From positions 1 through 53,611 of the forward strand of contig JAUQQR010000005.1 of the NCBI GenBank assembly GCA_030549835.1: DNA of 53,611 bases, in the 5' to 3' direction. Shown here in pieces: positions 1-53,611 of the stretch; positions within the stretch are counted from its first letter, which is position 1; each line of letters begins with the position of its first letter. Position numbers and translations under genes: made by a program. This DNA comes from Thermoproteota archaeon (lineage in GTDB: Archaea; Thermoproteota; Thermoprotei_A; Sulfolobales; Acidilobaceae). The notes under the pieces were generated by a model. It did no database searches, was not told where the DNA came from, and saw nothing but the letters and a program-made list of their open reading frames with translations.

Positions 1-195
1 TTACCTGGCGAGGGATAGAGAGCTTTCATTTATAAGCTATCCCCGGAGGGTAGCATTACTCAAGATGTAGAGAGCCCGGGGATCATCCTAAACGCCCCTT
101 AGAGAGTGATACAAGTCCAATACCAATGTAGGGGAAACAAGATGAGGCGATGAAAGTAGCTAATATAAACTTATTTAAGAGCTGAACTCCTAGGG
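1..195 (+). mobile_element. IS-derived relic (left-end-type module), truncated by window edge
   Basis: This non-coding stretch resembles 40660-40850 along its length. Shared blocks, in order, are TACCTGG, a variant of the GAAAGCT/TTTATAA region, GCCCGGGG, a hairpin-like TCAYCCT...AGRGTGAT, CAATGYRGGGGAA, GATGAGGCRATGAA and AGAGCTGAAC. No gene is open across it. A similar module at 50491 (minus) is joined to a TnpB-type right end, so I read this as a relic of a TnpB element. It ends just before the DUF1122-like gene and may supply its promoter. The assignment to a mobile element is inference; the resemblance between copies is seen directly. Confidence 0.55.
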
Positions 196-202
196 TTTAA
201 GT

Positions 203-820
203 TTGGGTACTATGACTGTATATGAGTGTATTCATGGAGGGCTATCTAAACTCCTATCAAGTCCCCCTAGGCTATCTACTAGTGTTAAGGTAGAAGTTAA
301 GCCTGGCAGGTTTAAAGGCGAATATAATATAATATACTATAGTGATAAACTCATAGTCTTAACGCTAAAGGTATTTTGTGGTAGGGGCTACTATAGAGGG
401 TGGGTGGAGGTTTTTAATGTAGACCCAGAGTTTTTCTCTATAGTAGAAGATGAAGTATATAATGTAGTATCACAGGCTCTAAGGCCTGGGGAACCCCTAT
501 ACATTGATTATAGCTGGGATACTGAAACCATAAAGCTCCTAGACATAGGTGCTCCAGCTCAGTTAACAAGGATTGGTTTAAAACTTGTAGAGAGAGGATT
601 CACATGGTTTAAGGTATGGTATTATCCTGAGGGGTTTATGGAGGGTAATGTGAAGATACAAGCAGAGAAACCAGTAAATAGTATGATTTATAATATGCAC
701 CGCTTAGAGCTCTGCAAAGAGATTAAGGAGTTTATTGATAAGTGGAGTAGAGGGGGTGATAGAGTAGTGATGCTTGCTTTAGAAAGAGCTCATATTCTAG
801 CTAGTAGCCTGAAGTGCTAA
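203..820 (+). CDS. Conserved archaeal hypothetical protein, DUF1122-like
   Basis: A protein of about 200 residues with no signal peptide or membrane segment. It is rich in Tyr and Trp, with an acidic-basic C-terminal helix. The sequence resembles the crenarchaeal DUF1122 family, whose function is unknown; this is recognised from its general look, not a search. The reading frame opens at a TTG (203), but an ATG at 212 gives a better N-terminus. It is the first gene of a plus-strand run leading to a Brix protein and EF-2, 77 bp before the next gene. The DNA just upstream is an IS relic containing AT-rich TATA-like sequence, so transcription may start inside the relic. Confidence 0.6.
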   Translation: MGTMTVYECIHGGLSKLLSSPPRLSTSVKVEVKPGRFKGEYNIIYYSDKLIVLTLKVFCGRGYYRGWVEVFNVDPEFFSIVEDEVYNVVSQALRPGEPLYIDYSWDTETIKLLDIGAPAQLTRIGLKLVERGFTWFKVWYYPEGFMEGNVKIQAEKPVNSMIYNMHRLELCKEIKEFIDKWSRGGDRVVMLALERAHILASSLKC

Positions 821-897
821 GCTGCTACTACTTATATCATGGGTTTAAGGTTAGAGGTTTAAGTATTAATTAAGTATAATATTATGGTACTGTAGTT

Positions 898-1455
898 TTG
901 GTGTATAAGATTCTAATTACTACTAGTAGGAGGCCTAGTCAGCGTGTTAGGAGCTTTGTAAAAGACCTAACTCTAGTTCTACCTGGCGCTTTTAGATTTA
1001 CTAGGGGTCATAGCTCTTATGAGGATCTAGCTAGAGAGGCCATTCACTCTGGGGTTACTAGAGTTATAATTGTTAGTGATATGAGGGGTAATCCTGGTAT
1101 TATTAGAGCTTACGATGTCTTAGTTAATCCTATAGGTTTAAAGAATATAGTGTCTATTATTGTATCTGGGGTTAAACTTGCTAGGGAAGCAGGACACTCT
1201 ACAAGTGCACCTATCGGGGTTAATGTATTAGCCGTTCTAAGTGATGAGAGTAGTATTGCTGAAGAATTTACTGAAGCTTTCATAAAAGCATTCTACGCCA
1301 GAGTATATCATAGTAGCCTAGCTGAGAATAGCATAGTAGCTAGTATTATTGGGTTAGGTAGAGACACTGTCAAAGTTACATTTACATATAGAGGTAACCC
1401 TATAGGACCTATTCTTAGACTAAGGAGGCCTCACGTAATGATAAAAGATGATTAA
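898..1455 (+). CDS. Brix domain-containing ribosome biogenesis protein (Imp4-like)
   Basis: A 185-residue protein matching the archaeal single-domain Brix/Imp4 family. It has an N-terminal ITTSRRPSQRVRSF block, then a GAFRFTRGHSSYEDL segment, and ITRVIIVSDMRGNPG-like strands in the first half. The family binds rRNA or snoRNA-like RNA and helps early ribosomal subunit assembly in the cytoplasm. The frame starts at TTG 898 with an adjacent GTG at 901; I favour the GTG. A T/A-rich stretch at about 856-885 could be its promoter. It sits upstream of EF-2, a plausible translation-related pairing, with its own gap of about 50 bp. Confidence 0.85.
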   Translation: MVYKILITTSRRPSQRVRSFVKDLTLVLPGAFRFTRGHSSYEDLAREAIHSGVTRVIIVSDMRGNPGIIRAYDVLVNPIGLKNIVSIIVSGVKLAREAGHSTSAPIGVNVLAVLSDESSIAEEFTEAFIKAFYARVYHSSLAENSIVASIIGLGRDTVKVTFTYRGNPIGPILRLRRPHVMIKDD

Positions 1456-1508
1456 ATTTTGGGCTAACTATCAGGTTTTTAAGTCTACGTATAAAGTCTT
1501 TAGCATAG

Positions 1509-3731
1509 GTGGATGTAATGAGTGCTAGGGTTAAGGTTGTATCAGAAATTGAGAAGATTATGGGTAATATAGAACAAGTTAGGAATATAGGTATAATTGC
1601 CCACGTAGATCACGGAAAAACTACTACTAGTGATAGCTTACTAGCAGCTGCTGGAATAATATCTGAGAGGATAGCTGGAGAAGCTTTAGTCCTAGACTAT
1701 CTTACCGTTGAGAAACAGAGAGGAATAACAGTTAAAGCTGCTAATATAAGCTTATACCACGAGTATGGCGGGAAGCCCTACGTTATAAACCTAATTGATA
1801 CTCCAGGTCATGTAGATTTTAGTGGTAAAGTAACTAGAAGTTTAAGAGTCTTAGATGGTGCTATTGTAGTAGTAGACTCTGTAGAAGGTGTTATGACCCA
1901 AACCGAGACTGTAATAAGGCAAGCATTAGAGGAACGTGTTAGACCAGTACTCTTTATTAATAAGGTTGATAGACTAGTAAAAGAGCTTAAAATGACCCCA
2001 GAAAAACTACAAGAGAGATTTCTTGAAATCATTAGAGATGTTAATAACCTAATAGAAACTTATGGAGAAACAGAGTTCGCGAAGAAATGGAAGATAAACC
2101 CAGCTGAAGGTAATGTAGTGTTTGGTAGCGCAAGAGATAAATGGGGAGTAAGCGTTCCAATGGTTAGGAAGAAGGGGGTTAGCTTATCTGAAGTTATTAA
2201 AGCTTACGAAACTGATAATAAGGATCTTATAGCACAATTATCTAAAAGAATGCCCTTACATGAGGCTTTACTAGATATGGTTGTAAGATTCATACCTAAT
2301 CCTAAGGAAGCACAGAGATATAGAATACCGAAGATATGGAGGGGGAACTTGGATACTGAACTAGGCAAAGCAATGATTAATGCTGACTCTAACGGTCCAC
2401 TTGTATTCTTTATAAATGATGTGAGAGTTGAGAAAGCAGGATTAGTAGCTACAGGTAGAGTATTCTCTGGAACTTTAGAGCCCGGAGTTGAGGTCTACCT
2501 AGTTAATGCTGGAAGACAGGCTAGAGTATTACAGGTAAGTCTATATATGGGTCCATTTAGAGAGATAACTAAGGCTATTACAGCTGGTAACATAGGAGCA
2601 TTAATGGGTATAGAAGATGTTAGATCTGGTGAAACTCTTGTTAGCGTTAATAGCTTGAGTCAAGCAGCCCCATTCGAGCACTTAAGGTATGTGAGTGAAC
2701 CTGTAGTAACTATAGCTGTTGAGCCTCTAAAAGTTCAAGATCTACCCAAGATGGTAGATTCCCTTAGAAAACTTACAATAGAGGATCCAAACCTACTATT
2801 AAAGATTAATGAAGAGACAGGAGAATACTTATTATCAGGTATGGGCCCATTACACCTTGAAATAGCATTAACAATATTAAAGGAGAAGTTTGGAGTAGAT
2901 GTGAAAACATCCCAACCAATAGTAGTTTATAGAGAGACTATTAGAGACTCTAGCCAAGTATTTGAAAGTAAAAGTCCTAATAAACATAATAGATTATATA
3001 TAAGCGTTGAGCCTCTAAATGAGGAAACCATAGAGTTAATAGCTAAAGGTATAGTCAGGGAGGACCAGGATATAAAGGAGAGAGCAGCAATACTACGAGA
3101 TAAGGCTGGATGGGATTATGATGAAGCCAGGAGGATATGGGCTATAGATGATAACTATAATATAATGGTAGATAGAACAGCTGGAGTACAGTACCTTAGA
3201 GAAGTTAAGGATACGATAATAGCAGGGTTTAGATTAGCACTTAAAGAAGGACCATTAGCAGCGGAGCCTGTCAGAGGTATTAAAGTCATATTACATGATG
3301 CTTTAATACATGAAGACCCAGCTCATAGAGGGCCTGGGCAGCTATATCCGGCAACTAGAAATGCTATATGGGCTGGGATATTAACATCAAAACCTGTGCT
3401 ACTAGAACCTTTGCAAAAACTAGATATAAGACTGCCTATGGACTACGTTAGTAGTATTGCCGCTTTATTAGCTAGAAAGAGAGGTAAAATACTAGATGTT
3501 ATTAGTCATGGAGTGGCAGCTAGAGTTATAGCTGAAATACCAGTAGCTGAAAGTTTTGATCTAGCTAGTGAGCTTAGAGGAGCTACTGCTGGGAAAGCGT
3601 TTTGGGGTGTAGAGTTTAGTAGATGGGCTCCAGTACCGGATACAATGCTAGATGAGCTAATAAAAGCTATTAGGAAGAGGAAGGGACTACCACCAAGCCT
3701 ATTATCATTAAGTGATCTCTTAGGACCTTAA
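1509..3731 (+). CDS. fusA: Translation elongation factor 2 (aEF-2)
   Basis: The GTPase that translocates the ribosome. From ATG 1518 the product has 737 residues, the usual aEF-2 size. G1 is AHVDHGKTT (about residues 28-36), G3 is DTPGHVDF and G4 is NKVD. The C-terminal half carries the DPAHRGPGQ loop, whose His (about residue 603) is the diphthamide site. The frame opens at GTG 1509, but the GGTGG at 1508-1512 fits a Shine-Dalgarno site for ATG 1518, so I prefer that start. It follows the Brix gene and precedes the nuo operon by 67 bp. No key motif is missing. Confidence 0.97.
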
Positions 3732-3798
3732 CTATTAAGAAATATATATTCCTTTGTATAGTTTAAAATTTATAAGTTAAATTTTAAAATAAAATGTT

Positions 3799-4221
3799 TT
3801 GGGTGTTAGTGTGTTGCTTGATATATTATATAGTAGTAGTGTAAAAACTATATTATCTATTGTAGTTATTCCAGCTCTAGTCTTAATAATTACTTTAGGA
3901 TTAGTCTATATTCTAGCACTCCTTACAAGTGGTAGGCCAGATATTGAGAATCGTGAAGTATTTAAGTATAGAAGATATGAGTCTGGGAACCCAGCGAAAG
4001 GTGAGGCTAGGAGAGCTGTCTCTATGCAGTACTTCGGCTACCTAGTATTATTCCTAGCAGTTGAGCCGGCAGTCATCTTATTTGCTCTTACACTTCTAGC
4101 TAGTCATGATATTAGGGCTAGAATACTTAGCATATACATTATTTTATTAGCTGTCTTTATACCACTATTAATCTATGGTATTAGAGAGTCTAGGAGGATT
4201 GAGTCTTGGATTTTAGATTAG
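3799..4221 (+). CDS. nuoA: Complex I-like subunit A (NuoA)
   Basis: A small membrane subunit of the proton-pumping oxidoreductase arm, about 140 residues. Three hydrophobic helices are seen (about 18-44, 78-102, 108-130). The loop between the first two holds the family pattern FKYRRYESGNPAKGEAR, ending QYFGYLVLFLAVEPA, typical of subunit 3/NuoA. The listed start is TTG; other TTG/GTG codons follow within ten residues, so the N-terminus is uncertain. A strong AT-rich tract (3755-3795, including TTTATAAGTTAAA) lies just upstream and is the likely operon promoter, giving a very short leader. First gene of an eleven-gene nuo operon. Confidence 0.9.
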   Translation: MGVSVLLDILYSSSVKTILSIVVIPALVLIITLGLVYILALLTSGRPDIENREVFKYRRYESGNPAKGEARRAVSMQYFGYLVLFLAVEPAVILFALTLLASHDIRARILSIYIILLAVFIPLLIYGIRESRRIESWILD

Positions 4222-4233
4222 AGGTGGCGGGAT

Positions 4234-4827
4234 TTGAAGGGTAGTAGTATAGATAGAGTATATGTTGGGAATTTAAACATAGCTGCTAGAAGAGCTAGAG
4301 ATCTTCTACTAGGTAAACTTAAACTAGGTGAAATCGTAGACTGGGCTACAACATTTAGCCTATGGCCCGTACACCTACTGACTAGCTGTTGTGGAGCAGA
4401 GTTTGCCGCAACTTGGAGTCCTAGATTTGATGCTGAGCAGTACGGCGCCCTACCATGGGTTGGGCCGAGACAGACAAACTTTATAGTAATAGAAGGTACT
4501 GTGACTAGGAAAATGGCATGTGCTCTTAGAATTACATATGAGCAAATGCCTAACCCTAAGTTTGTAATAGCCATGGGCGCATGTGCTCTCGATGGGGGAT
4601 TATTCTATAATAGTTATAATATAGTAAGGCCTTGGGAGGTGGTTCCTGTAGATATATATATTCCAGGGTGCCCCCCACCACCAGAGGCTTTAGCTAGAGC
4701 TATTCTAGAGCTCAGGAAGAAGATAAGAGAGAAGAATATTGCTAGTAAGTGGCTCATAGAAGGATGGAGGAATGATAGAGACTATGTAAGTCCTAAGGAG
4801 GACGTGTGTAGATGGTGGAGGCCTTAA
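4234..4827 (+). CDS. nuoB: Complex I-like subunit B (NuoB), N2 [4Fe-4S] subunit
   Basis: The peripheral-arm subunit that binds the terminal N2 cluster next to the acceptor site. The four ligands of the family are visible: Cys52-Cys53 (TSCCGAEF), Cys117 (MGACALDGG) and Cys146 (PGCPPPPEA). At 197 residues it is of normal length. It starts with TTG, preceded by a GAGGTGG Shine-Dalgarno sequence. It lies 12 bp after nuoA and overlaps nuoC by 16 bp, so translation is probably coupled. The C-terminal tail (about 175-197) is basic/aromatic and not part of the conserved core. Confidence 0.96.
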   Translation: MKGSSIDRVYVGNLNIAARRARDLLLGKLKLGEIVDWATTFSLWPVHLLTSCCGAEFAATWSPRFDAEQYGALPWVGPRQTNFIVIEGTVTRKMACALRITYEQMPNPKFVIAMGACALDGGLFYNSYNIVRPWEVVPVDIYIPGCPPPPEALARAILELRKKIREKNIASKWLIEGWRNDRDYVSPKEDVCRWWRP

Positions 4828-5315
4828 GCCTAGACAATATAATTAATAGTATTAAGTTGAATCTTGAGGGTTTAGTTAAGAGTATAAGTATTAGTAAAGG
4901 ATATATTGAGGTAGTTGTTGATGCTAGCCATATCGTAGAGGCCGCATTAAAACTCAAAAGTATGGGTTACGACCATGTTAAAAGTATTACAGCTATTGAT
5001 TACCCTAAAGAGTCTAAGATAAGAGTAGTATACCATGCCTCTAGCTATATAAATGAGGACTTAGCTAAGACTATTATAGGCCTAACTGCTGATATCCCGA
5101 GAGATAATCCAGTAATAGATAGTTTATCCCAAGTGTGGAGGAGTGTAGAATTCCAGGAGAGGGAAGTATACGAGTTCTTTGGTGTAATATTCCGAGAACA
5201 CCCAGATTTAAGACCACTACTCGTCATACCTGAGCTTGCCGAGAAGAAAGTCTTAAGAAAAGACTTTATAGTTAAAGAGGAGAGTATCTATGAAGGAATC
5301 CCCCACAAGTACTAG
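4812..5315 (+). CDS. nuoC: Complex I-like subunit C (NuoC, 30 kDa-type)
   Basis: A soluble peripheral-arm subunit that packs against NuoD and NuoB. The signature region WRSVEFQEREVYEFFGV (about residues 110-126) is followed by the HPDLRPLL and RKDF motifs normal for the 30 kDa family. The 167-residue length is normal for archaeal NuoC, which is not fused to NuoD. The ATG lies inside the end of nuoB, and its 3' end overlaps nuoD by 26 bp. The last residues (GIPHKY) form a short tail. It has no redox centre of its own. Confidence 0.95.
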   Translation: MVEALSLDNIINSIKLNLEGLVKSISISKGYIEVVVDASHIVEAALKLKSMGYDHVKSITAIDYPKESKIRVVYHASSYINEDLAKTIIGLTADIPRDNPVIDSLSQVWRSVEFQEREVYEFFGVIFREHPDLRPLLVIPELAEKKVLRKDFIVKEESIYEGIPHKY

Positions 5316-6537
5316 TGATGTTACGATTAAAGAGCTCGAGACTAGGGGTATACAGGTTAGGAAGATAGAGAAAGAAGTATATGAGGTTTTCATCGGTCCA
5401 CAGCATCCAGGCTCAGGGCATATGAGGATAATTGTCAGATTAGATGGGGATATTATTGCTGAAGCTGACCCTGACATAGGCTATGTTCATAGAACTATGG
5501 AGAAACTTAGTGAAGTGAGGGAATGGCTTAAACCAATACCTCTCTTAGAGAGAATGACTATTATAGATGCATGTAACATAACAGTACCGTATGTTAATGC
5601 ATTAGAAAAGTTAATGGATAAAGCCCCACCCCCTAGAGCTAGTTATCTCAGAGTACTACTATGTGAAATTAACAGGGTAGCATCACACCTATACGGGTTT
5701 GGTATATTTGGAGTATTTCTAGGCCACTCTACAGCATATATGTGGGCTTTTGGGGATAGAGAAGTCTTTGTAGAGCTTGCAGAAATATTGACAGGAGCTA
5801 GGCTTACACACACATACCCTATTCCAGGCGGTGTTAGGAGAGATATGCCCCAAGACTTCCCCGAGATGGCTAGGAGAGCTGTTAAGTATATGAGGAGAAG
5901 ACTTATAGAGTACCAGAGAATATTTCTTGATAACCCAGTTATAGTTAAGAGGCTTGAAGGTGTAGGTGTTATATCTAAGAGCTTAGCAGCTGAATTAGGC
6001 ATAGTAGGTCCTAATATTAGAGGTAGTGGTATTAAATATGACGTTAGATTAATTGAGCCTTACGAGGTTTACGATGAGCTAGAGTTCGAGATACCAGTCT
6101 ATGAGGAAGGAGATGCTCTAGCCAGAACATGGGTTAGAGTTGAGGAGATTAAACAGAGCCTTAATATCATAGAGCAAGCTGTAGACTGGCTAGAGAGGCA
6201 TAAGGGAGAGCTTATATTAAGTAAGGATGATTACGATAAACTACCTAAGCTACACAAGGAAATATATGAGAAAACAGGGAGAGTTAAATTATTACCAGTA
6301 CATGCCTCTATGAAGATCCCAGCTGGGAAAGCTGTGGCTAGAGGAGAGGCTGGTAGAGGAGAGATATTTTATTACGTGGAGAGTGATGGGGGAACAGTAC
6401 CTTATAGAGTTAGAGTTGTTACACCATCAGCTAGGAATGCTATAGTATTTAAGTATATTGTCCCAGGACATAAGCTAATGGATCTCCCAGCAATATATGG
6501 TAGCATAGACTACTTCCCCCCAGAGTCTGATAGGTGA
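5290..6537 (+). CDS. nuoD: Complex I-like subunit D (NuoD, 49 kDa-type)
   Basis: The peripheral-arm subunit that forms the quinone pocket with NuoB in canonical complex I; 415 residues. Family features are GPQHPGSGHMR (36-46), DIGYVHRTMEK (62-72), CEINRVASHL and PIPGGVRRDMP. The [NiFe]-hydrogenase cysteines are absent, so it is not a hydrogenase large subunit. The C-terminus ends SIDYFPPESDR, close to the usual complex I ending. The region that carries the quinone-contacting Tyr in canonical enzymes reads PIPLLERM, with Leu85 where I would align that Tyr. ATG start inside the end of nuoC. Confidence 0.96.
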   Translation: MKESPTSTSDVTIKELETRGIQVRKIEKEVYEVFIGPQHPGSGHMRIIVRLDGDIIAEADPDIGYVHRTMEKLSEVREWLKPIPLLERMTIIDACNITVPYVNALEKLMDKAPPPRASYLRVLLCEINRVASHLYGFGIFGVFLGHSTAYMWAFGDREVFVELAEILTGARLTHTYPIPGGVRRDMPQDFPEMARRAVKYMRRRLIEYQRIFLDNPVIVKRLEGVGVISKSLAAELGIVGPNIRGSGIKYDVRLIEPYEVYDELEFEIPVYEEGDALARTWVRVEEIKQSLNIIEQAVDWLERHKGELILSKDDYDKLPKLHKEIYEKTGRVKLLPVHASMKIPAGKAVARGEAGRGEIFYYVESDGGTVPYRVRVVTPSARNAIVFKYIVPGHKLMDLPAIYGSIDYFPPESDR

Positions 6538-6543
6538 GGTTGA

Positions 6544-7569
6544 GTGGTGTTAGAGACACTACTATATATTATAGCTTACCCTCCACTATGGCAGGTCTTA
6601 ATAGTAGGATTTCTAGGATCTCTATTGATAGCTATGATAGCTATATGGTTTGAAAGGAAGACTGCAGCTAGAGTTCAGAGGAGGATAGGACCATACTGGG
6701 CCAGTCCTAAACTAGGCGGGTTCCTTAATATAATTGCTGATATGATTAGGTATGTTTTGCAACAGGTTATAATACCTACTAGTGTTGATAAGACGGCTTT
6801 TATATTAGCTCCAGTAGCTGCCTTGATAATAACTCTTCTACCCATAGTCTTTATACCCTTGTCTCCTATTGAAACCTTCTGGCCTATACCATCTATGGAT
6901 TATAGTCTACTGGTAGCTTTAGCATTAACAACAGTCCCCCCTCTACTCTTAATCGTAGCTGGGTGGGCTAGTAATAATAAGTTTGCAGTAATAGGTAGTC
7001 TTAGGGAATCATATATTATAACAGCTTATGAGCTAATAGCGGTTATCTCAATACTATCAGTCTCAGCTTCTACCTCAACATTTAACCTAGTAAGTATAGT
7101 TGAATACCAGGCTCCCCTTAAATGGTTTATAGTACTGAACCCGGTAGCCTTCCTAGCAGCGTTTCTCGCAATATTAATGTCTACATCAGCATTCCCATTC
7201 GAGATCCCCGAGTCTGAGCATGAAGTTGTAGCTGGACCATTCACAGAGTATAGTGGCATATTATATGCTTTAAACATGGGCGGCGCTTATATAAGAAGAT
7301 TCATATACTCTATACTCTTAGCTATCGTATTCTTAGGTGGATGGGCGCCCTACACTCCGCCCCTAGACTCAGGTCCATTGATGGGCATTATAGTTCCATC
7401 TATAATCGTAATTATTAAGGCTTCTATCATAGTATTAGCTATGAGTTTCCTAAGAGCTGTCTATGGTAGGTATAGGTTAGATCAAGCCCTAGAATATGCG
7501 TGGAAACTATTTCTACCCTTAGCTCTTCTAGGTTTAGGGTGGGCTATAATAGTGGGGTTTACTATATGA
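6544..7569 (+). CDS. nuoH: Complex I-like subunit H (NuoH)
   Basis: The membrane subunit joining the redox arm to the ion-pumping arm; 341 residues with about eight transmembrane helices. Family motifs are the N-terminal FERKTAARVQRRIGP loop, the GSLRESYIITAYE loop, and FPFEIPESEHEVVAGPFTEYSG with its conserved acidic residues. It starts with GTG six bases after nuoD stops. A 93-bp AT-rich gap follows before nuoI, the only sizeable break in the operon. Confidence 0.96.
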   Translation: MVLETLLYIIAYPPLWQVLIVGFLGSLLIAMIAIWFERKTAARVQRRIGPYWASPKLGGFLNIIADMIRYVLQQVIIPTSVDKTAFILAPVAALIITLLPIVFIPLSPIETFWPIPSMDYSLLVALALTTVPPLLLIVAGWASNNKFAVIGSLRESYIITAYELIAVISILSVSASTSTFNLVSIVEYQAPLKWFIVLNPVAFLAAFLAILMSTSAFPFEIPESEHEVVAGPFTEYSGILYALNMGGAYIRRFIYSILLAIVFLGGWAPYTPPLDSGPLMGIIVPSIIVIIKASIIVLAMSFLRAVYGRYRLDQALEYAWKLFLPLALLGLGWAIIVGFTI

Positions 7570-7662
7570 ACTTAGGTTTATATAGATAGATATATAAATA
7601 GAAAATATATAAGTTGTTTTTGTATAAATTAAGTTGGTGTTTAATAGTTAAGGTGGTTTAGA
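7570..7662 (+). promoter_or_regulatory. AT-rich gap in the nuo operon, possible internal promoter
   Basis: The other nuo genes overlap or lie within about 12 bp of each other, but here 93 bp separate nuoH from nuoI. The gap is very AT-rich with TATA-like stretches (around 7588-7612 and 7622-7634) and a GGTGG just before the nuoI GTG. This could be an internal archaeal promoter or a processing site. The base composition is seen; the function is inferred. Confidence 0.35.
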
Positions 7663-8211
7663 GTGCCTGCAAGAGTATCTCTGAAGAGTTTAAAGAGGAA
7701 AGGAGGATTATTTGATGGTGTTAAGTCTAATATACACGCGCTAGCTATAGGAGTAAAATATTTTATTAATCCTCAGAGGCTAACATTACTCTACCCTAAG
7801 GAGTACATAGAGCATAGGCCTAACTACAGGGGGTTCATAGTCTTTATTAAAGATAAGTGTATAAGCTGTGCGTCATGTGCTAGAATATGCCCCTCAGCAG
7901 CAATGAAGATGGTTAGAGTCTCCGAGATAGATCCTAAGCATCCAGATAAGCCTAAAATGAAGCAGTACCCAGTTATAAATTATCAGAGATGTATATTCTG
8001 CGGCTTCTGTGTCGATATATGTCCTACTGAAGCCTTATACCATACCCCCTTCCAGGATATTGTATATGAGAGCTTAGCTGATATGTTCTTAACTCTAAAC
8101 ACATTCCAAGAAGAGCCTCAGAGGCCTGTTATTAGGGAAGGACTACCTACTACCTATGAGTTCGATGAGGAGAGAGGTCTAGTTAAGAGGGTGAAGAGCA
8201 GTGGACCCTAA
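7663..8211 (+). CDS. nuoI: Complex I-like subunit I (NuoI), 2x[4Fe-4S] ferredoxin-type
   Basis: Carries the two [4Fe-4S] clusters that feed N2. Both binding motifs are intact: C66-x2-C69-x2-C72-x3-C76-P and C110-x2-C113-x2-C116-x3-C120-P. With NuoE, F and G absent from the operon, this subunit is the likely entry point for electrons, perhaps directly from ferredoxin (inference). GTG start with an upstream GGTGG. The 3' end overlaps nuoJ by 11 bp. At 182 residues it is a typical size. Confidence 0.96.
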   Translation: MPARVSLKSLKRKGGLFDGVKSNIHALAIGVKYFINPQRLTLLYPKEYIEHRPNYRGFIVFIKDKCISCASCARICPSAAMKMVRVSEIDPKHPDKPKMKQYPVINYQRCIFCGFCVDICPTEALYHTPFQDIVYESLADMFLTLNTFQEEPQRPVIREGLPTTYEFDEERGLVKRVKSSGP

Positions 8212-8680
8212 TATACTAGTATTATTGGCTTTAGTAACATCTATAGCATCTATAGTTGTAGCATTACTAGTTGTTAGTGTTAGAGACCTAGTATATGCTA
8301 GTAGCTTACTAGCAGTACTTGGGGGGTTGACAGCTGCTTTAACAGCTATAATAGGCTACTATCTAGTTGCTGCATTCATAATAATAGTCTATGTAGGTGC
8401 AGCAGTTATGTTTATAATAATATCTATATCTATGCTTGGTGGGGGTGGTTTAGAGACCTGGAATAGGGGTAGAGGTATTATAGCAGCTTTAATATCTCTT
8501 ATTATCTTAGCATTAGCATTCTCTAGGATTAATATTACCCAATACGCTTTCCCAGTATCTGTCGACTCTAGTATTGTAGCAAACTCTCTACTTACACACT
8601 ATGCACCTCTACTAGCTGTACTACTAGTAGCACTAGCTGTCACTGTATTAGAGGCTCTAGCTGTAGCTAGGAGGGGTTGA
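8201..8680 (+). CDS. nuoJ: Complex I-like subunit J (NuoJ)
   Basis: A membrane-arm subunit of 159 residues with five predicted hydrophobic helices. The third contains the family pattern YYLVAAFIIIVYVGAAVMF, a near-textbook NuoJ helix whose pi-bulge region takes part in coupling. It starts with GTG inside the end of nuoI and stops 3 bp before nuoK. The residues after helix 3 (SMLGGGGLETW) and the C-terminus are variable in this family. Confidence 0.94.
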   Translation: MDPNILVLLALVTSIASIVVALLVVSVRDLVYASSLLAVLGGLTAALTAIIGYYLVAAFIIIVYVGAAVMFIIISISMLGGGGLETWNRGRGIIAALISLIILALAFSRINITQYAFPVSVDSSIVANSLLTHYAPLLAVLLVALAVTVLEALAVARRG

Positions 8681-8683
8681 ACT

Positions 8684-8986
8684 ATGCTCCTCCTATCCTA
8701 TATTATTGTAACTACGGCTATAGTGATAGCGTCTATAGGTGTGTATGGTTTAGTATCTTCAAGGAACCTTATAAGGCAGCTTTTATCAATAGAGGTTATA
8801 TTTAATTCAGTGATATTATTAATGCTCATATTTATAGGGGGGAATCCTCATTTAGCTACAATGATTGCGATAATACTCGTATCAGTTGTTGCAGGAGAGG
8901 TTGTAATAGTTATGGCTTTAATATTGTCAATGTATAGGTCTGTTAAGACTCTATTATCAGACCCGCTAGAAGAGCCTGGTGTATGA
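8684..8986 (+). CDS. nuoK: Complex I-like subunit K (NuoK)
   Basis: A 100-residue membrane subunit with three helices, equivalent to ND4L and MrpC. The conserved acidic residues in helices 2 and 3 are visible: LLSIEVIFNSVILL and VSVVAGEVVIVMALIL. These Glu residues belong to the central proton-relay axis in the family. ATG start 3 bp after nuoJ. The stop codon overlaps the nuoM start in an ATGA, so the two are probably translationally coupled. Confidence 0.94.
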   Translation: MLLLSYIIVTTAIVIASIGVYGLVSSRNLIRQLLSIEVIFNSVILLMLIFIGGNPHLATMIAIILVSVVAGEVVIVMALILSMYRSVKTLLSDPLEEPGV

Positions 8987-10536
8987 GTATGGAGCTCCAA
9001 ATACCATTACTATGGGTTACAGTACTAGCACCTCCACTACTAGCTATACTATTCAAGCTATTAACGCTAGAGCATCGCAATACGCGTCTCTTATCATACT
9101 TAACAGCATTTATACTCTTAATTCCAGCATTTATTTCAGTTTATTATCTTGGCATCAAGAGAGTTAGTTTTGTAAAGGATCCAATAGTTCTAAATTTAAC
9201 AGATTATGGTATAGGCTACTTTATGCTAGTAATTGATGGAGTCTCCCTACCAATTGTATTAGGGATTTCAATTGTAACAGCTTTAGTCTCAGTATATAGT
9301 ATTAAGTATATGGAGCATAGAATAGATGAGTTAAGAAGGGAGCGTGTAGAGGCTCCAGGGATTTACGCATATTACATACTCTATAACGCCTTCTCATCCT
9401 CTATGCTAGGTATGGCTTACTCAACTAATCTTATAGAATTCTTTATATTCCTCGAGATATCATTGATAACATCCTTCGCGTTAATAGCTTACTATGGATA
9501 TGGTGATAGACTTAGGATAGCATTAATGTATTTCGTCTGGACTCATATTGGGGGAGCCTTATTCCTAGTAGGCATATTATTCTATGGAGTGAATACTGGA
9601 GGATTTGATATTATAGGTATGGATCTCAGCTATAATAGGGTATATGCAGATTTAGATCTTAGAGGCTTAGCTATCTTAGCCCCTATCTCGATACTATTAG
9701 GGTTAATGATTAAAATGGCTATTATAGGTGTGCACATGTGGCTCCCATACGCTCACGCTGAAGCTCCAACACCTGTATCAGCCCTACTATCCCCTAATTT
9801 AATAGGCATAGCTGGGTATGCTATAGCTAGATTTAGCATAATACTCTTTCCAGAGTTTATGGTTAGTATAAAGAGTATCCTTGTTATCTTATCATTTGCT
9901 ACCATAATATATGGGGGTTTTGTAGCATTAAGACAAAATGATTTTAAGAGATTCCTAGCATATTCTAGTATAAGTCAAATGGGCTATATACTATTAGGGG
10001 TCTCAACACTCACATATTTCGGAGTAGCTGGAGCAATGATACATTATCTAAGCCACGCCATAGGTAAAGCTGTACTCTTCATGATATCAGGGGTATTTAT
10101 AACAGAGGTTAGAGGGCTAAGAGACATGAATTTAATGGGTGGGCTAGCAAGAGTATATCCTGCTATGGCTTCTCTAGCTCTAATAGGCTTCATGCATTTA
10201 TCTGGAATACCTCCAACTGTAGGCTTATGGGGAGAACTCCTAATACTCATAGGGCTAGTTCAAGCTTATAACCCAGCATCTAAAATAGACCTTATCACTA
10301 TAGCTATAGCTGTAATATCTGCTTTCATTATTACAGCTGTTTATTCATTCATAGCTATGAGGAGAATATTCTTTGGTAGAGTTAGAGTTACGGGTGTATT
10401 TGAGAATATTGACCAATTTAAAGTCACAATACTAATTCTAGGCGTATCTGGAGTAGTATTCTTCCTCATGATAGGTCTAATAATATTACCTCTTAGAGAT
10501 GCTGTAGGATACTTATTAGAACCTATAATTAGGTGA
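8983..10536 (+). CDS. nuoM: Complex I-like antiporter subunit (NuoM-type)
   Basis: One of three Mrp-like pumping subunits; 517 residues and about 14 hydrophobic helices. Family marks are FLEISLITSFALIA (helix 5 Glu), GLMIKMAIIGVHMWLPYAHAEAP (helix 7-8 Lys and His), SALLSPN, and the helix 12 stretch SHAIGKAVLFM. The order J-K-M-L-N differs from the E. coli order J-K-L-M-N. The assignment as M rather than L rests on length and the lack of a long C-terminal extension. ATG start in an ATGA overlap with nuoK. Confidence 0.92.
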   Translation: MSMELQIPLLWVTVLAPPLLAILFKLLTLEHRNTRLLSYLTAFILLIPAFISVYYLGIKRVSFVKDPIVLNLTDYGIGYFMLVIDGVSLPIVLGISIVTALVSVYSIKYMEHRIDELRRERVEAPGIYAYYILYNAFSSSMLGMAYSTNLIEFFIFLEISLITSFALIAYYGYGDRLRIALMYFVWTHIGGALFLVGILFYGVNTGGFDIIGMDLSYNRVYADLDLRGLAILAPISILLGLMIKMAIIGVHMWLPYAHAEAPTPVSALLSPNLIGIAGYAIARFSIILFPEFMVSIKSILVILSFATIIYGGFVALRQNDFKRFLAYSSISQMGYILLGVSTLTYFGVAGAMIHYLSHAIGKAVLFMISGVFITEVRGLRDMNLMGGLARVYPAMASLALIGFMHLSGIPPTVGLWGELLILIGLVQAYNPASKIDLITIAIAVISAFIITAVYSFIAMRRIFFGRVRVTGVFENIDQFKVTILILGVSGVVFFLMIGLIILPLRDAVGYLLEPIIR

Positions 10537-12596
10537 GGGTTATGGCGGAATATGAGTCTTTATTCCCCTGGATTTTCTCATGGCTAGCTCCATTTATAGG
10601 ATCATTTATTATAGCTTTAGGTTTACTAGCTAGGGTTAGAGATGAGAGATTCTACGGTTATACTAGTGTTTTTAGCATACTAGTCTCTGCAATTATAGCT
10701 TCATATGCTTCATATAAGGTATTATCTGAGGGTAGAGTAATATACTCTGGGGGAGACATTATATGGATTCCATGGATTAACGTAACTCTAGGGACGTATT
10801 TTGATGGATTATCTGCGATTATGTCTCTAATAGTATCATGGGTTAGCCTACTTATAGCAGTCTATAGCATTAAGTACATGGAGGGAGACTGGGGTTATGG
10901 TAGGTACTTCTTCTTCTTTACATTCTTCGTTGGTAGCATGCTCCTACTAGTATTAGCTGATAATTTCATATTAATGTTTATAGGCTGGGAGGGCACTGGG
11001 CTCTGCAGTTATGCTTTAATAAGCCACTGGTATACTGATGAGGAGGATAAGTGGGTTGGAAAACCAGGTAGGTATGCTCTAGGATTCCCAATGTTTTTTG
11101 AGCCTACTCATAGTGGTGTTAGAGCCATACTCTTTACAAGAGTAGGAGATTTAGGGCTACTACTAGGTATAGTCATACTATATGCACTGACTGGTACATT
11201 TAACATAGTAGAGCTCGTAAATAAAGCCCCAGAATGGTTAGAGCCTCTGGCCTCTAAGGGAATACTATCATTACTACTAATTACCTTAACCTTAGGAGCT
11301 CTAGCTAAGAGTGCCCAGTTCCCGTTCCATGAGTGGCTTGTAACAGCTATGACAGGACCTACACCAATATCAGCTCTAATACACGCTGCTACTATGGTGA
11401 AAGCTGGTATATACTTATTCCTTAGATTAACTCCAATACTACTATCTGGAGCCTTACTAGTCCATGGCGAGGTGTCAAGCTTAGTTACACAAGAGCTCTA
11501 TAATTACTTCTTAGTTGTAGCCGTTATAGGAGCTCTGACAGCCTTCATGTTAGCATCTATGGCTCTAGTATCTGATGAGATTAAGCTTATACTAGCATAC
11601 TCTACAGCTAGCCAGATAGGCTATATGTTCTTAGGAGCAGCATCTGCTGGACTACTAGTTCATACTTTAAAACCTGAGATTATAGCTGAGGGGTTAATAG
11701 CAGGGTTATCACACTTAGCTAGCCACGCTGTATTTAAGGCTGCATTATTCCTCGTAGCTGGATGGCTTATACACGTAGCTCATAGCAGGTTTATTGACCC
11801 TATGGGGGGTTACGCTAAGTATATGAGGTTAACAGCACTATCTCTATGGCTCGCAGGTCTAAGCTTAGCCGGTTTGCCCCCATTATCAGGATTCTTTAGT
11901 AAAGAGCTAGTAATACATATATCAAGCCATGCAGCCCCACTACTATCTGGGCTAGCTATACTAACAGCTATGCTAACAGCCGCTTATACGATAAGGCTAG
12001 TCTTAAGAGTTCTACACCTACCACCATATGAGGCTGGGGTTAGGCATAAGCCTGGGGAAGCCCCAAGTGTAATGTTAACTCCATACCTAGTACTAGCCAT
12101 TGCATCCCTAGCTATAGGCTTATCATGGCCTATAGCCTCTAATATATACATGAGAGCTGCTGAGCTAACATTAGCTCTAGGTGTCGGGTATGAGGCTAGT
12201 GTTAGCCTCTCAACTTTAACATTAATAGTAGTAAGTGCTATTACAGCTACTATAGCTACCGTATACATAGTATACTACGTAATTAAGCTTAACTTTTCAG
12301 AGTTAATTGCTAAGAATAGGCTCTCAAGAGTAATCTATGACTTCCTCTATGATAGGTGGCTTATTAACCCAGCTATATACGCTATATTCAAGAATGGCGG
12401 GCTTAGAGTTGCTAATACAGCATTAGATATTGATGAAAGCATAGACTACACTTACCATAAACTAACACCATCTATAGGCTCAATTATAGCTAATTATATT
12501 AGAGGGGTTCATAGAGGTAGAACTGATTACTATATTACGTTATATATAGTATCAGCTGTCTTAATCATACTCCTAGCGTTAATAGCTATAAGGTGA
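10533..12596 (+). CDS. nuoL: Complex I-like antiporter subunit (NuoL-type)
   Basis: The largest pumping subunit; 687 residues. Conserved features are FIGWEGTGLCSYALISHWY (helix 5 Glu), LGALAKSAQFPFHEWLVTAMTGPTPISALIHAATMVKAG split over helices 7-8, and SHAVFKAALFLVAG (helix 12 Lys). The long C-terminal part (after about 570) contains a hydrophilic, helix-forming segment and a last membrane helix. It may correspond to the lateral helix HL and TM16 of NuoL (inference). The frame opens at GTG 10533, overlapping the nuoM stop; ATG 10542 is an alternative start. Confidence 0.93.
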   Translation: MRVMAEYESLFPWIFSWLAPFIGSFIIALGLLARVRDERFYGYTSVFSILVSAIIASYASYKVLSEGRVIYSGGDIIWIPWINVTLGTYFDGLSAIMSLIVSWVSLLIAVYSIKYMEGDWGYGRYFFFFTFFVGSMLLLVLADNFILMFIGWEGTGLCSYALISHWYTDEEDKWVGKPGRYALGFPMFFEPTHSGVRAILFTRVGDLGLLLGIVILYALTGTFNIVELVNKAPEWLEPLASKGILSLLLITLTLGALAKSAQFPFHEWLVTAMTGPTPISALIHAATMVKAGIYLFLRLTPILLSGALLVHGEVSSLVTQELYNYFLVVAVIGALTAFMLASMALVSDEIKLILAYSTASQIGYMFLGAASAGLLVHTLKPEIIAEGLIAGLSHLASHAVFKAALFLVAGWLIHVAHSRFIDPMGGYAKYMRLTALSLWLAGLSLAGLPPLSGFFSKELVIHISSHAAPLLSGLAILTAMLTAAYTIRLVLRVLHLPPYEAGVRHKPGEAPSVMLTPYLVLAIASLAIGLSWPIASNIYMRAAELTLALGVGYEASVSLSTLTLIVVSAITATIATVYIVYYVIKLNFSELIAKNRLSRVIYDFLYDRWLINPAIYAIFKNGGLRVANTALDIDESIDYTYHKLTPSIGSIIANYIRGVHRGRTDYYITLYIVSAVLIILLALIAIR

Positions 12597-12600
12597 TGAT

Positions 12601-13986
12601 ATGTTGATGATAGCTGAGATCTTAGTCTATATCACACTTGTTTCATCCCTCATAATACCTTTAATGGATGCTCTAGGCTATGGTAGGAGTAGGGCGGTAG
12701 TTATAGTGTCTTGGGTAGGCGTAGCATCATTTACTATTGCATCTATAATACTACTATCTACTAGTAGTGTAAATGAATTCTATGCCGGCTTAGTTGTTCA
12801 CGATAGCTTCACATCTCTAATCCTACTAGGTGCATCTATAGCAGCTATTCTGGTATTGATAGCTGTAAATATGGATGCTATAGTGTGGCCTAGTAATCCA
12901 GCATTCTACAGCTTAATTCCTTTAATACTATTTGGTCTCTTCTATCTCGCTGGTGCTAATAGTATTATAACTGTTATAGCATCATGGCTTCTAGTATCTG
13001 TTGCTAGCTATGTTATGGTAGCTTTGCCAGGTGATAGAGAGAGTAGACTTGCAGCTATTAGATATGTATTTATAGGTGCAACTGCTACACTAATAATAGC
13101 TTTATGGGCCTCAGCAACCCTAATTGGAGCCGGTATAGAATTGATAACACCTATAAAACCTAGAGAGTTTAAGTCTGAAGCATTCCTAGTATTATCATTA
13201 GCTCTTGCAGCTTTTGGATTTAAACTAGGAGTAGTACCCTTCCACTGGTGGCTTCCAAGTGTATATGGTAGGGCTGATGGGAGACCTATAGCTATAGTAG
13301 CTGGAATAGTTAAGCTTGGTTTTATAGCTTTAATTGTTAGGATTATATCTGAAAGTTTTGCCGGCTCTCTAGATGCTGCTTTTATAATAGCTCTTATAGC
13401 TATAGCTACAATGACATATGGTAATATAGCTGCTCTTACAACCCTAGACCTTCAGAGACTCCTAGCATATAGTAGTATAGCACACGTAGGCTATATTATA
13501 TCAGCATTAACAGTTATAATAGCTGAGCCTAATAGCCCAGTTAGTAAGTTAGCCTTAGCTGGAGTAGCTATACAGTCTATAGCCTACACTTTAGCTAAGA
13601 CACCACTATTCACTCTAGTAGCGGAAGCTGGTAGAGAGTTAGAGGGAGAGCTTAGAGGCCTCTTAGCTAGAGATAATACTACAGCTATCTCTTCAACAAT
13701 ACTACTAGCAAGCCTACTAGGAATACCGCCACTAATAGGATTCTGGGGTAAATTATTCATATTCCTACCACTAGCAAGCTACTCTATAATACTACTAATA
13801 GTAGCGTTAGTTAATAGCGGTATAAGCTCAGTATACTATATTAGGGCTTTAAGAAACATAGTAACACCAGCTGCTACTCAACAAAGTAGAATAATAAGGG
13901 ATAGATATAGAGCTGTTGTAGTAATATCAGCTATAGCAACAATAATACTAGGACTCATAGCACCAATTATTATAAGACTTATTTAA
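12601..13986 (+). CDS. nuoN: Complex I-like antiporter subunit (NuoN-type)
   Basis: The third Mrp-like subunit; 461 residues and about 13-14 helices. It has the usual FGFKLGVVPFHWWLPSVYGRADG segment (helix 7-8 Lys and His) and a helix 12 AYTLAKTPLF segment. Helix 5 reads ITVIASWLLVSVASYVM, without an obvious acidic residue where M and L have Glu. It starts at ATG 12601, 4 bp after nuoL and behind a GGTGAT, and is the last gene of the operon. The subunits seen are A, B, C, D, H, I, J, K, M, L and N; E, F and G are absent. Confidence 0.92.
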   Translation: MLMIAEILVYITLVSSLIIPLMDALGYGRSRAVVIVSWVGVASFTIASIILLSTSSVNEFYAGLVVHDSFTSLILLGASIAAILVLIAVNMDAIVWPSNPAFYSLIPLILFGLFYLAGANSIITVIASWLLVSVASYVMVALPGDRESRLAAIRYVFIGATATLIIALWASATLIGAGIELITPIKPREFKSEAFLVLSLALAAFGFKLGVVPFHWWLPSVYGRADGRPIAIVAGIVKLGFIALIVRIISESFAGSLDAAFIIALIAIATMTYGNIAALTTLDLQRLLAYSSIAHVGYIISALTVIIAEPNSPVSKLALAGVAIQSIAYTLAKTPLFTLVAEAGRELEGELRGLLARDNTTAISSTILLASLLGIPPLIGFWGKLFIFLPLASYSIILLIVALVNSGISSVYYIRALRNIVTPAATQQSRIIRDRYRAVVVISAIATIILGLIAPIIIRLI

Positions 13987-14039
13987 CTTAGCTAATGAAC
14001 TCTTCTAAATTAATAAAACCTCAACTATTTCTATACAAG

Positions 14040-14100
14040 TTGTGTCAGATTGTGATCCTCTCTTCACCATATTCAGTCTGGCTAGGATTCTTCATCCATA
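14040..14100 (-). ncRNA. C/D box sRNA (2'-O-methylation guide)
   Basis: On the minus strand the order is box C ATGAAGA (14095-14089), a 12-nt guide, box D' CTGA (14076-14073), a 5-nt spacer, box C' GTGAAGA (14067-14061), a 12-nt guide, and box D CTGA (14048-14045). Two guides of exactly 12 nt and a short symmetrical D'-C' spacer are the known architecture of archaeal dual-guide sRNAs. Both C boxes share the same deviation from RUGAUGA. By the D+5 rule the target nucleotides would be U (5'-AUUGUGAUCCUC) and G (5'-UCUGGCUAGGAU). I could not place these targets. It lies between two convergent genes, with short TTCTAT/ATAGAA flanks that can pair. Confidence 0.78.
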
Positions 14101-14140
14101 GAATATCTACTATGTGAAGACTTAAATATATGTGGATTTC

Positions 14141-14575
14141 CTAAGATTTCTCAACGGCTCTCTCTGCATTTTTTAATGCTTCCTCTAAGACGAGTCTAGC
14201 TTCATTTCTCAGATTATCGATTGGGATTTGTGGAAAGTCTCTAAGTGTATCTACTATAAGTTTCTCGATAGCTTCCTGAGTAATTGTTATAGTATAGTGT
14301 ATATCTGGAGGAGTATAAGCTTTTAGAACTTCTATGGCATATGTTAGAGCTAGAGGGGTTTTTACTAGCTCACTATTAACATAACCTAATATGAGCATTG
14401 TCTCTAGTCTTAAAGCTATTCTCTCTAAGATATCATTCATAGCAATAAGTTTAATAGCTGTATCCTTATCGCCAAGCGCTTTAAGCCTCATGATAGATGT
14501 TCTAATTTTAACTTGAGCTCTCCTAATATCACTCAGTATTTTGAATATACTTGATCTAAAATGACTTATGTACAC
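14141..14575 (-). CDS. Short ESCRT-III (CdvB/Snf7)-like protein
   Basis: A 144-residue, entirely helical, charged protein. The stretch ILERIALRLETMLILGYV followed by a long helix resembles the alpha2-alpha3 core of archaeal CdvB paralogues (compare the family pattern VALRLETVKDLGDV). Those proteins form membrane-remodelling filaments in cell division or vesicle release. The first helical hairpin looks about 25 residues shorter than in usual CdvB proteins, and no winged-helix or MIM motif follows, so it would be a minimal paralogue. GTG start. A TTTAAATA box about 20-25 bp upstream suggests a leaderless message. It is not beside cdvA or cdvC here. Function inferred. Confidence 0.55.
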   Translation of the reverse strand: MYISHFRSSIFKILSDIRRAQVKIRTSIMRLKALGDKDTAIKLIAMNDILERIALRLETMLILGYVNSELVKTPLALTYAIEVLKAYTPPDIHYTITITQEAIEKLIVDTLRDFPQIPIDNLRNEARLVLEEALKNAERAVEKS

Positions 14576-14591
14576 AGCTATAGCCCCAAAT

Positions 14592-14600
14592 GCTTATTTA
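14592..14600 (-). promoter_or_regulatory. TATA-like box for the ESCRT-III-like gene
   Basis: Read on the minus strand, CTTTAAATAAG lies about 20-25 bp upstream of the GTG at 14575. This spacing places the transcription start at or next to the start codon, the leaderless arrangement common in crenarchaea. Position and sequence are seen; activity is inferred. Confidence 0.45.
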
Positions 14601-14675
14601 AAGATAAAAGATTTAAAGAGAGAGGGGCTTTTATTTGACTAAATATCTATTAGGTTGAGTTACTTATAGAGACTA

Positions 14676-17003
14676 TTAACCTAGCCACCTATAAATAAAT
14701 ACTATAACAGCATAATCTTGTACTCTATCAGTTGTAGTCTCGCTTGCGAAACAGGATACTATAATAGCTTCTGGGGAAAACCTCTTAGACCCACCAATAT
14801 TGAGTACTGGTATTGGCTGGCCCATGGCTGGATCGTAGACCATAGGTATTACATTTACATTCCTATCCGATAGTGTTGGACATTTACTCGCTATCCCTTT
14901 ATTAGGTATATGTGTTAATCCTTCAAGACCAAACTTGTATATTAGAGAGTTTAGAACTAATCTTACATTACCCTCAGGTGACCCTATGAATCCTGGAAAG
15001 TGTAGTGACCTAAACTGACTACTAATTACCTGGCTTGAGTATTCTGTACCGAATGGTGATGGGGCGAACGGGTCAATCCTATAACCTATTCTAAGCATTT
15101 GGAATGATTTAGGGAAATCTGCAACACCATGCATTACTATGAAGTTAGCTCCTTGAATTTGCTGAGTGAATATTGGCATAGCAAACACGTCTGTAGTATT
15201 TTGTAATCTTACTAGTATATAGCCCTCATAGAATACTATGTAGGTATTATTTGGTTTAGCTTTAAATAATTGTAGTAGTTCAGATGCTTCATCCTCGTCT
15301 CCTGTTAGTATTCTAGCTAATATTCTTATTTGAGTCTCATTCCATGTAGATCCGTCTGCTACTGAGGGCCTCCTGCCTATTACTGAGATCCAGTAGCCGT
15401 AGTCCCACCAGCTTACTATTAGAGCGTCTTCGCTAGTATTAGCTCTTATATATTCTAGGGCTCTAATCCATGCATCATTAATGGGTACTAGGGCCTCTCC
15501 TCCTCTAAAGAATACTGATAAACCTGAGGTTAGTATCTGTGGTGCCCTAAGACTATTAACATCATAGCTTGACTTAGCGTAGTAGGCTGAGCTTAGTAAA
15601 ACTATTACTATTATTACTAGCGCTATGAATAGCCTCATATCATCTACTACAATTGACCCCCTACGCTTCCCCTCTAATACTATCTTCTCACTAGACATCC
15701 ATAACCCTACTGCTAAGCCTGCAGTTAGTGAAGTGTAGTATGATGCTACTTGTAGGAAGTAAGCCATATTCTTAGCAGCATATGTTATGATTAGAGCCAT
15801 TATGAATAAGCTTAGGATTAAGTGATCAACGGGATACCTCCTCCCACTATAAAGCTTATAGGCATAATACATTAAGCCTATAACCGTTATTAATAGTGAT
15901 ACACCAATCTCTCTAAAAAGCATACTCCATGCTAGAGAAGCGTGCTCAGCTACACTCTCAGCTAGAGGACTAAACTCTCTAATACCGAGAGCTAGTAGGA
16001 GCCTGCCAGGAACACTTAGAGTACCCGTAACTATTAAAGCTAACCCTCCAATTATGCCTGAAGCTAGAATCCAGGCATATAAGAGCCTATTAAATGGAAA
16101 TAGTTTGGCGCCTAACCCTGATTTATCCCAGAAACTTATAATAGCATATAGTATAAGTGACGCTATAACGCTAAAACCTAAACCTGAGATGAAGTACTCA
16201 TAGCCAACTCCGGGATAAATCGAGGCTAACACTATGAAGGGTATAGATATGAGAGAGTATACTAAAAGTCTACTTTTATCAGATCCTCCATGTATTAGGG
16301 GATCAAGCAGTATTATTAGGGTAAAGGAGACAGTTATAAAATGGTAGCCACCCCATATAAAAGATATGAACCCCGCAGACAAACCTGCAAGGATAGAGTA
16401 TAATATCCTAGCCTTACCTCTACTAGAGAGAGCTAAGGCTAAGAGTATATAGAATAAAGTCATAAATACTAATGCTATAACCATTTTCTCAACAAAACCT
16501 ACAGTAGTCCTACCTATAGCACCTGGAAGTAGTGAGAAGAGAGCTACAGATACTAGCCCACCTAATCTAGACCCTGTTAAAACCCATACTAATACGTAGC
16601 TGAGGAGAGCGGCTAAAATCCCAGCAAATACTGGAAATAATGCTATCCAATCTTTTAATGTAATTCCAGTAAATTTAACTAAATGATATGTAGCTGTAGC
16701 TATCCATGCAGTACCAATATATTCCTGGCTGAGGAAGTTTCTTCCATATGGATACCAGAATAACTTAGATCCTCTAAGCTCATTAAAGCTAAATAATCCA
16801 TTAGTATAGAATTGCTCAGCTATCCAGTACATTATCCAAGGATCTGCCTCATCAAGTTCTAATCCATACTTTATAGCTGGGAGTATTCTAAGATAAAAGC
16901 CTAATGCCAATAGTAGGATTAATGATGTAATTGCTATTATTACTGAAATTCTAGCTATAAACAAGATAAATCTAGCGTATCCCTGGATTGAGGGATTACT
17001 CAA
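14676..17003 (-). CDS. aglB: Oligosaccharyltransferase STT3/AglB
   Basis: The catalytic subunit that moves lipid-linked glycan to Asn in N-X-S/T sequons on the outer face of the membrane; 775 residues. The N-terminal half has about 13 membrane helices. The first outer loop carries LDEADPWIMYW with the metal-binding Asp. TTVGFVEKM in the middle fits the TIxE-like region. The soluble domain starts near residue 510 and contains the family signature SWWDYGYW (Trp-Trp-Asp at about 532). TTG start, with GGGAGG about 10 nt upstream. It is divergent from cPGS. The length is shorter than many AglB proteins but complete. Confidence 0.95.
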   Translation of the reverse strand: MSNPSIQGYARFILFIARISVIIAITSLILLLALGFYLRILPAIKYGLELDEADPWIMYWIAEQFYTNGLFSFNELRGSKLFWYPYGRNFLSQEYIGTAWIATATYHLVKFTGITLKDWIALFPVFAGILAALLSYVLVWVLTGSRLGGLVSVALFSLLPGAIGRTTVGFVEKMVIALVFMTLFYILLALALSSRGKARILYSILAGLSAGFISFIWGGYHFITVSFTLIILLDPLIHGGSDKSRLLVYSLISIPFIVLASIYPGVGYEYFISGLGFSVIASLILYAIISFWDKSGLGAKLFPFNRLLYAWILASGIIGGLALIVTGTLSVPGRLLLALGIREFSPLAESVAEHASLAWSMLFREIGVSLLITVIGLMYYAYKLYSGRRYPVDHLILSLFIMALIITYAAKNMAYFLQVASYYTSLTAGLAVGLWMSSEKIVLEGKRRGSIVVDDMRLFIALVIIVIVLLSSAYYAKSSYDVNSLRAPQILTSGLSVFFRGGEALVPINDAWIRALEYIRANTSEDALIVSWWDYGYWISVIGRRPSVADGSTWNETQIRILARILTGDEDEASELLQLFKAKPNNTYIVFYEGYILVRLQNTTDVFAMPIFTQQIQGANFIVMHGVADFPKSFQMLRIGYRIDPFAPSPFGTEYSSQVISSQFRSLHFPGFIGSPEGNVRLVLNSLIYKFGLEGLTHIPNKGIASKCPTLSDRNVNVIPMVYDPAMGQPIPVLNIGGSKRFSPEAIIVSCFASETTTDRVQDYAVIVFIYRWLG

Positions 17004-17145
17004 TCTTTACGCCTCCCAACTTTATCCTATTATCCTCATACGAGTTAAGCTTATAACTTTAAATAGTGTTACATTTAGTAACGTCAACATATATAAGTGT
17101 TCTATTCAATAATATTATTTATAGGAGAATAACGGAGGGTTAAGT
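17004..17145. promoter_or_regulatory. Divergent promoter region between aglB and cPGS
   Basis: For aglB (minus) a TATA-like CTTTAAATA is at about 17058-17066, and GGGAGG precedes the TTG start. For cPGS (plus) an AT-rich AATATTATTTATA is at about 17108-17120, and GGAGGG at 17135-17140 sits 5 bp before the ATG. I see no repeat or palindrome that would suggest a shared operator. Confidence 0.45.
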
Positions 17146-18486
17146 ATGCGTAGACCTATGAGAGTTATTATTCTTGGAGCTGGAGGGAGAGATTTCCATA
17201 ATTTTAACTTATTCTTCAAGGATAATAGTGATTTTGAAGTTGTAGCCTTCACCTCAACGCAAATTCCAGGTATTGAGGGTAGAGTTTATCCCCCAGAGCT
17301 TGCAGGTAGACTATACCCTAAGGGTATACCTATAGTATCTGAGGATATACTTGAAGATATAATTAAGACTTATAATGTTGATATAGCTGTTTTATCATAT
17401 AGTGATTTAACGTATAATAGTGTGGGTAGGATCATAAGTAGAGTATTAGCATCTGGAGCTTCATTTATGATTCTAGGACCTAATAATATAATGCTAGAAT
17501 CTAGGAAGCCTGTTATAGCTGTAACAGCTACTAGAACAGGATCTGGTAAGAGTAGTGTTTCTAGACGGATAGCTAAGATACTAGCTAGTAGAGGTTTAAA
17601 GGTCATACCTATAAGGCATCCTATGGCTTATAGGAGTTTTGAGGATAGTATTGTAGAGTGTTTTGATAGTATTGAGAGTTTAGATTTGAAAAATGTTACT
17701 CTAGAGGAGAGAGAAGAGTATGAGCATTACATTATGAATGGCTTCAAAGTATGCTCTGGGATTGACTATAAACAGGTATTAGATGTCGTAGAGAGAGAAG
17801 CTGATGTAATATTATGGGATGGAGGTAATAATGACTTACCATTCATAAAACCAGATTATATGATAACAGTAACCGACGCTATGAGGCCCGGCCAGGAGAT
17901 TTCAAGCTTCCCAGGAGAGGTTAATATTAAGCTAGCAGACGTAGTAATTATAAATAAAGCTGATCAAGCTAGGAAAGAAGATATAGAGAGAGTTAAGAGT
18001 AATGTAGCTACTATAAACCCTAAAGCTAAGATAGCTGTAGCTATTAGTAATGTCTATGTTAAAGAGCCTGAACTTATTAGAGGTAAGAGGGTTGTTGTAG
18101 TTGAAGATTCACCAACTGTAACACATGGAGAAGCACCTTATGGTGCCGGCTATGTAGCAGCAGTTAAGTATAATGCCCTAGAAATAGTAGATCCAAGACC
18201 TTACGCTATAGGCTTAATCGCTAAGCTCTACACACTATATCCACATATGTCTAAAGTAGTTCCAAGCACAGGCTATACTAGGGATCAGCTTAGAGACTTA
18301 GAGGAGACTTTAAGGAGAGTACCAGCAGATGTTATAGTATCCGGTAGCCCTGTTAACTTGAGTAGGCTTATAGATCCAGGTAAACCTATAGTTAGGGCCT
18401 ATTTTGATATTGAAATAATTGAGGGTCCATCACTAGAAGATATTGTAGAAGAGTTTCTAGAAAGAACTGCGAAGAGGAGAGAGTAA
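17146..18486 (+). CDS. cpgS: Cyclic 2,3-diphosphoglycerate synthetase family protein (COG2403-type)
   Basis: In methanogens this family cyclises 2,3-bisphosphoglycerate with ATP, making the thermoprotectant and phosphate store cDPG. The 446-residue protein has an N-terminal Rossmann-like domain (RVIILGAGGRDFHNFN) and a P-loop TATRTGSGKSS at about residues 128-138. A nucleotide-binding-like INKADQA follows, and later ILWDGGNNDLPF. The length matches the methanogen enzyme (about 460). The ATG has a GGAGGG Shine-Dalgarno sequence. The stop overlaps the carbamate kinase start (TAATG). Whether this crenarchaeal homologue makes cDPG is not shown by the sequence; the link to a carbamate kinase gene leaves room for another reaction. 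Confidence 0.8.
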   Translation: MRRPMRVIILGAGGRDFHNFNLFFKDNSDFEVVAFTSTQIPGIEGRVYPPELAGRLYPKGIPIVSEDILEDIIKTYNVDIAVLSYSDLTYNSVGRIISRVLASGASFMILGPNNIMLESRKPVIAVTATRTGSGKSSVSRRIAKILASRGLKVIPIRHPMAYRSFEDSIVECFDSIESLDLKNVTLEEREEYEHYIMNGFKVCSGIDYKQVLDVVEREADVILWDGGNNDLPFIKPDYMITVTDAMRPGQEISSFPGEVNIKLADVVIINKADQARKEDIERVKSNVATINPKAKIAVAISNVYVKEPELIRGKRVVVVEDSPTVTHGEAPYGAGYVAAVKYNALEIVDPRPYAIGLIAKLYTLYPHMSKVVPSTGYTRDQLRDLEETLRRVPADVIVSGSPVNLSRLIDPGKPIVRAYFDIEIIEGPSLEDIVEEFLERTAKRRE

Positions 18487-19418
18487 TGTTAGCTGTTGTA
18501 GCATTAGGCGGCAATGCCCTACTACCGCCTGGTAGTCGAGGTAACCCAGAGGATCAATGGAGAGCTGTTAATAGTACTTCTAAATCTCTATCTGATATCA
18601 TAGCTCTAGGTTATGATATTGTAATAACTCATGGTAACGGCCCGCAGGTAGGTTACCTCATGGAGTCTTTCGAGTACTTACCTATAGATTACCCTAGGCA
18701 AACATTAGACCTAGCTGTAGCTATGACTCAAGCATGGATTGGGTTTATGATAGCACATAGCTTAGAGAAGGAGATAGTTAGTAGGGGATTGAGGAGGAGG
18801 GTTGCGGTAGTTCCAACTAGGGTACTCGTATCGCGTGATGATCCAGAGTTTTTAAATCCAACTAAACCTATTGGAAGAATATATACTGATATAGAGGCTA
18901 AACTATTAGCTAAGCAACATAAGTGGGTTTTCAGAGAGGATCCTAGAGGAGGGTATAGGAGAGTAGTTCCAAGTCCTAGACCAGTCAAAATACTAGAAGT
19001 TGACATTATTAGAGCACTATTATCACAAAATACTATACCAATAGCTGTAGGAGGGGGAGGCATACCTGTAATTTTAGAAGATGGAGAGCTTAAGTCTATA
19101 GAAGCTGTTATAGATAAAGACTCAGCATCTAGTCTCTTAGCATTAGAGTTAGGAGCAGATATCCTAGTAATATTGACTGATGTCCCAGCTATAGCTTTAA
19201 ACTATGGTAAACCAAATCAGCAATGGCTTAGGAAAGTGAAAGTAGAGCAACTAAAAAGATACTATGAGCAAGGCCACTTCCCACCAGGATCTATGGGCCC
19301 TAAAGTATTAGCAGCTATTAACTTCACAGAGAAGAGTGGGAATAAAACTGTTATAGGACACTTAGAAGAAGCTATAAGAGTTTTAAGGGGAGAATCAGGA
19401 ACAATAGTAGAGGTGTAA
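18486..19418 (+). CDS. arcC: Carbamate kinase
   Basis: Transfers phosphate between carbamoyl phosphate and ADP. The 310-residue protein shows the family marks VALGGNALLP (start), THGNGPQVGYL (about 49-60), AVGGGGIPV and VIDKDSASSLLA. These are the usual amino acid kinase fold motifs for carbamate and nucleotide binding. ATG overlaps the stop of cpgS by one base, so the genes are co-transcribed and probably coupled. A small Cys protein follows 3 bp later. No arginine deiminase or ornithine carbamoyltransferase gene is near, so the direction (ATP formation or carbamoyl phosphate supply) cannot be told. Confidence 0.95.
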   Translation: MLAVVALGGNALLPPGSRGNPEDQWRAVNSTSKSLSDIIALGYDIVITHGNGPQVGYLMESFEYLPIDYPRQTLDLAVAMTQAWIGFMIAHSLEKEIVSRGLRRRVAVVPTRVLVSRDDPEFLNPTKPIGRIYTDIEAKLLAKQHKWVFREDPRGGYRRVVPSPRPVKILEVDIIRALLSQNTIPIAVGGGGIPVILEDGELKSIEAVIDKDSASSLLALELGADILVILTDVPAIALNYGKPNQQWLRKVKVEQLKRYYEQGHFPPGSMGPKVLAAINFTEKSGNKTVIGHLEEAIRVLRGESGTIVEV

Positions 19419-19421
19419 GAT

Positions 19422-19652
19422 ATGCAACCTAAAGAGAAAATAGTATTCCCAATAATATACGCATTATATATTAAACCAAGCTCGCAATGTGAATTCTTCA
19501 AGATAATAGAGAAAGAAGGATACTACATAGCTTGGTGTAATGTAGTAGAGAAGCCAATAGTAAAAGACTCTGTAATAAAATGTGAGAAGTACTGGAAAAC
19601 ATGCCCATTCAGAAAAACAGCTATACAGCTAAGCTCAGAGACTCAACAATAA
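19422..19652 (+). CDS. Small four-cysteine protein of unknown function
   Basis: A 76-residue protein starting at an ATG 3 bp after carbamate kinase, so probably the third gene of the cpgS-arcC operon. It contains four spaced Cys (SQCEFFK, AWCNV, IKCEKYW, KTCPFRK), a pattern that could bind Zn or an iron-sulfur cluster. There is no membrane segment or signal. I do not recognise the family. Its tight linkage suggests a role tied to carbamoyl phosphate or the cpgS product, but that is inference from position only. Confidence 0.6.
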   Translation: MQPKEKIVFPIIYALYIKPSSQCEFFKIIEKEGYYIAWCNVVEKPIVKDSVIKCEKYWKTCPFRKTAIQLSSETQQ

Positions 19653-19671
19653 CTAATATAACTATCTGACT

Positions 19672-19745
19672 TCTCCCCCGCCCTAAAGGGTAAGTGTTCT
19701 AGGGAGGTTTAGGGCTACATTCCCAAATTCTACAGAGCTCGACCA
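19672..19745 (-). pseudogene. 3' tail remnant of a TnpB element (family III)
   Basis: On the minus strand this reads FGNVALNLPRTLTL, then a stop, in the same frame as a second copy at 43808-43935 (plus) that reads PENVALNLPRILAP. The DNA is nearly identical over GGGAGGTTTAGGGCTACATT (given here as the plus strand). Both copies end in a GC-rich imperfect hairpin (CCCGCCCTAAAGGG here). I take this as the last codons and right end of an IS200/IS605-type tnpB. Nothing else of the element is present. It sits between the arcC operon and tmcA. Confidence 0.55.
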
Positions 19746-19775
19746 CATGCCAAGTTTCAGGTAATATATTGAATT

Positions 19776-22274
19776 TTATGAGGTTAGCTCTTCTTCTTTA
19801 AGATCTTTAATTGTTAATCCTACGCTTTTATCCTCACTTAAATTGAAGTAGTGTTTAGCAGCTTTCCTTATAGTTTCCTTGATTTGAGCTACTAACTTAT
19901 ACATTCTAGATCCTAGTATTTCTTCTACTTTATCCCAGCTATTTCCTTGTAGTACTTTGGCTATGAGTAGTCTCTCTTCGTCTTCTGTAATCTCTGGTCT
20001 ACTACTCTTATCTTGTAGCCAGTATGCTCTAGCTAGTTCATATATTATGTCGTTTACAGTCTCGTATGTCATAAAGCTATATACATAAGCCCAGAGTCTA
20101 TCAATTTGAATTTTTGTCATTCTAAGCTTATACCTAGGTATTATACCGTCTGGTTTTTGGTTTAGCATTAAACGTGCTATTTCAACTTCTAAGTCTCTAT
20201 ATGTATCATATAGGCTATTTAATAGTTTAATTTTAAATTCTCTAACAATATGGTCAATTATAGTATTAACATTACTATTTAACCCCTTAATTACTAGAGA
20301 TGTATACTCTCCACTCACCGGGTTCCTATCGGGGCTTAGGTGTACAACTCTAAAATCATTTTTTAACCAGAATCTTAGCAACTGCTCGTTAACGCCGAAG
20401 CCTGAACCAACCCAGTCTAATCCTAAACTTCTAGCTTCCTCTTCTATGAATTTTAGAGCTCTAGACCCTATGCCCATACCTTGGACTAGTGGGTGGGTAG
20501 CAATTCTAACTATCCTCCACCCCTTCATTTTACCCAGTTCTTTGATACGAACATGCTTTAGTAGCCTATCAGGAATAATATTACCTGGCATTTTGTCGCC
20601 TCTAAGGAGTCTATCTATGAGATCATCATCTAAGCCTCCCTCTATGGCTATCTGAATAGCTGATACAATCTTACCGCTTCTAGCTGTCTTAACAGCTCTA
20701 ATAATGTGGTGTGGCGCGTCAGCTAGGAGGCCTAAATCGTCTGGTTCATTCCTATAGTGTGCTAGGATGTATATGCCGAAAAGCTGTCTTAGGGTGTTCT
20801 CTCCACTCTTACTGAATAATTCTGCTGTGTCTAGCTTAACATATTCTAGATTCCCTGATTTAATGTCTTCTAAGTCTATAGTATCAAGTTCTGCGGGCTC
20901 TGCATCGAGTAGTAGTACGTCGAAGAGCCACTTCTCTACCGGGTCTCTATTAGCGTATCTTATTGGTTCATGCATCTCTATAGTTTTAAGTATAGTATTC
21001 TCATCTCTCTTGATAGCTGATAGGAATCGAACACTAAATCCTCTGCCAGCTCCCTCATAGCCGTGTATTGTTGCAGCGAATATTAGCCTACTATGAGCTC
21101 TCCATATTTTATGTAGTAGTGGGACATGTATACCGCTTGCTTCATCAACAGCAACTATATCTCCGCTAAGCTCTGGTATCCTATAAGGCTCCCAGTATTC
21201 TAGGCTAAACTTTTTACCTTGAATCTCTATAATGTTGCCATCCTTCCTTATAGGCTTAGGGTCTAGTCCTAGAATCTCGGCAGCTTTAAGTGCTAGCTCC
21301 ATTAAGCTCTGGACGTTAGAGACTTCTGGGGCTGTTACGAGTATTCTAACCCTATGTTTAACCTCTCCTAGTAGCTTAGCGAGCCCGATGAGGCCTAGTC
21401 CTACGGAGCAGCTCTTACCTCTACCTCTATCAGCTGTAACAACTATAACCTTCTTCTTACCTCTAGGAGCTTTCTCATAAAGCCACTCAATTAAATTTAT
21501 AACATTAACTTGATCTTCTGTTAAGGCTAGTCTATATAGAGCTTCAGGGAATAAGCTCTCAGATGGGACTCTAACTTCACTTTTTGGAGGTGACTCTATA
21601 TTATAACTTGAACCGCTAATAAGACTCTCTGAATCTATATCGTAGACGAATATATTGCTATGCTCTAGGAGCTTTCTCTTAAACCAGCTTATAAATATGT
21701 GTCTAGGCTTCTCGTAACCTGGGACTAGTAGATTCTTCTTGAATATAGTTAGGCTATTATCCCAGCTATTCCAGGCCGGAGCTTGGATAATAATTAAGCC
21801 TCCACCCTCAACTACGCTAATAAGCCTTCCCACGTCATTCGGTTTGAGATCATTAACTAGGTCTAGAACTAGAAGCTGGAATGTGGTTCCAAGGAATTTC
21901 TCACTCTCCTCATATACTGTTATCGTAGGCTCAATGCTATGTGAGAGTCCTCTCAAAACCTTCTTAACAATATCCTTTCTAATCCTAGCATCATCAAACT
22001 CGTCATGGAAAACATAGAGTAGTCTAAGCTCACTCTTCTCCCCAGTCTTCTTACGTATCCTCTCATAGAATAATAGTAATCTAGCAGTCGCTAACCCAAT
22101 CCTCATATTATCTGAGCCTGAGAATACAATAAGAACTCTATAACGGTTTCTTAACGAGAACTTAATAGTATCACTTAACCTCCTAATAAACTTAATAGTT
22201 CTATTCCCAATCATGGAATCAATACTCTCTATAGCCTTACTTATAACCTCATCAATATCCTCCCTACTAGCCAA
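19776..22274 (-). CDS. tmcA: tRNA(Met) cytidine acetyltransferase TmcA
   Basis: Makes N4-acetylcytidine in tRNA (and, in hyperthermophilic archaea, also rRNA) with acetyl-CoA and ATP. The 832-residue protein has all parts. The N-terminal domain is at about 1-200. The RecD-like ATPase has TADRGRGKSCS (P-loop about 280-290) and VAVDEASGIHVPLLH. A GNAT domain follows, with ATHPLVQGMGIGSRAL (about 592-607). A C-terminal tRNA-binding region completes the protein. TTG start. Length and motifs are normal for the archaeal enzyme. It is monocistronic and convergent with the arcC operon. Confidence 0.95.
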   Translation of the reverse strand: MASREDIDEVISKAIESIDSMIGNRTIKFIRRLSDTIKFSLRNRYRVLIVFSGSDNMRIGLATARLLLFYERIRKKTGEKSELRLLYVFHDEFDDARIRKDIVKKVLRGLSHSIEPTITVYEESEKFLGTTFQLLVLDLVNDLKPNDVGRLISVVEGGGLIIIQAPAWNSWDNSLTIFKKNLLVPGYEKPRHIFISWFKRKLLEHSNIFVYDIDSESLISGSSYNIESPPKSEVRVPSESLFPEALYRLALTEDQVNVINLIEWLYEKAPRGKKKVIVVTADRGRGKSCSVGLGLIGLAKLLGEVKHRVRILVTAPEVSNVQSLMELALKAAEILGLDPKPIRKDGNIIEIQGKKFSLEYWEPYRIPELSGDIVAVDEASGIHVPLLHKIWRAHSRLIFAATIHGYEGAGRGFSVRFLSAIKRDENTILKTIEMHEPIRYANRDPVEKWLFDVLLLDAEPAELDTIDLEDIKSGNLEYVKLDTAELFSKSGENTLRQLFGIYILAHYRNEPDDLGLLADAPHHIIRAVKTARSGKIVSAIQIAIEGGLDDDLIDRLLRGDKMPGNIIPDRLLKHVRIKELGKMKGWRIVRIATHPLVQGMGIGSRALKFIEEEARSLGLDWVGSGFGVNEQLLRFWLKNDFRVVHLSPDRNPVSGEYTSLVIKGLNSNVNTIIDHIVREFKIKLLNSLYDTYRDLEVEIARLMLNQKPDGIIPRYKLRMTKIQIDRLWAYVYSFMTYETVNDIIYELARAYWLQDKSSRPEITEDEERLLIAKVLQGNSWDKVEEILGSRMYKLVAQIKETIRKAAKHYFNLSEDKSVGLTIKDLKEEELTS

Positions 22275-22485
22275 GGATTACACCTAAAACATACTCTACC
22301 TAGATGAAACCACTAACCATACATAGTAGAAATACAGTAAAACCTTTAAACTGACACATCTACATGTCAATACCTTCTATATTACTATCATGGTTATTAT
22401 AGTGTTTTCCTCTACTATATAGTGTTGAAATGAGTTTGATTTAAGCTTAAGGAAGTAGCTCACAATTAATACTTGGGTTATAGTC

Positions 22486-23280
22486 TTGAGTGGTGCTATT
22501 GTTAGAAATGGTGATCCTATAGTAGTAGCTGTTAAGACTAGGGGCTCAATTAGACTATATTATTTTACTGTGTATAGTGATAGAGTCTACTCTACCATAG
22601 CTGGTAGTCTTCCAGGTTCACGCATAGTTAGTAAGAGCTATGGTAGTGTTATTGAGCTTGCCGATGGGGAAGCATATATTCTTAAACCTACACTTAGAGA
22701 TTTATTAGAGAATTTTTATGAAAGAGTAACCCAAGTCATATATCCTAAGGATGCGCTACTTATAGCTTTAGAGGCTGACCTTAAACCTGGATCTAGAATT
22801 CTAGAAGGTGGCACTGGGAGTGGGTTCCTAACAACTATAATAGCTAATATAGTATGCCCTCAAGGTAGAGTCTATACTTATGATATTAAGCCATATAATA
22901 TAGAGGTTGCTAAGAGGAACATATTAAGCTTCAACCCAAATCTCTTAGAATGTATAGAGTTTAAAGTTGGAGATATTAGATCTAAAATATTCGAAAATAA
23001 TCTAGACTCAGCAGTACTAGACATACCAGACCCGTGGGAAGCACTGGATACTTTATGGTTAAGCCTTAAGAGTGGAGCTCCACTAATAGTATTTATTCCT
23101 TCAATGAACCAACTTGTAAAGTTAACTGATAAAGTACTATATGCTAAGGGATGGATTATAGAGAAGGTTATAGAGACCTATGAGAGAGAAGTAGAGGTAA
23201 CACTAGAATCTATTAGACCATCTAGGATATCACCATTTACTGGATTCATTGTAGTTCTTAGAAGAGTCGATAGAATTTAA
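22486..23280 (+). CDS. trmI: tRNA (adenine-N1)-methyltransferase TrmI
   Basis: Methylates N1 of adenosine 57/58 in the T-loop of archaeal tRNA, a stabilising change at high temperature. The 264-residue protein has the N-terminal beta domain followed by a SAM-binding Rossmann fold: ILEGGTGSGFLTTI (about 105-118), YTYDIKPYNIEVAKRN, and AVLDIPDPWEALD. Length and motifs match the archaeal TrmI/Trm61 family. TTG start after a 211-bp AT-rich divergent region shared with tmcA. No close operon partner. Confidence 0.92.
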   Translation: MSGAIVRNGDPIVVAVKTRGSIRLYYFTVYSDRVYSTIAGSLPGSRIVSKSYGSVIELADGEAYILKPTLRDLLENFYERVTQVIYPKDALLIALEADLKPGSRILEGGTGSGFLTTIIANIVCPQGRVYTYDIKPYNIEVAKRNILSFNPNLLECIEFKVGDIRSKIFENNLDSAVLDIPDPWEALDTLWLSLKSGAPLIVFIPSMNQLVKLTDKVLYAKGWIIEKVIETYEREVEVTLESIRPSRISPFTGFIVVLRRVDRI

Positions 23281-23336
23281 CATATTAGAGTGCACACTAT
23301 CCCGTTCTCTAAAGCCAGGTCAGGCATAATTTAAGG

Positions 23337-24485
23337 TTAATATAGTTTATTCTTAATCTCTTTTAGGAGGTGAGATGCTTTCTCGACTATACTATTATCC
23401 TCTACCATTCCATATCTAACAATCTCGTAGCTATACGTTAAATCCTTGAATGCTTCTCTAACATTAACTATATCTTCCTTTACACTTTCATAGTATTCTC
23501 TATGTGTCATACTGTTCTTTATTAATTTGCTTGTAACCTCCTCTACTAGCCTAACTGCTTCCCAATACATCCCTATGACTGGGTTAACCCTACCCTCATA
23601 GCTTAGAGTGAGCTCCTTTCCTAGGATACTCCTAGTAACTCTTTTTAATGCCTTATCTATGTTTAGAGAACTTAGGAGTATGTATAGTAATGGTGTTAGC
23701 ATTATAGCTAATAGTATTAAGATTATTAGATCTAATGGTATGCTTAAGCTAGGCACCTGGAAGTATAGTCTAGGCGTTCTATCATAATACGTTCTTTTAG
23801 TATTAGAAAAGCTATTCTCACCTCTATTTAACTCGCTGTTCTGCTGCTGTCTAGAGCCTATAGCCTCTAGTAGCTTACTTAGGACGCTACTATTCTCAGC
23901 TATTAATTTTTTAATGAGCTTTGCTTGTTCTCTACTTATATACTCTAATGTTTGCTTATCTCCGGTTGACTCAGCTAATCTCCTAAGTAGTTCTAATGAT
24001 GCAGCATAACCTCTACTAGATAAAGTCCCAGTTTGATATGAGCTCTCAACTCTACTCAGTACATCTTTTAAGCTATTCTCGTCTACAACACCAGATTCTT
24101 GGAGGGCTCTAATACTCTCTCTTATACTAGGATCATCTATTGTATTTATCAGTTCATTTAAACCACTACTCCTAAGTTTATTCAAATCTAATCCAGTACT
24201 AGTAGTTAAGACTTCATTACTTATCCTAAATGCTTCACTATCACCTATTATACACTCAATACTATTACAATTAGCTATCTTAGATAAAGCATTTGAGATG
24301 TTAGGATCACGTGTTCTAAGCATATTAGAGAGCTGTCTTAAGATTTCATTGAGGTAATGTTCATCTAATAAAGCTGGGAATCCAGGAGTATGTATTCGAG
24401 ATGCTATTAAATCCTCCTGAGAATAGGCTGGTATAGGTAATGATAGCATAATAACTAATAAGCCTATATACCATAATGCCCTCAT
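23337..24485 (-). CDS. Membrane-anchored protein with C-terminal DUF4129-like domain
   Basis: A 382-residue protein with an N-terminal signal peptide or anchor (about 5-22, ending PIPAYSQ) and a helical outer region with many Ser, Arg and Leu. A single membrane helix follows at about 250-275. The cytoplasmic tail (from about 285) reads AYW/MYWEAVRLVEEV...YYESVKED...LTYSYEIVRYG, as in DUF4129 tails. DUF4129 genes occur with MoxR, DUF58 and transglutaminase genes in many archaea and bacteria. It is the last gene of the minus-strand MoxR cluster, overlapping the previous gene by 4 bp. Exact role unknown. Confidence 0.65.
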   Translation of the reverse strand: MRALWYIGLLVIMLSLPIPAYSQEDLIASRIHTPGFPALLDEHYLNEILRQLSNMLRTRDPNISNALSKIANCNSIECIIGDSEAFRISNEVLTTSTGLDLNKLRSSGLNELINTIDDPSIRESIRALQESGVVDENSLKDVLSRVESSYQTGTLSSRGYAASLELLRRLAESTGDKQTLEYISREQAKLIKKLIAENSSVLSKLLEAIGSRQQQNSELNRGENSFSNTKRTYYDRTPRLYFQVPSLSIPLDLIILILLAIMLTPLLYILLSSLNIDKALKRVTRSILGKELTLSYEGRVNPVIGMYWEAVRLVEEVTSKLIKNSMTHREYYESVKEDIVNVREAFKDLTYSYEIVRYGMVEDNSIVEKASHLLKEIKNKLY

Positions 24486-25585
24486 GGCGCTACACCTAGT
24501 AAGATTAGTATCAACTCCACTATACTAAATAGAGTAGAGTAGTAGTTAAAAATTACTCTCTTCAAATACAGATCAACATTCTCAAGGCTTAAACTCTCTG
24601 CACGTGGATCCCATAATCCAAGTATGTAGACTAGAGAGTAGAGTAGTAATATAAGTATTAGACCGGAGGCAATACTTAATAGTGATGGATCACTCTCATC
24701 AAGCCTCGTTAGGAGCTTAGAAACTATTATCCATAAAATAGTTAATACTAGGACTGATAAAAGCCACTTAAATAGTATACTTGCTACTAGAGATTCTGGC
24801 ATTAAATTGAATCTATCTAAGGTCTGAGCTATGAGATAGTAGAATGGAGGAGCTATCGATAATGATATAATCATATTTCTCAATGAGGATAGCGGGGGCT
24901 TAAATGGTACATCAAAATCTATAGATTTAAGAGCATTAAGAGCAACTTGCCTAGATGGATTTATATAGAGTACTAGAATCTCAGTAAACTCCCTAAAGAG
25001 TACATAGAAGCCTACTATAGATAAGCCTACTAGAATAGTTGAGCCTAGAGGATTAATAGTTAGAAAATCAGCAAGAGACCTTAATACTAAAACATCTATA
25101 TTTATAGATCTAATAGCTATAATATAACCCCATATTATTGAGCCTATATAGTAAGATAATATGATTGCACTAGATATAATTACAATTAATGATACTATTG
25201 TTAATAGCAAGCCTGAGATTGATATATTAATAGATTTAACTTGGTCTCTCCTCCAACCTTCACTTAGTACCTTTAATAACCCATAAAATATTATTGGTAA
25301 TAGATATATTGGACTTAATAAGACCTCATAGTTACCAATAACTACATGTGATATTAAGGCTATAACATATAAGATGGAGTTAATAGTTAGAACTGCTAGT
25401 ATTATGAAAATCGTCGAGAGAAGTATAGAAGCTATCCTTATAGTTGAGTAGATATTACGTAAGTCGAATATATCCTTTAAGTCAATTGTATAACCAGCTA
25501 TCATGCTCAAGCTAATAGCAAGTAATGGGAAAGCAAGTACTGCTGATACTATACTAGTAGCTACTGTAATATATATACTCCTCAT
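24482..25585 (-). CDS. Polytopic membrane protein of the MoxR/DUF58 cluster
   Basis: A 367-residue hydrophobic protein with about 8-10 transmembrane helices and no catalytic motif that I recognise. Its position between the DUF58 and DUF4129 genes, with a 4-bp overlap downstream and a 4-bp gap upstream, makes co-function likely. It may be the membrane partner of a MoxR-dependent assembly (inference). ATG start. Composition (Ile, Leu, Ser) is like its neighbours. Confidence 0.65.
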   Translation of the reverse strand: MRSIYITVATSIVSAVLAFPLLAISLSMIAGYTIDLKDIFDLRNIYSTIRIASILLSTIFIILAVLTINSILYVIALISHVVIGNYEVLLSPIYLLPIIFYGLLKVLSEGWRRDQVKSINISISGLLLTIVSLIVIISSAIILSYYIGSIIWGYIIAIRSINIDVLVLRSLADFLTINPLGSTILVGLSIVGFYVLFREFTEILVLYINPSRQVALNALKSIDFDVPFKPPLSSLRNMIISLSIAPPFYYLIAQTLDRFNLMPESLVASILFKWLLSVLVLTILWIIVSKLLTRLDESDPSLLSIASGLILILLLYSLVYILGLWDPRAESLSLENVDLYLKRVIFNYYSTLFSIVELILILLGVAP

Positions 25586-25589
25586 AAAC

Positions 25590-26918
25590 CTACACCCTCA
25601 TTCTTTCAATTCTTGCAATTATCCTAGTAGCCATATCCCAGGGTGTTACAGCTAAAGCTCTAATACCAGTTCTTCTAATATCTCTTACTATACTCTGAGC
25701 TCTACTAGTATCACTAAAAGTTTTAATCCTATATATTGCTCTCTCAAATGGGCTAATTTTCTCTAAGCCGTAGAGATGAGGTATTGGGATAAACATGTGT
25801 ATAGTGAATTTACCTAAATACTGTAAATGTTTAAGCTCAGACGCTACACTAGTAGCATTATCTAATGATGCTATCACTATTAAATTAATTGGACTTCTTG
25901 GAGTAGTTGATACTATAGTGCTAATAGTCGACCTTAGGAGAGCTTTTAAGTTCTCACTATCACTTCTATCATTCATAATACTCATATAATCTATAGATGA
26001 TATATTATTAATTATATTAACGTAGCCTCTCCTTCCCCTACCAGGTATACCTATCTGTAGTCTCCCACCTGCTAATATAATTGAGTTTATCCAATCATTC
26101 TTTTCTGCTAAGTGCCTAGACACTATAGCTATAATCCTAGATATGTGTTCTAGAGGTGTGTTTAGGTATGGGCCGTATAGCATACTCTTATCTATGAGTA
26201 GTAGGAATAATGTATATATCATTGATTCTCTCTCATACTCTCTTACAGCTAGCCTCATTTTAGCTAAAGCTTTCCAATATATCCTTTTAAGGTCATCGCC
26301 TGGCCTATAGTCTCTCGTAAAATAGAACTCTGACCCCTCCCCCGCTCTTCTAGCTTTAGATAACCCAGTACTCCTAGCTATATTTAGGAGAATTTTTCTA
26401 AGCACCTCACCCTCTCTAGGCCTAATACTAACTTCTAAGATATCACCCAGCTTTAACTCCGCTCCTTTAAAGAATCCAAATGGATCCCTTAGAACTGCTC
26501 TTAAAGGACCTATACGGTGCTTCCCTACTCTAGCCAGGAATACCGTCTTATAAGTTATACATCCTCTAGGAGGTATGAGTATTAGAGCCCCAGGAGAACC
26601 CTCAATAATCTTAAGGTACTCTGGATATGCTAGGGAGAGCTCTACAATAGCTATAGGAACTACTGTCTCATTACACATAGTATATGCTACTTTTAACGGG
26701 TCACCCTCACGAATACCATCGTAACTAGTTATTACTCTAATATTTGCCAAAACTGTCTGAGCTAATACAACATAGACTCTAAGTATTAAGATAAATACTA
26801 TAATAGCTAATCCTAGTAACCCTGTAGAAGCTACCATAAATAAATCTAGAGCTATTAGTGATGATGCTAGAATAACTAAAGCCATTAATCTACTAGTAGG
26901 TAATACTATAGAGCTCAA
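25590..26918 (-). CDS. DUF58 family protein with N-terminal membrane hairpin
   Basis: A 442-residue protein. Two membrane helices at the N-terminus (about 10-55) are followed by a beta-rich domain. The DUF58 core comes next, with its hallmark YFTRDYRPGDDLKRIYWKALAK and the following REYERES. DUF58 proteins have a degenerate von Willebrand A-like fold and are regularly paired with MoxR AAA ATPases. TTG or GTG starts are possible; the listed start overlaps the DUF4350 gene by 4 bp. Fourth gene of the cluster. Confidence 0.85.
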   Translation of the reverse strand: MSSIVLPTSRLMALVILASSLIALDLFMVASTGLLGLAIIVFILILRVYVVLAQTVLANIRVITSYDGIREGDPLKVAYTMCNETVVPIAIVELSLAYPEYLKIIEGSPGALILIPPRGCITYKTVFLARVGKHRIGPLRAVLRDPFGFFKGAELKLGDILEVSIRPREGEVLRKILLNIARSTGLSKARRAGEGSEFYFTRDYRPGDDLKRIYWKALAKMRLAVREYERESMIYTLFLLLIDKSMLYGPYLNTPLEHISRIIAIVSRHLAEKNDWINSIILAGGRLQIGIPGRGRRGYVNIINNISSIDYMSIMNDRSDSENLKALLRSTISTIVSTTPRSPINLIVIASLDNATSVASELKHLQYLGKFTIHMFIPIPHLYGLEKISPFERAIYRIKTFSDTSRAQSIVRDIRRTGIRALAVTPWDMATRIIARIERMRV

Positions 26919-28333
26919 ACTAATCTCTCCTCGACACCTCTATACTCCATTAAGCTATATCCAATAGATCGTAGTATATCCTCACTTAGAGTAATAGCCT
27001 TTCTAACAATACTCCCCCAGAAAACTATCAGTGGCCACCGAGATTTACCAGATGCTCTCCCATAGTATTTATTCATAAACTCGTAATAGTCTAAAGCTTT
27101 TCTCTGATTAATACCCCTAGATACTAGTACCTTAACAATATCTGGAGATTGCAGAGATACACCTGTAGTAGATTTTAGTAGAGAGTCAACTATACTATAG
27201 AGAGATAAGAAATCTGTTTTATCAAGTTTAGCTCCACCCTCTAAGAGCTTACTCCTAAAACTAGCATGTCCATACCATGCAACTTCAATAGTATCTTGTA
27301 GGGGCTCGTCTGGAACACTCCTCTCTCTTGATATAATAGTCAGAGTTATTACTAGTATAGATATAAGTAGTAACATCCCCCTAACATAGTCAATATTTAA
27401 GAGATTAAATATGAGCCTATTAAGGTAGTCTAATAGTGGAGGAAGCCATGTTGATGGGTGGATTACTTGAACTAGAAACGATATAATTAGAGAAATTGGA
27501 TCTACTAATAACGCCTTACTTGGATCACTGAGCATTCTGAAAGCATCTCTAGGATGTACTGCCTGACTTTTAGAAGACTCTAGTAGTATAGTACAATTAT
27601 GCTTACACATGAATTTAATCATAGACTCTATGAAACCTCTATAATCCATAGTAGTATTCGATCTAATAACTTGATTTAAGAATATAGAGCCATCTCCTAC
27701 AACTAATACCGTAATATTACCTAAGTTTTCTACTATAGAATACACAGTACTTTCACTAATAGCACGGGAGGTAGTTGTAGCTAATACACCTATAGGTGTT
27801 AAGTTAGGAGTTAAGGATAGTAATGTCAATACTGATGGCCTATCAAGTACTAGTATACCACTCCAACCCCATGGAGTATTAAAGTAGACAATTGGATACT
27901 GCCCTTCTGGTGAGTAACCCGGTATTCTAGTATTGGATCTCATAGCTTCTAAGATCATATTAGTATTCCCAGTTTCATCTCCAATAATAATACTCGTACT
28001 CCTACATTTCCGTGTTATATCAAGTATACTCTCTACCTCTTCTCTCTTATATGGAGCTTCAGGCGATACTATGATTATTAAAATATTACTACATTCTTCT
28101 AAGCTATCTATAATCTTACTCCAGTTTGTTACAAGAATTACTGTATAGTTGTATCTAAGCATTTCATATAGATTAGATAAGCCTAGAGGACCATTGTTTG
28201 CTGGGTGGGCTCCAATAAATACAGGTATTATTATAGGGCCTTTTTCTAAAATCCCTATAATACCTATTAATAGTAGTAATAGTATTAGTAGAGTTGAGAC
28301 CATAACTATCTTAGTTTTACGTTTCATAGTCAT
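26915..28333 (-). CDS. DUF4350-like membrane protein
   Basis: A 472-residue protein with an N-terminal membrane helix (about 8-28) and an outer domain starting PANNGPLGLSNLYEML. The domain continues with paired Rossmann-like strands (LIIIVSPEAP, TSIIIGDETGN, VLVVGDGSIF). A second membrane segment is at about 320-345, with a cytoplasmic tail. This layout is that of DUF4350/GATase-like proteins that accompany MoxR and DUF58 genes. The assignment is by layout and the NGPLGLSNL motif. It overlaps the DUF58 gene by 4 bp and follows a small membrane gene by 14 bp. Confidence 0.65.
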   Translation of the reverse strand: MTMKRKTKIVMVSTLLILLLLLIGIIGILEKGPIIIPVFIGAHPANNGPLGLSNLYEMLRYNYTVILVTNWSKIIDSLEECSNILIIIVSPEAPYKREEVESILDITRKCRSTSIIIGDETGNTNMILEAMRSNTRIPGYSPEGQYPIVYFNTPWGWSGILVLDRPSVLTLLSLTPNLTPIGVLATTTSRAISESTVYSIVENLGNITVLVVGDGSIFLNQVIRSNTTMDYRGFIESMIKFMCKHNCTILLESSKSQAVHPRDAFRMLSDPSKALLVDPISLIISFLVQVIHPSTWLPPLLDYLNRLIFNLLNIDYVRGMLLLISILVITLTIISRERSVPDEPLQDTIEVAWYGHASFRSKLLEGGAKLDKTDFLSLYSIVDSLLKSTTGVSLQSPDIVKVLVSRGINQRKALDYYEFMNKYYGRASGKSRWPLIVFWGSIVRKAITLSEDILRSIGYSLMEYRGVEERLV

Positions 28334-28347
28334 AGTTTAACATCTCT

Positions 28348-28605
28348 TTAAGATTTCTTCTCTATACCTTCTCCTTTAGATAATGCGTATACGTATGCTG
28401 ATAATCTTAGAGTATAGAGTGATGCTGAGAGTAGAGTAAATCCTGTTAATGCTGAAAGTAGAGATGTTGCAATTAATCCTCTCTCCATGTAGCTTACACC
28501 CCATAATAGGAATATTAGGGATAAGATGAAGAGTATAATTGATAAGCTTAGATAAATAAGCCATCTCACCGTCTCTGTTATTTTAAATCTTAGCATTGCG
28601 GTCAC
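28348..28605 (-). CDS. Small membrane protein of the MoxR cluster
   Basis: An 85-residue protein with two strong hydrophobic helices (about 14-36 and 43-66) and short charged ends. It starts one base after the moxR stop and ends 14 bp before the DUF4350 gene, so it belongs to the same transcript. I do not recognise the family. A small membrane subunit between moxR and the DUF4350 gene is consistent with a membrane-bound assembly (inference). Confidence 0.65.
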   Translation of the reverse strand: MTAMLRFKITETVRWLIYLSLSIILFILSLIFLLWGVSYMERGLIATSLLSALTGFTLLSASLYTLRLSAYVYALSKGEGIEKKS

Positions 28606-29583
28606 CTATGGTCTCGGTATAGGTGTCTTCGCCAATATATCTCTCACTATGGTCTCAGTATTTACTCCTTCAACTTCATATTCTGGTCTAATTATTATTC
28701 TATGAGATAATACTGGTATAGCTACAGCTTTAATATCGTCTGGTATAACGTAGTCTCTATCATTAATGTAGGCCCATGCTTTAGCTAATCTAATTAAAGA
28801 TATCCCAGCTCTAGGAGAGCCTCCTAGTCTAATATATGGATGTTTCCTAGTCTCTTCTACTATTAATGCTACATACTCATATATCGAGTCTTCTACTTTA
28901 ACTCTACGAGCTTCCTCAATAGCTTCAAGTACTTTACTCTTACTAATAATGGGTTTAAGGTTTTTAATAGTATCTTCTATCTCATCAACCCTTATCATAA
29001 CCTCTATAAAACCCTTATGTGAGGGGTAATTTACACTAACTTTGGCTATAAACCTATCGAGCTGAGCTTCTGGGAGGGGGAAGACACCCTCAAATTCTAT
29101 AGGATTCTGTGTAGCAATAACTAGGAAAGGCTCATCTAAAGCTATAGTAGTACCCTCAATAGTTACTTGCCTCTCCTGCATAGCCTCTAAGAGTGCTGAC
29201 TGAGTTCTTGGAGATGCTCTATTTATCTCATCAACTAGTAGTATATTAGTAAATATAGGGCCAAGCCTTAGCTTAAACTCGCCACTCTTCTGGTCATAGA
29301 TATAACTACCTGTAATATCACTAGGTAGTAGATCTGGAGTCATTTGAACTCTATTAAATTTAAGGTCTATTAGAGAAGCTATAGTCTTAGCAGTTAAAGT
29401 CTTAGCAACACCAGGGACTCCTTCAAGAAGAATATGACCTCTAGCTAAGAGAGCTGTGAGTATTAGCTTAACTTCATTCTCTCTCTCTACTAGAATCCTA
29501 CTAGCATAGCTTATAACCTCTCTAAAAATACTCATGATAATTTCACCATAAATTAAAGATAAAATCTCATGCATCAAGTCCAA
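28606..29583 (-). CDS. moxR: MoxR-type AAA+ ATPase
   Basis: A chaperone-like AAA+ ATPase thought to help mature or activate metalloenzymes or surface complexes. It has Walker A GVPGVAKT, Walker B ILLVDEINRA, sensor 1 VIATQNPIEFEG, arginine-finger region LPEAQLDRF, and sensor 2 RLGGSPRAGISLIRLAKAWA. The frame opens at TTG 29583 (325 residues). I prefer ATG 29535, which has GGTGA 7 nt upstream and gives the normal N-terminus MSIFREV. It is the first gene of a six-gene minus-strand cluster and has a clear TATA-like box with an inverted repeat behind it. Confidence 0.92.
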   Translation of the reverse strand: MDLMHEILSLIYGEIIMSIFREVISYASRILVERENEVKLILTALLARGHILLEGVPGVAKTLTAKTIASLIDLKFNRVQMTPDLLPSDITGSYIYDQKSGEFKLRLGPIFTNILLVDEINRASPRTQSALLEAMQERQVTIEGTTIALDEPFLVIATQNPIEFEGVFPLPEAQLDRFIAKVSVNYPSHKGFIEVMIRVDEIEDTIKNLKPIISKSKVLEAIEEARRVKVEDSIYEYVALIVEETRKHPYIRLGGSPRAGISLIRLAKAWAYINDRDYVIPDDIKAVAIPVLSHRIIIRPEYEVEGVNTETIVRDILAKTPIPRP

Positions 29584-29606
29584 GGATTAATTATTAGAGC
29601 TAGGAC

Positions 29607-29672
29607 TTTTAAATACTAAATACTTTTTAGACATGTTACCTAGTTAAAAATCTATTAACACAGGTGACATGT
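29607..29672 (-). promoter_or_regulatory. moxR promoter with upstream inverted repeat
   Basis: On the minus strand a TATA-like GTATTTAAAAG lies at about 29607-29617. Directly upstream are the arms ACATGTTACCT (29631-29641) and AGGTGACATGT (29662-29672), an 11-bp inverted repeat with one mismatch and a 20-bp spacer. The position just upstream of TATA/BRE suits an activator site. The repeat is seen; its role is inferred. Confidence 0.5.
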
Positions 29673-29792
29673 AATAGGTTCTAGAATTTATTTCCATGTC
29701 TAACCTAATTAGTAACTACTTAATACTTTATATGTTATATTATGAGAAATAATTATTGGGAAAAGAAAAAAGAAATATGAGATCTAGGCATA

Positions 29793-31256
29793 CTACCAGT
29801 ATCCGAGAGTTCTTCCTACAGCAGCTACTAGGAATACGAGGCATAGCACCATGAAGACTAAATTCAATATTATTAATATAGGGTGTAGTCTTAACTCTTT
29901 AGGTACAACTTTATAATTGAGGTATATTAAGGCTGGCACTCCTAAAATTGCTGCAGCATTAGCAGCATTAGCAGCAATAAGTATTAAAACAAATGGTGCC
30001 CTAAAGAACATGGCTAGTGAAGCCCACGCTAAGTATATAGCTAGAATAGCATAGTAGATTACCCTAACGTCATTACGAGCAATACTCCTAACACTCTCAA
30101 GCCTCCAGAACGCATCAACAAGAGCTCTTACAACAGCATCAACGACTCCTAATTGTGTCTTAAGGAGTACAAGAATAGCTACTATAACTCCAAATATGAA
30201 GCCTGCGGACCCCCAGCCTAGTTCTCTGAGTGCTAATCCAAGCCATGCCGGTATACCCCATGTAATTTCTAGTTCTAATCCTCTAGCTATTGCATAGCTT
30301 AGAGTCATAGGTATCCACATACCTATGAGAGCCCCTATAAAGAATATGAAGACTAATTCTTCAGTAGCTATACGTATCCATCTACGATAAGCTTCTAAAT
30401 TCTCAGGAGTTAACCTGAATAATCTCCCTATAGGTGACATATAGATAGTCTTACCGCCTACAATAGCTGGGATATAGCCTGTCTTAGCAGCCATACCATA
30501 ACCTTTATCTTTGAAGTAATTAGCTAGAATATAGTTTATACCTGTAGCATACCCTGTAAATCCCCAGAATGCTCCTAGCAAGACTAAATCTACACCTGGT
30601 GGTATATAACCAAATGAAACAATACCTTTAGCTAACTCGCCCCAAACCCATAAAGGTGTTAGTATTACAGCTAATATTATAAATACTGGGAATAGGAACC
30701 CGAGATCAAGCCAATTGAATACCTCTAAAGTTCTAGCAACTCTATGACCTAATGTTAATATTATAAATGTTAATATTAATAATGCTATTCCCATAGTTAT
30801 AACTATAGGCCTATGCTCAGGTCCAGGAACATCTCCAACTATGAGGCTTGTAGCAGCCGCTGCACTAGTCGCCGCCCACCCACCCCAAATAAATGATAAT
30901 GGAACAAAGAGAGCTCCAAGGACACCGACGAGTATATGAATTCTAAACATCATAGCTATAGGAGTTTCTCCATAAGCGACAATTAGTCTAACCCACGAGT
31001 AGAGGTATATTGTCTGAAGGAATGCGCCTATGAGAACAAGCCATGCTAAACCTAGACCAGTTTCAATTGCTACAGAAGGACCTATAAGAAACTCTCCACT
31101 CCCAATAGAAACACCTAGAGCTATAACAGCAGGACCCCATAAGAGTAGTATTCGATCCCTTAATGTTATACTCCTACCTAACCGCTCCTCAGGAGTTTCT
31201 AGCTTATCCTCAACAGGAATGGTATGGGAAGACATAACCCTACACCATAACGTCAC
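29793..31256 (-). CDS. Nramp-related membrane transporter with non-canonical metal site
   Basis: A 487-residue protein with about 11-12 membrane helices. Its first helix region GPAVIALGVSIGSGEFLIGP and general layout place it in the Nramp/LeuT-fold superfamily. Canonical Nramp proteins carry DPGN in helix 1 and MPH in helix 6. Here helix 1 has GSGE (residues 52-55 from GTG 31256) and the helix 6 region reads FTGYATGINY. It is therefore probably not an ordinary Mn/Fe importer, and the substrate is unknown. Starts are GTG 31256 (leaderless by the TATA spacing) or ATG 31235. It is monocistronic, with a 12-bp palindrome beside its promoter. Confidence 0.8.
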   Translation of the reverse strand: MTLWCRVMSSHTIPVEDKLETPEERLGRSITLRDRILLLWGPAVIALGVSIGSGEFLIGPSVAIETGLGLAWLVLIGAFLQTIYLYSWVRLIVAYGETPIAMMFRIHILVGVLGALFVPLSFIWGGWAATSAAAATSLIVGDVPGPEHRPIVITMGIALLILTFIILTLGHRVARTLEVFNWLDLGFLFPVFIILAVILTPLWVWGELAKGIVSFGYIPPGVDLVLLGAFWGFTGYATGINYILANYFKDKGYGMAAKTGYIPAIVGGKTIYMSPIGRLFRLTPENLEAYRRWIRIATEELVFIFFIGALIGMWIPMTLSYAIARGLELEITWGIPAWLGLALRELGWGSAGFIFGVIVAILVLLKTQLGVVDAVVRALVDAFWRLESVRSIARNDVRVIYYAILAIYLAWASLAMFFRAPFVLILIAANAANAAAILGVPALIYLNYKVVPKELRLHPILIILNLVFMVLCLVFLVAAVGRTLGYW

Positions 31257-31277
31257 ATAGAAATGTATAAAGAGAGC

Positions 31278-31300
31278 TTAAAATACTTTATACATGTATA
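31278..31300 (-). promoter_or_regulatory. Promoter of the Nramp-like gene with 12-bp palindrome
   Basis: On the minus strand TATTTTAAGC (about 31277-31286) is a TATA-like box about 25 bp before GTG 31256. Immediately upstream is the perfect palindrome TATACATGTATA (31289-31300). The site overlaps the usual BRE position, so a bound regulator could block or recruit TFB. The palindrome is seen; regulation is inferred. Confidence 0.45.
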
Positions 31301-31586
31301 CTCATAAATATTTCTCATCTCTCTTTATTCCTCAAATAATACTATTCTGAAAGATAATTCTACATAATACTTAAAGACTTTAAATCTTCTATATGAATAC
31401 TGTACTTACGGCCCTCGCTATGCTATAGTTAGAGGATTAGGACTCAAAATTACATGTAGTACTCTTCTATATAAGTCTAATTTCCTGTTGTCTCATAGTC
31501 TCAGCATGATCTTTTCATCTATAATGACCTTGTATCGTATCTATATTTAGAGGAAGAGATTAAATTATTCTAGCTAAATACGTTAG
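31301..31586. other. Intergenic stretch with no recognised feature
   Basis: AT-rich sequence downstream of the oppD relic and upstream of the Nramp-like promoter. I found no open gene, tRNA, C/D box arrangement or long repeat. An oppF gene would be expected near here in a complete opp operon, but no OppF-like codons are visible in any frame I read. Confidence 0.5.
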
Positions 31587-31668
31587 GGGTTCAGCTCTGA
31601 TATGATTAATCATAGCAGAAGAACTAACAGATATAAATTATTATAAAACCCAAGACAGCCACATTAGA
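31587..31668 (-). mobile_element. 82-bp mini IS relic sharing ends with other copies
   Basis: The minus strand starts TCTAATGTGGCTGTCTTGGG and ends AGAGCTGAACCCC. The first block matches the left ends at 40567 (plus) and 50491 (minus, CCTAATGTAACC...TTTTGGG); the last matches 40834-40846 and about 181. Between them is the perfect 14-bp palindrome TATGATTAATCATA (31601-31614). It is probably an extreme internal deletion of the same element family. It lies about 40 bp downstream of oppD, where oppF would be expected. Confidence 0.5.
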
Positions 31669-31706
31669 CATATTATAAAGTTAAAGTTTAATGGTTTAAG
31701 TGTAGG

Positions 31707-32666
31707 CTACTCGAGTGGGTAATGGCATGCTACTCTTCTTTCTCCTAGCGTTTTTAGGGTAGGCTCTATTAGCATACATTCTTTTGTTGCTAGAGGACAT
31801 CCGGGGTAGAGTCTGCAGCCACTTGGAGGGTTTATTGGGTCTGGGATTACATCTTTTAATCTAAAGTTACTTTTCTCTCTCCTCTTAATAGATGGCATAG
31901 AGTCTATGAGAGCCTTAGTGAAGGGGTGGAGAGGTTTTCCTAGTACTTCGTCTACAGGTCCTTCCTCTACAATCTTCCCGAGATACATTATAGCTAGTCT
32001 ATTACCTACTAGTCTGGCTACTGCAAGATCGTGTGTTATGAATAGTGTTGAGATAGATAATTCTCTCTTAAACCTCTCTAGAATATCTAAGATAGAGGCT
32101 CTTATTGATACATCAAGCATAGATACTGGTTCATCAGCTACTATGAAATTAGGTTTAAGTATTAAAGCCCTAGCTATAGCAACTCTTTGCCTCTGACCTC
32201 CACTAAGCTGGTGTGGATAGGAGTAGAAGATATTCTCTGATAAGCCTACGCTAAGTAAGCTAGACTTAGCTAGCTTTTCAGCATCTCTCCCATAAGCAGC
32301 CTCATGATCTTCTATAACCTCCATAAGCTGAGATCCTACAGTCCTTAGAGGATCTAAGCTTGCCATGGGATCCTGAAATATCATACCAATATCTTTACCT
32401 CTAATCCTCCTTAGCATACTATCAGAGGCCCTTGTAACATCGATTCCGTTAAAGAATATACTACCTTCCACAATCCTACCTGGGGGAGGGACTAGTCTTA
32501 CTATTGAGAAGCCTAGTGTTGACTTACCACTCCCAGACTCTCCTACAATACTAACTCACTCACTAAATCCTACACTGAATGAGATATTATCGACAGCTCT
32601 AACTATACCACTAAGAGTATAATAGTAAACTCTCAATTCTTCTATAGATAGTAAATCCATAGCCAT
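31707..32666 (-). pseudogene. oppD: Oligopeptide ABC transporter ATPase OppD, interrupted by in-frame TGA
   Basis: From the ATG at 32666 (overlapping the oppC stop) the frame runs 320 codons without a frameshift, but codon 37 is TGA (32556-32558). Read through it, the protein is a complete OppD/DppD: SIVGESGSGKST Walker A, GMIFQDPM Q-loop, LSGGQRQRVAIARAL signature, VADEPVSMLD Walker B, and the C-terminal GCRLYPGCPLATKEC zinc-like loop. The TGA stands between SE and VSIVGESG, where a Trp codon (TGG) would fit. Restarting at GTG 32471 would lose Walker A, so the product would be dead. It sits in a decayed operon with no oppF or oppA. Confidence 0.85.
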
Positions 32667-33502
32667 CACCTTATAGTCCTAATCTGGAACCTATCACTCA
32701 ACCCTTCTCCAATAAGAGCAAATCCTAAGGCTAAGATCATTATTGCTAAACCAGGAAATACTGAAAGCCACCAGTAACCTAAGAGTAGAAACCTCTGGCC
32801 AACTCTAAGATCAAACCCCCAATCTGGAGTCGGTGGAGACACTGTTAACCCTGAGAAGCTTAAGCCAGCTTCAGTTAATATAGCATCTGCAATGTTAAGT
32901 GACATAACTACAAGTATAGTATGTGCAATGTTAGGTAGAATATAGTAGACTATTATAGTCCTATCTCTCACCCCAGAAGCTCTAGCTGCATCTACGAAGA
33001 GCTGGGCTTTAACAGCTAGTGTTTGACCTTTAACCATTCTATAATAGATAGGGATGTAAACTACAGATATAGCTATAGTTGCATTATAAGGGCTAGGTCC
33101 TAAGACAGCGGCGATAGCTATAGCTAGAATCAAGGATGGGAAAGCATATAGGCTATCCATAATCATACTGAGAACTCTATCGATAATACCTCCATAATAG
33201 CCTGAGATAGCGCCTAAAGCAACTCCTACTATTAGAGCTACGAGTGTAGCTGAGATAACAACCTGGAGTACAGTACGTGCCCCCCAAATTATTCTAGATA
33301 GTACATCAAATCCTATGTGATCTGTACCAAGTATATATTCCCTTGATGGTGGAGTGAAGGGAGTTCCAATACTTTTAGTTGGGTCATATGGCGCTACTAC
33401 TGGTGCTATTAAGGCTAAGATAGCTACTGTGACCACTATTAGAGATCCTATAATAATTTTAAGAGAGTCAGGGTATGCTAAAAGAATAGATTTAACCACC
33501 AT
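32666..33502 (-). CDS. oppC: Oligopeptide ABC transporter permease OppC
   Basis: An intact 278-residue permease with six membrane helices. The opening YILGTDHIGFDVLSRIIWGAR is the OppC/DppC hallmark, and a full EAA loop (DAARASGVRDRTIIVYYILPN) couples to the ATPase. The ATG lies directly after the oppB stop, and the stop overlaps the oppD start (TGATG). Its partners oppB and oppD both carry in-frame stop codons, so the transporter is probably not functional although this gene looks unspoiled. This fits recent decay. Confidence 0.92.
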   Translation of the reverse strand: MVVKSILLAYPDSLKIIIGSLIVVTVAILALIAPVVAPYDPTKSIGTPFTPPSREYILGTDHIGFDVLSRIIWGARTVLQVVISATLVALIVGVALGAISGYYGGIIDRVLSMIMDSLYAFPSLILAIAIAAVLGPSPYNATIAISVVYIPIYYRMVKGQTLAVKAQLFVDAARASGVRDRTIIVYYILPNIAHTILVVMSLNIADAILTEAGLSFSGLTVSPPTPDWGFDLRVGQRFLLLGYWWLSVFPGLAIMILALGFALIGEGLSDRFQIRTIR

Positions 33503-34519
33503 TTAATATCTCACCCTAGGATCCACTATAGCATAGAGTATATCAACTATAAGGCTCACGAGGCCAACCATAAATGCAAAGAATATTATAGCACCCTGGA
33601 TAGAGTTTTAATCCCTATACTCTATCCTATCAACTATAAAAGTCCCCATACCAGACCAGTTGAAAGTAGTCTCTGTAAGTATAGCACCCATGAGGAGGAT
33701 TGCAAACTGTAGGCCCATAAATGTGAGTGTAGGTATGAAAGCATGTTTAAAAGCATAAATATAAACCTTTCACTCACTAATACCCCTAGCTCTATAGCTT
33801 CTAATAAAGTCTGTTTCGATAACATCAACCATGTTATTCCTCACAAGCCTCGTATAAGCTCCACTAAGTACTATACCTAGAGTTAAGCTAGGGAGTATTA
33901 AGTGTGATAACGAATCAAGGAAAGCTTCTAGGTTACCTGTTAATATGGCATCTAGGGTATAAAGCCCTGTAACCCCATCGATGTAAACCCCATGATTTAT
34001 CCTACCACTAGTTGGGAGTAGCTGTAGTTTAACCCCGAAGATATATTGAAGTATCATACCTAACCAAGGAATGAAGATTGTATAAGCAACTATACTATAT
34101 AATCTTATAGAGTTATCGAGAGCTCCTCCCCTCACCCTAGAAGCTAGTAGGCCTGTAACCACACCTATTAAGACACTAACACTGAAAGCATATAGAGTTA
34201 ACTTTAGAGTAGCCGGGAACTTAAGTTTTATGTAATCTGATACAGGAACAACTTGAGGAGCTGCTAGTGTAACCCCAAAATCTAGCCTTAAAGTATTGAA
34301 GAGGTAGCCCAAATACTGCTCGTATAGGGGTTTATCAAGCCCTGCAAGCCTCCTCAAAGCCTCAATCTGCTCTGGAGGCACATACCTAGTCCCTATAACA
34401 GCTAGGATAGGATCACCAGGAAGAACTCTAAGAATAATAAATACAAATGTATAGAGTACTAGTATTGTAGGCACTAAAAGAGACGCCCTAACAATAGTAT
34501 ACTTTAGGAGAGATGCCAC
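33503..34519 (-). pseudogene. oppB: Oligopeptide ABC transporter permease OppB with two in-frame stops
   Basis: From GTG 34519 (GGTGG upstream) the frame runs 339 codons to TAA at 33503-33505 with no frameshift. It is broken by TGA at 33770-33772 and TAA at 33608-33610. Read through, it is a complete OppB: LLVPTILVLYTFVF helix, PGDPILAVIG, EAA loop FIRSYRARGISE-stop-KVYIYAFKHAF, and the ending VGLVSLIVDILYAIVDPRVRY. The TGA falls inside the EAA loop, where Trp or Arg is normal. The TAA falls where RDY is normal (Tyr). Two helices beyond the first stop would be missing. Confidence 0.88.
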
Positions 34520-34551
34520 ATCTAGCCACCTAGATAATAAAGTAAAACATA

Positions 34552-35094
34552 GTGGTTGCCTGTATTGTTTATATTCAACACGGGCTCCCCCTCAGTACTC
34601 GCTCACTTATCACAGGGTCATTGGGGGCTACATTAGCGAGCACTACTAAACCCGCCTTGAGGGTCATGTATATCTCCCCACCTCTAATAGCTACCCAGTC
34701 ATCATTGAAGCGGGAGAAGAAGTTTAAGCAAGCTACATAATTTCTATATATTAATAGTGCTTTCTTATATGTCTCCTCCACATACTTATTATGGAGATGT
34801 GAATACCTCTCTCTGAGATATTTACAGCAGAGCTTATGAACCCTCCTCATACTCCTAGCATCACTTCTAACAATTATATCTAAGGCTTCTCTAAGAAGAG
34901 CTGTGTAATCTTTTAGTAAATAGTATATAAGAACTTTATCCCTCCAAGATACTGGCACGAGTCTAATCTTTAAGTCTTCTGAACTATCCCAGTAAACTCA
35001 TTAGTCTCATAAAGCTTTTCAAACAACCGCTCAATACCTCTCTTGATTCCAAATACCTTATCTATGGTAACTAAAACAGCTTAAAACTTTTACA
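34552..35094 (-). pseudogene. Internally deleted TnpB element (family II, copy 1)
   Basis: The minus strand holds a tnpB N-terminal part (IRLVPVSWRDKV, YLLKDYTALLREAL, CCKYLRERYSHLHNKY; open at 34958-34575). This is joined to a C-terminal end NVAPNDPVISERVLRGSPC, then the right end GCCCGTGTTG...AATACAGGCAACCAC. About two thirds of the protein, including the RuvC residues, is missing. The upstream 130 nt (TGTAAAAGTTTT, GAATCAAGAGAGGTAT) match a second copy at 40918-41160. It lies 33 bp upstream of oppB, where oppA would be expected. It cannot encode an active nuclease. Confidence 0.75.
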
Positions 35095-35231
35095 GAGAAA
35101 TCTGTCTTATATTATATCATTTTAAACACTTTATTTGATCTAATATAATGAGTAGACTGTTTTCTTCTTATTTTTCCTAGAAAATGTTTATAAGCTTTGA
35201 TTTCCATCTACTTTTAATTTAGATTTAGTTT

Positions 35232-36431
35232 ATGTCTGAGAAGTTATTGAGACCTAGGGAGGCTATTAGAAAGCTTCAGGAAAGCTAGTAGGATAGGTGG
35301 GGGAGAGTGGAGAAGACAGCAGTAATTAGGACTATTATAGTTGGGTCTAAGAACTTACCATCACACTATGTGTATGCAGCATGTCAGGATGCATCTACTA
35401 GAGCTAAGAGCTTCCTAAAGCTTAAAAAGAGAGGCTTAACGAATAGTGAGTATCCAGAGGTTAAGAACATATCTATATGGCTTGATGACCACCTATGGGA
35501 GCTCTATGGCTATACTAGTGTTAGAATATCTACCCATAGAGGTTGGATAAATGTTAACATCAACCGCATTAACAATTGCCGGAGATACTTAAATAGTGGG
35601 TGGAGGCTTAGATCTGAGTATAGAGTTAAGTTGTATAGGGAGAGAGGAGGCTCATATTCTACTTTATATTCGTGAGAGGTAGAGCTATACCAGCCGAAAG
35701 GGTATGTTACTGTAGATGTTAATGGGAATAGTATTGCTGTTCTAATTGATGGTAGAGTATACCTCTTTGAAACTAATATGGAGAAGATTATCTTAGGATA
35801 CTACTATAGGAGGAAGCGCATCTAGGATAAGTACGATAAGCTCTATGGAGTTAGATGTAGAGCTAAGAGGAAGATTATGAGAAGGCTTAATGAGGGAGAT
35901 AAGAAGAGTGATATTAGGTGGAAGACTGCTAATATTATTGTTAGAGAAGCTGCTAAACGCGAATATGCCATCGTCATGGATAAGCTTGGGAAAAGACCTG
36001 CCGAGTATATGGTAAAAAGAATTAAAGATAAGCAGCTTAGACATAGAATCTACCAAGCATCTCTCAAGGGAGCTCAGATAGCTATAGATGAGAAGACTAG
36101 AGAGCACGGTGCTTCAGTACTATACAAAGAGCCGAAGAATACCCCAAAATATGCCCAATGCATAGAGCTAAGATTAACCACGGTAATAGCTCAAGGATAG
36201 GAACATGTAGCATCGGTGGTGAAAAATGGCATAGAGAGGTTGTAGCATGTTTCGACGTACACCTAAAAGTTCTGGGTGGTGATGGAAGCATTGCTTCAAG
36301 CCATCCAGGACTAATACTAGATGGAAGCCCCGGTACCGTGGGCTCGACAACCGCCTATGAGCCTACGCGGATACCTAGATTTGCGTGGTCGAGGTGGTAG
36401 TCCCTAGATGTAACATCTAGGGACAAACAGA
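35232..36431 (+). pseudogene. tnpB: Decayed IS200/IS605-type TnpB (family I) with right end
   Basis: A nearly full-length tnpB starting MSEKLLRPREAI at ATG 35232. It is broken by TAG-TAG (about 35286-35291), TGA (35673-35675), a TAG near 35822 and a frameshift near 36145. Recognisable parts are the RuvC start GYVTVDVNGNSIAV, YAIVMDKLGKRPAEYM (a family Glu replaced by Asp), and QASLKGAQIAI. After the frameshift come the ending HRAKINHGNSSRIGTCSIGGEKWHREVVACF in pieces and DGSPGTVGSTTAYEPTRIP. One TGA again stands for an expected Trp. No tnpA is present. The element ends against the tatD-like stop codon. Confidence 0.85.
36401..36423 (+). repeat. Right-end hairpin of the TnpB element (family I)
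   Basis: TCCCTAGATGT (36401-36411) and ACATCTAGGGA (36413-36423) form a perfect 11-bp stem with a one-base gap, followed by CAAACAG. The same hairpin in imperfect form closes the mini-element at 50178-50200. In IS200/IS605 elements such subterminal hairpins mark the end, and the RNA across the tnpB 3' end and this hairpin is the known source of TnpB guide RNA. The structure is seen; RNA production is inferred. Confidence 0.7.
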
Positions 36432-36432
36432 A

Positions 36433-37284
36433 CTACTCTATTCCATATAATTTTATGATATTATCGACATTGATCTTATATAGTTTCTCTTCTAGTTCTA
36501 AATGTTCTCTAGCTATTCTTATTATATTCTCAGCCATAACCCACGGGTAGGCTACTACTCCTGGTCTCTTAGGATCGTCTAGGTAGTCGCTTTCAAACAT
36601 GAATATAGCATTAAGGTTGGTGATAGCATACTCTATAAGCTTCGGTATTCCAGCTATACTTGAGGGATATCCTCTTTTTGAAGCCTCAACTATAACCTTA
36701 GGGTCTGCATGGTGAAAGAGTAGTTTATGTTTATATGCTCCAAGTCTTGATGCTACTATGTCTACGAGATGTACTGTAGCCTCACCTTCCTGTTCTAAAT
36801 GCATATGTACTGGGATGTTGAGATCTCTAGAAAGCGCTATAGCCTTCTCTAATATATACTCTGATACTAATATTCTAACGCTACTAGTCTTATAATGTTG
36901 CCTTCCTACTTCACCAATACCATCTAGGAGGCCCTTCTTTACTCTACTAGCTATCTCATCTATTACTCTATAGGCCAAGTTAAGTACTTCTAAAGGTTTT
37001 AATCCATAATAGTCTATAAGCTTATCTACATCTGCTGGGTGGAAGCCTGAGATACACATAACTTTAATTTTAGACTCTCTAGCTCTCCTACACTCTAATA
37101 TGTGGAGATCTATAGCCTTAATATAAGACTCTAAGCTAGGAGGCTCTAGATTATAAGCTGTTGGCGAAAGAGATACTAGGGCCATGAACCAGCCTCCAGC
37201 TTGCTTAAACTTCTCAGCTATGACCTTAGCTCCAAAGCCTCTAATAGGGTTTGAGTGTAAGTGTGCATCTGCAACCTGTAACAT
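36433..37284 (-). CDS. TatD-like metal-dependent hydrolase
   Basis: A 283-residue TIM-barrel hydrolase. Metal ligands visible are VADAHLHSNP (HxH near the N-terminus), GIGEVGRQHY (Glu), IPVHMHLEQ (His), LLFHHADP (His) and FESDYLDDP (Asp). The ending VDNIIKLYGIE is a TatD-like C-terminus. TatD-type enzymes are DNases or other phosphoester hydrolases; the substrate here is unknown. ATG start 15 bp after gatB, so it may be the fourth gene of the gatCAB operon. Its stop codon nearly touches the right end of the convergent TnpB relic. Confidence 0.85.
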   Translation of the reverse strand: MLQVADAHLHSNPIRGFGAKVIAEKFKQAGGWFMALVSLSPTAYNLEPPSLESYIKAIDLHILECRRARESKIKVMCISGFHPADVDKLIDYYGLKPLEVLNLAYRVIDEIASRVKKGLLDGIGEVGRQHYKTSSVRILVSEYILEKAIALSRDLNIPVHMHLEQEGEATVHLVDIVASRLGAYKHKLLFHHADPKVIVEASKRGYPSSIAGIPKLIEYAITNLNAIFMFESDYLDDPKRPGVVAYPWVMAENIIRIAREHLELEEKLYKINVDNIIKLYGIE

Positions 37285-37299
37285 GTTAAACCACTGTTC

Positions 37300-38748
37300 T
37301 CACATACTGCTTTTTAATTTAGAGAGTTTATTCTCTAGGGCCTCTCTTATAACTCTCGGGTCTACTGCCCTCTTACCTACTCTCCTTATAACCATACCTA
37401 TAAGGTAATTTAATGCTTGCTTCTTTCCTGAGAGATAGTCTTTTACTGCTTTCTCTTCTTCTCTTATAACGCTATCTATAATATCCTCTATGTTTTCAGC
37501 TTTCTCTGGGAGTATACTTCTAACGTCTACTTTAGGATTCTCAGCAATCTTCGGTATTAGTAGCCCCTTTACTGTATCATAGGTGTAAATTTTATCTACT
37601 ACTAGTCTTACGAGCTCATATACAGTCTCTGGTGGGGGCCAGTTGTTATATTCATATAGATCCATATTCCTCTCCTTAAGCTCCCCCTTATAGTCTATTC
37701 CTAATATTTTAGCGGCAACTAGCGGATCTGCTCCTAGCTTTACAGTTTTAATATAAACATCTAGTGAAGGCTTAATTGTCACTATACTCCAAGCTATATC
37801 TCTAGGTACACCTAACTTTAATATATTCTCATATAAGATTGTGATATCAAATCCTAATACTATTTCCTTAGCTTTAGTTACCATATCCTCAGATATTAGT
37901 ATAGGTGGGAGATCCGGGTCTGGGAAATATAGGTATTCCTCCTCGTACTCTTTATGTCTTAGAGGCCTAGTAACCCCCTTCTCAGCATCCCAATGTCTAG
38001 TCTCTCTCTCAACTTTACTACCAGAGTTTATTATCATAGCCTGCCTCATAATCTCATAGTTTAAAGCTTTCTCTATATCCATAGTGCTACCTATATTCTT
38101 TACTTCAACTCTCTCTCCACCTTCAATACTAATATTAGCGTCAACCCTAAAAACCCCCTCAAGCCTCGGGTTTGTAATGCCTAGGTACTCTAGGGTTAAT
38201 AATATATACTCTACTAGAGTCCTCGCCTCTCTAGGAGAGTTTATATCAGGTTCTGTTATAACCTCTAAGAGTGGAACCCCACTCCTATTGTAGTCTACTA
38301 GGGCATAGGGGCTCCTTACTATTCCACCCTCCTCATATACTGTTCTTCCAGGATCCTCCTCAATATTAATTCTCCTAATTCTACACTCTCTCCACTCCCA
38401 GCTATTTACGTCTAGATACTTAACATAGCCACCCCTACATATGGGTATACCTCCAGCTTTCTCATACATGCTTATTTGATAGTTCTTAGGTAAGTCAGGG
38501 TAGAAGTAGTGTTTTCTAGTAAAAACAATATATCTCGGTATGTTGCATTTGAATGCTACAGCAGCTAATAGTGCCAGCTCTATACTCCTCTTATTAACAA
38601 CAGGTAAAGCACCAGGCAATCCTAGACAGACTGGGCATACATTAGTATTAGGCTTCATACCCCTATAGTTAGCTTTACAATCACAGAATAACTTACTACC
38701 AGCTTCACTCATCTGAACATGAATTTCTAATCCTATCATAACCTTCAA
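37300..38748 (-). CDS. gatB: Asp/Glu-tRNA amidotransferase subunit B (GatB)
   Basis: Activates the mischarged Asp-tRNA(Asn) or Glu-tRNA(Gln) side chain with ATP for amidation. The 482-residue protein opens with [10 protein letters not shown] and has [16 protein letters not shown] with the zinc-like Cys pairs (LFCDCK...CPVC). [16 protein letters not shown] and the tail helical YqeY-like domain ([21 protein letters not shown]) follow. The frame starts at TTG 38748 in a 4-bp overlap with gatA; ATG 38739 is an alternative. Confidence 0.96.
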
Positions 38749-40199
38749 TCTACAATAACCCCCCTTAATCCAGTAATATCTTCTATGAGGAGACCTATAG
38801 ATATAAGCTTAGACTCCTCTAGAGGGCCGCCTATCCACTGTATACCTATAGGTAGATCCCCATGGAATCCTATAGGCTGCGCTAAGGCAGGAACTCCAGC
38901 TAAGTTCGCAACGACAGTGTACATGTCCATATAGTAGAGCTTTAGTGGATCATCTATCCTCTCTCCAAGTCTAGGTGGTAGTATTGGTGATACTTGTGAT
39001 GCTATTATGCACTTACTCGTTAACTTAACTATCTCATCTCTTATAACTCTCCTAACTTTTGTTGCAGCTACGTAGTACTCATCTCTATAACCCTCACTGA
39101 GTGCATAGACTCCAAGCATAATTCTACGTTTAACTTCACGTCCAAAACCTTTGAATCTTGATTCACCAATATACTCCTCCCATGAGCTTGATGATCCCTT
39201 AGTCGGGTAGAATATACCAGCATATCTGGCTAAATTACTCGCAGCTTCAGCAAAGGCTATAGTATAGTATGTTGGGAGAGCTTTAGATAGTATTGGTAAG
39301 CTATAATATTCAATATTTGCACCTTCAGATTCAAGCTTCTCTATAATTTTCCAGAACATACTATTTATTGGGCTATCAGCTCCCTCAACCATCTCCTTCA
39401 AAATACATATCTTTAAATCTCTAGCATCAGCCTTTATACTATTAAATGTATTAAGAGAATCTACATTTAAACTAGTAGCATCTAGGGGATCAAAGCCACC
39501 TATAATGTCGAGGAGTAGTGCTACATCCTTAACACTCCTAGCCATGGGCGATATCTGCTCAAGGCTATTACCATAAGGTATTAAGCCATACCTACTAACA
39601 AGACCATATGTAGGCTTAAGCCCTACAGTAGCAGTATAGGCTGCTGGGAGCCTTGCTGAGCCTCCAGTATCGCTACCTAGAGATAAATCAGCCCCCCCAT
39701 ATGAAAGTGATGCAGCACTACCACCACTACTACCACCAGGAACCCTATCTAAATCCCATGGATTCCTAGTTGGACCAAAAGAGCTCAACTCAGTTGTTGA
39801 ACCCATAGCAAACTCATCGAGATTAGTCTTCCCAACTATTATAGCATCTTCTCTTAGAAGCCTCTCTACAACTGTAGCGTCATATGGCGGAATATAGGGG
39901 TCTAGTATCTTAGAGGCAGCAGTAGTTGGTAGAAAGCTAGTACATATATTATCCTTAACTGACACTATAAGACCTACAAGTCTCCCTACTCTCTCACCGC
40001 GTCTAATCCTTCTACTAATTTCTTCAGCCTTCTCAATTAATATATCTGGAGATTCGAGAGATATATATGCGTTAACCATAGACTCCCACCTATTTATAGA
40101 ATCTAATACCCTATAGATGTGCTCCACTGGATCCTCAATGCCATTCATAAAATCCTCTACTAACTCCCATGACTGCTTAACCTTCCTCAATCTTACCAC
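38745..40199 (-). CDS. gatA: Asp/Glu-tRNA amidotransferase subunit A (GatA)
   Basis: The amidase subunit that frees ammonia from glutamine or asparagine. The 484-residue protein has the complete amidase catalytic triad: Lys near residue 82 (VSVKDN), the Ser of GGSSGGSAA (about 155-163) and the Ser of [31 protein letters not shown] follows. GTG start overlaps gatC by 23 bp; the stop overlaps gatB. With GatB and GatC but no GatD/GatE here, the complex most likely serves Asn-tRNA formation in archaea (family knowledge). Confidence 0.96.
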
Positions 40200-40503
40200 C
40201 TCTCCAAGGAACTATAACATATCCGTCTTTAACCTTAGTAGGGAGGTTACTGATAATTATAAACCTATCCCTATTATAATCTCTTAGGAAACCCCACTTA
40301 TCCCAGACGTAGTAGAGTGGATCAACATTGAGATCTCTAGCAGCTTCACCAACAGCTCTTAAATACTCAGCTATTCTCACAATATCTCTACATAAATTTA
40401 ATTTCTCCTCATCACTTAAAGTAATTTTAGCTAAATCAGCTAACTTATCAATAAGATCTAGGTGCCTACACTCACTCAACATAAATCCACCTATGCTATA
40501 CAT
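40177..40503 (-). CDS. gatC: Asp/Glu-tRNA amidotransferase subunit C (GatC)
   Basis: A small helical subunit that holds GatA and GatB together. It has the usual [17 protein letters not shown] start and the later DPLYYVWD segment, followed by a basic [12 protein letters not shown] tail. The frame opens at ATG 40503, but GGTGG six bases before ATG 40482 favours that start (MLSECRHLD, 101 residues). It is first in the gatC-gatA-gatB order. A TATA-like GGCTTAAGTG lies about 30 bp upstream. Confidence 0.93.
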
Positions 40504-40566
40504 AGCACTTAAGCCTAAACTATTTTCAATTAAGTCAAACTACTAGAAGAACTAGCAAATATACCA

Positions 40567-40850
40567 CCTAATGTAGCTGTTTTGAGTTTTATAGCTGTTT
40601 ATATTATTCTCCGAGTATAGAGAGAAGCCTATAAAATACCGTATTATCTTTAACGCTAGGAGCTACCTGGTGAGAGAATTGAGAGGTTATAAATGAAAGC
40701 TCCCCTCAAGGTGGCTCTTTATGAATACTCAAAACATGGGGTGCCCGGGGTCACCCTGAAAGCTCCCAGAGGGTGATGCAAGCCCGAGACCAATGCGGGG
40801 AACAATGGATGAGGCAATGAACATATAAGAGCTGAACCCCAGAAACACTA
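40567..40850 (+). mobile_element. IS relic with left-end module (most complete copy)
   Basis: It begins CCTAATGTAGCTGTTTTGAG, matching the left ends at 31668 and 50491 (both minus). After about 90 bp it carries the module seen at 1-195: TACCTGG, GCCCGGGG, a hairpin TCACCCT...AGGGTGA (7-bp stem), CAATGCGGGGAA, GATGAGGCAATGAA and AGAGCTGAACCCC. No gene is open across it. It precedes a second relic of another family (40918-41160), so this gap between gatC and the PPC gene is built mostly of transposon debris. Confidence 0.6.
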
Positions 40851-40917
40851 GTGAAACTATCAAGGAAGAAGTATCAATGCCAGATATAATACTTAATAGA
40901 GTTAAGACTGTGTCTTT

Positions 40918-41160
40918 TGTAAAAGTTTTTAAGGTGTTTTAGCTACTATAAGTAAGGCATTTAGAATCAAGAGAGGTATCAAGCGTTGTCTGAGAAGCTT
41001 TAGAGAACTAGAGAGTTTACTAAGACTCTAAAGATTAGACTTATACCAGTATCTAGGTGAGAAGTAGGAAGAGAGTTCACGAGCTTTGATGGACGGGTGC
41101 TGAGGTGAAGCCCGTGTTAATATTACCTAAACAAACCTAAACAATCAACACGGGCAACCA
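40918..41160 (+). pseudogene. Internally deleted TnpB element (family II, copy 2)
   Basis: It matches copy 1 (34552-35094, minus) from TGTAAAAGTTTT through GAATCAAGAGAGGTAT to a decayed tnpB start (TKTLKIRLIPVS-like codons). The sequence then jumps to the last codons (SFDGRVLR, stop). The right end is GCCCGTGTT (41110-41118) pairing perfectly with AACACGGGC (41147-41155), followed by AACCAC. At about 243 bp it is MITE-like: ends plus a short body. It sits 35 bp from the convergent PPC-protein gene. Confidence 0.7.
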
Positions 41161-41194
41161 CTTATAGTATTAAACCTCGATTAAGAGTATTTAT

Positions 41195-41599
41195 TTAAGT
41201 TTCTATATCCCATACTTTTAAGCCATACTTCCAAGGTTTCCTCTCTAGGGGTGGCCCTGGTAGTTCTTGTATATATAGTTCAGCTAAGAATACGACTCCT
41301 CTTAGTAAATGTCCTCCAATTGTTGAGCCATCTCTCTTACCAAGAACTACATGTATGTGGGGGAATACGTCTCCGTCTGCTAAGCTTATATTACCTAGTA
41401 GTGATAGAATCTCTACTCTCTCATCTATGTTTATTGGTATATATCTCTGGAGGTCTATATCGTAGTAAGCTATAGTTGCCTCCTTGAAAGCTCCTATTCC
41501 AGCAATGCTAGCCTTAACTACATTATGTTTCTTAGCGTAGCTTCTAAGAAATTCTAGTATCTCGGTATCCTCCGGGGCTCGGACTAGGAAACTCCTCAA
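41195..41599 (-). CDS. PPC/DUF296 domain protein
   Basis: A stand-alone PPC (DUF296) domain of 134 residues. The family core GDVFPHIHVVLGKRDGSTIGGHLL with its conserved His and Gly residues is clear, as is the opening RAPEDTEILEFLRSYAKKHNV. PPC domains trimerise; in plants they are fused to AT-hooks and bind DNA, while in archaea and bacteria they stand alone with unknown function. TTG start (followed by AGGAGTTTC). Single gene, facing away from the ABC exporter pair. Confidence 0.88.
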   Translation of the reverse strand: MRSFLVRAPEDTEILEFLRSYAKKHNVVKASIAGIGAFKEATIAYYDIDLQRYIPINIDERVEILSLLGNISLADGDVFPHIHVVLGKRDGSTIGGHLLRGVVFLAELYIQELPGPPLERKPWKYGLKVWDIET

Positions 41600-41742
41600 G
41601 AGCTACACACCTCTACTTTACTACTTGAACTCTAGGCTATAAGTCTTATGTTGTAACCTAAACTTTACTCAAGAATTAATATTTTAATCTCTACTAATAC
41701 TTTTAGGCTTTCTTTAAGGTACCCCAGCTAGGGTCTAATAGT

Positions 41743-42720
41743 ATGAGTATAGTTATTGAAGCCGATAGGCTTACTAAATACTATGGGTCGATTCAAGCTG
41801 TTAAAAATGTTTCTTTTAAAGTCTTTAAGGGTGAGATATATGCTCTCTTAGGGCCAAATGGCGCTGGAAAGACTACTACTATTAAGATGCTCAGTACTCT
41901 CCTCAAACCTACTAGTGGCGACGCGTACATCCTAGGATATAGTATTATAAGAGATTCTCTGAATGTCAGGAAAGTTATAGGAGTAGTTCCTCAGGATTTA
42001 ACTGCCGATGATGAGTTGACAGGTTTTTATAATGTCTATATACAGGCTAGACTATATGGCTACCCTCATGGGATAGCATTAGAGAGGGCCATGAGAGCTT
42101 TAGAGATTGTAGGATTAGCTGATAGTGCTAACAGGAGGGTTTCAAGCTATAGTGGTGGTATGAGGAGGAGGTTAGAGATAGCTATGAGCCTAGTCCATGA
42201 CCCGGAAGTCCTACTCCTAGACGAGCCTACCTTAGGCCTAGATGTTCAAACTAGGAGATTAATGTGGAATCTAATTAGAGATTTTAAAAAGCAAGGTATA
42301 TCTATGATATTAACAACTCATTATATGGAGGAGGCTGAGGCTTTAGCAGATAGAGTAGCTATAATCGATTATGGGGAGATAAAAGCAGAAGGATCTCCTG
42401 ATGAATTAAAGCGTAAGGTTAAAGGTGACAGGGTATATATTGAGCTATATAGTGAAGATGATGCCCAAAACCTACAGTTAGAGATATCAAAGCTTGGTGT
42501 TGATGTAAAACTAGACTCTTCTATAGTAATAGTAACTGCTCCAAGCGCTAGTGATATACTACCACACATAGTAGGTATACTAGCTGGTAAGAAGATTAAA
42601 TCGATTAATATAGTTAAGCCTAACCTCGAAGAAGTATTCCTAGATATTACAGGTAAGAGATTGAGAGAGGACTCTTTCGATGCGTTTAAGTATAGAGTAT
42701 TTACTCATAAAATTAGGTGA
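41743..42720 (+). CDS. ABC-2 type transporter ATPase (DrrA-like)
   Basis: The ATPase of a two-gene exporter; 325 residues. Walker A GPNGAGKTTT (about 37-46), Q-loop VVPQDL, signature SYSGGMRRR, Walker B VLLLDEPTLGLD and switch TTHYMEEAE are all present. A C-terminal extension of the DrrA/CcmA type (after about 220) ends NLEEVFLDITGKRLRED. ATG start. The permease gene begins 6 bp after the stop. The substrate cannot be read from the sequence; drugs, lipids or polysaccharides are all possible for this class. Confidence 0.93.
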   Translation: MSIVIEADRLTKYYGSIQAVKNVSFKVFKGEIYALLGPNGAGKTTTIKMLSTLLKPTSGDAYILGYSIIRDSLNVRKVIGVVPQDLTADDELTGFYNVYIQARLYGYPHGIALERAMRALEIVGLADSANRRVSSYSGGMRRRLEIAMSLVHDPEVLLLDEPTLGLDVQTRRLMWNLIRDFKKQGISMILTTHYMEEAEALADRVAIIDYGEIKAEGSPDELKRKVKGDRVYIELYSEDDAQNLQLEISKLGVDVKLDSSIVIVTAPSASDILPHIVGILAGKKIKSINIVKPNLEEVFLDITGKRLREDSFDAFKYRVFTHKIR

Positions 42721-42726
42721 TAGGCT

Positions 42727-43569
42727 ATGTTATCAGAGATATATGTATTATATATGAGGGAAATTAAGAAGTGGGCTGGCAGGAGGCCTGTGCTAATAAT
42801 CTCTCTTATAACTCCACTATTCTGGATACTACTATTTGGTAAGAGCTTTAACATAATTAATGTATTAAGTGTGGAGGGTCTAGGAGTACCGGCGGATATT
42901 GCTATAGTTGTAGTAGGCGCTCTAAGATCTAGAATAGTTCAATTATTTGGAACTCTAGATTACTTCACTTATGTGGCTTCAGGTATGATTGTTGTATTTA
43001 CACTATTTCATTCAGTATTCTCAGGAGCTAGTGTAATCTTTGATAGGAGGCTAGGCTATATGTCTAGACTTATGGCATCACCTATTAGGAGGGAGAGTAT
43101 ATTTATAGCTAAGGTTTTAGCTACAGTCTTTAGAGTAACAATATTAATACTCTTCCTACTAGCCCTATCCTATATTGCCGGGTTTAAGTTTAAACAAGAT
43201 TTAAGCATATTAGATCTAGTTGGAGCATTAATAGTAGTCATTTCAATATCTGTTACTCTAACAAGTATATTCATGCTATTAGGATTCCTAACAGATAGTC
43301 ATGAGTTTCTCTTTGCTATAGGAAACTTAGTGAATATGCCGCTAATGTTCTCCTCTAGCGCCTTATTCCCAATAGATCAAATGCCGGATTGGCTAAAGGC
43401 AATAGCTAAATTAAACCCTCTAACATATGCAGCAGACTTAACGAGATATTTCCTAGTAGGTAGGCATCTAGACGAACCATACATTATATTAATCATATTA
43501 ATAGCTGGGGCTATCCTAACATTCACTATATGTATGAAAGTATCAGTTAAAGCACTCGAGAGAACTTAG
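42727..43569 (+). CDS. ABC-2 type transporter permease
   Basis: A 280-residue permease with six hydrophobic helices (about 22-42, 70-95, 110-145, 155-180, 190-215, 255-275). It contains the ABC-2 signature region MFSSSALFPIDQMPDWLKAIAKLNPLTYAADLTRYFL. It is paired with the upstream DrrA-like ATPase, forming a minimal exporter. ATG start. No regulator gene is adjacent. Confidence 0.92.
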   Translation: MLSEIYVLYMREIKKWAGRRPVLIISLITPLFWILLFGKSFNIINVLSVEGLGVPADIAIVVVGALRSRIVQLFGTLDYFTYVASGMIVVFTLFHSVFSGASVIFDRRLGYMSRLMASPIRRESIFIAKVLATVFRVTILILFLLALSYIAGFKFKQDLSILDLVGALIVVISISVTLTSIFMLLGFLTDSHEFLFAIGNLVNMPLMFSSSALFPIDQMPDWLKAIAKLNPLTYAADLTRYFLVGRHLDEPYIILIILIAGAILTFTICMKVSVKALERT

Positions 43570-43807
43570 ATTCTAAAGAGTATTTTGAGGTAGTATAATA
43601 TTAGAAGATTCTTATTCTCAAGGATTAATCACATATATTACAATCTTTTATCTCCAAGTATAAAGTAGTTATGTGTATTATAAGGTAATTAGGAGTAGAT
43701 GTTTTAACATTATACTCATAGGGAGTAGTGTTTTACGTGATTCTTAGTGTAGTCATAGGTTGTATTTTCTAGTGTCTTCTAATTATGTCTATAATATTTA
43801 CAGGTAT

Positions 43808-43935
43808 CCCTGAGCTCCACGCTATGAGAGAGTAGGGGGTAACGCGCCTAAGATCGGGCGCAGGGCTAAACCGGCTCTAGCCTGAGAATGTAGCCCTAAA
43901 CCTCCCCAGAATCCTCGCTCCTCAGAGCGGGGAGA
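43808..43935 (+). pseudogene. 3' tail remnant of a TnpB element (family III) overlapping clp1
   Basis: One frame reads AMRE-stop-GVTRLRSGAGLNRL-stop-PENVALNLPRILAPQSGEK, a TnpB-like C-terminal tail with two stops. The DNA ends in an imperfect hairpin CTCGCTC-CTCA-GAGCGGG. The same tail and hairpin occur at 19672-19745 on the other strand. The remnant overlaps the last codons of the convergent clp1 gene: the hairpin supplies its stop codon (43922). The region 43570-43807 before it is AT-rich and shows no gene. Confidence 0.6.
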
Positions 43936-45085
43936 AGGTCAGTCTAGCTTTCCCGATTTCTATTTTCTCTATGGGGCCTTCGTATGCTGTTATTACTATT
44001 ACCATCTTCTTTTCGTAGTTTATTTTATCTACTATACCTACGTGTACTCCTATTCCATATACTGCTGCTAGTAGTCCTTTCTCCCATCCCTCACTTAGTA
44101 GTATTCCTTGAATATTATTTGGTTTCTTGCCTCTATATACGGCTACTATACTATTATCTTTTAGGATTTCAGCGTACACTAGCACTGGTGATAGGTTCTT
44201 GACTATACTCCTATCTAAGGACTTCCCTTTAAATAATGGTATGTTCTCTAATATTACCTTCTCTATGCTTACTAGTCTAGGTTTTGATCCTATTAACTTC
44301 TGAGCTATAAGTCTCTCTCTATGAATTTTCCTCTCTTCAACACTCTTCTCACTCTTAACAAGTTTAGGGAAGCTTAACGTATCTATATTACTAGTTTCTT
44401 TTAGAAGTCTAACTTCTTCAGTACTCAGTCCTAGAGCTATTATAATATCAGCTTTAATAGTAGAGGCTAGTATAGCCTTACTTCTAAGCCCTTCATCCTT
44501 AATCCACCCATCAGTATCTACTATTAGCATACCATCAGCTTTACTTGCTAGTTCACTAGCACACTCTAAGTATTTATCTAGAGATTCTCTTGGAGTAAAT
44601 GAGCCTACAAAACATAACTTAATATCTCTAAAAGACCCAGTATAACCTGGGATAGCTGGGGGGTTGATTAGGGCGAGGGATTCAAACCCAGGGCAATATA
44701 CTTCATTTTGACCAATATCAACTGTTAAGTAGTAAGCCTTACTAATACCCCTAGATAGAGCCTTATTAAGAGCCCATAAGGAGAGAGTACTCTTCCCAGA
44801 GTCTGTAGGTCCAACAATAACTACTCTATTAAAACCAATAATCTTAGATGCTATAGTATCAATTATATCATAACTTTGAGGATTAGCAGGCTTCAAATTC
44901 AAATATGAGGGTCTAACAGACACTATACCATCAATCTTAACCGGGATACGCCTACCATAAGGGACTGTTAATGTAGCCCCCTTACCGACTCTATACCCTA
45001 GAATATCAATAGTACCGTCTTCTACAATTATAGTAGATGGTCCATCAACAACATAATACCCCCTAACCCACTCCATTAAGCCCAC
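43922..45085 (-). CDS. Clp1/Grc3-type polynucleotide 5'-hydroxyl kinase
   Basis: Phosphorylates 5'-OH ends of RNA (and DNA in some archaea). The 387-residue protein has the Clp1 layout: N-terminal beta domain, then P-loop IVGPTDSGKSTLS (about residues 90-102), VDIGQNEVYCPG (clasp/base-binding region), DTDGWIKDEG and a C-terminal beta domain. GTG 45085 opens the frame; ATG 45076 has GGTGG 5 nt upstream and is preferred. The last codons (FSPL, stop) lie in an IS right-end hairpin, so the original C-terminus may have been trimmed or replaced. Divergent from the por operon. Confidence 0.88.
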   Translation of the reverse strand: MGLMEWVRGYYVVDGPSTIIVEDGTIDILGYRVGKGATLTVPYGRRIPVKIDGIVSVRPSYLNLKPANPQSYDIIDTIASKIIGFNRVVIVGPTDSGKSTLSLWALNKALSRGISKAYYLTVDIGQNEVYCPGFESLALINPPAIPGYTGSFRDIKLCFVGSFTPRESLDKYLECASELASKADGMLIVDTDGWIKDEGLRSKAILASTIKADIIIALGLSTEEVRLLKETSNIDTLSFPKLVKSEKSVEERKIHRERLIAQKLIGSKPRLVSIEKVILENIPLFKGKSLDRSIVKNLSPVLVYAEILKDNSIVAVYRGKKPNNIQGILLSEGWEKGLLAAVYGIGVHVGIVDKINYEKKMVIVITAYEGPIEKIEIGKARLTFSPL

Positions 45086-45276
45086 CTAGTAAGCTAGAAG
45101 CCTTAACCCTCTTATCTCTAAACTCTCTACATTAGGATATATAAGTATAATCACCTAAAATACTCTATTTAGAACGTAAAAATTAGAAAATAGTATATCA
45201 TTATTTAATATAAGTGGCTCATAGCATATTAGAATTAAGAGAGAATGGGTTGTTATCAAATAAATTAATACTTTAT

Positions 45277-45285
45277 TATTTAAAT
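45277..45285 (+). promoter_or_regulatory. TATA-like box of the por operon
   Basis: TATTTAAAT at 45277-45285 lies about 25 bp before GTG 45305. That spacing would start transcription at the GTG and so supports a leaderless message and the longer PorG N-terminus. The sequence is seen; activity is inferred. Confidence 0.45.
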
Positions 45286-45304
45286 TTCCATATACTAAAT
45301 AATA

Positions 45305-45862
45305 GTGGGGTGTTTAGACTTCTTGTTGAGAGAATATATAATTATAAGTCGTGGAGGTCAAGGCGGGGTTACAGCTTCACGTATACTAGCTTCTGCTGTA
45401 GCCCTCGAGGGCGGCTGGGCTCAGGCTATTCCTGAGTTTGGGGCTGAGAGGAGGGGTGCTATAGTTAAGTCTTATCTTAGAATTTCAGATAAACCTATAT
45501 TGAGGCACTCTATTGTTAAGACCCCTCATGGTGTTTCTATTTTTAGTTCAAAGATCTTAGAGCTTGTAGATATTAATACACTTACTCCTCCAGGAATCCC
45601 TATCCTCATAAACTCTAGGGGTAGAATAGAGGTTAAGGATAGGACTGTTTACACAATCGACGCTACAGGTATAGCTTTAAAGCTAGGGCTAGTTATAGCT
45701 GGGTGGCCTCTAGTTAATATTCCTATGGCCTCAGCTATGGCCAAAGTTTTTAATATAGCCTCATTAGATAATATTATTGAGGCTATGGGAGAGTATTTCA
45801 GAGGTAAGCTCCTAGAGCTCAATATTGAGGCCGCTAAGCTAGCCTGGAGCTCTGTAGGGTGA
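45305..45862 (+). CDS. porG: Pyruvate (2-oxoacid):ferredoxin oxidoreductase gamma subunit
   Basis: Subunit of the CoA-dependent oxidative decarboxylase of pyruvate or another 2-oxoacid. The 185-residue protein opens with [17 protein letters not shown], the gamma-subunit signature, and has [18 protein letters not shown]. The start is uncertain: GTG 45305 agrees with the TATA spacing, but TTG 45323 or 45326 would give the usual shorter N-terminus. First of four tightly spaced genes in gamma-delta-alpha-beta order, typical for hyperthermophile POR/VOR enzymes. Confidence 0.9.
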
Positions 45863-45866
45863 GATT

Positions 45867-46181
45867 ATGAGTTTAAAATATAAGCCTATAGACTTAGAGA
45901 AAGAGGCTTTAGAAGACTTAAGAGGTTTTATTGATAAACTATTATCAAGACCTAGTCTAGGATCTTCAGGTCTAACAGGGACCTGGAGACTCTATAAGCC
46001 TTCTATAAAAATAGATAAGTGTATTAAGTGTGGTATATGTTGGCTCTACTGTCCAGATGATGTTATAAGATGGGTTCCCAAAGAGTATCCTAGTATAGAC
46101 TATAACTATTGTAAGGGGTGTGGTATATGCTCTAATGTATGCCCAGTTAAAGCAATAGATCTCATTATTGAGGGTGAGTAA
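45867..46181 (+). CDS. porD: Pyruvate (2-oxoacid):ferredoxin oxidoreductase delta subunit (ferredoxin-like)
   Basis: A 104-residue 2x[4Fe-4S] ferredoxin-like subunit that carries electrons from the beta subunit to free ferredoxin. The motifs are [16 protein letters not shown] and [16 protein letters not shown], each complete with four Cys. Upstream of the clusters is the usual [12 protein letters not shown] segment of PorD. ATG start 4 bp after porG and 2 bp before porA. Confidence 0.94.
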
Positions 46182-46183
46182 GA

Positions 46184-47383
46184 ATGATAAGGAAAGCTTT
46201 AATTGGTAGTCATGCTATAGCTATGGCCGTGAAATTAGCTAATGTTGAGGTTATATCAGCTTATCCTATAACACCTCAAACTATAATTGTCGAAAAGATT
46301 GCTGATATGATTGAGAGAGGAGAGCTTAAAGCAGAGTATATTAGAGTTGAATCTGAGCACTCAGCCTTAGCTGTAGTTTATGGGGCTAGTGCTGGGGGAT
46401 CTAGAGTATTCACAGCTACATCTAGTCACGGCTTACTATACATGTATGAAATGTTATGGTGGGTAGCTAATAGTAGACTCCCAGTTGTCATGGCTGTAGT
46501 TACTAGATCAATAGGGCCTCCATGGAATATTCATACAGATCACCAAGATGTTCTAAGTGTAAGAGACTCAGGGTGGATCATAGGATTTGCCGAGAATGTT
46601 CAGGAAGTCCTAGATATGACATTACAGGCGTATAAGATATCAGAGGATAGACGTGTACTATTACCATCTATTATAGCATTAGACGGGTTCATTCTAAGTC
46701 ATACATCCGAACCAGTAGTAATACCCGAGCCTAGTGAGGTTAATGAATGGCTCCCTCCTAGGAAACCCTTACCGTTCAAAGTCGAGGCAGGTAAATTCTT
46801 CGCAGTAGGCAACTTAGGTCCAGATGATGTAACTATGGAGCTTAGATGGTATATATGGAGGGCTATGGAGAGAGCTAAATATACTATAAATGAGGTTAGC
46901 CTAGACTATGCTAAACGTTTTAATACAGGGAGCCCAGCTGGTCTTTTAGAAACTTATAGAACTACTGATGCTAAATATATTGCTATAAGTATGGGGTCCT
47001 GGAGTGGAGATATTAAAGAGGCTATAGATATACTTAGAGATGAGGGTTATAATGTTGGATTAATTAGGCTTAGATATATTAGGCCATTCCCATTAGAGGA
47101 GCTCAGAGATACAGTATCATCAGCTAAGGCGCTCATAGTATTTGATAGAGCCGTATCTATGGGTCACCAGGGTATACTAGGTATGGAGGTAGTTTCAGCT
47201 ACAAACAGTAAAATACCAGTTAAGAATATTATAGCTGGACTTGGTGGAGTTGATGTGAGTCACCATGACTTTTCTAATATTATTAGAGGATTTATTGAGG
47301 AATATGAATCAGGCTTATCTATAGAATGGTCTATCCCAGAATGGTATATGCCTTGGATGATTAAGGAGAGTGAGGAGAGATGA
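46184..47383 (+). CDS. porA: Pyruvate (2-oxoacid):ferredoxin oxidoreductase alpha subunit
   Basis: The alpha subunit, 399 residues. Family marks are SAYPITPQTIIVEKIAD near residue 25, ESEHSALAVVYGASAGGSR, the central LSVRDSGWI, and the transketolase C-terminal-like region IRLRYIRPFPLEELRD. It binds the 2-oxoacid side with the beta subunit. ATG start; the stop overlaps the porB start in ATGA. Pyruvate is the most likely substrate, but a branched-chain (VOR) enzyme cannot be excluded from sequence alone. Confidence 0.93.
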   Translation: MIRKALIGSHAIAMAVKLANVEVISAYPITPQTIIVEKIADMIERGELKAEYIRVESEHSALAVVYGASAGGSRVFTATSSHGLLYMYEMLWWVANSRLPVVMAVVTRSIGPPWNIHTDHQDVLSVRDSGWIIGFAENVQEVLDMTLQAYKISEDRRVLLPSIIALDGFILSHTSEPVVIPEPSEVNEWLPPRKPLPFKVEAGKFFAVGNLGPDDVTMELRWYIWRAMERAKYTINEVSLDYAKRFNTGSPAGLLETYRTTDAKYIAISMGSWSGDIKEAIDILRDEGYNVGLIRLRYIRPFPLEELRDTVSSAKALIVFDRAVSMGHQGILGMEVVSATNSKIPVKNIIAGLGGVDVSHHDFSNIIRGFIEEYESGLSIEWSIPEWYMPWMIKESEER

Positions 47384-48291
47384 GTATACAGAGGCTTGCC
47401 TTATCTAAGTTTAGAGGTGTCATACCAGGTAACCCAGCATGTAGTGGGTGTCCACATAATATTGGTCTAAAAATTGTAGGTAAAACCATAGGAGATAAGG
47501 TCATACTAGTTGTACCAGCAGGCTGCACATCCATCATATCAGGCTACTGGCCACGCTCAGGGCTAGAATTCCCGATATTGCATGTTCCCTTCGCATCAGC
47601 TGCCGCTGTAGCGTCAGGGTTGAAAGCAGCCTTAGAGTCTAGAGGTGAAAATGGAGTAGTAGTTGTATGGTCTGGGGATGGTGGAGCTGCGGATATAGGC
47701 TTTGCTACTCTAAGTGGAGCAGCTGTCAGGAACGATGATATACTAGTTATTGTTAGTGATAATGAGGCATATATGAATACAGGAGTACAAGCAAGTGGAA
47801 CAACTACGTGGAAAGCTTTAACGACAACAAGCCCAGTTATAGGTAAGACTGAGGAGAAGAAGGATATAGCATTAATAATGTTACTACATAAAGTTCCATA
47901 CGTAGCTACAGCATCAATAGCATACCCAACAGACTTAGCTGAGAAGATTGAAAGAGCTGTATCAATAAGAGGATTTAAGCTAATACACCTACACTCACCA
48001 TGCCCTCCAGGATGGAGATTTGATGCAGATAAGACTATAGCAATAGCTAAGTTAGCAATAGAGACAGGGGCATGGATACTATGGGAGTATAATAATGGAT
48101 CCTTTAAAATAAGCCCACAAAGCAAACTATACGCAGATAAAAGTAAAAGAAAACCACTAAGCGAATACCTAAAGATGCAAGGAAGATTCATGCACCTAAC
48201 AGATGAGGATATAAGAGGAATAGAGAATAAAATAGATGAAAACTGGAAGCTAATACTAGAACTAGAGAAATATTATAGTACAAAGAGATAA
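47380..48291 (+). CDS. porB: Pyruvate (2-oxoacid):ferredoxin oxidoreductase beta subunit
   Basis: The thiamine pyrophosphate subunit, 303 residues. The TPP motif is WSGDGGAADIG...SDNEAYMNTG. Iron-sulfur ligands are NPACSGCPHN near the start, GCTSI, and the later HSPCPPGW. These features fit a POR-type beta subunit well. ATG start overlaps porA. It is the last gene of the operon; tRNA-Asp follows 38 bp downstream on the same strand behind its own TATA-like box. Confidence 0.94.
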   Translation: MSIQRLALSKFRGVIPGNPACSGCPHNIGLKIVGKTIGDKVILVVPAGCTSIISGYWPRSGLEFPILHVPFASAAAVASGLKAALESRGENGVVVVWSGDGGAADIGFATLSGAAVRNDDILVIVSDNEAYMNTGVQASGTTTWKALTTTSPVIGKTEEKKDIALIMLLHKVPYVATASIAYPTDLAEKIERAVSIRGFKLIHLHSPCPPGWRFDADKTIAIAKLAIETGAWILWEYNNGSFKISPQSKLYADKSKRKPLSEYLKMQGRFMHLTDEDIRGIENKIDENWKLILELEKYYSTKR

Positions 48292-48329
48292 GACTTTAAA
48301 CCTCTCAGAACTAAGAGAGTATAGAGGAA

Positions 48330-48407
48330 GCCGCGGTAGTATAGCCTGGACCAGTATGCGGGCCTGTCAAGCCCGTGACCCGGGTTCAAATCCCGGCCGC
48401 GGCGCCA
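48330..48407 (+). tRNA. tRNA-Asp (GUC) with encoded CCA
   Basis: Acceptor stem GCCGCGG (48330-48336) pairs with CCGCGGC (48397-48403), then discriminator G (48404) and an encoded CCA (48405-48407). The anticodon arm CGGGC-CTGTCAA-GCCCG gives anticodon GUC. The T arm is CCGGG-TTCAAAT-CCCGG. No intron is present. A TATA-like CTTTAAAC at about 48293-48300 is a suitable promoter. The 3' half is shared almost exactly with the tRNA at the end of the window. Confidence 0.97.
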
Positions 48408-48868
48408 CTAAATCTAACTTTACCCCCTACTCTTTGATTATATGAAATAAATAATACGTAAAGAGCAGAGTTCAAAATATAGTTTACTTCGTCATATTTA
48501 ATATCTAGGGACCCACCTCCACTCATAGAGCTTTAAGAGACTCTATCACTCATAGATACTCATCGTTAACTGTATAAGATACATATCCAGGACTTGAGGC
48601 TCTTCTCTTATCATTATCCTAGGTTTCCTGAGAATAGACTCGGCATTTACGTTGGTTAATGAGTTTATTTTATAGGAAAAAAGAAAGAAATGCACCTCCT
48701 TATTAAAGGATAATATAGATGTAAGAGGATTGTGGGGAGAGAATAGTTGGTGCTATAATACTAGAGAGGATCCCTAGGTTAAATTATATATAATATTTTC
48801 TACTTGTGTAGAGTTTGAGGAAAATATTTTAAGCATACATATATATCTATACAAATTGGTGTTTTTGT
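48408..48868. other. Intergenic region between tRNA-Asp and icd
   Basis: No gene is seen. At 48498-48535 the minus strand reads CTATGAGTGGAGGTGGGTCC then CTAGATATT. This resembles the last bases of the family I TnpB element before its right-end hairpin (36385-36411), so it may be a tiny relic. The remainder is AT-rich. An icd promoter is likely near 48818-48832 (AATATTTTAAGCAT), leaving a leader of about 15 nt. Confidence 0.4.
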
Positions 48869-50104
48869 ATGCGTAAGATTCCTATGGATAAGCCTATTAT
48901 TGAGATTGATGGAGATGAAATGGCTCGAGTTATGTGGGGTTGGGTTAAGGAGAAACTTATTCTTCCATATGTTGATTTAAAAGTTGAGTATTATGATCTC
49001 CATGTTAAGGTTAGAGATGAGACTAATGACAATATTACTATTAGTTCTGCTGAGGCTATAAAGCGTTGGGGTGTTGGTGTTAAATGTGCTACTATAACTC
49101 CTGATGCTGAGAGAGTTAAGGAGTATAATCTTAAGAAGGCGTGGCGTAGCCCTAATGCTACTATTAGGGAGATTCTTGATGGTACATTATTTAGGGCTCC
49201 TATTATTCTTAAGAATATTATTCCAGCTGTTAGGTTCTGGCGCAAGCCTATAGTTGTAGCTAGGCATGCTTACGGTGATATATACTCTGGTGTTGGTTTA
49301 AAATTTGATGAGCCTGGAGAGGCTGAGCTTGTCTATAGGAGTGTTTCTGGGAGAGAAGTTAGAATTAAACTACCAAAGCTTGAGAGCTCAGGCATCTTAC
49401 AAGCTTACCATAATCTAGACTCATCTATTAGGAGTTTTGCTAGAGCATCTTTCAGCTATGCGTTAAATAATAACCTAGACGTGTGGTTTGCAGCAAAAGA
49501 TACAATATCTAAAGTTTATGATGCAAGATTTAAAGAAATATTCCAGGAAGTATACGAGTCAGAGTTTAGAGAAGAGTTTGAGAAGAGAGGATTAAAATAC
49601 GAGTATTATCTAATAGATGACGCGTATGCTAGAGCAGTTAGAAGTGATGGAGGATTCGTTTGGGCTACAAAGAATTTTGATGGAGACGTAATATCAGACT
49701 TAGTAGCATCTGCATTTAGTGGTAGCATAGCGCTAATGACATCAGAACTATATTCACCACAAGGCTACTACCTAGCAGAAGCAGCACACGGGACAGTAAG
49801 GAGACACTACTATAGATGGCTTAAAGGAGAGAAGACATCAACAAACCCAACAGGAGTAATATTCGCATGGTCTAGAGGATTGAGAGAGAGGGGGAGAAGA
49901 GATGGAAACATGCAGCTAGTAAGCTATGCAGAAGCCCTAGAGGAAGCAGTTAAACATACTATAGAAGAAGATAGAATAATGACACAGGACATAGCTAGAG
50001 TAGCAGAGCCACCAGTAAATGCAATAGTAACTACAGAAGAATTCATAGAGTCAGTAAAGAGGAACTTAGAAAAAATAATAGAGAAAAAGAGGCTAATATC
50101 ATAA
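48869..50104 (+). CDS. icd: NADP-dependent isocitrate dehydrogenase, eukaryotic-type (subfamily II)
   Basis: Converts isocitrate to 2-oxoglutarate and CO2 with NADP. The 411-residue protein aligns by eye along its whole length with eukaryotic cytosolic IDH. Matching blocks are EIDGDEMARVMW, YDLHVKVRDETND, VGVKCATITPD, KSPN-like RSPNATIR, ARHAYGD (substrate Arg), AAKDT (catalytic Lys), LIDDAYARA, WATKNFDGDV and EAAHGTVRRHY...TSTNPTGVIFAW. This is not the subfamily I enzyme known from Sulfolobus or Aeropyrum. ATG start. It stands alone between tRNA-Asp and IS debris, which fits acquisition by transfer (inference). Confidence 0.95.
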   Translation: MRKIPMDKPIIEIDGDEMARVMWGWVKEKLILPYVDLKVEYYDLHVKVRDETNDNITISSAEAIKRWGVGVKCATITPDAERVKEYNLKKAWRSPNATIREILDGTLFRAPIILKNIIPAVRFWRKPIVVARHAYGDIYSGVGLKFDEPGEAELVYRSVSGREVRIKLPKLESSGILQAYHNLDSSIRSFARASFSYALNNNLDVWFAAKDTISKVYDARFKEIFQEVYESEFREEFEKRGLKYEYYLIDDAYARAVRSDGGFVWATKNFDGDVISDLVASAFSGSIALMTSELYSPQGYYLAEAAHGTVRRHYYRWLKGEKTSTNPTGVIFAWSRGLRERGRRDGNMQLVSYAEALEEAVKHTIEEDRIMTQDIARVAEPPVNAIVTTEEFIESVKRNLEKIIEKKRLIS

Positions 50105-50173
50105 TATGGGATGAAGATTTAACTCTAATATAAGTTTATGTTAGCTAATACCATTACCTCAACTCTTTTTCCG

Positions 50174-50491
50174 TTTGTCCCTAGATATTCCATCTAGAGA
50201 CTTCTACCTCGTCCACGTGGGTATCTAAATCTACGTGAGTCATGGACAGCTGCGAGCCCAACGGCGTAAAGTTCCCATACAGGTTTAGCTCTGGGAAACT
50301 TGGAGCAATGCTTTCATCGCCTCCCAGGCTCCTCCTAAGTCAATGCTTATAAGCATTTTTTCGAAGAGCTAAGAAGAAAACAGCTCTTCGCTCGGGATAG
50401 TTTATACATTGGTAGAGGTAGTTTGTGAGACTTCTCCTGTAGCCAGAGAATGATATAAAACAGCTATAAAACCCAAAATGGTTACATTAGG
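50174..50491 (-). mobile_element. Mini TnpB element (family I) with left end, tnpB 3' tail and right-end hairpin
   Basis: On the minus strand it starts CCTAATGTAACCATTTTGGG (the left end shared with 40567 and 31668). Next comes a GC-rich body, then sequence matching the tnpB 3' tail at 36282-36400 (GATGAAAGCATTGCTCCAAG, GTGGGCTCG-like, ACCCACGTGGACGAGGTAG). It ends in the hairpin TCTCTAGATGG-A-ATATCTAGGGA with CAAACGG. About 318 bp; all catalytic codons are lost. It is the only copy that shows both presumed ends, so it defines the element borders. It lies 70 bp after icd. Confidence 0.7.
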
Positions 50492-50667
50492 CAATTCTAT
50501 GAGATTAATGAGATTTACTAGATAGTTGACTAGTCTGATGTAGTCTATTCTAAATGGAATATTTTATAGATAGTTTTCTTCACGATATATTTTCAGTTCT
50601 AAACTATTTTACATGTTTTACATGTATATAGCTCTACATATTGGTTTAGTCTAGGTTTATTTTCTCG
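50492..50667 (+). promoter_or_regulatory. Promoter region of the phn-type operon with tandem TTTTACATG
   Basis: Two perfect head-to-tail copies of TTTTACATG occupy 50607-50624, followed at once by TATATAG (50625-50631), a possible TATA box about 40 bp before GTG 50668. The ACATGT core also occurs in the palindrome or repeat upstream of the Nramp-like gene and moxR. Repeats are seen; a regulatory role is inferred. Confidence 0.4.
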
Positions 50668-51603
50668 GTGTATAGGTTGAGCTGGGTTAGATTAGCTGGT
50701 GTTATTGGTTTAATTGCCTTAGTTATTGCCGGTATTCTAGCCTACTATAGTATATTTAGGGAATCCGGTATTGAGAAGATTGTTATTGTTGTTAACCCTA
50801 TACCTAAGGAGAGAGTTGAGGTTGAAGCTAGAGAGCTTGAGTCTTTTCTAGAGTCTAGGCTTGGTGTTGATGTGGAGATATACTTCCCAACTAGTATTGC
50901 TGCTATTGTTGAGTCTCTTAGATTTGGTCATGCCCATGTTGCTCTAGGTATAGGCTCTTTACCTGCTAGTCTTGCAGTCTCTGTAGCTAATGTTGATATG
51001 CCTCTTGTAGAGGTTAGAGAGGTTATAATTGATGGTAAGCATGATGCCGCTCCTTACTACTATTCATACTGGATTGTACTTAAAGACTCTCCTTATAAAG
51101 ATCTTAGTGAGCTTAGAGGCAGGAGAGCCTGTTTTCCGAGTGAGCTCTCAACATCAGGATACATATTCCCAATGTATAAGTTAGTTCAGCTAGGTTATTT
51201 AAAGCCTCCTGTAGATCCTAGACAGTTTTTTAGCGAAGTTATATTCGCCGGAGGCTATGCTCAGTGCTGGGAGGCTTTAAGGAAGGGTCATGTAGATGTA
51301 ACGATAATGGCTGGAGACGTGCCTGTAAGTTTATTCTGGGAGGCTATGAATAAGAGTAGAGTACTAGAAAAGCAGGGTCCAATACCGTCACATGTAGTTC
51401 TTATATCTAAGAGTTTACCTGATGAATTAAAGAATAAAATTATTGAGGCATTACTCGAGCTCAACAATAGACCAGATCTTATGAGAAAATTTGTCTCTGC
51501 TATATTTATTAGATTTGAGAAGGGGAATATAGAGGAGCATTTAAAGCCATTAATAGAAGCCTTAGATGCTACAGGCTTAAAAGATAGATACTTGAGAGGT
51601 TGA
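50668..51603 (+). CDS. Phosphonate-type ABC transporter substrate-binding protein (PhnD-like)
   Basis: A 311-residue outer binding protein held by an N-terminal membrane helix (about 8-27) with no lipobox Cys. It has the PhnD/SsuA-like fold marks: VVNPIPKERVEVEARELESFLESRLGVDV near the start, VESLRFGHAHVALGIGS, LRGRRACFPSELSTSGYIFPMY, GGYAQCWEALRKGHVDVTIMA. Typical ligands are phosphonate, phosphite or phosphate analogues, though other small anions or vitamins are possible. GTG start. First gene of a D-C-E operon; no C-P lyase or phosphite oxidation gene is in the window. Confidence 0.85.
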   Translation: MYRLSWVRLAGVIGLIALVIAGILAYYSIFRESGIEKIVIVVNPIPKERVEVEARELESFLESRLGVDVEIYFPTSIAAIVESLRFGHAHVALGIGSLPASLAVSVANVDMPLVEVREVIIDGKHDAAPYYYSYWIVLKDSPYKDLSELRGRRACFPSELSTSGYIFPMYKLVQLGYLKPPVDPRQFFSEVIFAGGYAQCWEALRKGHVDVTIMAGDVPVSLFWEAMNKSRVLEKQGPIPSHVVLISKSLPDELKNKIIEALLELNNRPDLMRKFVSAIFIRFEKGNIEEHLKPLIEALDATGLKDRYLRG

Positions 51604-51710
51604 AAAGTTTCTTGTTTGAACACTTTTTCTACTATAAGATTTTTCTCCTAGAGAGACTGTATATGTTTAATCTTATAGGTCTATTAGAGATCTAGACATG
51701 GGAGGAGTAA

Positions 51711-52403
51711 ATGTTAAAATTGGAGCTCGACTACGCTGTTGATATTAAGGAGTTATCTTTCAATTACGGGGACTTAGTGATACTCCGTAATGTCAATTTG
51801 AGTATTAAGTATGGGGAGCTTGTAGCAATAATGGGTAAAAGTGGCTCTGGGAAGACTACTTTACTGAAGATTATAGCTGGCTTATTAAAGCCTAGTGTGG
51901 GGTCTGTTAGAGTTCTAGGATGGAATATTACGAGTGAGCGTATTGAGTCTATTAAGGGTAAGATAGCATATATACCTCAAACTCTTGGACTCATAGAGGG
52001 CGGGTCGGTTCTATATAATGTTCTACTTGCTAGAGCACCTGTTAAGCCTATAGCATTCATGGCTGGATATTGGGGTAAGGATGATATTATGGAGGCTTTA
52101 GATACTCTTAAGCTTGTAGGTTTAGAGAATAAAGCTATGAGTAGAGTTGACAAGCTTAGCGGAGGAGAGAGGCAGAGGGTGGCTATTGCTAGGGCGTTAT
52201 TCCAGAGGGCACAACTACTATTAGCTGATGAGCCTGTATCAAGCTTAGACTATGAGACTGCAGAGTCCATAATTAGGCTCATTGCTAGCTTAAAGAGTAG
52301 AAACCTAACCATAATAGCTGTTTTACATGATAAAGAGTTTGCATATAGATACTTTGATAAAATTTATGTAATAGATAATGGTACATTAAAAATGCTAAGG
52401 TGA
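51711..52403 (+). CDS. Phosphonate-type ABC transporter ATPase (PhnC-like)
   Basis: The ATPase of the importer; 230 residues. Walker A MGKSGSGKTTL (about 44-54), Q-loop YIPQTLG, signature KLSGGERQRVAIARAL, Walker B LLADEPVSSLD and a switch His in LHDKEFA. It is close to PhnC in the VLYNVLLAR segment before the signature. ATG start 107 bp after the binding protein gene, preceded by GGGAGGAG. The permease follows 7 bp later. Confidence 0.92.
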   Translation: MLKLELDYAVDIKELSFNYGDLVILRNVNLSIKYGELVAIMGKSGSGKTTLLKIIAGLLKPSVGSVRVLGWNITSERIESIKGKIAYIPQTLGLIEGGSVLYNVLLARAPVKPIAFMAGYWGKDDIMEALDTLKLVGLENKAMSRVDKLSGGERQRVAIARALFQRAQLLLADEPVSSLDYETAESIIRLIASLKSRNLTIIAVLHDKEFAYRYFDKIYVIDNGTLKMLR

Positions 52404-52410
52404 ATACTAG

Positions 52411-53139
52411 TTGCGTATAGCAACATTCATGTTAATACTATCAATAATACTAGCATTCCAGCTAAATCTCATAGATCCAAAGATTATAGGATTAATAGCT
52501 GTAAACTCTGCCAAGTTAATACCGGAGCTTGGGATAAGAGTAGACATGCTAGGCGAAGCATTGAAAGCCGTTTACGAGACCCTAATAATGTCATTATTCG
52601 GTGTATCTACTGGAACATTAATAGCATATATTGTAGCACCATTAGCAAGCCCTCTAATAGCGCCACCTAGTATAGCTACTACTGGAAGACTACTAGCGAA
52701 TACTATAAGAACTATACCCGCAATACTATGGGCAATACTATTCGTCATACTAGTAGGCCCAGGTCCTAGAGCTGGAGCACTCGCACTATCAATATATACT
52801 GCTGCATACCTAATAAAATTTTTCTATGAAGCACTAGAATCTACAGATAGAGAGCACTATGACGCATTAAGAGTTATGGGTTTAAAAGGCCTACCATTAG
52901 CCCTAGCAATTTATACCCACATTAGAAGACAGATAGTAAGTAGTATACTGTTCATGCTAGAATATAATGTTAGAACTGCAACAATACTAGGTTTCGTTGG
53001 AGCAGGAGGAGTTGGATACTACATACTACAATATCTAAACCTACTAAATTATCAGGCGACAATGACGTTTGTGCTCGTAACATTAATACTTGTAATAATC
53101 ATAGATCTACTAAGCTACATTATTAGGACAAGGATATAG
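52411..53139 (+). CDS. Phosphonate-type ABC transporter permease (PhnE-like)
   Basis: A 242-residue permease with about six membrane helices. PhnE marks are ETLIMSLFGVSTGTLIAYIVAPLAS and LLANTIRTIPAILWAILFV, together with LESTDREHYDALRVMG and the ending GFVGAGGVGYYILQY. TTG start. Last gene of the operon. Directly after its stop the sequence enters a TnpB remnant on the opposite strand. Confidence 0.9.
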   Translation: MRIATFMLILSIILAFQLNLIDPKIIGLIAVNSAKLIPELGIRVDMLGEALKAVYETLIMSLFGVSTGTLIAYIVAPLASPLIAPPSIATTGRLLANTIRTIPAILWAILFVILVGPGPRAGALALSIYTAAYLIKFFYEALESTDREHYDALRVMGLKGLPLALAIYTHIRRQIVSSILFMLEYNVRTATILGFVGAGGVGYYILQYLNLLNYQATMTFVLVTLILVIIIDLLSYIIRTRI

Positions 53140-53142
53140 GGT

Positions 53143-53545
53143 TTGGGTTTTTCGTGTTTGATATTAACTCTTGGCTTCATAGACCTCGGGGCGCCTTTCA
53201 TTGGCTCTTATATCATTGGTCTTTGCACATTCAGGGTGATTTCTACCTACAGCTCTCCGTCATTGATTATCTCGGGTTCACTGCTGTGGGGTAACCTCCA
53301 CATCTTAGTGAATCTATTTTATATGTTTAGGGATGCTAGCCTTTGCCTATCCAACTTGAAATTGCATTTAGGGCATTTGAATATCCTGCCCACTTGGGTC
53401 TTAACAACATACCTGCATCATAGGCAGGTTCTAGAAGTGTTATATGGAGGAACTTTGACTGTAAGTTTTTTCTCTGAGAACTTACTATGTATAATCTTCC
53501 AGGGTGTTCTAGCATTCCTCTTCCTCCTCTCTATGTAGAAATGGG
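53143..53545 (-). pseudogene. C-terminal TnpB remnant with zinc ribbon (family IV)
   Basis: Read on the minus strand from about 53540, one frame gives KIIHSKFSEKKLTVKVPPYNTSRTCL-stop-CRYVVKTQVGRIFKCPKCNFKLDRQRLASLN, split here at its stop. This is the classic TnpB ending with its CxxC...CPKC zinc ribbon and the RuvC-III region (DRQRLASLN). A further stop follows, then QNRFTKMWRLPHSSEPE-like codons and a right end with repeated CCAATGA and AAGCC motifs. The N-terminal two thirds are missing. It differs from families I-III. It sits between phnE and the tRNA at the window end. Confidence 0.75.
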
Positions 53546-53582
53546 TCGCGTAATGGTAGGGTGTTTTTATAGTATTCTGTAG

Positions 53583-53611
53583 TGCCGCGGCCGGGATTTG
53601 AACCCGGGTCA
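53583..53611 (-). tRNA. 3' end of a tRNA, probably tRNA-Glu (partial, runs off window)
   Basis: The minus strand reads TGACCCGGGTTCAAATCCCGG (T arm), then CCGCGGC (acceptor 3' strand) and A, 53611 to 53583. It equals the 3' half of tRNA-Asp at 48330 except for the discriminator base (A, not G) and the absence of an encoded CCA. The anticodon lies beyond the window. An Asp-like body with discriminator A suggests tRNA-Glu, by family knowledge. Confidence 0.7.

Follow-up and report, generated by a model that had tools for sequence, protein, structure and literature searches.

A conserved box C/D sRNA of the Acidilobaceae predicted to guide methylation of tRNA-Pro

The window analyzed here, a stretch of 53,611 nucleotides from a Thermoproteota archaeon of the family Acidilobaceae (GCA_030549835.1, contig JAUQQR010000005.1), contains a 154-bp gap between the stop codon of a nuoN-like gene at 13986 and the end of a minus-strand open reading frame at 14141. 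Within this gap, the minus strand reads, from 14095 to 14045, ATGAAGA-ATCCTAGCCAGA-CTGA-ATATG-GTGAAGA-GAGGATCACAAT-CTGA. The C, D', C', and D boxes are all present in order, and the sole deviation from RUGAUGA/CUGA is the replacement of U5 by A in both C and C'. A sequence-only reading had proposed a dual-guide box C/D sRNA at this place, and its layout of boxes and spacers and its length for the gap are both exact. The mature sRNA is predicted to be probably about 55 to 60 nt long, and the TATA-like stretch TATATTTAAG, which lies 35 nt before the C box, is a possible promoter of its own.

Table 1. Position of the sRNA, its parts, and the adjoining genes in the window
Feature	Position	Strand	Basis or remark
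Box C/D sRNA, from the C box through the D box	14045..14095	-	Sequence reading, pattern test
C box ATGAAGA	14089..14095	-	Kink-turn 3b is A
D' guide ATCCTAGCCAGA, 12 nt	14077..14088	-	11 bp with tRNA-Pro D arm (UGG and GGG isoacceptors); predicted target G19
D' box CTGA	14073..14076	-	Sequence reading
D'-C' linker ATATG, 5 nt	Between D' box and C' box	-	Sequence reading
C' box GTGAAGA	14061..14067	-	Sequence reading
D guide GAGGATCACAAT, 12 nt	14049..14060	-	8 bp (one G.U) with tRNA-Pro(UGG) nt 42-49; predicted target U44
D box CTGA	14045..14048	-	Kink-turn 3n is U, partner of 3b (A)
TATA-like stretch TATATTTAAG	14121..14130	-	Sequence reading; 35 nt before C box
ORF144 (144 aa), divergent ESCRT-III/CdvB-like, conserved upstream neighbor	14141..14575	-	Profile search, synteny
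STT3/AglB oligosaccharyltransferase, conserved neighbor	14676..17003	-	Gene comparison across relatives
nuoN-like gene, convergent, neighbor not conserved in relatives	12601..13986	+	Gene comparison across relatives

When the window was searched with a box-and-spacer pattern allowing up to two mismatches, a single match was obtained, which had none, and 100 dinucleotide shuffles of the window yielded no match at all, bearing out the view that the arrangement is unlikely to have arisen by chance. No Rfam family matched the sRNA at the curated threshold. At a relaxed threshold, the weak same-strand matches over the sRNA all belonged to C/D snoRNA families, the best being sR12 (18.5 bits, E 0.04).

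Relatives of the sRNA were found by three routes, namely BLAST, a pattern made from the two guide cores, and a model (R1), and their distribution covers much of the window's family. A 141-base BLAST query, which used no tRNA assumption, matched two genomes of the same genus over the sRNA body only (query positions 53 to 107 in G002 and 54 to 100 in G003) and gave weaker matches elsewhere in the family. Of 214 genomes of the order, 32 matched the guide-core pattern, and 28 of these belong to the window's own family; the reversed control matched one genome; a few matches without a C box (L082 and L092) are probably due to chance. A stricter pattern, scanned across 84,980 named species with the window's own record excluded, matched 16, all of them archaeal and with titles mostly naming Acidilobaceae, Aeropyrum, Thermodiscus, or Desulfurococcales. 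Model R1, whose training included the window sequence, matches positions 14040 to 14098 with an E value of 1.8e-13.

In an alignment of 22 sequences, the terminal stem together with the 3b:3n and 4b:4n positions of the kink-turn was paired in 86% of cells, compared with 61% after shuffling. The covariation score was 0.642, compared with 0.204 for shuffled alignments, and none of 500 shuffles scored as high; sliding the structure by one column destroyed the signal. This covariation is not circular, because the search pattern contained neither the boxes nor the stem. Conservation of the guide cores, including the retention of the D guide core in 22 of 22 aligned relatives, was partly imposed by the pattern. 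The structure is thus kept in close relatives, and its conservation and covariation, together with the coherent target described below, support the core of the earlier proposal. Judged from sequence comparison, the minus-strand element at 14095 to 14045 is a real box C/D sRNA.

The genes next to the sRNA were compared across its relatives. In most of them the sRNA lies directly downstream of the STT3/AglB and ORF144 genes, usually on the same strand, the exceptions being G005, G008, and G012, in which it lies farther off or past another gene. The examined flanks of relatives held no NuoN match, and the earlier placement of the sRNA at the 3' end of a nuo operon therefore describes an incidental setting. 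ORF144 and STT3/AglB are syntenic across much of the window's family. ORF144 had no match in Pfam, and a profile of it built from ten relatives matched the archaeal ESCRT-III proteins CdvB2 (9s97, E 1.8e-10) and CdvB (9s9j, E 6e-5). In three genomes (G002, G006, and G019; loci L087, L090, and L091), the ESCRT-III-like ORF uses the UGA of the C box as its stop codon. The close association with ORF144 and this shared stop codon would suit an explanation by chance resemblance, or by a conserved 3' untranslated or protein element of the STT3-ORF144 unit that makes no guide RNA. We consider that explanation very improbable, however, since the D'-C' linkers of relatives differ in length by non-multiples of three, the sRNA and the ORF are on opposite strands in Aeropyrum-like genomes, and the stem and kink-turn covary. 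Moreover, overlap with the 3' end of an ORF is usual in archaeal C/D sRNAs, and an ORF stop codon overlapping the C box is common (PMC7994747).

In the nomenclature of the kink-turn, position 5 of box C is 3b and position 2 of box D is 3n. The tandem sheared pairs were present as G.A at 1b.1n in 22 of 22 aligned sequences and as A.G at 2b.2n in 20 of 22. At 3b:3n, a G-C pair was found in 17 sequences, A-U in two (the window included), C-G in two, and G.U in one, and U:U was absent from all 22. Two species swap 4b-4n from G-C to U-A, and three more relatives, from genus g4, have GUGAUGA or AUGAUGA as box C and CAGA at the place of box D, giving a U-A pair. The sequence-only reading had regarded A5 as a possible lineage-specific variant. 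The nucleotide is indeed present in both C and C', but it is neither unique to this sRNA, since a further C/D candidate in the genome (contig C44) also has it, nor fixed among relatives, most of which have G5 paired with C2 of box D. On this comparison, A5 is one state of a covarying, mostly Watson-Crick 3b:3n pair. Archaeal C/D kink-turns have been described as having a strong propensity, but no requirement, for U:U at this position (PMC5689011). With Watson-Crick pairs at 3b:3n, metal ions by themselves are reported not to bring about folding (PMC4382518); the sRNA should therefore fold only with L7Ae.

To find partners for the guides, we scored each against the 16S and 23S rRNAs and against 43 distinct isoacceptor entries obtained from 44 tRNA matches in the genome. 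Methylation sites were predicted by the 5-nt rule, and tRNA positions were numbered from the tRNA-Pro cloverleaf. The best duplex of the D' guide was in the D arm of both tRNA-Pro(UGG) and tRNA-Pro(GGG), with 11 contiguous Watson-Crick pairs through guide positions 2 to 12, a score of 11 that shuffled guides reached in 0.1% of trials. The best duplex of the D guide was with nucleotides 42 to 49 of tRNA-Pro(UGG), through guide positions 3 to 10. Its score alone is ordinary, as 39% of shuffled guides equaled it somewhere in tRNA plus rRNA; on tRNA-Pro itself, about 1 to 2% did so. The D duplex being short and common by shuffling, assignment of the D target therefore rests on its coincidence with the D' target and on evidence from the family. 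The two guides find their partner in one tRNA, each with position 5 paired, a result of moderate strength since the D duplex is short. The nucleotides predicted to be methylated are G19 by the D' guide and U44 by the D guide. The G and the U anticipated by the sequence-only reading thus have counterparts in tRNA-Pro, but the exact 12-nt target strings that it gave are absent; tRNA-Pro(UGG) is the best target for both guides, with no full 12-nt match for either.

Two other targets were rejected. The anticodon arm of tRNA-His was discarded because the tRNA-His of this genome does not fit. Among archaeal C/D guides whose target is known, most pair with rRNA, as do two other C/D candidates of the same genome, but on the correct strands the present guides paired less well with rRNA than with tRNA-Pro, scoring at best 8.5 for D', including a mismatch close to the target, and 7 for D. 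We therefore give little credence to an rRNA guide here.

The tRNA-Pro(UGG) sequence was read in most of the window's family so that guide and target could be compared. In G002 and G003 the tRNA has GTGATCC and the guide GGATCAC, and elsewhere the tRNA has GTGGTCC and the guide GGACCAC; a U.G pair is tolerated in the duplex of G000 and G005. Across relatives, the D duplex is 7 to 10 bp long. In genus g4, a change of the guide to CACGA creates 10 perfect D pairs with tRNA-Pro, a 10-bp duplex found in G008 and G020; these two genomes keep the sRNA although their D' duplex has an A.C mismatch. The occurrence of the sRNA was also associated with the form of the tRNA: it was found in 21 of 28 family members with a matching tRNA-Pro(UGG) D loop, compared with none of nine, by pattern or by model, whose loop is shorter than the guide would need. 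Several of the seven matching-loop members without the sRNA are incomplete genomes, but genus g12, one of whose genomes is 99% complete, is a genuine exception. The association follows phylogeny except within g1, the genus of the window, which has members of both kinds. A guide re-tuned to the short D loop (TACCARG...GGAYCACR) was not clearly enriched relative to the reversed control, and the short-loop relatives seem simply to be without the sRNA.

Model matches in family f9 proved to be a separate C/D RNA (L219 to L238, e.g., L223 and L233) whose guides are TCCTAGTCCAG (D') and GGGATCTCCGGC (D), at an unrelated locus between ribB-like and amidohydrolase-like genes. Both of its guides form perfect duplexes with tRNA-Gly of the same genomes, of 11 bp with the D arm and 12 bp with the 3' anticodon stem/variable region. 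As with the tRNA-Pro sRNA, the D' guide is directed at the D arm and the D guide at the 3' anticodon stem and variable region, although the tRNA and the locus are different and the f9 duplexes are longer and perfect. A coding explanation of the f9 RNA was rejected, as the frame is open in G094 and interrupted by stops in G079. In our analysis, this RNA is the best independent support for both guides being functional.

This evidence bears on the alternative that only the D' guide acts on tRNA-Pro, the D guide being an orphan or having some other target. Such an arrangement would resemble Pyrobaculum, in which sRNAs directed at tRNAs are reviewed as having a tRNA partner for one guide and no target for the other (PMC7994747), and it would fit the D pairing of 7 to 9 bp in most species, since shuffling the D guide often still yields a score of 7.5 somewhere. 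Set against this are the conserved D core, even allowing for the share imposed by the search, the standing of tRNA-Pro as the best D target in the window's genome, the 10-bp D duplex of G008 and G020, the way the D guide follows the A/G change that tRNA-Pro shows in G002 and G003, and the perfect pairing of the f9 RNA through both guides. A single functional guide is accordingly possible but rather unlikely.

Other C/D RNAs came to light during these searches. A looser D'-C'-D pattern, the one pattern search on which our genome-wide census is based, gave five matches in the whole genome and none for the reversed pattern. All five (L185 to L189) are minus-strand matches in their contigs, with none on the plus strand, although the numbers are small. 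The candidate on contig C26 pairs with 16S rRNA at two sites about 120 nt apart, by 9 and 11 bp, and the one on contig C29 forms an 11-bp D' duplex with 16S rRNA (C26 and C29 correspond to L186 and L187); the C box of these 16S-targeting candidates is GUGAUGA or GUGAGGA. In the candidate on contig C59 (L189), the D guide, ATCCTAGTCCAT, forms a 10-bp duplex with the tRNA-Gly D arm in each of the three isoacceptors. Elsewhere, L234 and L229 (in G051 and G175) are C/D-like RNAs that share the D' guide core for tRNA-Pro and have a different D guide, GGGAATCCGCG.

Taken together, these comparisons of guides, targets, and structure suggest, with a probability that we put at about 0.8, that the element is a box C/D sRNA guiding fibrillarin-catalyzed 2'-O-methylation of a single tRNA, tRNA-Pro, at two places. 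A fibrillarin gene is present in the genome. We infer transcription of the sRNA, its assembly with L7Ae, Nop5, and fibrillarin, the exact nucleotides methylated, and the effect on tRNA-Pro. The C and D ends would fold into one kink-turn and C' and D' into a second, both for L7Ae, and Nop5 and fibrillarin would then join the particle. The D' guide would pair with nucleotides 17 to 25 of the D arm and direct a methyl group to G19; the D guide would bind the 3' part of the anticodon stem together with the variable region and direct another to U44. Both nucleotides take part in bridges of the tRNA core, G19-C56 and G26.U44 (PMC7668247), and the likely effect would therefore be a stiffening of tRNA-Pro, or assistance of its folding, at high temperature.

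The targeted segments are largely paired in the folded tRNA, and the sRNA would therefore act before or during folding. This makes it a serious rival view that the sRNA serves mainly as a folding clamp or chaperone for tRNA-Pro that grips its D arm and variable region, methylation being of lesser importance or no longer carried out. Both guides bind segments of the tRNA core, and chaperone roles have been proposed for double-guide sRNAs (PMC7994747). In some genera, furthermore, the D' box is degenerate (CTTA, CTAA, or GGGA) and the D' guide is still complementary to its target; methylation of G19 may therefore be absent there. In the window, however, the four boxes and two 12-nt spacers have the form that a methylation guide should have, and retention of the guides is in part a product of the search pattern. 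We judge a role mainly in folding to be unlikely for this sRNA, and prefer the reading that it guides methylation.

The sRNA resembles known archaeal box C/D sRNAs (the sR families and the CD-box snoRNAs of Rfam) in its boxes, spacing, two 12-nt guides, size, and terminal stem and, in relatives, in its overlap with an ORF 3' end. It differs in having no Rfam match at threshold and in a 3b:3n pair that is Watson-Crick or G.U in 22 of 22 sequences rather than U:U (PMC5689011). The C/D RNA of the pre-tRNA-Trp intron (sR50; Cm34 and Um39) likewise has both guides on the same tRNA (PMC7994747); that RNA, however, is an intron of its own target and is aimed at the anticodon arm, whereas the tRNA-Pro sRNA is a separate gene aimed at the D arm and variable region. 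In Sulfolobus acidocaldarius, methylations reported as observed at U34 and G18 of tRNA-Gln also combine the D loop with a second site of one tRNA (PMC7668247), although the tRNA and the second site are different, and the likeness concerns the sites, not guidance by a single sRNA. In the literature that we searched, whose reach stopped short of key papers, no report of a tRNA-Pro sRNA or of Gm19 in archaeal tRNA was found. C/D guides directed at tRNAs, even at two sites per tRNA, are already known, and the dual guides for tRNA-Pro and tRNA-Gly are an extension of them.

In a large compilation of archaeal C/D RNAs, tRNA targets were "not compiled" (PMC4644070), and the sRNA described here supplies targets missing from it. 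If the predicted dual pairing is true, it is also a counterexample to the rule of one guide reported for tRNA-targeting sRNAs (PMC7994747). The covarying Watson-Crick 3b:3n pair offers a natural test of kink-turn rules. More tentatively, and at odds that we would not call favorable, hyperthermophiles of this order may make recurrent use of C/D RNAs that hold the D arm and variable region of a single tRNA (Pro in one family, Gly in the other) with both guides, acting as tRNA-specific folding clamps as well as methylation guides and having a covarying Watson-Crick 3b:3n pair in place of U:U. Our reading makes exact predictions, namely Gm19 and Um44 in tRNA-Pro and the matching pair of sites in tRNA-Gly of the second family.
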